From Candidatus Galligastranaerophilus intestinavium (lineage in GTDB: Bacteria; Cyanobacteriota; Vampirovibrionia; Gastranaerophilales; Gastranaerophilaceae), in the NCBI GenBank assembly GCA_018716625.1, contig DVJQ01000050.1, forward strand, positions 1-35,279: a stretch of DNA of 35,279 nt. Reading direction: 5' to 3'. The notes under the pieces are model-generated. The model was not told the origin of the DNA. It did no database searches and saw only the letters and a program-made list of their open reading frames with translations. Of this stretch, positions 1 to 35,279 are shown piece by piece. How positions within the stretch are numbered: the stretch's first letter is position 1; every line of letters starts with the position of its first letter. A program made the position numbers and the translations under genes.

Positions 1-30
1 AAAATATAAAGATTGTGGTAAGATAAAACT

Positions 31-612
31 ATGGCTATATTAAAAATTTTAAAGTACGGAGATGAAAGACTTCGCCAAAAATGTAAAGAGGTGTCGAAGG
101 TATCCAAAAAAGTAAAAACTTTGGCACAGGATATGCTTGATACCATGTATGTAAATAATGGCGTAGGGCTTGCTGCTCCTCAGGTCGGTGAAAATCTCAG
201 AATATTTGTTATAGATGTTTCAATGGATGATGAACCCCTTAACCCGCTTGTTTTTATAAATCCCAAAATTATTAAGAAAAGCGGGGCAATAAAAAGCAAT
301 GAAGGTTGCTTGAGTTTTCCAAAGGCATATGTTGATGTAAGGCGCTATAAAAATGTCATGGTAAAAGCCCTTGATATAAACGGTCGTCCATTTGTAATTG
401 AAGCAAAAGACGGTGAGCTTTTGGCAAAAGCTATTCAACATGAAAATGACCATTTGGATGGAATTTTATTTATAGATCATTCAAGAAATATATTTGATGC
501 AATTGAAGTTTTAAGACAAAATAACCTCCCCTCAATTGAGCAGGATAAAATGCTTGAAGAAAAAGAACTTGAGGAGGAAATTTTAAAACAAGAGAGTGAA
601 AGTAAGGAATAA
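31..612 (+). CDS. def: Peptide deformylase
   Basis: This cytosolic metalloenzyme removes the formyl group from the N-terminal methionine of new proteins. All three family motifs are visible: GVGLAAPQ at residues 44-51, EGCLS at 91-95 (Cys93 is the metal ligand) and QHENDHLDG at 136-144 (His137 and His141 bind metal, Glu138 is catalytic). At 193 residues it is slightly longer than the usual ~170 because of a Glu/Lys-rich tail from about residue 170. No Shine-Dalgarno precedes the ATG. Instead a -10-like TAAGAT (19-24) lies exactly six bases upstream, so the mRNA may be leaderless; any -35 would fall outside the window. fmt follows after three bases, the classic def-fmt pairing that couples removal and addition of formyl groups. 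Confidence 0.97.
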   Translation: MAILKILKYGDERLRQKCKEVSKVSKKVKTLAQDMLDTMYVNNGVGLAAPQVGENLRIFVIDVSMDDEPLNPLVFINPKIIKKSGAIKSNEGCLSFPKAYVDVRRYKNVMVKALDINGRPFVIEAKDGELLAKAIQHENDHLDGILFIDHSRNIFDAIEVLRQNNLPSIEQDKMLEEKELEEEILKQESESKE

Positions 613-615
613 AAC

Positions 616-1557
616 TTGAAAATAGCCTTTTTTGCAACGCCTGATATAGCGCTTGAGTCGTTTAAATATTTTATAGATTCAAATGATTATGAAGTTTGCG
701 CCCTTGTGACTCAGCCTCCAAAACCCTCATGTCGCGGTAAGAAAATTATTCAAAGTAAAATTAAAACTATGGCGCTTGAAAATGGTATTGAGGTTTTTGA
801 GCCGCATAAAATTTCAAAAGAGCCTGATATTATTGAAAAATTAAAGTCTTTTGAGTGTGATTTTTTTGTAACTTTTGCCTTCGGACAAATTTTATCTCAG
901 GAGGTAATAGATATACCAAAGTTTGCGACAATAAACCTACATGCCTCTCTTTTACCTTGTTATAGAGGTGCAAACCCTATTTGTGAGGCAATTTTAAACG
1001 GGGACAAAATAACCGGCATTACAACTATGAAAACAACACTCGAGCTTGATGCCGGAGATATTTGCCTGCAAGAAGAAATCAATCTTGATGATGATATTAC
1101 AACGCCCGAGCTGATGAAAAAAATAAGCTCTCTATCGCCTGCTTTACTTGATAAAACTTTAAAGGGGCTTTATGAAGGCACTCTAAAGACAAAACCGCAG
1201 GATTGTACTAAGGCTACTTTTACCAAAAAAATTACAAAAGATGAAAAAAATATTGATTGGAATAATGACGCAAAGAAAATACACGATAAAATTCGCGCTA
1301 TGAACACAATTAACACCTGTCATACGAACTTTGGGGGCAAAATTATAAAAATCCTTAAAACAAAAGTTGTTGACTCGGATAAAAACGCTCGCTGTGGAGA
1401 AGTTATATGTGTAAACAAGGAAGGTGTGTGTGTTTGCTGCGCCAACAAGGCGATTTTACTCTTGAGTGTTAAGCCTGAGGGTAAGGGCGAGATGAGTGCA
1501 TACAATTGGAGTTTAGGTGCTAAAATAAAAGCGGGAGATATTTTGGGACAATGTTAA
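616..1557 (+). CDS. fmt: Methionyl-tRNA formyltransferase
   Basis: The enzyme transfers a formyl group from 10-formyl-tetrahydrofolate to initiator Met-tRNA. The N-terminal domain has the signature INLHASLLPCYRGANP (residues 106-121) and LELDAGD downstream. The catalytic triad aligns as Asn107, His109 and Asp145, matching Asn106/His108/Asp144 of E. coli. Its 313 residues are the usual length, and the C-terminal OB-like tRNA-binding domain is present. The start is TTG at 616: it has AAGGA (604-608) seven bases upstream, inside the end of def, and gives the standard N-terminus MKIAFFATPD. It sits between def and aroH with tight spacing, so it is probably co-transcribed with both. Confidence 0.96.
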   Translation: MKIAFFATPDIALESFKYFIDSNDYEVCALVTQPPKPSCRGKKIIQSKIKTMALENGIEVFEPHKISKEPDIIEKLKSFECDFFVTFAFGQILSQEVIDIPKFATINLHASLLPCYRGANPICEAILNGDKITGITTMKTTLELDAGDICLQEEINLDDDITTPELMKKISSLSPALLDKTLKGLYEGTLKTKPQDCTKATFTKKITKDEKNIDWNNDAKKIHDKIRAMNTINTCHTNFGGKIIKILKTKVVDSDKNARCGEVICVNKEGVCVCCANKAILLLSVKPEGKGEMSAYNWSLGAKIKAGDILGQC

Positions 1558-1916
1558 CACGCGGAATCAGGGGCGCTATTACACTTGACAATAACGACAA
1601 AAAAAGTATCAAAAGTTCAACCGTTGAGCTTTTGAGGATTATGATTGACAGAAACAATCTGGAGCTTGAAAATATTGCTTTTGTAATTTTTACCGTTACA
1701 TCTGATATTGATGCGGACTTTCCCGCAAAATATGCAAGGGAGTATTGCGGTTTTGAAAATATACCGATGATGTGTTATTGTGAAATGGATGTAAAAGACG
1801 CAATAAAAAAGTGTCTGAGGATTCTTTTGTGTGTTAATACTTTAAAAAATCAAAAAGATATAAAACATGTGTATTTAAAAGGTGCGGCAAAATTGCGCCC
1901 TGATATAACGGAGTAA
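1551..1916 (+). CDS. aroH: Chorismate mutase, AroH type
   Basis: It rearranges chorismate to prephenate, the branch step toward phenylalanine and tyrosine. It is the trimeric AroH fold typified by Bacillus subtilis, not the helical AroQ fold. The residues that form the B. subtilis active site are at the same numbers: Arg7 (RGIRGA), Cys75 and Glu78 (CYCEMDV), Arg90 (KCLRIL) and Tyr108 (HVYL), and the C-terminal LRPD motif is present. The length of 121 residues is typical. The ATG overlaps the end of fmt by seven bases, which suggests translational coupling. Its presence in a def-fmt operon is probably just operon packing; no other aromatic amino acid gene is nearby. Confidence 0.95.
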   Translation: MLTRGIRGAITLDNNDKKSIKSSTVELLRIMIDRNNLELENIAFVIFTVTSDIDADFPAKYAREYCGFENIPMMCYCEMDVKDAIKKCLRILLCVNTLKNQKDIKHVYLKGAAKLRPDITE

Positions 1917-1921
1917 ATAAA

Positions 1922-3259
1922 ATGCCAAATTATAAAGAAAAACAGGAAATTAATTACCCATATTTGTCAAAGCCTGTGTCGGTTTATACCTATTCTAACG
2001 GATATAGAGTAGTTATTGCAAAAAAAGACAGCCACATGGCAAATATAAGTACATGGGTAAAAACCGGCTCTATCAATGAAAATGAACAAAACAACGGAGT
2101 CTCGCACTTTTTGGAACACCTTATGTTTAAAGGTACAACAAAATATAAAGCAGGCGTTTTTGACAGGACTCTTGAGTCTAAGGGTGGAATAATCAATGCT
2201 GCAACTTGGAAAGACTATACATACTATTATGTTACTATTCCAAAGATTTCTTTTGATATTGCACTTCATATGCACGCCGATATGATGGTTGACCCCCTTA
2301 TTCCCGAGGATGAAGTCGGCCCTTCGTTTGTTTTTGGCAAAGAAATACCCGAGCAAAAAAGAGAAAGATATGTCGTTATAGAAGAAATACGCATGGGTAT
2401 GGACAACAATTGGCGAAAAGTATACTCTGCACTTAATGATGCAATGTATGAAAAGCACCCCTATAAACGAGAAGTAATAGGTACGGGAGAGATTATTGCC
2501 TCTATTAAAAGAGATGAGGTTATGCGTTATTATCAAACTTTTTATTCTCCTTCTAACCTTACAACAGTTGTAGTGGGCGACTTTGAAGATGATGAAATTT
2601 TGCAAAAGATTGAGCGGGAGTTTAAGTTTAAAGATTTTTCAAACATTCAAAAGTGCAAGACGGATGAGCGTTTGGCTGAAGTCATTATAAAAAATCCAAA
2701 GTATATCGAACAAAAAACGAATGTTAATACAGGTTATTTAATGTTGGGCTTTTTGTGTGAGAGCGCAAAAAACCTTAAACAAACAATTGCACTGGATGTT
2801 ATTTCAATAATTCTTGGTGAAGGCAAAAGCTCAAGGTTAAATACAAGATTTATAGAAAGCCAAAAGGAGCCTTATGTATCTCAAATAGAAACCTGTCATT
2901 ATCAATTTAAAGACGGCGATAATTTCTTTATTGAGGCTAATTTTGACGCAGACAAAAAAGAACTTTTTATTAGCGAATTAAAAGATGAGCTGGCTAAGTT
3001 GTCAAATATCGGGCATGATGAGCTTAAAAAAGCAAAGAAACGCGCGAAAGTTAATTTTGCTCAAGATGCTGAAACCGTTTCCGATATAGCAGATTCAATA
3101 GGTTACTATATGACAGTTTGCGAAGACTTAAAGCCCGCCGAGTCGTATCTCTCAACCCTTGATGAGATTGATGAAGACTATCTGAGTAAGTTTGCTCAAA
3201 AATATCTAAACCCCGATGTTTGCTCTATAAGTGTTTTGTTGCCTGAAGGAGAAAATTAA
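1922..3259 (+). CDS. M16 family zinc protease, catalytic subunit
   Basis: This is a processing-peptidase-like M16B protease. The inverted zinc motif HFLEH occupies residues 62-66, in the context GVSHFLEHLMFKGT, and the third ligand is expected in VVIEEIRM (Glu154 or Glu155). The protein is 445 residues. An insertion of about ten residues (around 132-149) lies between the HxxEH motif and the distal glutamate. The start has GGAG overlapping the aroH stop. The next gene encodes a second M16 protein lacking the zinc site and begins directly after this stop codon. M16B enzymes often work as such heterodimers. The substrate is unknown; family members degrade peptides or mature precursors. No signal peptide is obvious, so it is probably cytoplasmic. 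Confidence 0.93.
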   Translation: MPNYKEKQEINYPYLSKPVSVYTYSNGYRVVIAKKDSHMANISTWVKTGSINENEQNNGVSHFLEHLMFKGTTKYKAGVFDRTLESKGGIINAATWKDYTYYYVTIPKISFDIALHMHADMMVDPLIPEDEVGPSFVFGKEIPEQKRERYVVIEEIRMGMDNNWRKVYSALNDAMYEKHPYKREVIGTGEIIASIKRDEVMRYYQTFYSPSNLTTVVVGDFEDDEILQKIEREFKFKDFSNIQKCKTDERLAEVIIKNPKYIEQKTNVNTGYLMLGFLCESAKNLKQTIALDVISIILGEGKSSRLNTRFIESQKEPYVSQIETCHYQFKDGDNFFIEANFDADKKELFISELKDELAKLSNIGHDELKKAKKRAKVNFAQDAETVSDIADSIGYYMTVCEDLKPAESYLSTLDEIDEDYLSKFAQKYLNPDVCSISVLLPEGEN

Positions 3260-4495
3260 ATGGAACATATTATAAAAAACGGTCTTGATATAATTTTAAA
3301 TGATAAAAAAAATACCCCGAGAACCTCTGTTTGTTTCTATTTTGCATTTGATGAGGCGGAAAAATATTCCGGAATATACGGACTTTTTGCAAAACTTCTC
3401 TTGCAGGGTACAAAAACAAAAGATGCCAAAACACTTGCTCAAGAACTTGAAAATAATTGTATTGACGTAAGTATAAAAGCTAAACAAGACTACCTGAAGG
3501 CAAGCTTTCTCTTTTTAAACGAAGATTTTGATCTTGCTATGCAATATGCTAAAGATATTCTTTTAAACTCTACTTTTGACGAACTTGAAAAAGAAAAATT
3601 TAAAATAAAAGCCGAAATTAATGCTGATTTGGATAATCCCAGAGTCCTTGCCTCAGACACCTTTGTAAGGAAAATTTTCCAAGGACACTGCTATTCAAAT
3701 ACCTGTTCAAAAACACTTGAAGAAATTGATAAAGTTACAAAAGAAGATATTTTATATGTTTACAATAAAATTTTAAACTCGAAAAAAGTCATTTCAATAG
3801 CAGGGGATGTTAAAAATTCAAATGAGCTTTCAGACTACTTTGCACTTAATTTTGACTTTATGAAAACAAATGAAACAGAGTCTAAAATACCCTTGCTTGA
3901 GGATTTTTTGCCGAAAGAATCAAATGTTGAAATTGTTAAAATTTCAAAAGCAAATCTTAATCAGGCTCAGTTGTTTCAAGGCTGGATTGTCCCAAGTACT
4001 AAAAGCGACTTGTATCCGAAAATCTCTGTTATGAACAATATTTTGGGCGGCTCGGGATTAAGCTCGCGACTTTTTGTTGAATTAAGAGATAAACAAGGAC
4101 TTGCATACACCGTAAGAAGCTCTTACGAAGCACTTTTTAAGTCTGCCCTGTTTAGTTTTTATATTGCAACGGAGCCAAAAAATATAAGAAAATCTCTGGA
4201 CGGATTTATTTTTGAGTTAACAAAGCTTGCGAAAAACCCTCCCTCTGATGATGAGTTGCAAGGGGCGAAGGAAAATTTAATCGGCAGGTTGGAATATTTT
4301 TCTCAAACCAACTCTCAGCTTGCTTCAATGGAAGGCTATAACTATCTTGCGGGCTTAGGGCTCAACTACAGCGATAAATTTATTAAAATGATAAATGCGG
4401 TTAATTCTGATGATGTTTTGGAGGCTGCAAATTATGTGTTAAATAAAAATTCTCTCATATGTGCACTTGCGCCTAATGAGTATCTGAATTTTTAA
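3260..4495 (+). CDS. M16 family non-catalytic partner subunit
   Basis: A 411-residue M16 homologue that lacks the zinc site. Its segment GIYGLFAKLLLQGT (residues 38-51) aligns without gaps to GVSHFLEHLMFKGT of the upstream protein, so the His/Glu/His ligands are replaced by Gly41, Ala44 and Lys45. The C-terminal half keeps LRDKQGLAY (Arg276 and Tyr283). In characterised M16B heterodimers the arginine/tyrosine pair of the non-catalytic subunit contributes to substrate binding, so the two proteins probably form one active site. The start is ATG directly abutting the previous stop, with AAGGAG eight bases upstream. It is the last gene of the def-fmt-aroH-M16-M16 run; no clear terminator hairpin follows. 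Confidence 0.93.
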   Translation: MEHIIKNGLDIILNDKKNTPRTSVCFYFAFDEAEKYSGIYGLFAKLLLQGTKTKDAKTLAQELENNCIDVSIKAKQDYLKASFLFLNEDFDLAMQYAKDILLNSTFDELEKEKFKIKAEINADLDNPRVLASDTFVRKIFQGHCYSNTCSKTLEEIDKVTKEDILYVYNKILNSKKVISIAGDVKNSNELSDYFALNFDFMKTNETESKIPLLEDFLPKESNVEIVKISKANLNQAQLFQGWIVPSTKSDLYPKISVMNNILGGSGLSSRLFVELRDKQGLAYTVRSSYEALFKSALFSFYIATEPKNIRKSLDGFIFELTKLAKNPPSDDELQGAKENLIGRLEYFSQTNSQLASMEGYNYLAGLGLNYSDKFIKMINAVNSDDVLEAANYVLNKNSLICALAPNEYLNF

Positions 4496-4509
4496 TTTTG
4501 GTTAATAAT

Positions 4510-4538
4510 TTGCATAAAAATGCCTCATAAATTAGAAT
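4510..4538 (+). promoter_or_regulatory. Promoter for the PilZ gene, leaderless geometry
   Basis: TTGCAT (4510-4515) and TAGAAT (4533-4538) are separated by 17 bases. The -10 ends six bases before the ATG at 4545, so transcription would start at or next to the start codon, and there is no Shine-Dalgarno. Confidence 0.55.
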
Positions 4539-4544
4539 GTATAT

Positions 4545-5132
4545 ATGATTGAAGCAAGACGCGGACAAATCGTAGTTATAAAAAACCCGAAATTTTCAAA
4601 AATGGAAGGTGTAATTGAGGCTGCACAAGAGGACAGGCTCAAGATATATTATCCCAAAGAATATGAGAGTTTAGCATGGGCACTGAGCGTGGGCGATGAA
4701 CTTTTGGTTGATGTGCACACACCTTTTGGTGTCAGGCACATGAATTCTATGGTTATATCTACTCCCTCTGAAGATGGAGAGCTTGTAATAGAAAATGCTA
4801 CTGCTTTTAAAATTTCACAAAAAAGAGAATTTGTACGTGCTACTGCTGAATTTAGTTTTTTTGTTAAAAAAGATGATAAACTTATAAGGGCTAATTGTGT
4901 TGATATTTCTGCAGGCGGCATAAAATTTATTCCTGATGAAAAAATCTTTAGCGAAGGGGATGAAATCGAAGTAAAATTTCTGAGTGATGAATTTGAAAAA
5001 GATATTAATATAAAAGCTGTTATAATAAGCATGAAAGCTGATAACGCGGTTGCGCTTTATACTGATATAAGTGAGTATGACAGAGATAAAATTGCCAAAT
5101 TTTGTATAAAAGTTTTAGATGAAAGAGATTAA
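4545..5132 (+). CDS. PilZ-domain c-di-GMP binding protein
   Basis: A 195-residue protein with a C-terminal PilZ domain. Both nucleotide-binding motifs are present: RxxxR as R94-EFV-R98 and D/NxSxxG as DISAGG (120-125). The N-terminal ~90 residues form a beta-rich YcgR-N-like module. The family binds cyclic di-GMP and passes the signal to motility, pili or polysaccharide export. No transmembrane segment is seen, so it is likely cytosolic. It starts a new transcription unit, with its own promoter and a probably leaderless start. A TPR protein follows 21 bases downstream and may be an interaction partner, which is inference. No diguanylate cyclase gene lies in the window. Confidence 0.9.
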   Translation: MIEARRGQIVVIKNPKFSKMEGVIEAAQEDRLKIYYPKEYESLAWALSVGDELLVDVHTPFGVRHMNSMVISTPSEDGELVIENATAFKISQKREFVRATAEFSFFVKKDDKLIRANCVDISAGGIKFIPDEKIFSEGDEIEVKFLSDEFEKDINIKAVIISMKADNAVALYTDISEYDRDKIAKFCIKVLDERD

Positions 5133-5153
5133 GTGCCAATATTGGAGTAAGAA

Positions 5154-6746
5154 TTGAAAACTGATAGTGAAATAAACAGAAAAATAAATAAATTAACGCG
5201 TAGCGGGCAAATTCAAAAGGCTATTGAGTATTGTCAATCAATTTTGATGAACGAACCGTCAAATACGTCGCTTTGTGTGCGTCTTGGTGATTTATACATG
5301 GATTGGCATTTAGATGTGTATCAGGCAAAGCAGTATATTGATGAGGCAATCACTCAGTATCAAAGAGCAGCGGAGAGCCTTATAGATGACCCTGAAATAT
5401 ACTATAAAATAGGTTTTGCTTTTTATCATAAGGGTGAATTAGACAGGGCAATAAATTATTTCAATCTTGCTCTTACAAAAGGCGCGAATAAAGCCCAGTG
5501 TCATTATATGATAGCTCAATCTCTAAAGAAAAAAGACAGATATCATGACGCTCTTGACGAGGCAAACGAGGCGCTAAAACATACACTTTTAAGGTCGTCA
5601 AGAATTCATTATCTAAAGTATAGGTTACTAAAAGCTTTATTTTTTAAATCGTTTAAAACAAAAATACAAAGTAAAATCGATTTGCTGTTGTCAATACTGA
5701 CATTGCCGTTTGATAAAGAGGCTATAAAAGATGTAATTAATAAGGTTAAAATAATTACAATACTGCCTTCTCTTTTGTATGCTTGTAAATACTACATACT
5801 TAAAGATTACGAGAGCGCTATAGTAATATATAGTGAAGCTATCGATAAAATGCCCGGTTTTGCTCCGCTATACTCGCTTTTGGGTGATGTTTACAGAGTG
5901 GTCGGAAAGCACGAAGAAGCAATTGTTGAGTATAAAATGGCTCGCTGGATTGATTCCCTTTGCTTTAGTGCTTACTCGGGACTTGTGCAGGCTTATGAGG
6001 AAATGGGGGATTATGACAATGCTATAATCACCTATAAAAAGTTTATTTCAATACATCCGAATAACGCAGTGCTGCACAGTAATGTAGCTAATTTATATTT
6101 TATGAAAGGTGAAATCGAAGAAGCTGTTTCTCATTACCAAAGTGCAATAACCCTTAATCCTAAGCATGATTGGACAAGTCTTGTGGCACAGACTTTGGGG
6201 TATATTCAACAAAACGTAACTAAAAATATTCAGGCTGCAATTTCATCTTTTCATATTGCACACTTACTTGCTCCCAAGGAAATTGATATATACATAAGCC
6301 TTGGCAGCGCGTTTTATGATGCACAAGATTATGATAATGCACTTATAATCTACAGACGTGCACTTGAGCTTGAACCTAACAATGCAAAAATTCACTGTAA
6401 TTTAGGCTATCTGCACTGGGGTATGGGTGATTTAACCGAAGCAATTAAGGAATACAAATTATCAATTAAAAATGACCCTAATTACGACATTGCTCACAAT
6501 AATTTGGGTGTTATATACCTTGATGATTTAGCCCATATAACAAATGCTATTGAATGTTTTAAACACGCTGCAGAGGCTAATCCGAATTATGCGCTTGCTT
6601 ATTACAATTTAGGCAGAGCCTATGCGCTAAAGGGAGAGAAAATAGAGGCTGCAAAGTATTATCAGCTTGCATATGATGTTAACTCGATAACGGAAGAAAT
6701 TGATCCTCAAGAAATTCAGGAACGCCTAAATAATCTTTTTGACTAA
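5154..6746 (+). CDS. Tetratricopeptide-repeat protein
   Basis: A 530-residue soluble protein made almost entirely of TPR helix pairs, a protein-protein interaction scaffold. Repeats with the typical A/G/Y/P spacing can be seen from about residue 13 to 520, for example in the segments near 80-110, 210-275, 280-345, 375-425 and 440-500. There is no signal peptide, catalytic domain or membrane segment. The start is TTG, supported by GGAG six bases upstream, and no ATG occurs before residue 29. It follows the PilZ gene closely and precedes the permease genes. The partner and pathway cannot be told from sequence. Confidence 0.88.
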   Translation: MKTDSEINRKINKLTRSGQIQKAIEYCQSILMNEPSNTSLCVRLGDLYMDWHLDVYQAKQYIDEAITQYQRAAESLIDDPEIYYKIGFAFYHKGELDRAINYFNLALTKGANKAQCHYMIAQSLKKKDRYHDALDEANEALKHTLLRSSRIHYLKYRLLKALFFKSFKTKIQSKIDLLLSILTLPFDKEAIKDVINKVKIITILPSLLYACKYYILKDYESAIVIYSEAIDKMPGFAPLYSLLGDVYRVVGKHEEAIVEYKMARWIDSLCFSAYSGLVQAYEEMGDYDNAIITYKKFISIHPNNAVLHSNVANLYFMKGEIEEAVSHYQSAITLNPKHDWTSLVAQTLGYIQQNVTKNIQAAISSFHIAHLLAPKEIDIYISLGSAFYDAQDYDNALIIYRRALELEPNNAKIHCNLGYLHWGMGDLTEAIKEYKLSIKNDPNYDIAHNNLGVIYLDDLAHITNAIECFKHAAEANPNYALAYYNLGRAYALKGEKIEAAKYYQLAYDVNSITEEIDPQEIQERLNNLFD

Positions 6747-6780
6747 TAATAAAAAATCAATTTTAGTGTAGAGTTAATTT

Positions 6781-7746
6781 ATGTCTATATGGAGCTATAT
6801 ATTAAAAAGAATTTTACAGGGCAGCTTGATTGTGCTCATAATGTCTTTTATAAGTTTTTTTCTTATAAGGCTTTCTCCTGTCGATCCTCTTGCTGAGTTG
6901 CGTATGAATCCATCCATTACAAAACAAACTCTTGAGGAGGAAAAAATACGTCTTGGACTTGATAAACCCGTAATTATCCAGTATTTTATCTGGGGAAAAA
7001 ACTTTGTGCGCGGGAATATGGGGACAACAGTGAGCGGAGAAAAAGTAAGTGCAAAAATAAAAGAGCGTGCCCTAAATACAATTCTTTTGTCGCTAAACGT
7101 GATTTTTTGGACATGGGTAATCGGTATTCCGCTGGGTGTTATTGCCGCCCTTAATTACAGGAGTACTTTTGATAGGATTTTAACCGTTTTATCAAGTGTA
7201 GGTATGGCAATACCCTCCTTTTTCTTTGCAATACTTCTTTTGATTTTTGCGCAAAAAACAGGCTGGTTTCCTATAGGAGGGCTCACGTGTCCAAATTTTT
7301 CAAATCTTACTTTTTTGCACAAGATTTTTGATGTTGCTCATCACTTGTTTTTGCCAACCCTTGTGTTAACTACAATTTCTCTTGCAGGTTTATCAAGACA
7401 AATGCGTTCTAATTTGTTGGATGTTTTAGACAGTGACTATGTAAAATTTGCAAAAGCAAAAGGGCTTTCCCCCTTTAAGGTTGTTGTAAAGCATGCTCTG
7501 AGAAATGCAATTAATCCTCTTGTTACGCTTTTGGGGTTTGAATTTGCAGCTCTTTTAAGCGGGGCTGCCCTTACAGAGTACGTTTTCCAGTATCCGGGGC
7601 TTGGCAGATTAATCCTTGAAGCGGTTATGAAATCTGATATAAACCTTGTAATGGCAAGCCTTGTAATAGGTTCATTTATGTTGATTTTAGGTAACATACT
7701 TGCAGATATTCTCTTAAAGCTTACTGACCCGAGAGTGAGGTTGTAA
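6781..7746 (+). CDS. Peptide/nickel-type ABC transporter permease, DppB/OppB family
   Basis: An inner-membrane permease of 321 residues with about six transmembrane helices. The N-terminus is typical of the family (YILKRILQGSLIVLIMSF), and the cytoplasmic EAA loop that docks the ATPase is clear at about residues 218-245 (FAKAKGLSPFKVVVKHALRN). The C-terminal YPGLGRLILEAV is also characteristic. It forms the channel with the product of the next gene, which overlaps it by one base (TAATG). No ATPase or solute-binding protein gene is adjacent, so those must lie elsewhere. No Shine-Dalgarno is obvious; TAGAGT (6769-6774) lies six bases before the ATG. The transported solute (di/oligopeptide, nickel or other) cannot be assigned. 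Confidence 0.93.
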   Translation: MSIWSYILKRILQGSLIVLIMSFISFFLIRLSPVDPLAELRMNPSITKQTLEEEKIRLGLDKPVIIQYFIWGKNFVRGNMGTTVSGEKVSAKIKERALNTILLSLNVIFWTWVIGIPLGVIAALNYRSTFDRILTVLSSVGMAIPSFFFAILLLIFAQKTGWFPIGGLTCPNFSNLTFLHKIFDVAHHLFLPTLVLTTISLAGLSRQMRSNLLDVLDSDYVKFAKAKGLSPFKVVVKHALRNAINPLVTLLGFEFAALLSGAALTEYVFQYPGLGRLILEAVMKSDINLVMASLVIGSFMLILGNILADILLKLTDPRVRL

Positions 7747-8810
7747 TGAAAAATTTTTTTAAACAATTTTTTACGGATAAATTTGCAACAATCTCTCTTT
7801 GCGTGCTTTTAATTTTGTATATTGCTATTTTTCTTGCAAATTTTATCGCACTTTATCCTAAAGACTTTTCTAACAGAAATCTCTCCTATGCACCTCCTTC
7901 AAATGTTTATTTTATTACTCCTGAAGGCAAATTAAGCAGACCATATACGTATAACTATATAAGAAAATTTGATAAAGATTCGCTAAGAATGTATTTTGTG
8001 CAAGACAGGACGCAAAAATACTATCTTACTTTATTTCCGGATGGTTTTGAGTATAAATTTCTCGGTATTTTTAAAACAAAAAAACATCTCCTTGGCGTAC
8101 AAAAGGGCGGAGAGTTGTTTCTTTTGGGTTGTGACATAAACGGTCGGGATAATTTCTCAAGACTTTTATATGGCGGTCAGGTTTCGCTTACAATAGGCTT
8201 TTTGGCTCTTTTTATATCTTTTCCGATAGGGCTGATATATGGCGGAATTGCAGGATATTTCGGCGGGATTGTCGACTCTGTTATGATGAGATTTGCAGAG
8301 GCTGTAATGTCCATACCAAGCTTTTATTTGCTTATAATACTTGCGGCAATTTTACCCTCAGGCATGACAAGCTCGCAAAGATTTATGCTAATAACCGTTA
8401 TCTTGGCGCTTATAGGTTGGGCAGGGTTTTCTCGTGTAGTAAGAGGTATGGTTTTATCAATTAAAACCCAAGACTTTGTCCGCGCTGCACGCTCAATTGG
8501 CGCATCGCGAGCAAGAATAATTTTAAAACATATACTCCCTCAAACTTCAAGTTATGTAATTATTGCAATAACACTTAGTGTACCGGGGTATATTTTGGCC
8601 GAATCGGGTTTAAGCTTTTTAGGATTGGGGATTCAACAGCCCGATGCAAGCTGGGGCAATATGCTTAAAGAAGCGCAAGAGTTTGCAAATATAATATATC
8701 GTCCTTGGCTTTTAACTCCCGGTTTTTTAATTTTTGTTGCGGTTTTGTCTTTTAACTTAATGGGAGATACAATAAGAGATATACTGGATCCAAAGTCACA
8801 AATCAGATAA
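7746..8810 (+). CDS. Peptide/nickel-type ABC transporter permease, DppC/OppC family
   Basis: Partner permease of 354 residues. It has one N-terminal transmembrane helix (about 15-37), then an extracytoplasmic segment of ~100 residues, then the family entry motif DINGRDNFSRLLYGGQVSL followed by the five-helix core. The EAA loop is at about 241-266 (FVRAARSIGASRARIILKH), and the end carries LGIQQPDASWGNML and GDTIRDILDPK, both conserved in DppC/OppC. The extracytoplasmic insert is longer than in E. coli DppC (~300 residues). It is translated from an ATG overlapping the dppB-like stop, with GAGG upstream. mgtC-like follows after six bases, so the three may form one operon. Confidence 0.93.
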   Translation: MKNFFKQFFTDKFATISLCVLLILYIAIFLANFIALYPKDFSNRNLSYAPPSNVYFITPEGKLSRPYTYNYIRKFDKDSLRMYFVQDRTQKYYLTLFPDGFEYKFLGIFKTKKHLLGVQKGGELFLLGCDINGRDNFSRLLYGGQVSLTIGFLALFISFPIGLIYGGIAGYFGGIVDSVMMRFAEAVMSIPSFYLLIILAAILPSGMTSSQRFMLITVILALIGWAGFSRVVRGMVLSIKTQDFVRAARSIGASRARIILKHILPQTSSYVIIAITLSVPGYILAESGLSFLGLGIQQPDASWGNMLKEAQEFANIIYRPWLLTPGFLIFVAVLSFNLMGDTIRDILDPKSQIR

Positions 8811-8816
8811 GGAAAT

Positions 8817-9521
8817 ATGAAAGAATTAGATTTATTTAGCGACTATCATCTGCTCATTTTGACGCGTATAGGTCTTTCGATACTTTTTGGATTTATGCTG
8901 GGTTTTGAGCGGGAAATTACAGGTAAATTTGCGGGACTTCGTACACATATCCTTGTTTGTACGGGTGCATGTGTGTTTACCATATTATCGATTTACGGAT
9001 TTAAAATGCAAGAGGTGGCGGGTTTTGTCGGAACAAACGATCCTGCTCGTATTGCTGCACAAATAATTACAGGTATCGGTTTTATAGGCGCAGGCACTGT
9101 TATGCGAAGCGGTACAAACATTTTGGGCATAACAACAGCTGCCACTCTTTGGGTGTGTGCCGCAGTTGGGATGTCTTGCGGTACGGGAGAATTTGTTCTT
9201 GCTGCAGTTGCTACAATTTCAACTATGGCAATTCTTATCCTTATTCGCATTTTTGAAAAAAAAGTTATACAACAGAGAATTTCTCATTATCGCAATATTG
9301 AAATAAAAATGAGTACAAGCATCAGAAACATGGATAAATTAAACGCTTTAATAGAAAAGCATTTCTCAAGAATTACCAAATTTGATAAAAAAGTGTTAAA
9401 CGGTACGGATTTAAAAATAAACTTAAATGTTATTACAAACTGCAGTTTATACAGTATTAACGAGATATTTGCACATCTTGAATGTTTAAATTCTCTTGAA
9501 GTTCAGGAAATATATGAATAA
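8817..9521 (+). CDS. MgtC/SapB family membrane protein
   Basis: A 234-residue inner-membrane protein. The N-terminal ~145 residues hold four to five hydrophobic helices with the MgtC signatures LGFEREITGKFAGLRTH, IITGIGFIGAGTVMRSG and GITTAATLWVCAAVGM. The C-terminal ~80 residues are soluble and could form an ACT-like domain. The family includes the Salmonella virulence factor MgtC, involved in low-magnesium growth and control of ATP synthase, but many members are uncharacterised. The start has AAGGA five bases upstream. It is probably co-transcribed with the permease genes before it and overlaps the next gene by eight bases. A link to magnesium is not shown here: no Mg2+ riboswitch is visible. 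Confidence 0.9.
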   Translation: MKELDLFSDYHLLILTRIGLSILFGFMLGFEREITGKFAGLRTHILVCTGACVFTILSIYGFKMQEVAGFVGTNDPARIAAQIITGIGFIGAGTVMRSGTNILGITTAATLWVCAAVGMSCGTGEFVLAAVATISTMAILILIRIFEKKVIQQRISHYRNIEIKMSTSIRNMDKLNALIEKHFSRITKFDKKVLNGTDLKINLNVITNCSLYSINEIFAHLECLNSLEVQEIYE

Positions 9522-10776
9522 GTACAATACAGATTTAAAAGAATACATAAAAACTATTTTCTGGACATTATTTGTTGCAATAATTGTCGTAGCCATAATG
9601 GTTATTGATTTAAGGCTTAACGTTGGCAAAAAACAGCAGAGTGATTTTCATATAAAAGAGCTTACAAATATTTCAATGAGCCTTAATCAACTTTATTATT
9701 TGGAAAAACAAAATCCAAATGATTATATGATAAATCTTAAAATTGCTTTTTTGTGTGAAGTGTTAAAAGATAATGCGGCTGCAAAAATTAATTATGAGAA
9801 GGCTCTTAAAAAATCTAACTATGCCCCTTTTGCTGTGTATAAGGCTGCAATGTTTTATGTAAGTCAAAAAAAATACATAGATGCAATCAATTTGGCTGAA
9901 CTTTTGCCGGATTATAAGAATAAAAACATCTTTGAGCTAAAGGCAAGGTTTTACACAAGACTTGCAGACTCGTTCTTAGAAGATGGTGATTTTGTTAACT
10001 CTGTAAAAATTCACAAAATAGCTCTTAAATATGCAAAAAATACAACCGATGACATTGAAAATAAAGCGAGAGAGAATTTTGCTGTCGCATACAATAAATA
10101 TGCGGAAAAATATATTGATGAAAATGATTTAAAGCATGCTATTCAAATGTTGCAAAATGCGCTTGAGATATACCCCGACCCCTATGCTATGTACAAACTC
10201 GGGCTTATTTATGAAAATGTAGACGATGAAAAAGCGCAGCGATATATAGAAGATGCTTATAATATTAACCCGGGAATAATAAATCCGGAGTTATATAATA
10301 AACTCCTTAATAAGCTTATAAAGCGTTCAAGAGAAGAAGGTGAATATTCCAAAGCGCAATTTTATGCCTTAAAACAAGAAAATTTTAAAAGAAAATACAT
10401 AAATTCAAATATTTTTGATGGCGATCTTGAAATTCAAAATCTTCAAATAATAACAAGGCGCGAAAAAATTATCGGTAAAAAGCAGTATTATATTTGTTTT
10501 GATTTAAAAAATAACAGCTCTTACCCTATAGATAACATGTTTGTAAAATTTGTCATACAACCCCGAGGCGGTAAGACTTTTGAAACTGAAGAAAAAATAA
10601 TCAGCAGGAACAATCCTCTCAATGCTTCAAAAGTTGCTCATAATATACAAATTCATCTTGATTGTCCAAATTATGACATGTTTTCAAAGTATGCTCAAAT
10701 ACAGATTTTTGCAAAGAAAAACATACGTTCTGCTTGGGTGATGATAGATTATTTGACGGTTAGTTTTATAAAATAG
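9514..10776 (+). CDS. Membrane-anchored TPR protein
   Basis: A 420-residue protein with one N-terminal transmembrane helix at about residues 12-33 (TIFWTLFVAIIVVAIMVIDL). This is followed by a helical TPR-like region (about 55-285) and a C-terminal beta-rich domain (about 290-420) that resembles the FxLYD-type domains found after such repeats. The topology (short positive N-terminus, then the helix) suggests that the rest faces outside the cytoplasm. The start chosen is ATG 9514, with AGGAAA upstream; an in-frame TTG at 9496 would add six residues and is less likely. It overlaps the mgtC-like gene by eight bases. The function is not recognised. Confidence 0.85.
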   Translation: MNKYNTDLKEYIKTIFWTLFVAIIVVAIMVIDLRLNVGKKQQSDFHIKELTNISMSLNQLYYLEKQNPNDYMINLKIAFLCEVLKDNAAAKINYEKALKKSNYAPFAVYKAAMFYVSQKKYIDAINLAELLPDYKNKNIFELKARFYTRLADSFLEDGDFVNSVKIHKIALKYAKNTTDDIENKARENFAVAYNKYAEKYIDENDLKHAIQMLQNALEIYPDPYAMYKLGLIYENVDDEKAQRYIEDAYNINPGIINPELYNKLLNKLIKRSREEGEYSKAQFYALKQENFKRKYINSNIFDGDLEIQNLQIITRREKIIGKKQYYICFDLKNNSSYPIDNMFVKFVIQPRGGKTFETEEKIISRNNPLNASKVAHNIQIHLDCPNYDMFSKYAQIQIFAKKNIRSAWVMIDYLTVSFIK

Positions 10777-10799
10777 TGTAAAAAGCTGTACTAAATCTT

Positions 10800-10827
10800 T
10801 TGCTTGTGTTATTAATAATAGTATAAG
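10800..10827 (+). promoter_or_regulatory. Probable infB promoter
   Basis: TTGCTT (10800-10805), a 16-base spacer and TATAAG (10822-10827), followed by AAGGAG and the infB ATG at 10846. It is a moderate match, placed in the 69-base gap after the TPR gene. Confidence 0.45.
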
Positions 10828-10845
10828 TTATAAACAAGGAGCGAA

Positions 10846-13356
10846 ATGAGAGTACACGAACTCGCAAAAGAACTTAATACAACAGCAAAAGAGCTTATTG
10901 AAAAGGCAAACACTGAGCTTGGAGTTGTCCTTAAATCGCATAGTGCAACGGTGAGCGAAACAAACATTGAAAAAATACGAGCTTTATATGTTAACAAAGA
11001 GGAAAAAAAGGCCAAGCCAAAAGCTTTTATAGTAAAAAAACAGAAGCCAAAGGAGGAACAAGCTCCATCCAAATCTGAAATAAAGCCTCAAGTTGCAGTT
11101 CAAAAAGAAGCTTCAACAGAGCCTCAGGTACATGCGCAAGTTGCGCAAGAGCCAAAATTAAAATCGCGTCTTGAAATAGTAAGGCCTGCGCCAAAGAAAA
11201 CTCAAGCTGCACCTTCTGTTACTCAAGCGCCTTCGGATGTTAAAAAACAACAGATTAATAAAATAGAAAATATACCTTCGCTCACAAAAAAGAATTTTGC
11301 AAAACAGCAGTCTGAACAAAAACAACAAGATAAACAGAAAAACAAACCTGAAGAAAGTAAAAAAGCTCAAAAAGAAGAACAAACGCAAAGAACGCCTATT
11401 AAACGACATATAATTTCTCAGGATATATATGCGAACCAAGACTCAAGAAATAAAAAGAAAAAGAAAGAGCGCGGATATAATAATAAAGAAGAAGAACAGG
11501 AAAGAATAAGTCTTGAAAAGGCTGTTCAGTCAAAGCATAAAAAACATGTTCAGGAAACGCAAGCAGTTGAAGAAGTTAAGTCGGTAGTAATCAATCGTCC
11601 GATGACTGTTGGTGAATTATCGGAAAAAATTAAAAAGACACCTGCTGAAATTATAAAATTTTTAATGATGCAAGGTGTAATGGTTACGGTAAATTCGCCT
11701 ATAGATGTCGATACTGCAAAAAAAGCTGCACAAAACTTTGAAATTGAAGTTTTGGATGAAGATATAGATGCATTCATCGAAGAAGAAACAATGAAAGAAG
11801 AAAAAAATAAATATTTGTTGAATGCAGATGAGAGCATGCTCTCTAAACGTGCACCTGTTGTTACAATTATGGGACATGTTGACCATGGCAAAACAACACT
11901 GCTTGATTCTATTCGTGCTTCAAAGCATAAAATTGTTTCAACTGAAGTGGGTGGAATTACCCAAAGTATAGGTGCTTACACTGTTTGGCTTGATGACAGA
12001 AAAATTGTGTTTATTGACACCCCCGGACATGAAGCTTTTACGCAAATGAGAGCGCGTGGTGCTCAATCTACAGATATTGCAATACTTGTTGTTGCGGCTG
12101 ATGACGGTGTTATGCCTCAAACAATTGAGGCTATTAACCATGCAAAATCGGCGAATGTCCCGATTATTGTGGCTGTTAACAAAATGGATAAACCGGATGC
12201 GGATCCCGACAGAGTGCTGCAACAGCTGACAGAGCATGGGCTAATACCTGAAAAGTGGGGCGGAGATACAATTTGTGTTCCTGTATCGGCGCTGCAAAAA
12301 ACAGGTATTGACGAACTTTTGGAATACATTTTGCTTGTTGCGGATATGCAAGAGCTTAAAGCTGTTGAAAAATGTCCTGCAACAGGAGTTATTATTGAAG
12401 CAAATCTTGATAAAGGTAAAGGGCCTGTTGCTACAATGCTTGTGCAAAACGGTACTTTAAAAATCGGTGATTCAATTGTTGTAGGTACTGTTGGTGGTAA
12501 GGTTAGGGCACTTTTAGATGATTCGGGCAGACGTGTTAAGTTTGCAGGTCCCTCGACCCCTGTTGAAATTTTGGGTCTTAATGAAGTCCCGCAAGCAGGC
12601 GACACATTTGAGGCAGTTGAAAACGAAAAGGTTATGCGTCAAATTGTTCAAGAACGCAAACAAAAAGAACGCTCCACAAGGCTGGAGGCTATGACTGCAG
12701 CTCACATTAAAAAAGAAACGCTTAATAATGATGAAATTAAAAATCTTAACCTCATTATTAAAGCAAATACACATGGTTCTGCTGAAGCTGTTTCTCAAGC
12801 AATTCAAAATGTTAAATCGTCAAAAGTTATTCCAAAAATAATCCATGTCGGCGTTGGTGATATTTCAGAGGCCGATGTTATGCTGGCGTCTGCTTCAGGG
12901 GCAATTATCCTTGGTTTTACCGTCAAAGAAGATTCCAATGCTCTTTCTGCCGCAGCAAAAGAAAAAGTGTTAATCAAAAAATATGATATTATCTATCAGG
13001 TTCTTGAAGATGTTGAAAAGACAATGCTATCCTTGCTTGAACCTGAAATTGAAGAAGTTGAACTCGGTAAGGCTGAAGTAAGGCAAGTATTTACCGTCGG
13101 TAAAACAAACAAAATTGCCGGCTGTTACGTTCTTGAAGGCAAAATTGTGCGCTCTAAAACAGCTGTTCTATACAGGAACGGAGAGCAGATTTTTAAGGGT
13201 GAAATTGACCAACTGAAACGCTTTAAAGATGACGTTAAAGAAGTTGCAACAGGCTTTGAATGCGGCATATCCTTTGCTAAATTCAACGACATTCAAGAAG
13301 GCGACATAATAGAAGTTTCAACAACTAAAGAAGTTGAAAGAGTTTCATTAGTATAA
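10846..13356 (+). CDS. infB: Translation initiation factor IF-2
   Basis: This GTPase delivers initiator fMet-tRNA to the 30S subunit and promotes subunit joining. At 836 residues it has the full bacterial layout: an IF2-N module (1-50, MRVHELAKELNTTAKELI), a long Lys/Gln/Glu-rich disordered linker (about 55-245), a second IF2-N module (about 250-300), and a G domain with GHVDHGKT (G1, 343-350), GGITQSIGA (G2), DTPGH (G3, 391-395), NKMD (G4, 445-448) and SAL (G5). The C-terminal domains that bind the fMet-tRNA follow. The start has AAGGAG with ideal spacing. It heads the conserved infB-rbfA-truB set; nusA, often upstream, is not present here. Confidence 0.98.
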   Translation: MRVHELAKELNTTAKELIEKANTELGVVLKSHSATVSETNIEKIRALYVNKEEKKAKPKAFIVKKQKPKEEQAPSKSEIKPQVAVQKEASTEPQVHAQVAQEPKLKSRLEIVRPAPKKTQAAPSVTQAPSDVKKQQINKIENIPSLTKKNFAKQQSEQKQQDKQKNKPEESKKAQKEEQTQRTPIKRHIISQDIYANQDSRNKKKKKERGYNNKEEEQERISLEKAVQSKHKKHVQETQAVEEVKSVVINRPMTVGELSEKIKKTPAEIIKFLMMQGVMVTVNSPIDVDTAKKAAQNFEIEVLDEDIDAFIEEETMKEEKNKYLLNADESMLSKRAPVVTIMGHVDHGKTTLLDSIRASKHKIVSTEVGGITQSIGAYTVWLDDRKIVFIDTPGHEAFTQMRARGAQSTDIAILVVAADDGVMPQTIEAINHAKSANVPIIVAVNKMDKPDADPDRVLQQLTEHGLIPEKWGGDTICVPVSALQKTGIDELLEYILLVADMQELKAVEKCPATGVIIEANLDKGKGPVATMLVQNGTLKIGDSIVVGTVGGKVRALLDDSGRRVKFAGPSTPVEILGLNEVPQAGDTFEAVENEKVMRQIVQERKQKERSTRLEAMTAAHIKKETLNNDEIKNLNLIIKANTHGSAEAVSQAIQNVKSSKVIPKIIHVGVGDISEADVMLASASGAIILGFTVKEDSNALSAAAKEKVLIKKYDIIYQVLEDVEKTMLSLLEPEIEEVELGKAEVRQVFTVGKTNKIAGCYVLEGKIVRSKTAVLYRNGEQIFKGEIDQLKRFKDDVKEVATGFECGISFAKFNDIQEGDIIEVSTTKEVERVSLV

Positions 13357-13366
13357 GGTAATTAAA

Positions 13367-13720
13367 ATGTCTTTAAGAAACGAAAGAGTAAGAAAAGCAC
13401 TTATGCGTGAGATTTCCGACGTTTTGCGCACAGAAATAAAAGACCCTCATATATCAGGCATTGTTTCAATTACAGATGTAGATGTATCTTCTGATAATTC
13501 TGCCGCAAGGGTTTTCTACAGCGTTTTTGGTGATGAAAAAACAAAAGAACAGACACGACTTGCACTTGAAAAGGACACTCCTCGCATACGACATGCAATA
13601 GGGCAGAGAATCAGGTTGCGTCATACTCCTTCGCTGCTTTTTATACTTGACGAGTCGCTTGAGCGTGGTGCAAAGATTACCGAACTTATAGACAAAATTT
13701 CTCGCGGCGAAATAAAATGA
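13367..13720 (+). CDS. rbfA: Ribosome-binding factor A
   Basis: A small KH-fold protein (117 residues) that helps mature the 30S subunit and the 5' end of 16S rRNA, and is needed for cold adaptation in E. coli. Family features are the N-terminal RNERVRKALMREISDVLRTEI, the central DVDVSSDNSAARVFYSV and the end LRHTPSLLFILDESLERG. AAGG lies upstream of the ATG. Its stop overlaps the truB start as ATGA, so the two are translationally coupled; this is one of only three TGA stops in the window. Confidence 0.96.
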   Translation: MSLRNERVRKALMREISDVLRTEIKDPHISGIVSITDVDVSSDNSAARVFYSVFGDEKTKEQTRLALEKDTPRIRHAIGQRIRLRHTPSLLFILDESLERGAKITELIDKISRGEIK

Positions 13721-14568
13721 CCCCTTCATATTTTTTAAATGTTTATAAAGACAAGGGTATGACATCTTTTGATGTAATTTATAAACTGAGAAAGATATTA
13801 AACATTAAAAAAATCGGACACTCTGGAACGCTTGACCCTCTTGCCTCAGGTGTATTGCAGGTTGCTGTTGGCAATTGTTCAAGGCTTTTAGAATATTTGG
13901 ATGATGATAAAGAATATCTCGCAGACATTAAATTTGGCTACAGCTCTACAACTGATGATGATGAAGGCGAAAAAACTTTTATAAATGAGCCCAAATTTGA
14001 AAAATCCGAGCTTTTAAAAATTCTCAAGCTTTTTGAGGGTAAAATCCAGCAAATACCTCCAAAATACAGTGCGATAAAAGTCGGCGGGAAAAAACTTTGC
14101 GATATTGCAAGAAAAAACGAACAAATGCCCCAGATTAAGCCACGTAGTGTAGAGATTTATAAAATTTCGCTTGAAGAGTTCAAACCTTCAAAAAGCGCTA
14201 AAATCCGCGTTTGCTGCTCAAAAGGTACATATATACGCTCTCTTGTAAGAGATATTGGTGATAAATTGCTCTGCGGTGCTTATATGAGCGATTTAGTAAG
14301 GGTACGTGCAGGAAATTTTTTTCTGGAAAATTCCTCTGTAATTGCTGATGATATTGAAAAGCACGCCATTAATCCTATTGATGCGCTAAATCTAAATAAA
14401 ATTGTCTTAACGCAGGAAGAATATGTAAAAGTTATTAACGGCAACCCTATTGCATTTAGAGGAGTTAAGACAAATGATAAAAAATTTATGTTGATATTTA
14501 ACAATTCTCTTGTGTCAATTGCAAATTTATCGGATAATATATTGAAGATGGAAAAAGTTTTGAAATAG
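13717..14568 (+). CDS. truB: tRNA pseudouridine-55 synthase
   Basis: It isomerises U55 in the T-loop of tRNAs to pseudouridine. The catalytic motif HSGTLDPLASG is at residues 35-45, with Asp40 as the nucleophile. Other family blocks are KYSAIKVGGKK and CSKGTYIRSLVRDIG. At 283 residues it has a short C-terminal region in place of a full PUA domain. It overlaps rbfA by four bases (ATGA). The gene after it follows by 11 bases with its own AGGAG. Confidence 0.96.
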   Translation: MTPSYFLNVYKDKGMTSFDVIYKLRKILNIKKIGHSGTLDPLASGVLQVAVGNCSRLLEYLDDDKEYLADIKFGYSSTTDDDEGEKTFINEPKFEKSELLKILKLFEGKIQQIPPKYSAIKVGGKKLCDIARKNEQMPQIKPRSVEIYKISLEEFKPSKSAKIRVCCSKGTYIRSLVRDIGDKLLCGAYMSDLVRVRAGNFFLENSSVIADDIEKHAINPIDALNLNKIVLTQEEYVKVINGNPIAFRGVKTNDKKFMLIFNNSLVSIANLSDNILKMEKVLK

Positions 14569-14579
14569 GAGTCTTAAAA

Positions 14580-15155
14580 ATGGGCGTTTTTATTAGAACA
14601 TTAATTGTCTGTTTAATAATTTGTGTAGGCTACTATTTTTATATGTTTTTGGGAAAAGAAAGCTATGAGCCGCTTGATACAAATAAAACAACCGTAAGCC
14701 AAGACAGCAATAACTATAATAGGGCGCCTGAGCCTAAAAAAAATGACAATGAGCAACTAAAGCCCCAAATGCAGAAGATGAAAGTTTGCTTTATGTCAAA
14801 TGACAGCACTGTGCATTTTGTAGAGCGCGAGGCTGAAAATGCTACTCTTGAGGGTGCAATAAATGAACTTTTAAAAGGACCCACGAAATATGAAACAGCT
14901 CATGGGGTTTATTCCGAAATTCCTGCCGATGTTAAGTTGATGTGGGTAAAAGATGAAAACGGGAAAATAATTGTAAATTTAACAAAGAATTTTGAGTATG
15001 GTGGCGGAACAAGCAGTATTCAAAACAGAATTAAACAAATCAAACTTACCGTTGATTCTTTTAATCAGAAAAAGCCTGTTTACCTTTACCTTGACGGAAA
15101 GCAGGTCGAATATATGGGCGGAGAAGGTATATATATAGAGCAACCGCTTAATTAA
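14580..15155 (+). CDS. GerMN-domain membrane-anchored protein
   Basis: A 191-residue protein with an N-terminal signal-anchor helix (about 5-24), a polar linker (about 28-60) and a GerMN domain (about 62-185). The domain core is recognised from ATLEGAINELLKGPT, the acidic-hydrophobic KIIVNLTKNFEYGGG and the run to VYLYLDGKQVEYMGGEG. GerMN was defined in the spore germination protein GerM but occurs widely in non-sporulating bacteria; nothing else here suggests sporulation. It probably faces the cell-envelope side. AGGAG precedes the ATG, and it may be carried on the infB operon transcript. Its stop overlaps that of the convergent GT11 gene by four bases. Confidence 0.85.
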   Translation: MGVFIRTLIVCLIICVGYYFYMFLGKESYEPLDTNKTTVSQDSNNYNRAPEPKKNDNEQLKPQMQKMKVCFMSNDSTVHFVEREAENATLEGAINELLKGPTKYETAHGVYSEIPADVKLMWVKDENGKIIVNLTKNFEYGGGTSSIQNRIKQIKLTVDSFNQKKPVYLYLDGKQVEYMGGEGIYIEQPLN

Positions 15156-15985
15156 ACTTCTATTTTAACCCAAGAATCAGGTATCATATCTTTGTCTGAA
15201 ATGCCCGAGTATTTGTTGAGCCATTTTGAAGGCGATACGACTCTCTTGTTTTCATTTTGATTAAGCCACGCTGCCCACCAGGAAAAAGAGGAGTTTGCAA
15301 CAATATTGTGTTTGCAATTTTTCATAAAATACATATCCTCTTGCCAGTTAGCACTGTCAACAAATGTGTAGGTGTAATTATCGGGTAAAAACTCGGCAGC
15401 CTTTGTTATTTCATCTGAAAATACAAAAAATTTCGGATTTTCGCTGCATTTGCACATATGCTCAATTGCCTTTTTATAGTATTCTTTTGTACAGAGAAAA
15501 TATATTTTCCTGTTTTCTTCATTATTAAGATAATCTCCAAGTCTGAGGTTTATGCTTATTGAATTTGATTTTTTTATCTCATCTAAAATATTTTTGTTTT
15601 GAATAAAGTCAAAATTCCTGAATTCAAAAAGCTCTAAGATTTCTTTTCTTAAATGTAAAAAATATTTTTCACTCTGCCAGTACCCTTTTAAATAGGCGGC
15701 GTGTCTGATTTTTAAAATTTCAGGATAAAACGTTTTTTTCTTGTCTTTGTAGAGAGTTTTTCTAAAAAAATGTTTTTTGTTCAACTTTGCAATATCATTT
15801 TGATTTGCAACATTTATCTTAAAACCAAACTTTTCAAGCTCATATTTTCTTACCGTATAGGTGTCATACGAGGATAAGTCTGCAAATAAGGGCAGATTTG
15901 CATTTTTGGCAACAACATAGCCTATGGCATATTGAAACATCTGGTTGCCCACTCCGCCTATTAAATTTGTGATAATTTTATCCAT
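15152..15985 (-). CDS. GT11-family glycosyltransferase (alpha-1,2-fucosyltransferase-like)
   Basis: A 277-residue enzyme resembling the GT11 family, which moves fucose from GDP-fucose to a terminal galactose. The N-terminus fits well (IITNLIGGVGNQMFQYAIGYVVA, a fucosyltransferase hallmark), and NSSFSWWAAWL at 231-241 is the second conserved block. The first donor-binding motif, normally HxRRGDY, reads NLRLGDY (146-152 in INLRLGDY): His is replaced by Asn and the second Arg by Leu. Activity or donor choice may therefore differ from classic members. It follows the GntR-repeat gene on the same strand (39-base gap). The start codon lies in the loop of an 11-bp inverted repeat, and no Shine-Dalgarno is visible. 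Fucosylation of surface glycans is the likely role, by inference. Confidence 0.85.
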   Translation of the reverse strand: MDKIITNLIGGVGNQMFQYAIGYVVAKNANLPLFADLSSYDTYTVRKYELEKFGFKINVANQNDIAKLNKKHFFRKTLYKDKKKTFYPEILKIRHAAYLKGYWQSEKYFLHLRKEILELFEFRNFDFIQNKNILDEIKKSNSISINLRLGDYLNNEENRKIYFLCTKEYYKKAIEHMCKCSENPKFFVFSDEITKAAEFLPDNYTYTFVDSANWQEDMYFMKNCKHNIVANSSFSWWAAWLNQNENKRVVSPSKWLNKYSGISDKDMIPDSWVKIEV

Positions 15986-16005
15986 ATGTAAAACTTATCA
16001 CAAAT
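15965..16005. repeat. Inverted repeat around the GT11 start codon
   Basis: ATTTGTGATAA (15965-15975) and its exact reverse complement TTATCACAAAT (15995-16005) are separated by 19 bases. In the minus-strand mRNA the GT11 AUG (15985-15983) lies in the loop. It could be a translation-control hairpin or a two-half-site operator. Confidence 0.6.
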
Positions 16006-16024
16006 AGACAGGTTTTTTAATATT

Positions 16025-17164
16025 TTATTTAACATCAATATTTATTGCCGTAGGATTTAGTGCCAGCCATCTGAATGTTTCAGAGTCTTTTTGTGGCATT
16101 TCAAGAATATATACTCCGCCGTATTTGCCCCTTTGTGTGATCAAATACCCTTCGTCACAAAGTATTGAAATGGCATGTCTGATTGTGTTTGTGCTGACGT
16201 TTAATATTGTAGCAAGTTCTTTCATAGACGGTATTTTATCTCCGGCGCTATGGTTTTGTATTATATATTTTTTAAGCGCTTCAAGAGTTTTTTCCCAACT
16301 GTACAAGTAAGATTCTTGCAGTATGTTGTTTTGTGGTTTGCTCATAAAAAGAGATTTTTCTTCTCTTTCTTTTTGTTTTTTTATTTTTCTCGGGTCATTG
16401 ATATAAATTGTTCCGTAGCTACCTCTTCTTGAGAGAATAATGTTTTGTTCATTTAATATTTTTGCCGCCTCATTTACTGTTCTTATGCTTACATTGAACA
16501 ATTTTGCAAATTCTTCGTTTGGTAATATTTTGTCACCAACATTAAAATTTTTTATTATGTATTCTTTCATTTTTTGTACGGTTATTTTTGCAAGATTTGT
16601 TCTTTGTTGAATCTTTTCACAGTTTTCTTTATTAAAACTTTTTTTGTAAATTCTAATTACCTTTGCGCCACTTTGTGTAATTTGCTCTATTATTCCTTCT
16701 CTTAAAAGCACTTCTAGTGCAAGTCTTATGGTGTTTTCGCCAATGTTTAAAAGTTTTGAGAGCTCTTTTGTGCTTGGTAATGCGTTTTCAAGTTTTAATT
16801 TTGAATCAATAATATATTTTTTGATAAGTATTGTTGCTTCGTCTTTTTTTGAAAAAGTTTTTTCAAAAATTTTGTTTTGATTATGAGGGTCTTTTATTGC
16901 AGTGCCTACGGATTGACGTGATTCAAAATAGCCCATATCCTCAGCTTGTCTTATTGCATTTTGTATTGTTCCTATACTCACGCCAAGATATTTTGCAAGT
17001 TTTGATTTTTCGGGTAAAAAATCCCCATATTTTACATCTGAAGTGCTTATTGAGTGATTTATCCAGTCGATAAGCCACTTTAAAACAATTTTTTCTTTTG
17101 TCACCTTTGAATTTTTAAAATCCGGCGGAGGGAAATTTATTTGTGAAATTTGAATTTTTTTCAT
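16025..17164 (-). CDS. Regulator with four tandem GntR-type winged-helix domains
   Basis: A 379-residue protein in which the GntR N-terminal winged-helix module occurs four times, at about 25-92, 110-173, 193-256 and 290-354. Each copy shows the same order: a helix ending in YII-like residues, GDxLP/S, a helix-turn-helix with LAxxLxVSxxTVxxAIxxL, then a GxI/xxRxG wing. Examples are LAKYLGVSIGTIQNAIRQ, LSKLLNIGENTIRLALEV, FAKLFNVSIRTVNEAAKI and LATILNVSTNTIRHAISI. No FadR, HutC, MocR or other effector domain follows; only ~25 residues remain. GntR proteins normally have one such domain plus a ligand domain. It is divergent from rubrerythrin and upstream of the GT11 gene. AGGT precedes the ATG. 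Targets are unknown. Confidence 0.88.
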   Translation of the reverse strand: MKKIQISQINFPPPDFKNSKVTKEKIVLKWLIDWINHSISTSDVKYGDFLPEKSKLAKYLGVSIGTIQNAIRQAEDMGYFESRQSVGTAIKDPHNQNKIFEKTFSKKDEATILIKKYIIDSKLKLENALPSTKELSKLLNIGENTIRLALEVLLREGIIEQITQSGAKVIRIYKKSFNKENCEKIQQRTNLAKITVQKMKEYIIKNFNVGDKILPNEEFAKLFNVSIRTVNEAAKILNEQNIILSRRGSYGTIYINDPRKIKKQKEREEKSLFMSKPQNNILQESYLYSWEKTLEALKKYIIQNHSAGDKIPSMKELATILNVSTNTIRHAISILCDEGYLITQRGKYGGVYILEMPQKDSETFRWLALNPTAINIDVK

Positions 17165-17186
17165 GCACTACCTGTTTGTTTTTATA

Positions 17187-17214
17187 ATTATATAACATAA
17201 TAAAATGTGAACAA
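17187..17214 (-). promoter_or_regulatory. Promoter of the four-domain GntR gene
   Basis: On the minus strand TTGTTC (17214-17209), a 16-base spacer and a perfect TATAAT (17192-17187). It lies back-to-back with the rubrerythrin promoter, eight bases away. Confidence 0.6.
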
Positions 17215-17222
17215 AATTTTTT

Positions 17223-17251
17223 TTGACAATATTAGAATAAAAGGTTATTCT
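17223..17251 (+). promoter_or_regulatory. Rubrerythrin promoter
   Basis: A consensus TTGACA (17223-17228), a 17-base spacer and TATTCT (17246-17251), followed by AAAGGAG and the ATG at 17283. Confidence 0.8.
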
Positions 17252-17252
17252 A
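17233..17252. promoter_or_regulatory. Palindromic operator over the rubrerythrin promoter
   Basis: TAGAATAA-AAGG-TTATTCTA is a perfect 8-bp inverted repeat with a four-base centre. It fills the spacer and -10 of the rubrerythrin promoter, where a bound protein would block RNA polymerase. Rubrerythrin genes are often under PerR/Fur-family control and the site is AT-rich like PerR boxes, but the divergent four-domain GntR protein is an equally local candidate. Confidence 0.65.
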
Positions 17253-17282
17253 GTGAAATGCATTTTATAAAAGGAGTTGATA

Positions 17283-17840
17283 ATGGATAACAAAGTGAAC
17301 GAACTTAAAGGCACAAAGACTGAAAAGAATCTTCTAGAGGCGTTTTTAGGTGAATCAGGCGCCAGAAACAAATATACTTATTTTGCCTCAAGTGCCAAAA
17401 AAGAAGGATATGTACAGATTGCAAAGGTTTTTGAAGAAACTGCAAACAACGAAAAAGAGCATGCAAAAATATGGTTCAAACTTTTAAATGGTGGTTCAAT
17501 CGGCTCTACACCGGATAATTTAAGGGAAGCTGCACAAGGTGAAAATTACGAGTGGACACAGATGTATGCAAACTTTGCAAAAGAAGCAAGGGAAGAAGGG
17601 TTTAATGATATTGCATTTCTTTTTGAAAAAGTTGCAGGTATAGAAAAACATCACGAGGATAGATATAAAAAATTGTTGAAAAATATCGAAGAAGGAAAAG
17701 TATTTAAAAAAGACACAAAAGTCATTTGGGAGTGTTCGAACTGCGGTTTTAGATTTGAAGGTGAGGGTGCTGTGGAAAAATGCCCTGTTTGTGCACACCC
17801 TAAATCTTACTTTTTTGTGGTTGAACAAAAATATGATTAA
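17283..17840 (+). CDS. rbr: Rubrerythrin
   Basis: A 185-residue non-haem iron peroxidase that reduces hydrogen peroxide in anaerobes, using electrons passed through its rubredoxin centre. The N-terminal ferritin-like diiron domain (about 10-140) has the expected Glu/His pattern, including [11 protein letters not shown] (51-61) and EKHHEDRY (121-128). The C-terminal rubredoxin-like domain binds one iron through Cys151, Cys154, Cys167 and Cys170 (CSNCG and [11 protein letters not shown]). ATG 17283 is chosen because AAAGGAG lies six bases before it; an in-frame TTG at 17277 overlaps that spacing. A strong promoter with a palindromic operator precedes it, and a terminator follows directly, so it is a single-gene unit. 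Confidence 0.96.
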
Positions 17841-17842
17841 GA

Positions 17843-17869
17843 AAAGGGGCTTGTCGCCCCTTTCTTCTT
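17843..17869 (+). terminator. Rubrerythrin intrinsic terminator
   Basis: AAAGGGGC (17843-17850), loop TTGTC, GCCCCTTT (17856-17863), then a T-rich TTTCTTCTT run. It begins just after the rubrerythrin stop. The remaining ~85 bases up to ugd are AT-rich and show nothing else. Confidence 0.85.
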
Positions 17870-17953
17870 AAAAGACAAAATGTTGTATATTGGTAAAAAC
17901 AAAATTTTTTGATTAATTTCAAAAATTTTAAATAATTTACTTAACTTAACTTT

Positions 17954-19249
17954 TTATCTGCCAATCCCATGATATTCAAATCCGAGTTCTTGCATAACTT
18001 TTGGGTTATATTGGTTTCTGCCGTCAAATATTATTTTTTGTTTCATTAGCTTTGCCATTTTGTCAAAATCAGGGGTTCTAAATTCATGCCATTCGGTTAA
18101 AAGCAGCATGGCATCAACATCTTCGATTGCTTCATATGAATTTTTGCAATACATAATTTTTTCGCCGAAAATTTTCCTTGCTTCATCTTGTGCTTTAGGG
18201 TCAAAAGCTTTTATTTTTGCACCGCTTTCTAAAAGTCTTTTTAGTATAGTAACCGAGGGCGCTTGCCTTATGTCGTTTGTTTTTGGTTTAAAGGAAAGTC
18301 CCCATACGCCAAGTGTCAGGTTTTGTATATTTGAAAATCTGTTTTTTATTTTTTGTACAAACAGCTCTCTTTGTTTTAAATTTGTTTCATAGACCGCCTG
18401 TAAAATGTTTGAGTCAGTGCCGCTTTGTTTTGCAGTATTGATAAGGGCTTTTAGATCCTTTGGAAAACAGCTGCCGCCAAAACCAATGCCTGCAAACATA
18501 AAATGGTGTCCGATTCTTTTATCCTGACATACTGCATTTCGAACCTCGTTTATATCAGCACCTGTTTTTTCACAAATGTTTGCTATTTCGTTAATGTATG
18601 AAATTTTCAAAGCCAAAAAGCAGTTTGCTGCGTACTTTGTCATCTCGGCACTTTTTACATCCATAACCATAACGGGATTGCCGTTTAATATGTGTGGTGC
18701 ATAAAGCTCTTTCATTATTTTAATTGCTCGACTGGAACTTGAACCGATTATAACTCTGTCGGGCTTTAAAAAATCCTCAACGGCCGCCCCTTGTTTTAAA
18801 AATTCAGGATTTGAAACGACATCAAAATCAACATCTGTCTTTGATTTTATAATGTCGTATATTTTCTCGCCAGTACCAACGGGCACTGTCGATTTATTAA
18901 CTATTACTTTATAGCTGTTAAGCGAACTTGCTATTTGATTTACAACTTCAAAGACATAGCTCAAGTTTGCATTGCCTGATTCATCTTCAGGAGTTCCTAC
19001 TGCAATAAAGCACACAAGAGAGCTTTTTATGGCTTCTTCAATATTATTTGAAAATTTTAAACGTCCGTCTTTTGTGTTTGTGTGCACCAATTCATCAAGT
19101 TGTGGTTCGTAAATTGGAATTATGCCACTATTTAAGTCGTTAATTTTTTTCTCATCTTTGTCAACGCAAATAACCTGATTGCCGGTTTCAGCAAGGCAAG
19201 CACCTGCTACAAGACCTACGTAGCCTGTTCCTATGACACAAATGTTCAT
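17954..19249 (-). CDS. ugd: UDP-glucose 6-dehydrogenase
   Basis: It oxidises UDP-glucose to UDP-glucuronate with two NAD+. The N-terminal Rossmann motif is VIGTGYVGLVAG (5-16), the middle domain has SNPEFLKQGAAVEDF, and the catalytic cysteine is Cys261 in GFGGSCFPKDL. The C-terminal UDP-binding domain has WGLSFKPKTNDIRQAPS. Its 431 residues are the standard length. The start overlaps the stop of the uxs-like gene as ATGA, so the pair is coupled: this enzyme makes the substrate of its neighbour. It is the last gene of the GT2-uxs-ugd operon and converges on rubrerythrin. Confidence 0.96.
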   Translation of the reverse strand: MNICVIGTGYVGLVAGACLAETGNQVICVDKDEKKINDLNSGIIPIYEPQLDELVHTNTKDGRLKFSNNIEEAIKSSLVCFIAVGTPEDESGNANLSYVFEVVNQIASSLNSYKVIVNKSTVPVGTGEKIYDIIKSKTDVDFDVVSNPEFLKQGAAVEDFLKPDRVIIGSSSSRAIKIMKELYAPHILNGNPVMVMDVKSAEMTKYAANCFLALKISYINEIANICEKTGADINEVRNAVCQDKRIGHHFMFAGIGFGGSCFPKDLKALINTAKQSGTDSNILQAVYETNLKQRELFVQKIKNRFSNIQNLTLGVWGLSFKPKTNDIRQAPSVTILKRLLESGAKIKAFDPKAQDEARKIFGEKIMYCKNSYEAIEDVDAMLLLTEWHEFRTPDFDKMAKLMKQKIIFDGRNQYNPKVMQELGFEYHGIGR

Positions 19250-20181
19250 TGTTTGTCTATCCTTGTTTTAAAATATTCTATGGTGTTTTTAATGCCATCC
19301 TCGATTTTTACTTTTGGTTCAAAACCCAGTTTTGTTTTTGCACAAGAAATATCAGGTTTTCTTTTGTGCGGATCATCTAAAGGCAGTGGCATATAAACAC
19401 ATTTTGAGCTGGATTTTGTTAAGTCTAAAATATAAAGTGCAAAGTCTTTTATTGTAAATTCATCGGGATTGCCAAGGTTTACAGGTTCTGTAACGTCGCT
19501 TTTCATAAGTAAAATAAGACCTTCAAGCAAATCGCTTATATAGCAAAAAGACCTGCTTTGATTGCCTTCGCCGTATATTGTTATATCTTCGCCCCTAAGT
19601 GCCTGAACAATGAAGTTAGATACAACTCTGCCGTCTTTTATATCCATGTTTTCGCCGTACGTATTAAAAATGCGCGCAATTTTTGCGTTTAGGCCGTATA
19701 ATCTGTTGTAGTCACATATTAAAGTTTCTGCGGCTCTTTTGCCTTCATCATAGCAAGCCCTAATGCCGTTTGGGTTGACATTCCCAAAGTATTTTTCGTT
19801 TTGAGGGTAAATTTTTGCATCTCCGTAAACCTCGCTTGTCGATGCTTGCAGGAGTTTTGCGCCTGTTTTTTTTGAAAGTTCAAGTGCATTTATTATCCCA
19901 AAAACAGATGTTTTAAAGGTGAATATAGGGTCTTTTTGATAATGTATCGGACTGGCAGGACATGCAAGGTTATATATTTCATCTGCCTCGATGTCGTAGG
20001 GTTCAATAACATTGTGCTCAAAAAATTTATAATTTTTATTGTTTAAAAAGGGCTTAAGATTTTCTTTTTGTCCTGTATAAAAATTGTCCAGACCTATTAC
20101 AAAATTTCCTTCCTCAAGGAGCCTTTTTGTTAAATTTGAGCCTATAAAACCTGCCGCGCCTGTAATTAATATTTTTTTCAT
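19246..20181 (-). CDS. uxs: UDP-glucuronate decarboxylase (UDP-xylose synthase)
   Basis: An extended short-chain dehydrogenase (311 residues) that converts UDP-glucuronate to UDP-xylose. The NAD+ motif is GAAGFIG (8-14), the catalytic Tyr144/Lys148 lie in YDEGK, and STSEVYGD (about 114-121) supplies the serine/threonine. The block NLACPASPIHYQKDPI (71-86) is characteristic of UXS as opposed to UDP-glucose 4-epimerase or dTDP-glucose dehydratase, as is IRACYDEGKRAAE. GAGGA precedes the ATG. It overlaps ugd by ATGA, and together they would convert UDP-glucose to UDP-xylose for the GT encoded upstream or others. A related decarboxylase or epimerase specificity cannot be fully excluded. Confidence 0.92.
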   Translation of the reverse strand: MKKILITGAAGFIGSNLTKRLLEEGNFVIGLDNFYTGQKENLKPFLNNKNYKFFEHNVIEPYDIEADEIYNLACPASPIHYQKDPIFTFKTSVFGIINALELSKKTGAKLLQASTSEVYGDAKIYPQNEKYFGNVNPNGIRACYDEGKRAAETLICDYNRLYGLNAKIARIFNTYGENMDIKDGRVVSNFIVQALRGEDITIYGEGNQSRSFCYISDLLEGLILLMKSDVTEPVNLGNPDEFTIKDFALYILDLTKSSSKCVYMPLPLDDPHKRKPDISCAKTKLGFEPKVKIEDGIKNTIEYFKTRIDKQ

Positions 20182-20212
20182 TTTTCCTCGTAAAAATTAT
20201 ACAATAAAATTG

Positions 20213-20980
20213 TTATTTTATAAAAATACTCCTGATGGGCAAGTAAATACTCTTAAAGGTTTTGAGCATAAATTTGTCGATTTTGTAAAAGGGATAAATT
20301 TCCTTAAAATATTTTTTTCTTATAAGGTCTTTTTCTGCTTCAAATATTTTTGAGTTTTGCATATCGGTTGAAATGCCGCCAATTAAAAAATTACATATTG
20401 CAAAATTAAGAGGCAACATTTTTGCTTTTTTACACCTTCTTATACGTGCATTAAAATCCCAGTCTGCATAAATTTTAAAGTTTTCAATATCGTATTTATC
20501 ATCAAAAAACAAGCATCTTTTGTAAAATATTGCCTGATGACAAATATTGTTGTTTGCAAAAAATATTTTATTTTTGTAATTTTCGCATTTGTTTATTTTT
20601 ACACAATTTCCGTTTTTATCTATATCTTTTGACCAGCCGAAAACAAAATCATAATCAGTATTTTTTGAAATTTCTTCCATTGCATTTTTTAGCACATTTT
20701 CATCACAAAACGTGTCACCCGCATTGAAAAATAATACATAGTCGCCTGTAGCTTTCTCAAGTGCCAAATTCATTGCATCGTAAACACCCTTATCTTTTGC
20801 GCTTTTAAAATATGTAATATGTTCTTTGTATTTTTCTATAATATCTGTTGTGCCATCTTCAGATTTGCCGTCAAAAACAATAAGCTCAATGTTTTTGTAA
20901 CTTTGTCCGATAATACTTTTAAGAGTCTTTTCTATCGTATTTGCCGCATTTAGGCACACTGTTATTATTGTTAGTTTCAT
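20213..20980 (-). CDS. Family 2 glycosyltransferase
   Basis: A 255-residue GT-A-fold enzyme. The start ITVCLNAANTIEKTLKSIIGQ, then IELIVFDGKSEDGT (31-44), KDKGVYDAMNLALEKATGDY (63-81) and NAGD (86-89, the DxD-like metal/nucleotide site) match the WcaA-type group of GT2 enzymes that build surface polysaccharides. No transmembrane helix is seen. The donor and acceptor are unknown, although co-transcription with the UDP-xylose genes makes UDP-xylose or UDP-glucuronate a reasonable guess. No Shine-Dalgarno is visible. The start is separated by a 26-bp palindrome from the divergent HAD gene. Confidence 0.88.
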   Translation of the reverse strand: MKLTIITVCLNAANTIEKTLKSIIGQSYKNIELIVFDGKSEDGTTDIIEKYKEHITYFKSAKDKGVYDAMNLALEKATGDYVLFFNAGDTFCDENVLKNAMEEISKNTDYDFVFGWSKDIDKNGNCVKINKCENYKNKIFFANNNICHQAIFYKRCLFFDDKYDIENFKIYADWDFNARIRRCKKAKMLPLNFAICNFLIGGISTDMQNSKIFEAEKDLIRKKYFKEIYPFYKIDKFMLKTFKSIYLPIRSIFIK

Positions 20981-20987
20981 AAGTTTT

Positions 20988-21013
20988 ATATTATCATAAA
21001 TTTATGATAATAT
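20988..21013. repeat. 26-bp perfect palindrome between divergent genes
   Basis: ATATTATCATAAA followed directly by TTTATGATAATAT, with no spacer. It lies in the 59-base gap between the GT2 and HAD genes, and contains GATAAT -10-like hexamers on both strands. It is a candidate operator for both genes. Confidence 0.6.
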
Positions 21014-21039
21014 GTTTGTAATTAATAAAGGATATAAAT

Positions 21040-21735
21040 TTGAACTCCAACGGTATTTCATCTGCAATATTTGACCTTGACGGCACACTTATCGATTCTC
21101 GCTGCGGAATTGTAAACGGCTTGAAGGACGCTTTTTTGCGCTGCGGTTTGGAAGTTCCTCAAAATGCGGTTATTCCTGTGGGTCCCCCTTTGTACGATAC
21201 TATTTTAAGCGTTTTTCCGGATATTGAAGCTGGTATGATTGAAAAAATAGTAGAAGCATTTAGGGATGCTTATCACCGTTTTGATTTGCCTGTTTCAAAA
21301 CCCTTTCCAAAAACTGTTGAATTGTTGCAAAATTTAAAAGAAAACGGGATAAATACATATATTGCAACATATAAGCCAAAAATATTTTCATCAAAAATTC
21401 TTGAAAAATATTTTTGCGGTCTTTATGTCGATTTAGTTACTCCAACGGAGCTTCCAAGCTGGAGTAATAACTATGAAAACAATTGTACAAAAGCTGATAT
21501 TGTTGAGTTTCTTGTAAAAAAACACTCAATAAACCCAAATGAGTGTTTCATGGTGGGTGATGCAATAACTGATATTGAAGCTGCACATAAAAATAAAATG
21601 ATAAGTATAGCCGCAAATTACGGCTATGGCGATAATTTACACTTTGCCCATTACAGCGCAAATGATACCGATGAACTTTGTAACATTGTGTTAAGTTTGG
21701 TTAATAACGAACAGTATCAACAAAAAGCGGTTTAA
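21040..21735 (+). CDS. HAD-family phosphatase, phosphoglycolate phosphatase-like
   Basis: A 231-residue haloacid-dehalogenase hydrolase. Motif I is FDLDGTLIDS (Asp12 nucleophile, Asp14 acid/base), motif II is near YIATYK (threonine, ~108-113), a lysine for motif III follows, and motif IV is GDAITDIEAA. The cap between motifs I and II is helical, as in the Gph/PgmB subfamily. Substrates of this group vary (phosphoglycolate, sugar phosphates, pyrophosphate), so none is assigned. The start is TTG at 21040 with AAAGGA seven bases upstream; no suitable ATG precedes the DLDGT motif. It diverges from the glycosyltransferase operon. Confidence 0.88.
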   Translation: MNSNGISSAIFDLDGTLIDSRCGIVNGLKDAFLRCGLEVPQNAVIPVGPPLYDTILSVFPDIEAGMIEKIVEAFRDAYHRFDLPVSKPFPKTVELLQNLKENGINTYIATYKPKIFSSKILEKYFCGLYVDLVTPTELPSWSNNYENNCTKADIVEFLVKKHSINPNECFMVGDAITDIEAAHKNKMISIAANYGYGDNLHFAHYSANDTDELCNIVLSLVNNEQYQQKAV

Positions 21736-21818
21736 GTCAAAAATTCTCAAAGCAATTTCTCAAATGCAAAAGTTTTTATAAATGCAAGGGAGAAATATTT
21801 TTTATAGGGAGAGAATTT

Positions 21819-22607
21819 ATGATTTACGATTTAAGCAGTGTTTACCAACCGAGAAAATCAGGTGCTTACCAAATGCTAAGGGGCATTAATGAGGCTGTTA
21901 GCACTACATATTCAAGTGATAAAAGTGATACTGAAATTGCAGATTTAGCTGATAAAAAAGCGCAAAATGAAGATGATAAATCAGGAATAACAGTTGCGCT
22001 TGAGGACTTTACGGACGCAATGAGCGGGTTGCATGGTTATAGCAGTTCAAATCTTGATTCAAGTGACACAAAAACAGGATTTTTTGGCTCGGGCGCGGAT
22101 AATATCTTCAAAACAGAACAAGGACAAGAAATAGTTGCGAAGCGCGGCAATGTATTTCAAAGTGATTTATACGAAAGCGAGTATAATAAAAACGGCGGCA
22201 TAAGATATGCAAAAAATGTCGATGATATGGCGCAAGCTGCGATAAACTTTGCAAAAGCCGATATAGCAGCTATAGAGAAAGCAAATAAGCTTGCAAACGG
22301 CGGAAACACAAACGGTAAACTGGAAGTAAGCGAAATAGGAACATATACAAACTTTAACGGTGTTGTAAAAAATGTAATGGAAGATATGAATATCACAGGC
22401 AGCAAAAGCTCTCTAACCGCTGAAGAATATGCTGCCTATATGATGGTTGCAGACGGATTGAGTGAAGTTGACGGTGTAACCGTAAGATACGATTCATCTA
22501 AAATGGACGGACTTGTTACAGAGGAGGAAGCTCGCCTGATGCAGGATTTGGATGACGAAGAATTGCAAGCATTGGCAAAAAGAGTTTATGATCAATATAT
22601 AAAATAA
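21819..22607 (+). CDS. Unrecognised protein with EF-hand-like loops
   Basis: A 262-residue hydrophilic, acidic protein that I do not recognise. No signal peptide or transmembrane helix is seen. The N-terminal ~95 residues are Ser/Asp-rich and probably flexible. In the C-terminal half, GGNTNGKLEVSE (161-172) matches an EF-hand loop at positions 3, 5, 6, 8 and 12 but has Gly at position 1; a second loop, around residues 225-237 (DSSKMDGLVTEEE), is one residue too long. Both lie between predicted helices, so calcium binding is possible but unproven. The start has GGGAGAG upstream. It lies between HAD and pgeF with its own short upstream region (83 bases, no clear promoter). Confidence 0.8.
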   Translation: MIYDLSSVYQPRKSGAYQMLRGINEAVSTTYSSDKSDTEIADLADKKAQNEDDKSGITVALEDFTDAMSGLHGYSSSNLDSSDTKTGFFGSGADNIFKTEQGQEIVAKRGNVFQSDLYESEYNKNGGIRYAKNVDDMAQAAINFAKADIAAIEKANKLANGGNTNGKLEVSEIGTYTNFNGVVKNVMEDMNITGSKSSLTAEEYAAYMMVADGLSEVDGVTVRYDSSKMDGLVTEEEARLMQDLDDEELQALAKRVYDQYIK

Positions 22608-22636
22608 AATAATTAAGTGTTAAAATAATCTTTGTT

Positions 22637-23341
22637 ATGTTTTATTTTGATACAATAAACAACAAAAAAGTGCTCAAGTCTGATTTTTTAAGTGAGGCTG
22701 AGCACTTTTTTACCACAAAAGAAAGCTTTATTAAAACAAAAGACCCTGTATTTAGCAAAGAAACAGAGAATAACAAAAACGATATATTAAATTTTTTGGG
22801 CGTTGATGAGTTAATCTGTCCAAAACAAACTCACAGTGCTAATATTGCATTTGCAGAGAATAAAAAAGATTTTCCAAATACTGATGCACTTATTTTAAAT
22901 CGGAAAAACATTGCAATATATCTAAATTTTGCAGACTGCACCCCTGTCATACTTTACGATAAAAAACAAAACATTGGCGCAATTGCACATGCAGGATGGA
23001 GGGGAACCGCACAATCAATTTTAAAAAAAACTCTCGTTAAAATGAACTCTAACCCAAAAGATATTATAGCGCTTATTGGTCCCTGTATTTGTTTTAAGTG
23101 TTTTGAAACAAGTCCTGAGGTCATTTTGGAACTTAAAAAAACAATAGATAACACCGAGGGTCTTTTTTCTGAAAGATATGCAGATTTAAAAGGAATAAAC
23201 GAAAGACAGCTGAGAGAGTGCGCAGTGGATAAAATTGATATATGTCCGTATTGCACCTGCTGTAATAACGATTTATTTTTTTCTTACAGAGGGGAAAATA
23301 AAACAACAAACAGAATAAGTGCCGTTTTGCGTCTTAATTAA
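22637..23341 (+). CDS. pgeF: Purine nucleoside phosphorylase/laccase-domain protein (YfiH/PgeF family)
   Basis: A 234-residue member of the multi-copper-oxidase-like YfiH family, also known as LACC1-type. Members act as zinc-dependent purine nucleoside phosphorylase/adenosine deaminase, and E. coli YfiH edits peptidoglycan precursors. The zinc ligands are His66 (QTHS), Cys101 (ADCTPV) and His118 (HAGWRGT). IGPCI and the C-terminal CCNNDLFFSYR are conserved. No Shine-Dalgarno is visible before the ATG. Its end overlaps the convergent ThiF-like gene by eight bases. Which activity dominates here cannot be read from sequence. Confidence 0.92.
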   Translation: MFYFDTINNKKVLKSDFLSEAEHFFTTKESFIKTKDPVFSKETENNKNDILNFLGVDELICPKQTHSANIAFAENKKDFPNTDALILNRKNIAIYLNFADCTPVILYDKKQNIGAIAHAGWRGTAQSILKKTLVKMNSNPKDIIALIGPCICFKCFETSPEVILELKKTIDNTEGLFSERYADLKGINERQLRECAVDKIDICPYCTCCNNDLFFSYRGENKTTNRISAVLRLN

Positions 23342-24062
23342 AATGAGCGCAGGACGGGCATTTTTTGTTTTTTTCCAGTTTGATTTTTCTAAAGTGTTCG
23401 CCAAGTCCGTCATAAAAAAGCATGGTGTTATACAGAACTTCACCTTTGTTAATTATTATTTTTAGCGCTTCCATAGCTTGAATTGAGGCAATTGTTGAAA
23501 CTGTCGGGCTTGCAATTCCTGTTTTTATTTTTATGTCTTTTGAGCAATTGTATAGTTCGGGCACAAAGCATGCAAGACAAGCACTGCCCTTTTTAATTAC
23601 ACAAACTTGACCGCAGAATTCCTCGACGCCCCCATGAATCAGTATTTTGTTTGTTTTAATTACGGTATCTGAGAGGACAAATTTGGAATAATAATTGTCA
23701 AAACAGTCAATTATAATGTCGTAACTTAAAAAAAGCTCTTGAGCGTTATCTTTATCAAGCCTTATTTTATAAGGCATAACATTTATTTGCGGATTAAAAT
23801 CGTTTATAAAATTTTTGGCGCTGATAACTTTCTCTTGCCCTAAAGTAGACATTTTGTGTACATATTGGCGATTTAAGTTTGAAAGTTCAACTTTGTCATT
23901 GTCAACTATTCCGATATTGCCTACGCCAAGACCCATAAGGTTTATAAGTACTCCGGAACCCAGCCCGCCTGCTCCGCACACCAGAACTCTGGCGTTTTTT
24001 AGCTTGTGTTGCCCAAGCTCTCCTATCTCTTTTATTAAAATGTTTCTTTCATATCTGCTCAT
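23334..24062 (-). CDS. ThiF/MoeB/HesA-family E1-like adenylyltransferase
   Basis: A 242-residue enzyme that adenylates the C-terminal glycine of a ubiquitin-like sulfur carrier (ThiS, MoaD or similar). The ATP site is CGAGGLGSG (29-37), followed by DNDKVELSNLNRQ (54-66, with the conserved Asn-Arg-Gln), DCFDN (119-123) and the GIASPTVSTIASIQAMEALK block. A structural zinc is bound by CLAC (162-165) and CPSC (235-238). No sulfur-carrier or thiamine/molybdopterin gene lies in the window, so the pathway is open. It diverges from hydE over 45 bases. No Shine-Dalgarno precedes the ATG; GATAAT lies six bases upstream. Confidence 0.9.
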   Translation of the reverse strand: MSRYERNILIKEIGELGQHKLKNARVLVCGAGGLGSGVLINLMGLGVGNIGIVDNDKVELSNLNRQYVHKMSTLGQEKVISAKNFINDFNPQINVMPYKIRLDKDNAQELFLSYDIIIDCFDNYYSKFVLSDTVIKTNKILIHGGVEEFCGQVCVIKKGSACLACFVPELYNCSKDIKIKTGIASPTVSTIASIQAMEALKIIINKGEVLYNTMLFYDGLGEHFRKIKLEKNKKCPSCAHFN

Positions 24063-24072
24063 AAATTTATTA

Positions 24073-24101
24073 TCGACTAAGTTGCAAAAAAAATCTATAA
24101 T
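24073..24101 (+). promoter_or_regulatory. hydE promoter, leaderless geometry
   Basis: TCGACT (24073-24078), a 17-base spacer and a perfect TATAAT (24096-24101), with the ATG six bases further on at 24108. There is no Shine-Dalgarno, so the transcript probably starts at the AUG. Confidence 0.6.
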
Positions 24102-24107
24102 TATATT

Positions 24108-25097
24108 ATGAACAAAGACGAAATTGCTGAAATTCTAACTTGCGAAAGTGCTGATATCTATTATAAAAAAGCAGACGCAATAAGGCGCGAATATTGCGGT
24201 AATATTGTCCATTTGCGCGCTCTTATAGAATTTAGTAATTTTTGTAAAAAACAATGTTTGTACTGTGGGATTAATGCAAAAAACAAAAATGTTAAAAGAT
24301 ACAGACTTAGCGAACAAGATATTGTTAAAAGCGCAAAATATGCTCAAAAAATCGGTTTTAAAACAATTGTACTGCAAAGTGGTGAGGACGATTATTTTGA
24401 TGTAAAAAAGATGTGTACGATTATTGAAAAAATTAAAGAATTAAACCTTGTAATTACATTAAGTATCGGTGAAAAAACAAAAGACGAATACAGGGCATAC
24501 AAGGATTCGGGCGCTGACAGATATCTTTTAAGAATTGAAACTACCGATGAAAATTTGTATAAAAAATTGCACCCCAACTCAGATTTTAAAAACAGGCTAA
24601 AATGTTTGTATAATTTAAAAGAACTGGGTTTTGAGCTTGGAAGCGGAATTATGGTCGGTTTACCGCAACAATCTATAGAGTCAATTGCAGATGATATTTT
24701 GTTTTTTAAAAAAATTGATGTTGATATGGTAGGGCTTGGGCCTTTTATTTCTAACAGTGAAACGGAATTGAAAAATTTTCCAAACGGAAGTTATGAACTT
24801 GCGCTAAGGTCAATTGCTGCAACAAGGTTATTAATGCCTGATATAAATGTTCCTGCAACAACCGCTATGGAAACGCTTTTAAAAGAAGGCAGAAAAATCG
24901 CACTTCAAAGCGGGGCAAATGTTGTTATGCCAAATATAACACCCCAAAATATAAGGGGTAATTACTCGCTTTACCCAAACAAGCAAAGCGTTAATGCGCT
25001 TGACGATGATTCATTGAATTTGCTCAGAGAGGAAATAGCCTCAATCGGTGATAGTATTTCGGATGATTTTGGCACGAGCCTGCATTTTAAAAAATAG
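24108..25097 (+). CDS. hydE: Radical SAM [FeFe]-hydrogenase maturase, HydE type
   Basis: A 329-residue radical SAM enzyme. The cluster motif is CKKQCLYC (Cys46, Cys50, Cys53) in the context FSNFCKKQCLYCGINAKN, which is the HydE/PylB form; BioB and ThiH differ around it. Further HydE-like blocks are SIGEKTKDEY, GADRYLLRIETTDENLYKKLHP, MVGLPQQSIESIADDI and GLGPFISNSET. HydE helps build the dithiomethylamine-bearing diiron cluster of [FeFe] hydrogenase together with HydF and HydG, neither of which is in the window. The call suggests fermentative hydrogen metabolism. Proteins of this group of uncertain function also exist, so the assignment is good but not final. Confidence 0.82.
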   Translation: MNKDEIAEILTCESADIYYKKADAIRREYCGNIVHLRALIEFSNFCKKQCLYCGINAKNKNVKRYRLSEQDIVKSAKYAQKIGFKTIVLQSGEDDYFDVKKMCTIIEKIKELNLVITLSIGEKTKDEYRAYKDSGADRYLLRIETTDENLYKKLHPNSDFKNRLKCLYNLKELGFELGSGIMVGLPQQSIESIADDILFFKKIDVDMVGLGPFISNSETELKNFPNGSYELALRSIAATRLLMPDINVPATTAMETLLKEGRKIALQSGANVVMPNITPQNIRGNYSLYPNKQSVNALDDDSLNLLREEIASIGDSISDDFGTSLHFKK

Positions 25098-25171
25098 ACA
25101 GTTTATTTAATGTTTTAATATGTAAAATAATTTATATTATCCTTAGTTTATTGTTAAGTAAGGAGAACAGT

Positions 25172-25513
25172 ATGTTTTTATTGTTAAAATGGGCTCTGTT
25201 TGCGCTTGTAATAATGCTTAGTGCGTGGTTAATCCCCGGTATTGAAGTAGACGGGTTTTTAAGTGCGCTTTTGGTAGTAGTTGTTATGGCGTTAATAAAC
25301 ACATTTGTAAAACCTTTAATTGTTCTTATAACTTTGCCGATTAATGTAATAACTTTGGGTTTATTTATATTTGTTATAAACGCAGCGCTTTTGTTGCTGT
25401 TGGGGAAAATAACCCCCGGGTTTGAAGTTGACGGTTTTTTAAGCGCGCTTTTGGGCTCTGTTGTTATATCTTTCCTTGGAACTTTAATAAGCAATATTGA
25501 GCCTAAAACTTAA
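25172..25513 (+). CDS. Small integral membrane protein, YvlD/phage-holin-4 superfamily
   Basis: A 113-residue protein that is almost entirely hydrophobic, with about four transmembrane helices. It contains an internal duplication: PGIEVDGFLSALL (about 23-35) and PGFEVDGFLSALL (about 82-94), each followed by a hydrophobic helix. The central INTFVKPLIVLITLPINVITLGLF is typical of the YvlD/Phage_holin_4_2 family. Despite the name, no lysis gene is near and this is an ordinary chromosomal gene. The start is ATG 25172, with AAGGAG six bases upstream; an upstream in-frame TTG (25151) lies before that Shine-Dalgarno and is rejected. The function is unknown. Confidence 0.88.
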   Translation: MFLLLKWALFALVIMLSAWLIPGIEVDGFLSALLVVVVMALINTFVKPLIVLITLPINVITLGLFIFVINAALLLLLGKITPGFEVDGFLSALLGSVVISFLGTLISNIEPKT

Positions 25514-25517
25514 TATT

Positions 25518-25546
25518 TTGCACCTTTGTGTACTTTTTGATATACT
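25518..25546 (+). promoter_or_regulatory. ilvA promoter
   Basis: TTGCAC (25518-25523), a 17-base spacer and TATACT (25541-25546), followed by AGAGG and the ATG at 25570. The 24-base space after the -10 leaves no room for a leader-peptide attenuator or T-box. Confidence 0.65.
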
Positions 25547-25569
25547 TTATCAAGAAAAGAGGTTGGAAT

Positions 25570-26772
25570 ATGCTGACGCTTGATAAAGTATATGATGCAC
25601 AAAGAGTTTTAAGGGATAATATAAGAAAAACGGACTTAATTCATGCCCCATCGTTATCAGATAAAGCAGATATTTATTTAAAAGCGGAAAATCTTCAAAC
25701 GACAGGTTCTTTTAAGGTAAGAGGCGCTTATTATAAAATTGCCAGATTAAACGATGAGCAAAAAAAACGCGGAATAATAGCATGTTCTGCAGGAAACCAC
25801 GCTCAGGGTGTTGCACTTAGCGCACAGAAAAATAATATAAAATCGGCAATTTTTATTCCAAGCACTGCACCAATTTCAAAAATAGAAGCGACAAGAAAAT
25901 ACGGCGCTCAAATTATGCTTGTTGATGGTGTATACGATGATGCTTATAAGGCAGCAATAAAGTATCAGCAGGAAACTCAAGGTGAATTCATTCACCCCTT
26001 TGATGACATAGATATTATTGCAGGTCAAGGTACAATTGCGCTTGAGCTTATGGAGCAGCTAAGTGATATGGAGGCTATAATTGTTCCCATAGGCGGCGGC
26101 GGTTTGATTTCAGGGGTGGCGTATACGGTTAAAATGCTTAATCCTAATTGTAAGGTGTACGGTGTTCAGGCATGCGGCGCACCAAGTATGGTAAATTCTC
26201 TCCATGAGCACAAAAGAATAGAATTGCCCTCTGTGTCGACCTTTGCAGACGGAACAGCGGTAAAGTTGCCGGGGGAAAATACTTTTAAAATTTGCGAAGA
26301 ATATGTGGATGAAGTCGTAACGGTGAGTGAAGATGAAATAGCCGGCGCGATTTTATCTTTAATTGAGAAACAAAAACTTATTGCAGAAGGTGCGGGAGCG
26401 CTGAGTGTTGCAGCTGCAATGTTTAATAAATTGCCTCTTGAAGGTAAAAAGACCGTATGTCTTGTTTCAGGCGGAAATATTGATGTTAACATATTATCCA
26501 GAGTAATTAATCGCGGTCTTATGAAAGAAGGAAGATTGAGCGATTTAACAATTGAGCTTTTGGATAAGCCCGGACAATTAAGAGATGTGTCGACAATAAT
26601 TGCTCAACATGGTGCAAATGTTATAAGGGTTAGGCACAATCAAGGCGGAAAAGGAACTGAGATTAACGAGTGCTATTTGTCTGTTACTCTTGAAACAAAA
26701 AATGCTCAACATTTAGAGGAAATAAAACAGGCTTTTATTGAAAAAGGTTACAGAATTTCATCAACTTTTTAG
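25570..26772 (+). CDS. ilvA: Threonine ammonia-lyase (threonine dehydratase)
   Basis: A PLP enzyme that deaminates threonine to 2-oxobutyrate through an enamine intermediate, feeding isoleucine synthesis or propionate-type catabolism. It has 400 residues. The PLP lysine is Lys49 in TTGSFKVRGAY, SAGNHAQG (73-80) holds the substrate and GGGG (175-178) binds the phosphate. A single ACT domain (about 326-400, LTIELLDKPGQLRDV) follows. This layout differs from E. coli IlvA (514 residues, two ACT-like units) and from ACT-less TdcB. The start is ATG 25570 because AGAGG precedes it; an upstream extension of 14 codons would run into the promoter. ridA, nine bases downstream, removes its reactive imine by-product. 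Confidence 0.95.
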   Translation: MLTLDKVYDAQRVLRDNIRKTDLIHAPSLSDKADIYLKAENLQTTGSFKVRGAYYKIARLNDEQKKRGIIACSAGNHAQGVALSAQKNNIKSAIFIPSTAPISKIEATRKYGAQIMLVDGVYDDAYKAAIKYQQETQGEFIHPFDDIDIIAGQGTIALELMEQLSDMEAIIVPIGGGGLISGVAYTVKMLNPNCKVYGVQACGAPSMVNSLHEHKRIELPSVSTFADGTAVKLPGENTFKICEEYVDEVVTVSEDEIAGAILSLIEKQKLIAEGAGALSVAAAMFNKLPLEGKKTVCLVSGGNIDVNILSRVINRGLMKEGRLSDLTIELLDKPGQLRDVSTIIAQHGANVIRVRHNQGGKGTEINECYLSVTLETKNAQHLEEIKQAFIEKGYRISSTF

Positions 26773-26780
26773 GAGAAAAA

Positions 26781-27158
26781 ATGAACAAAGTTATTTATAC
26801 AAAAAATGCACCTGAGGCAATAGGCCCCTATTCTCAAGCCTATTTGTGCGGCAATATTTTGTACACATCGGGTCAAATTGCAATTAATCCCGAGAATAAT
26901 GAGTTTATTGGCGGAAATATCGAACATCAAACAAAAAGAGTTATTGAAAATTTAGCTGCCGTTTTAAGAGAGGCGGGTTTTGGTTTTGAACATGTTGTTA
27001 AAACAACCTGTTTTTTAAAAAATATGAGCGACTTTACGGCATTTAATCAAATCTATGGCGAGTACTTTACCTCTAAACCTGCTCGCTCTTGTGTTGCTGC
27101 ACAAGAGCTCCCCAAAGGAGCCCTTGTTGAAATTGAACTTGTGGCAATTAAGAATTAG
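26781..27158 (+). CDS. ridA: Enamine/imine deaminase RidA
   Basis: A 125-residue trimeric enzyme that hydrolyses reactive 2-aminoacrylate and 2-aminocrotonate released by PLP enzymes such as threonine dehydratase. Signature residues are Tyr17 (GPYSQA), Arg102 (PARSCV) and Glu117 (GALVEIE), equivalent to Tyr17, Arg105 and Glu120 of E. coli. AGGAG precedes the ATG. Its place directly after ilvA matches its role: it protects the cell from the intermediate made by its neighbour. Its stop overlaps that of the convergent argF by four bases. Confidence 0.96.
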   Translation: MNKVIYTKNAPEAIGPYSQAYLCGNILYTSGQIAINPENNEFIGGNIEHQTKRVIENLAAVLREAGFGFEHVVKTTCFLKNMSDFTAFNQIYGEYFTSKPARSCVAAQELPKGALVEIELVAIKN

Positions 27159-28084
27159 CCTATAATGCTTGCCAATATTGCTTTTTGAGCGTGCATTCTG
27201 TTTTCTGCCTGCTCGAAAATACTTTTTGCGTGTTTTTCAAGTACACTGTGGGTTATTTCTTCTTCTCTGTGAGCAGGTAAACAATGCAGAACAATGCAAT
27301 CATCAGCGGCATTGTCGCACAATTTATCATTAATTTGATAAGGTTTAAATATTTCCTTTCTGGCTTGAGCTTCGCTTTCTTGACCCATGCTTGCCCAAAC
27401 GTCCGTATAAATTATATTTGCGCCGCTAACAGCACTTATCGGGTCGTTGAGTATTTCAACCTTAGAGCCTGATTTTTTTGCTGTGTCTTTTGCAAAATTT
27501 AAAAATTTCTCCATAGGTTCATAACCCTTGGGACATGCAATTGTAATATCCATACCGACTAAAGCGCAACCGGCTAAAAGGCTGTTTGCAACATTGTTTC
27601 CATCGCCCACATAGGTAAGTTTCAGTCCTTCAAGCTTTGAAAAATGTTCTTTTATGGTAAGTAAATCTGCCATAATCTGGCATGGGTGACAATCATCGGT
27701 TAAACCGTTTATTGTTGGTACGGTTGAGTATTTTGCAAATTCTTCAACATCTCTGTGTGCAAAAGTTCTAATCATAACGCAATCCGCATAACGTGATAAA
27801 ACTCTTGCGGTATCTGCTATTGTTTCTCTTACACCAAGATTTATTTCATCCTGTTTTAGTGTCAGGGAATTTCCTCCAAGCTGCCTCATGCCTATTTCAA
27901 AACTTACTCTTGTTCTGAGGGAGGGTTTTGAAAATATTAAAGCTAAATTTTTATTTTGCAAAATCGGCAAAAAATGCCCGCTTTTTGTGTCTTTTTTAAT
28001 CTCTTGTGCAAAGTCCAAAAGATATAAAATTTCATCTTTTGTAAAATCAACTAAAGTCAAAAAGTCTTTGCCTTTTAAATTCAT
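27155..28084 (-). CDS. argF: Ornithine carbamoyltransferase
   Basis: It transfers the carbamoyl group from carbamoyl phosphate to ornithine, giving citrulline. The carbamoyl-phosphate site is SLRTR (55-59, the variant of STRTR found in many OTCs), with GGNSLTLK after it. The ornithine loop has DVWASMGQE, and HCLPAHR near residue 270 carries the conserved cysteine. At 309 residues it is complete. It is the last gene of argCJBDGHF and overlaps argH as ATGA, with AAGGAG just upstream. The carbamoyl phosphate synthetase genes are not in the window. Confidence 0.96.
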   Translation of the reverse strand: MNLKGKDFLTLVDFTKDEILYLLDFAQEIKKDTKSGHFLPILQNKNLALIFSKPSLRTRVSFEIGMRQLGGNSLTLKQDEINLGVRETIADTARVLSRYADCVMIRTFAHRDVEEFAKYSTVPTINGLTDDCHPCQIMADLLTIKEHFSKLEGLKLTYVGDGNNVANSLLAGCALVGMDITIACPKGYEPMEKFLNFAKDTAKKSGSKVEILNDPISAVSGANIIYTDVWASMGQESEAQARKEIFKPYQINDKLCDNAADDCIVLHCLPAHREEEITHSVLEKHAKSIFEQAENRMHAQKAILASIIG

Positions 28085-29469
28085 ATTTTCTCCTTTATAT
28101 ACTTTTCACAAATTTTAATGACATGTTCTGTCGCCTCGCTTGATGGCGCACCAAGAGTTTTTCTGTTTTCTACACAATTTTCAAGGGATATCGCACTGTA
28201 AATGTCCGCATCAAAAAGTTCGCAATGTCTTTTGAATTCATCGAGTGTTAATTCTTCTAAATTTTTTGAATTTTGTATACAATAAAACACAAGCTCGCCT
28301 GCTATTTTGTGTGTATCTCTAAAAGGCATACCTTTTTTAGTCAAATAATCCGCAACATCTGTTGCATTTAAAAACCCGTTTTTTGCAGACCTGAGCATTG
28401 CATTTTTATTTATGACAAGGGTGTCAAACATTTTTGTAAAAATTTCAAGGCACATCTTCACTGTGTCAACAGAGTCAAATAAAAACTCTTTATCTTCCTG
28501 CATATCTTTATTGTAAGCAAGAGGTAGAGCTTTCATAACGGTTAAAATGCCTGTTAAATTACCGTAAACCCTGCCGCATTTTCCCCTTACCAGCTCTGCT
28601 ATGTCGGGATTTTTTTTCTGGGGCATAATACTTGAGCCGGTTGAGTATCTGTCATCAAGTTTTACAAAGTTGTATTCTTGCGAGCACCAAAGTATTATCT
28701 CCTCGCAAAATCTGCTCAAATGCATCATAATAAAACTTATACAACTTATTGTTTCAATTACAAAATCTCTGTCTGAAACAGCGTCAATTGTATTTAGTGC
28801 GGGCGTTTCAAATCCTAAAAGCTCACAAGTGTAGTTTCTGTCTATGTTATATGTTGTGCCTGCAAGAGCACAAGCGCCTAAGGGGCAAGTGTTTGCTCTT
28901 TTGTAAGCATCCTCAAGTCTTGAAATATCTCTTTTAAACATTTCAAAGTAGGCTAAAATATGATGAGCAAAGGTAATCGGCTGAGCTTTTTGCAGGTGTG
29001 TAAAACCGGGCATTATTGTTTTTGTGTTTTCTTTTGCCTTGTTTAAAATTACCTTTTCAAGCTCTAAAAGCAGATTTTTAATATTGAGAAGTTCTTTTTT
29101 AACGTACATTTTAGTATCAAGTGCCACCTGATCATTTCTGCTTCTTGCACTGTGAAGTTTTTTGCCTGATTTACCTATTAAATCGGTCAAAAGCTTTTCT
29201 ATATTCATGTGAATATCTTCACAGGCTACGTCAAATTCAACCTTGCCGTTTTCAATATCTTTTAGGATTTTAGATAAACCCTCCTGAATGTTTTTTGAGT
29301 CAACAGTGGAAATTATCCCCTGTTTTTCAAGCATTTTTGTATGGGCAATAGAGCCTTCAATGTCTTCTCTGTAAAGTCTTTTATCAAACCTTACGGAAGA
29401 ATTAAAGTCGTCTGTTTTCTCGTCTGTTTGAGCGCAAAATCTTCCGCCCCAGAGTTTATCGTTAGCCAT
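28081..29469 (-). CDS. argH: Argininosuccinate lyase
   Basis: It cleaves argininosuccinate to arginine and fumarate, the last step of the pathway. The 462-residue protein has the fumarase/aspartase-superfamily signature [11 protein letters not shown] (278-288), whose mobile loop holds the catalytic serine, and [10 protein letters not shown] (155-164) with the conserved histidine. [10 protein letters not shown] (107-116) is also diagnostic. GGGAG lies upstream of the ATG. It overlaps argG by eight bases and argF by four, so the end of the operon is tightly coupled. Confidence 0.97.
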
Positions 29470-30673
29470 CTGTTTTATCTCCCAAAAGCATTGCTCTAGC
29501 TTTCAGCGGTAAGCCGAAAAGATTTATAAAGCCCTCTGCGTCTTTATGATTGTATAAATCACCTGTTGTAAAGCTTGCAAGGCTTTCGCTGTAAAGTGAA
29601 TAGGGCGAAGTTGCGCCAGCGTATATGATGTTACCTTTGTATAATTTTAATTTAACTTTACCTGTTACCGTTTTTTGTGTTTCATCTACAAAAGCGCTAA
29701 GGGCAGCCCTGAGCGGACTAAACCATAATCCGTTGTATACAAGCTTTGCAAATTCGTTTGCAATGTTTAATTTATATTGATAAGTATCTCTGTCCAGACA
29801 TAAATGCTCAAGATACTCGTGTGCTTGGTATAGCAGTGTTCCTCCGGGGGTTTCGTAAACTCCTCTTGATTTCATTCCGACAAGTCTGTTTTCAACAATG
29901 TCTGCTATGCCTATGCCGTTTTCACCCGCTAATTTGTTTGCGGTTTCAAGGAGTTCTTTTGCACTTGATTTTTTGCCGTTAATTGCAATTGGGATACCTT
30001 TTTCAAATTCAATTTCAACATAAGTATCCTTATCCGGTGCTTTCTGCGGAGTTACCGACATTTGAAGAAGTTTATCAAAATTAGGTTCAAGCGCGGGATC
30101 TTCAAGCTCTAATCCTTCATGGCTTAAATGCCACAGGTTTTTATCTCTTGAATAAGAGTCATCTTTTTTCATAGGTACTTCAATGCCTCTTTTTTCAAGA
30201 TATTCAATCTCATCTTCTCTTGATTTTATCTCCCATATTCTCCAAGGGGCAATGATTTTAAGTTCAGGTGCAAGCGCTTTTATTGCAAGCTCAAATCTTA
30301 CCTGATCGTTACCTTTGCCTGTTGCACCATGGCAAATTGCAACAGCACCTTCTTTTTTTGCTATATCTACAAGGCATTTGCCTATTATGGGTCTTGCAAT
30401 AGATGTACCCAAGAGATATTTGCTTTCATACACAGCACCTGCCTTTAGTGTCGGCCAAGCATACTGTTGCAAAAATTCTTCCGTAACATCGAGCAAATAA
30501 AACTTGCTCGCACCTGTTTTAAGAGCTTTTTGCTCAAGCCCGTCGGTTTCTTTTCCTTGTCCTACGTCAATGCACACTGCAATAATGTCATAGTCGTAAG
30601 TTTCTTTTAACCAAGGTATTAAGACGGTGGTGTCTAATCCGCCCGAGTACGCCAAAATAACTTTTTCTTTCAT
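29462..30673 (-). CDS. argG: Argininosuccinate synthase
   Basis: It joins citrulline and aspartate using ATP, giving argininosuccinate. The N-type ATP pyrophosphatase P-loop is AYSGGLDTT (8-16), and [13 protein letters not shown] carries the citrulline/aspartate-binding residues. The length of 403 residues is standard. AAGGAG is well placed before the ATG, and the gap to argD is a single base. The position of argG and argH before argF, rather than in a separate unit, puts all steps from glutamate to arginine on one transcript. Confidence 0.97.
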
Positions 30674-30674
30674 A

Positions 30675-31850
30675 TTATTCTCCTTTTATGTTTTTAAAAA
30701 CTTTTTCTAAAATTAAAAATCCTTCATCTGCCACCTTTTTGTCGATAATTAAAGGCGGCACAAATCGAACAACATTTGAGCCTGCACTCAGTATTAAAAG
30801 CCCCTCACTAAAGGCCTTGTTTGCAATTTCTTTTACAGATGTATCAAGCTCTATTCCGAGCATTAAACCAAGACCTCTTACATCTTTTATAAAAGAATAT
30901 TTTTCTTTCAATTTGTTTAATTTTTCGAAAAAATAAGCACTCATTTGCGCTACGTTTTCAAGTAAATTTGTATTTAGAATTTCATCAACAACAACATTGG
31001 CGCAAGCGCACGCCAGCAGGTTGCCGCCAAAAGTGCTTGCATGGTCGCCAATACCAAAGGATGAGGCGAATTTATCATTTGCAAGCATTGCTCCCATCGG
31101 GATACCGCCGCCAATAGCTTTTGCAAGAGTAACGATATCAGGGTTAATATTATAAACCTGATGAGCAAAAAGCTTGCCGCATCTGCCCATGCCGCACTGA
31201 ACTTCATCAAAGATAAGAGCAATGTTGTTTTCTGTGCAAATTTTTCTAACTTCTTTTAAAAACTCCTCTTTTGCGGGAATTATACCCCCTTCGCCCTGAA
31301 TAGGCTCAAGAAATATCGCGCATACATTTTTATCAAGACATTCTTTAAGCGAATTTATATCGTTGTATGCGGCAAATTTTACCTCACTCATAAGCGGAGT
31401 GAAATTTTTTTGGTATTTATCCTGACCCGTCAAGCTAAGAGCTCCTATTGTTCTTCCATGGAAAGAATTTTTAAAGGCAATAAATTTTGTGCAATTGTCA
31501 CCTTTATTTTTTTTGGCATAAATTTTTGCAAGTTTTAATGCCGCCTCGTTTGCCTCTGCGCCACTGTTACAGAAAAATGCTTTATCAAAAGAGCTGTTGT
31601 TGCAGAGTTTTTGCGCAAGCTCTATTTGAGGTTCACTCCAATATAAGTTTGAACAGTGTAAAAGTTTTTTAGATTGGTTTAAAATTGTGTTCTCGATTTT
31701 TTTGCAGCCGTAGCCAAGGGAGTTAACGGCAATTCCTGAGGCAAAATCGATATATTTTTTGCCGTTTGTGTCATACAAAAAACAACCTTTTCCATAGTCA
31801 AATGTGACATCAAATCTTGAGTATGTGTTCATAATAAATTTTTTGTTCAT
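30675..31850 (-). CDS. argD: Acetylornithine aminotransferase
   Basis: A class-III PLP aminotransferase (391 residues) that converts N-acetylglutamate semialdehyde to N-acetylornithine. The PLP lysine is Lys244 in [20 protein letters not shown] (215-223) holds the PLP pyridine ring, and [15 protein letters not shown] (95-109) binds its phosphate. Enzymes of this family can also act in lysine synthesis, but the operon places it in the arginine pathway. Its ATG overlaps the argB stop by one base. Confidence 0.95.
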
Positions 31851-32710
31851 TACTTTTCCACCATTGTCCCTATTCCATCGTGCGTAAAAATTTCAAGCAG
31901 CAGTGAATGTTCCAGTCTGCCATCCAGTATATGCACACTTTCAACGCCGTTTTCAATTGCAAATTTACAACTTTGTACTTTTGGAATCATCCCGCCTTCT
32001 ATAATTTTTTCATCAATATATTTTTGAATTTCCGACACTTTAAGTGTTGAAATAACTGAAGCGGGATCAAATTTATCTCTCATAACACCTTCGATATCGG
32101 TTAAAAAGACGAGCTTTTGCGCCTTTAGTGCGCATGCTGTTGCAACCGCTGCATAGTCAGCATTAATATTATAAATATTTCCGTCTTTGTCTTTTGAAAC
32201 CGGTGCAATAATAGGAATGTAAGAGTTTTCAATAAGGACATTTAGGATTTTTTCATTTACTTTTGTGACTTCGCCAATAAAACCTAAGTCCTTGCCGTTG
32301 GGAAAGATTTTTTGCACTTCAAATAAATTTGTATCGCACCCTGATAAGCCAAGTGCCTCAACTCCACAGTTTTGAATTGCATGTACTATTTTTTTGTTAA
32401 CGCTGGCGCCAAGCACCATTTCAACTACTTGTGCCGTTTTTTTATCTGTTTTTCTGAGTCCGTCGACAAATTCCGTTTGAATATTCATATCTTTTAGCGT
32501 TTGGGTTATTTCAACCCCTCCGCCATGCACTATGACAGGCTTTATGCCTATGTATTTCATAAGTGCAATATCTTCCGTTATTGTTTTAAATACATTTTCG
32601 TCTTTAAGTGCTTCACCGCCTAATTTTACAACTACGGTTTTGCCCGTAAATTCTTTTATGTAAGGCAGTGATTCGGTTAAAATTCTTACTTTTTGTACAA
32701 ATTCTTTCAT
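31850..32710 (-). CDS. argB: Acetylglutamate kinase, probably arginine-sensitive
   Basis: It phosphorylates N-acetylglutamate, the second and usually controlled step. The amino-acid-kinase fold is shown by VVVKLGGEAL (about 26-35), VHGGGVEI and the GGMIPKV block. At 286 residues it carries an N-terminal helix (VRILTESLPYIKEFTGK) before the first strand, and ends in the HSLLLEIFTHDGIGTMV block. Both are features of hexameric arginine-inhibited kinases (Thermotoga, Pseudomonas, cyanobacteria) and are absent in the E. coli form. Feedback inhibition by arginine is therefore likely, fitting the ArgJ-type cyclic pathway. A PII partner is possible but not seen. GAGGA precedes the ATG. Confidence 0.95.
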   Translation of the reverse strand: MKEFVQKVRILTESLPYIKEFTGKTVVVKLGGEALKDENVFKTITEDIALMKYIGIKPVIVHGGGVEITQTLKDMNIQTEFVDGLRKTDKKTAQVVEMVLGASVNKKIVHAIQNCGVEALGLSGCDTNLFEVQKIFPNGKDLGFIGEVTKVNEKILNVLIENSYIPIIAPVSKDKDGNIYNINADYAAVATACALKAQKLVFLTDIEGVMRDKFDPASVISTLKVSEIQKYIDEKIIEGGMIPKVQSCKFAIENGVESVHILDGRLEHSLLLEIFTHDGIGTMVEK

Positions 32711-32721
32711 TATATCCTCGT

Positions 32722-33963
32722 CTATGTTCTATACTCGCCGTTTATTCTTACGTATTCGTAACTCAAATCGCAACCCCAAGCTGTCGCTTTTGAATTGCCC
32801 TCATTGAGATGCACATTAACGGTTATTTCTTTGTTTTTTAAAATTTCTTGTGCTGTTTCTTCACAAAAATCAAGAGGCGTGCCGTTTTCCATTAAATAAA
32901 TCGACTTGTCGCCACAGCTAAACTCTATTGAAACCCTTTCGGGGTCAAATTTTACTCCGCTATAGCCTAGTGCCGCAAGAATTCTGCCCCAGTTTGCATC
33001 TTCGCCGAAAAATGCCGTTTTTACAAGATTTGATGTAATTACCGATTTTGCAAGAATTTTTGCACTGTTTTCGTCTTTTGCGCCAAAAACATTTATTTCA
33101 AGAAATTTTGTTGCCCCTTCTCCATCCAGTACGATTTGTTTTGCAAGGTGTTTGTTTACCATATCAAGAGCTTGGGCAAATGTTTTATAATCATCCGTTT
33201 CGCTCTCTATAGGTTTATTTTTGGCACAGCCGTTTGCAAGCACAAGCACCATATCGTTTGTTGACGTGTCACCGTCAACGGAAATCATGTTGTAAGTGTT
33301 TTTTGTGCTGTCAGAGAGTGCTTTTTGTAACATTTCTTTTGATATAACGGCGTCAGTTGTCACAAATCCCAGCATTGTACCCATGTTGGGGTGAATCATG
33401 CCAGAGCCTTTTGCAATTGCGCCTATTTTTACGGTCTTTCCGCTTATTTCAAATTCATAAGCAATACCTTTTACAAAAGTGTCTGTCGTCATAATCCCTT
33501 CTGCAGCGTTCAGGGCAGCTTGTTCGTTGTTACCGATTTGTGTTGCTATTTCTTCTATCCCGTCTAAAATTTTATCCATCTGCAATTGCACGCCTATAAC
33601 ACCTGTTGAAGCCACAAGGACACTTCTTTGCGGCAAATTAAAAACTTTTTGAGTTTTTTCTATCATCTCCCAGGCATTTGTAAGCCCTTTAGCACCTGTG
33701 CATGCGTTTGCATTACCGCTGTTTATGATTATTGCATTTATCGGTGTACCTTTTTCTACAATGTCTTTTGTAACAAGCAGGGGCGCTGCTTTTACAACAT
33801 TTGTTGTATAAACACCTGCGCTAATTGCGGCATTTTTTGTATATATAAGTGCTAAATCCTTTCTTCTTCTTTTAACACCGGTTCTTATTCCTGCTGCCTC
33901 AAAGCCCAAGGGGGCAATAATTGCGCCGTTTATTTTTTTAATTTTTTCTTTTGTACCAAACAT
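32722..33963 (-). CDS. argJ: Glutamate N-acetyltransferase (ornithine acetyltransferase)
   Basis: It transfers the acetyl group from N-acetylornithine back to glutamate, so acetyl groups are recycled; in bifunctional members it also makes acetylglutamate from acetyl-CoA. The precursor cleaves itself before a conserved threonine, here Thr196 in HPNMGTMLGF, to give alpha and beta chains. STGVIGVQL (119-127) is part of the active site. The length of 413 residues is normal. AAGGAG is present. The gene replaces argA and argE of the linear pathway, neither of which is in the window. Whether it is mono- or bifunctional cannot be told. Confidence 0.96.
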   Translation of the reverse strand: MFGTKEKIKKINGAIIAPLGFEAAGIRTGVKRRRKDLALIYTKNAAISAGVYTTNVVKAAPLLVTKDIVEKGTPINAIIINSGNANACTGAKGLTNAWEMIEKTQKVFNLPQRSVLVASTGVIGVQLQMDKILDGIEEIATQIGNNEQAALNAAEGIMTTDTFVKGIAYEFEISGKTVKIGAIAKGSGMIHPNMGTMLGFVTTDAVISKEMLQKALSDSTKNTYNMISVDGDTSTNDMVLVLANGCAKNKPIESETDDYKTFAQALDMVNKHLAKQIVLDGEGATKFLEINVFGAKDENSAKILAKSVITSNLVKTAFFGEDANWGRILAALGYSGVKFDPERVSIEFSCGDKSIYLMENGTPLDFCEETAQEILKNKEITVNVHLNEGNSKATAWGCDLSYEYVRINGEYRT

Positions 33964-33976
33964 TTTTTCTCCTTAT

Positions 33977-35011
33977 TTATGGAAATATTGCTATATTTTG
34001 CAGTGCTGTTTTTTCGTTTAAATTAAACATAATGTTCATATTTTGAACTGCTTGCCCCGAGGCTCCTTTGTATAGATTATCTATTGCGCTAAAGACCATT
34101 ATTCTTTTTGTTCGTGTGTCTTTAAAAATACTTATGTCGCAATAGTTTGTGCCTTTTGTCCATCGTGTTTGCGCTTCTTCATCCAAAAGCCTTATAAAGG
34201 GTTTATCCTTGTAATATTTTTTATAAATTTCTTTTATGTCGTTTAATTCAAAATCTTTATTTGGTTTTAGGTAAACACTTGCTAAAATTCCCCTGTTCAT
34301 GGGTATTAAGTGCGGTGTAAAGTTTATAAGTACATTTTGTTTTGAAATGTCGCCAAGTATTTGCTCAATTTCGGGGGTGTGTCTGTGGGAGGCAACTTTA
34401 TAGGGTTTAATTGTTTCGTTACATTCGCAAAAGAGTGTGTCAATGTTTAGTCCTCTGCCTGCACCTGTCACACCTGATTTTGCATCAATTATTATTTCAT
34501 CGGGGTAAATAATACCTTCTTTTAAAAGCGGTGCAACGGCAAGGATAGAGGCGGTTGCGTAGCAGCCCGGGTTTGCAACAAGTCTTGCGTGTTTAATTTT
34601 TTCAAAATTCCACTCAGGCAGACCGTATACGGCTTCATTTAAAAGGTTTTGCCCAAAGTGTTCGGTTTTATACCATTTTTCATAGGTTTCTTTATTGTTT
34701 AATCTAAAATCCGCCCCTAAGTCTATTACTTTTGTATTGTTTAATATATCCTCATTAATTTTTGCGCTTGCAATTCCATGGGGTAGGGCAAGGAAGATAA
34801 CATCTGCTTTTTTGGAAATTTCTTCAATATTTTCTGTTTCAAGTTCGATATCTAAAACCCCTTTGAAATTTTTATAAATATCGGAAAATAGTTGTCCGCA
34901 GTAGCTTTTGCTCACTAAAGAAACAATTTCGACATTTTTGTGATGTGCAAGTATTGCTGCAAGAACTGCTCCTGAGTAACCTGTTGCCCCTATTATCGCT
35001 GCTTTTATCAT
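33977..35011 (-). CDS. argC: N-acetyl-gamma-glutamyl-phosphate reductase
   Basis: It reduces N-acetylglutamyl phosphate to the semialdehyde with NADPH. The NADP site is GATGYSG (9-14 region), the catalytic cysteine is Cys150 in VANPGCYATA, and SGVTGAGRG and HRHTPEIEQ are also conserved. At 344 residues it is full length. It is the first gene of the operon. AAAGG lies six bases before its ATG and only ~10 bases after the terminator hairpin, so read-through of that terminator decides expression of the whole operon. Confidence 0.97.
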   Translation of the reverse strand: MIKAAIIGATGYSGAVLAAILAHHKNVEIVSLVSKSYCGQLFSDIYKNFKGVLDIELETENIEEISKKADVIFLALPHGIASAKINEDILNNTKVIDLGADFRLNNKETYEKWYKTEHFGQNLLNEAVYGLPEWNFEKIKHARLVANPGCYATASILAVAPLLKEGIIYPDEIIIDAKSGVTGAGRGLNIDTLFCECNETIKPYKVASHRHTPEIEQILGDISKQNVLINFTPHLIPMNRGILASVYLKPNKDFELNDIKEIYKKYYKDKPFIRLLDEEAQTRWTKGTNYCDISIFKDTRTKRIMVFSAIDNLYKGASGQAVQNMNIMFNLNEKTALQNIAIFP

Positions 35012-35030
35012 TTTTTACCTTTCATTATGC

Positions 35031-35074
35031 AAAAAAGCCTCCCTTTTTAAGGTTTTGTCCTTTAAGGGAGGCTT
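35031..35074 (-). terminator. Intrinsic terminator (attenuator) before argC
   Basis: On the minus strand AAGCCTCCCTT (35074-35064) pairs perfectly over 11 bp with AAGGGAGGCTT (35045-35035); an inner AAGG/CCTT extension closes the ACAAAA loop. A run of six U (35036-35031) follows. The U-run exists only in the minus direction, so the terminator acts on transcripts heading into argC, between the leader ORF and the operon. Confidence 0.9.
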
Positions 35075-35103
35075 AATAAATTTATCTTAGAAATTTACAC
35101 ACT

Positions 35104-35136
35104 GACAAAACTTAATAAGACTCCAATCTTATTAAG
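35104..35136 (-). promoter_or_regulatory. Leader hairpin and antiterminator segments of the arg attenuator
   Basis: On the minus strand, segment 1 CTTAATAAGA (35136-35127) and segment 2 TCTTATTAAG (35120-35111) form a perfect 10-bp hairpin overlapping the last codons of the leader ORF. Segment 2 runs on as GTTTTGTC (35111-35104). This is complementary to GACAAAAC in the terminator loop (35059-35052), and TTAAG/CTTAA extends the pairing with one bulged base. Segment 1 can also pair as GCTTAATAA (35137-35129) with TTATTAAGC (35079-35071), which overlaps the terminator's 5' arm. These mutually exclusive pairings are the expected switch of an attenuator. Confidence 0.7.
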
Positions 35137-35174
35137 CGTCGGCGGATAAATCTAACTTGTTGGTTTAATTTCAT
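35112..35174 (-). CDS. Arginine-rich leader peptide of the arg operon
   Basis: A 20-codon ORF with ATG at 35174, AGAGG six bases upstream, and a TAA stop at 35114-35112. Five of its 20 codons are arginine: codon 8 (AGA), 11-13 (CGC, CGA, CGC) and 16 (AGA); the core reads RFIRRRLIR. It lies between a strong promoter and a terminator in front of seven arginine genes, and its 3' end forms one arm of a hairpin. The arrangement matches leader peptides such as TrpL and HisL, in which ribosome stalling at codons for the end product prevents termination. The peptide itself probably has no other role. It is too short for routine gene callers. Confidence 0.85.
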   Translation of the reverse strand: MKLNQQVRFIRRRLIRLESY

Positions 35175-35196
35175 TTTTTTCCTCTTGTTTTGATTT

Positions 35197-35225
35197 ATTA
35201 GAACATTTTTTTTACTGCTTGTCAA
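35197..35225 (-). promoter_or_regulatory. arg operon promoter
   Basis: On the minus strand a consensus TTGACA (35225-35220), a 17-base spacer and TCTAAT (35202-35197). Transcription would start near 35190, five bases before the leader-peptide Shine-Dalgarno. No ArgR-box pair is recognisable over it. Confidence 0.8.
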
Positions 35226-35240
35226 TCATTAATTGTATTA

Positions 35241-35252
35241 TATACACGTATA
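35241..35252. promoter_or_regulatory. Short inverted repeat upstream of the arg promoter
   Basis: TATAC-AC-GTATA, 5-bp arms with a two-base centre, about 15 bases upstream of the -35. It may be a protein site or part of a divergent promoter, but arms this short can arise by chance in AT-rich DNA. Confidence 0.25.
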
Positions 35253-35279
35253 ATGTAAAAATTACTTAATAAATTATCA

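Follow-up and report, generated by a model that had tools for sequence, protein, structure and literature searches.

Transcription attenuators controlled by leader peptides are known from the trp, his, leu, thr, phe, and ilv operons of Proteobacteria and Actinobacteria, and the arginine operons of bacteria are usually controlled by the ArgR repressor, which is a textbook case. T-boxes bind uncharged tRNA directly and involve no leader peptide. In fungi, the arginine attenuator peptide encoded by the arg-2/CPA1 uORF acts by nascent-peptide arrest with arginine, at the translational level. Arginine-specific T-boxes exist (cited in PMC1262725), and the same paper found no conserved RNA structure upstream of the arginine operons of Actinobacteria; the main text of a broad attenuator survey does not mention arginine (PMC2965389). 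In the speF leader of Salmonella, consecutive Arg codons (12 and 13) of orf34 sense arginine by ribosome pausing, the output of which involves Rho termination, RNase G decay, and the speF ribosome-binding site, with no intrinsic terminator, and the target is ornithine decarboxylase, an enzyme of polyamine synthesis (PMC6386406). The open literature searched yielded no description of a leader peptide that controls arginine biosynthesis by attenuation.

Gastranaerophilales are non-photosynthetic relatives of cyanobacteria. The window, i.e., the whole stretch of 35,279 nucleotides analyzed here, is one contig of a 1.76-Mb MAG of this order, and upstream of its argCJBDGHF genes lies what we take, with a probability of about 0.88, to be a classical ribosome-mediated transcription attenuator sensing charged tRNA-Arg. 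Like the trp, his, leu, thr, phe, and ilv attenuators, it combines a short ORF rich in codons for the end product, a protector hairpin (1:2), an alternative pairing (2:3) using the 5' arm of the terminator, an intrinsic terminator, and a biosynthetic operon downstream; unlike them, it carries arginine codons and occurs in a non-photosynthetic member of the Cyanobacteriota from which the usual repressor of the pathway is missing. TrpE was not found, and hence no trp attenuator was available for comparison. The short leader ORF with consecutive Arg codons recalls orf34 of speF, but here an intrinsic terminator and argC follow, and the combination of an ornithine decarboxylase gene downstream with no intrinsic terminator was not found in the window. 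As in the case of arginine T-boxes, the charging of tRNA-Arg would be coupled to transcription attenuation of arginine genes, but a leader peptide is present here, and none of the Rfam 15 covariance models, T-box included, matched the window at the gathering score. The pathway and the logic of the arginine response are those of ArgR and the ARG box, whereas ArgR is a protein repressor acting on DNA, its domain (PF01316) is not encoded in the genome, and it was not found in the leader-bearing genomes tested. The fungal arg-2/CPA1 uORF is likewise an arginine-responsive ORF (a property that is putative here) preceding an arginine biosynthetic gene, but it is eukaryotic and translational and has no transcription terminator.

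Table 1. Features of the arginine operon leader in the window (paired cells refer to the genus alignment).
Feature	Position	Strand	Basis or remark
Promoter-like site, sigma-70-like, TTGACA-17-TCTAAT with TG (extended -10)	35197..35225	-	Sequence reading
TTGACA box, 17-nt gap, TCTAAT box	35225-35220 and 35202-35197	-	Sequence reading
Shine-Dalgarno AGAGGA	35185-35180	-	Sequence reading
Leader ORF MKLNQQVRFIRRRLIRLESY and TAA stop, ATG at 35174	35112..35174	-	Length and frame constant genus-wide
Putative regulatory codons 11-13, CGC CGA CGC	35136..35144	-	Codon 12 alternates CGA/CGC in relatives
Segment 1 (CTTAATAAGA), 5' arm of the protector hairpin	35127..35136	-	100% of cells paired in the genus
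Segment 2 (GGAGTCTTATTAAGTTT), 5' half of the proposed antiterminator; in hairpin 1:2 it supplies the loop and the 3' arm	35108..35124	-	
Segment 3 (AAATTTATTAAGCCTCC), 3' half of the proposed antiterminator, made up of the spacer and the 5' arm of the terminator	35067..35083	-	95.2% of cells paired with segment 2
Predicted intrinsic terminator (35074-35035) and T-run	35031..35074	-	-21.6 kcal/mol; 91% of cells paired
argC-argJ-argB-argD-argG-argH-argF operon	27155..35011	-	NCBIfam matches above curated cut-offs

A first-pass annotation had described the promoter, an AGAGG motif, a 20-codon ORF with five Arg codons (three of them consecutive), a perfect 10-bp hairpin on the 3' end of this ORF, and a strong terminator about 20 bases before argC; all these elements were confirmed on the minus strand (Table 1), the hairpin being formed by the last codons of the leader (35136-35127 / 35120-35111), and NCBIfam bore out the identity of the operon genes. 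An equivalent TTGACA-17-TGTAAT site is present in relatives of the window leader; the promoter consensus scan omits the window site, since it demands A at base 2 of the -10 box. The terminator, which ends about 20 nt 5' of the argC start, is the only strong terminator-like site on the minus strand within the window. The fold of the full leader is more stable than that of shuffled sequences (z -4.6; 0/200 shuffles equally good). Segment 2 starts 14 nt downstream of the first base of the last tandem Arg codon, and the stop codon lies within it. The window contains an ORF with clustered Arg codons between promoter and operon, an intrinsic terminator before the first gene, and 1:2, 2:3, and 3:4 pairings which are mutually exclusive and conserved in relatives.

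The Arg codons of the leader are AGA at codons 8 and 16 and the CGN triplet at codons 11-13. Given the codon usage of the window, at least five Arg residues in the 19 codons after the start have a probability of 2.8e-4, and RRR occurs only once in the 10,837 codons of the window genes. Since the regulatory codons belong to CGN, the minority box, despite AGA being the commonest Arg codon in the window genes (54%), this choice suggests sensing through CGN-reading tRNA-Arg, and might make it possible to test the isoacceptor-choice theory of attenuation (PMC1183508).

Under the proposed mechanism, when arginine is scarce, the ribosome would stall at codons 11-13 and cover segment 1; segment 2 would then pair with segment 3, including the 5' arm of the terminator, and RNA polymerase would read into argCJBDGHF. 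When arginine is plentiful, the ribosome would reach the stop codon inside segment 2 and mask this segment, so that the terminator would form. If the leader is not translated, hairpin 1:2 and the terminator would form together. Stalling, termination, read-through, and the dependence on charged tRNA-Arg are what we infer from this architecture.

The comparison sequences were mainly MAGs. The core CGCCGNCGCTTAATAAGANNNGAGTCTTATTA is present as a single copy about 125 nt upstream of argC in the 11 genomes of the genus carrying argC, and in 0/4 of the genus genomes without argC. The promoter-leader-terminator order is kept in the same 11/11 genomes. The leader ORF is open and exactly 20 codons long in all the genus sequences; codons 2-10 are variable, and the last ten residues, RRRLIRxESY, are invariant. 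Hairpin 1:2 is fully paired in the genus alignment, and three terminator pairs show changes on both sides. The 2:3 helix is nearly invariant and shows no covariation within the genus; because it varies so little there, covariation comes only from comparisons between lineages. The 2:3 pairing accounts for the near invariance, in the genus, of the GGAG hairpin loop and of the non-coding spacer (AUAAAUUU).

Beyond the genus, unalignable leaders with tandem CGN Arg codons and a terminator occur in further genera and families of the order and in f8, a second family of the class. These divergent leaders stand at the head of the arg operon, irrespective of whether it opens with argC or argF: the operon order is argF-G-H-C in genera g9, g48, g44, and g19 and in family f7, where the leader stands before argF, and the leader precedes argC in families f2 and f4; no leader was found before argF in f2, f3, and f4. 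In f8, the leaders before argC contain RRR or RRRR and are followed by a G+C-rich terminator. The C-termini of the leader peptides (..QLRRSCSNQVLNRVI, ..AQIRRQDRNF, ..ELRRRNLF, ..QLRRSIL, ..ELRRQGLR, and ..NRTRRCTIILQEDC) have in common only tandem or near-tandem Arg codons, which are nearly always CGN. A weak [QE][LI]RR pattern was observed just before and at the tandem Arg codons, usually codons 11-13 (L125-L131 and L166-L171, leaders before argF); its recurrence in leaders of several genera that are otherwise unalignable might reflect common descent or a role of the peptide. In a further f8 genus, a candidate Arg-rich leader (L183, ..NARSRRRAVKRLGKELRRLT) with the terminator AAAGCCCCGAGTGATTACTCGGGGCTTTTT was observed upstream of argC.

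These C-termini bear on whether the peptide itself might be the sensor, i.e., whether the nascent chain in the exit tunnel, as in TnaC and SpeFL, might respond to free arginine, ornithine, or another ligand rather than the ribosome responding to uncharged tRNA-Arg. This we consider improbable: the invariance of RRRLIRxESY in the genus and the weak [QE][LI]RR pattern of other genera would be in keeping with it, but the invariant residues overlap segments 1 and 2, which are already constrained by RNA pairing, and in other genera the C-termini are unrelated while the tandem Arg codons persist. A macrolide-type (+x+) arrest leader was also considered and rejected: RRR would fit, but in each lineage the leader is followed by arg genes.

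Another form of ribosome-mediated attenuation differs from the proposed one only in its antiterminator. According to the first-pass annotation, the end of the leader (TTAAG-TTTTGTC) pairs with the loop and 3' flank of the terminator (GACAAAAC-C-TTAA). This pairing is present in the window, as a possible helix of 12 pairs with one bulge, but it was kept in only 55.7% of the cells of the genus alignment, which is no better than the slid controls, the terminator loop sequence differs in nearly all the relatives, and the G+C-rich arms of the terminator would be left free. For the mechanism class proposed at that stage, leader-peptide attenuation of the arg operon, the comparisons at the genus, order, and class levels provide strong support, whereas the antiterminator was rejected in favor of the 2:3 pairing (95.2% of cells), and we hold its operation to be very unlikely. 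In the 2:3 helix, GGAG-U-CUUA-U-UAAGUUU(AUUU) of segment 2 pairs with (AGAU)AAAUUUA-U-UAAG-C-CUCC of segment 3, so that the terminator's 5' arm is engaged; the helix is mutually exclusive with both hairpin 1:2 and the terminator. When segment 1 is covered, the predicted fold of the nascent window RNA is 2:3, while the completed RNA favors the terminator, as would be expected of a kinetic switch. Duplex tests with the terminator arm alone gave weak results because the spacer half of segment 3 was omitted, and they were repeated with this half included.

Each of the divergent leaders can form a predicted antiterminator of its own. Because the leader RNAs could not be aligned, the segment around the stop codon was tested against its own terminator region and against permuted partners: in 14 leaders, four of which are from one genus and yet not alignable, the sum was -273.7 kcal/mol with the own terminators and -155.2 +/- 15.2 kcal/mol with permuted ones (permutation z -7.8, p about 1e-5). 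The 1:2 partner overlaps or adjoins the Arg codons across the lineages, L095 being the weakest case; in the search for segment 2, the lower bound of +10 was set by the search window, so that independent information comes here from the upstream partners and the stop positions alone. The antiterminators of L095, L097, L127, L130, and L131 are not significant individually, the stop codon of L093 lies well beyond segment 2, and the U-tracts of L130 and L167 are poor.

A search for ArgR (PF01316), positive in 9/14 named genomes as a control, gave no match in the genome of the window or in any of the 38 genomes of the first set, almost all of them members of the order. In f8, the 12 leader-bearing genomes (g80, g89, and g105) have no ArgR and eight leaderless genomes (g90, g96, g94, and g107) have it; the other four have neither by the criteria used, one of them being that with the candidate leader L183. 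ArgR was found in none of the leader-bearing genomes tested. This distribution is a pattern rather than a test, since genomes of the same genus are not independent. In leaderless f8 genera, ArgR genes were observed within about 0.5 to 4 kb of argC (G459, G460, G473, and G490, argC contigs), so that repressor and attenuator seem to alternate at the same locus. In f3 and G037 (L092, L096, L099-L107, and L140-L148), argC and argF are present with neither an Arg leader nor ArgR. The absence of ArgR from the own genome and from related genomes of the order also speaks against the idea that an arginine repressor uses the inverted repeat as its operator on the DNA, the ORF and the terminator being incidental: the A+T-rich palindrome loosely resembles an ARG box, but it lies inside a conserved ORF downstream of the promoter, and in other lineages the logic of the RNA pairings persists in the absence of this palindrome sequence, which leaves this reading with next to no likelihood.

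The scan for a leader plus a terminator recovered 20/24 leaders and matched none of 270 shuffled leaders and none of the 11 loci of the order judged negative by eye. Outside the class, seven of 69 argC loci matched, all with the same Arg-rich tail ..RKARRRKQFSKR, which we take to be the end of ribosomal protein S9; these matches were rejected, and no true leader was found among the 69 loci. That a chance ORF lies between the promoter and argC, the terminator belonging to an upstream gene out of view beyond the end of the window at 35279, is scarcely credible given the 11/11 genus genomes with the same order, the counterparts in other families, and the 0/270 shuffled controls.

The ribosome-mediated attenuator sensing charged tRNA-Arg is probably the first case of a biosynthetic operon under an arginine-specific leader-peptide attenuator; judging from the genomes compared, it would be spread over five or more families of the non-photosynthetic class of Cyanobacteriota, follow the start of the operon when the gene order changes, keep its logic through a complete turnover of the RNA sequence, and stand where ArgR is missing, one family having ArgR-only and leader-only genera. 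The leader apparently substitutes for the usual arginine repressor protein. If the mechanism is correct, the reading of Arg codons is what controls arginine synthesis in a bacterial lineage, and the system exemplifies how RNA-based and repressor-based control can take each other's place at one set of genes.

Elsewhere in the window, a 379-residue protein (16025-17164, minus strand) shows several GntR-type winged-helix matches along its length, with no ligand domain among its Pfam matches. One genome (G175; L113, L149, and L156) contains a fragment of argC and a stretch of argF interrupted by several in-frame stops, as if the arginine pathway were decaying.
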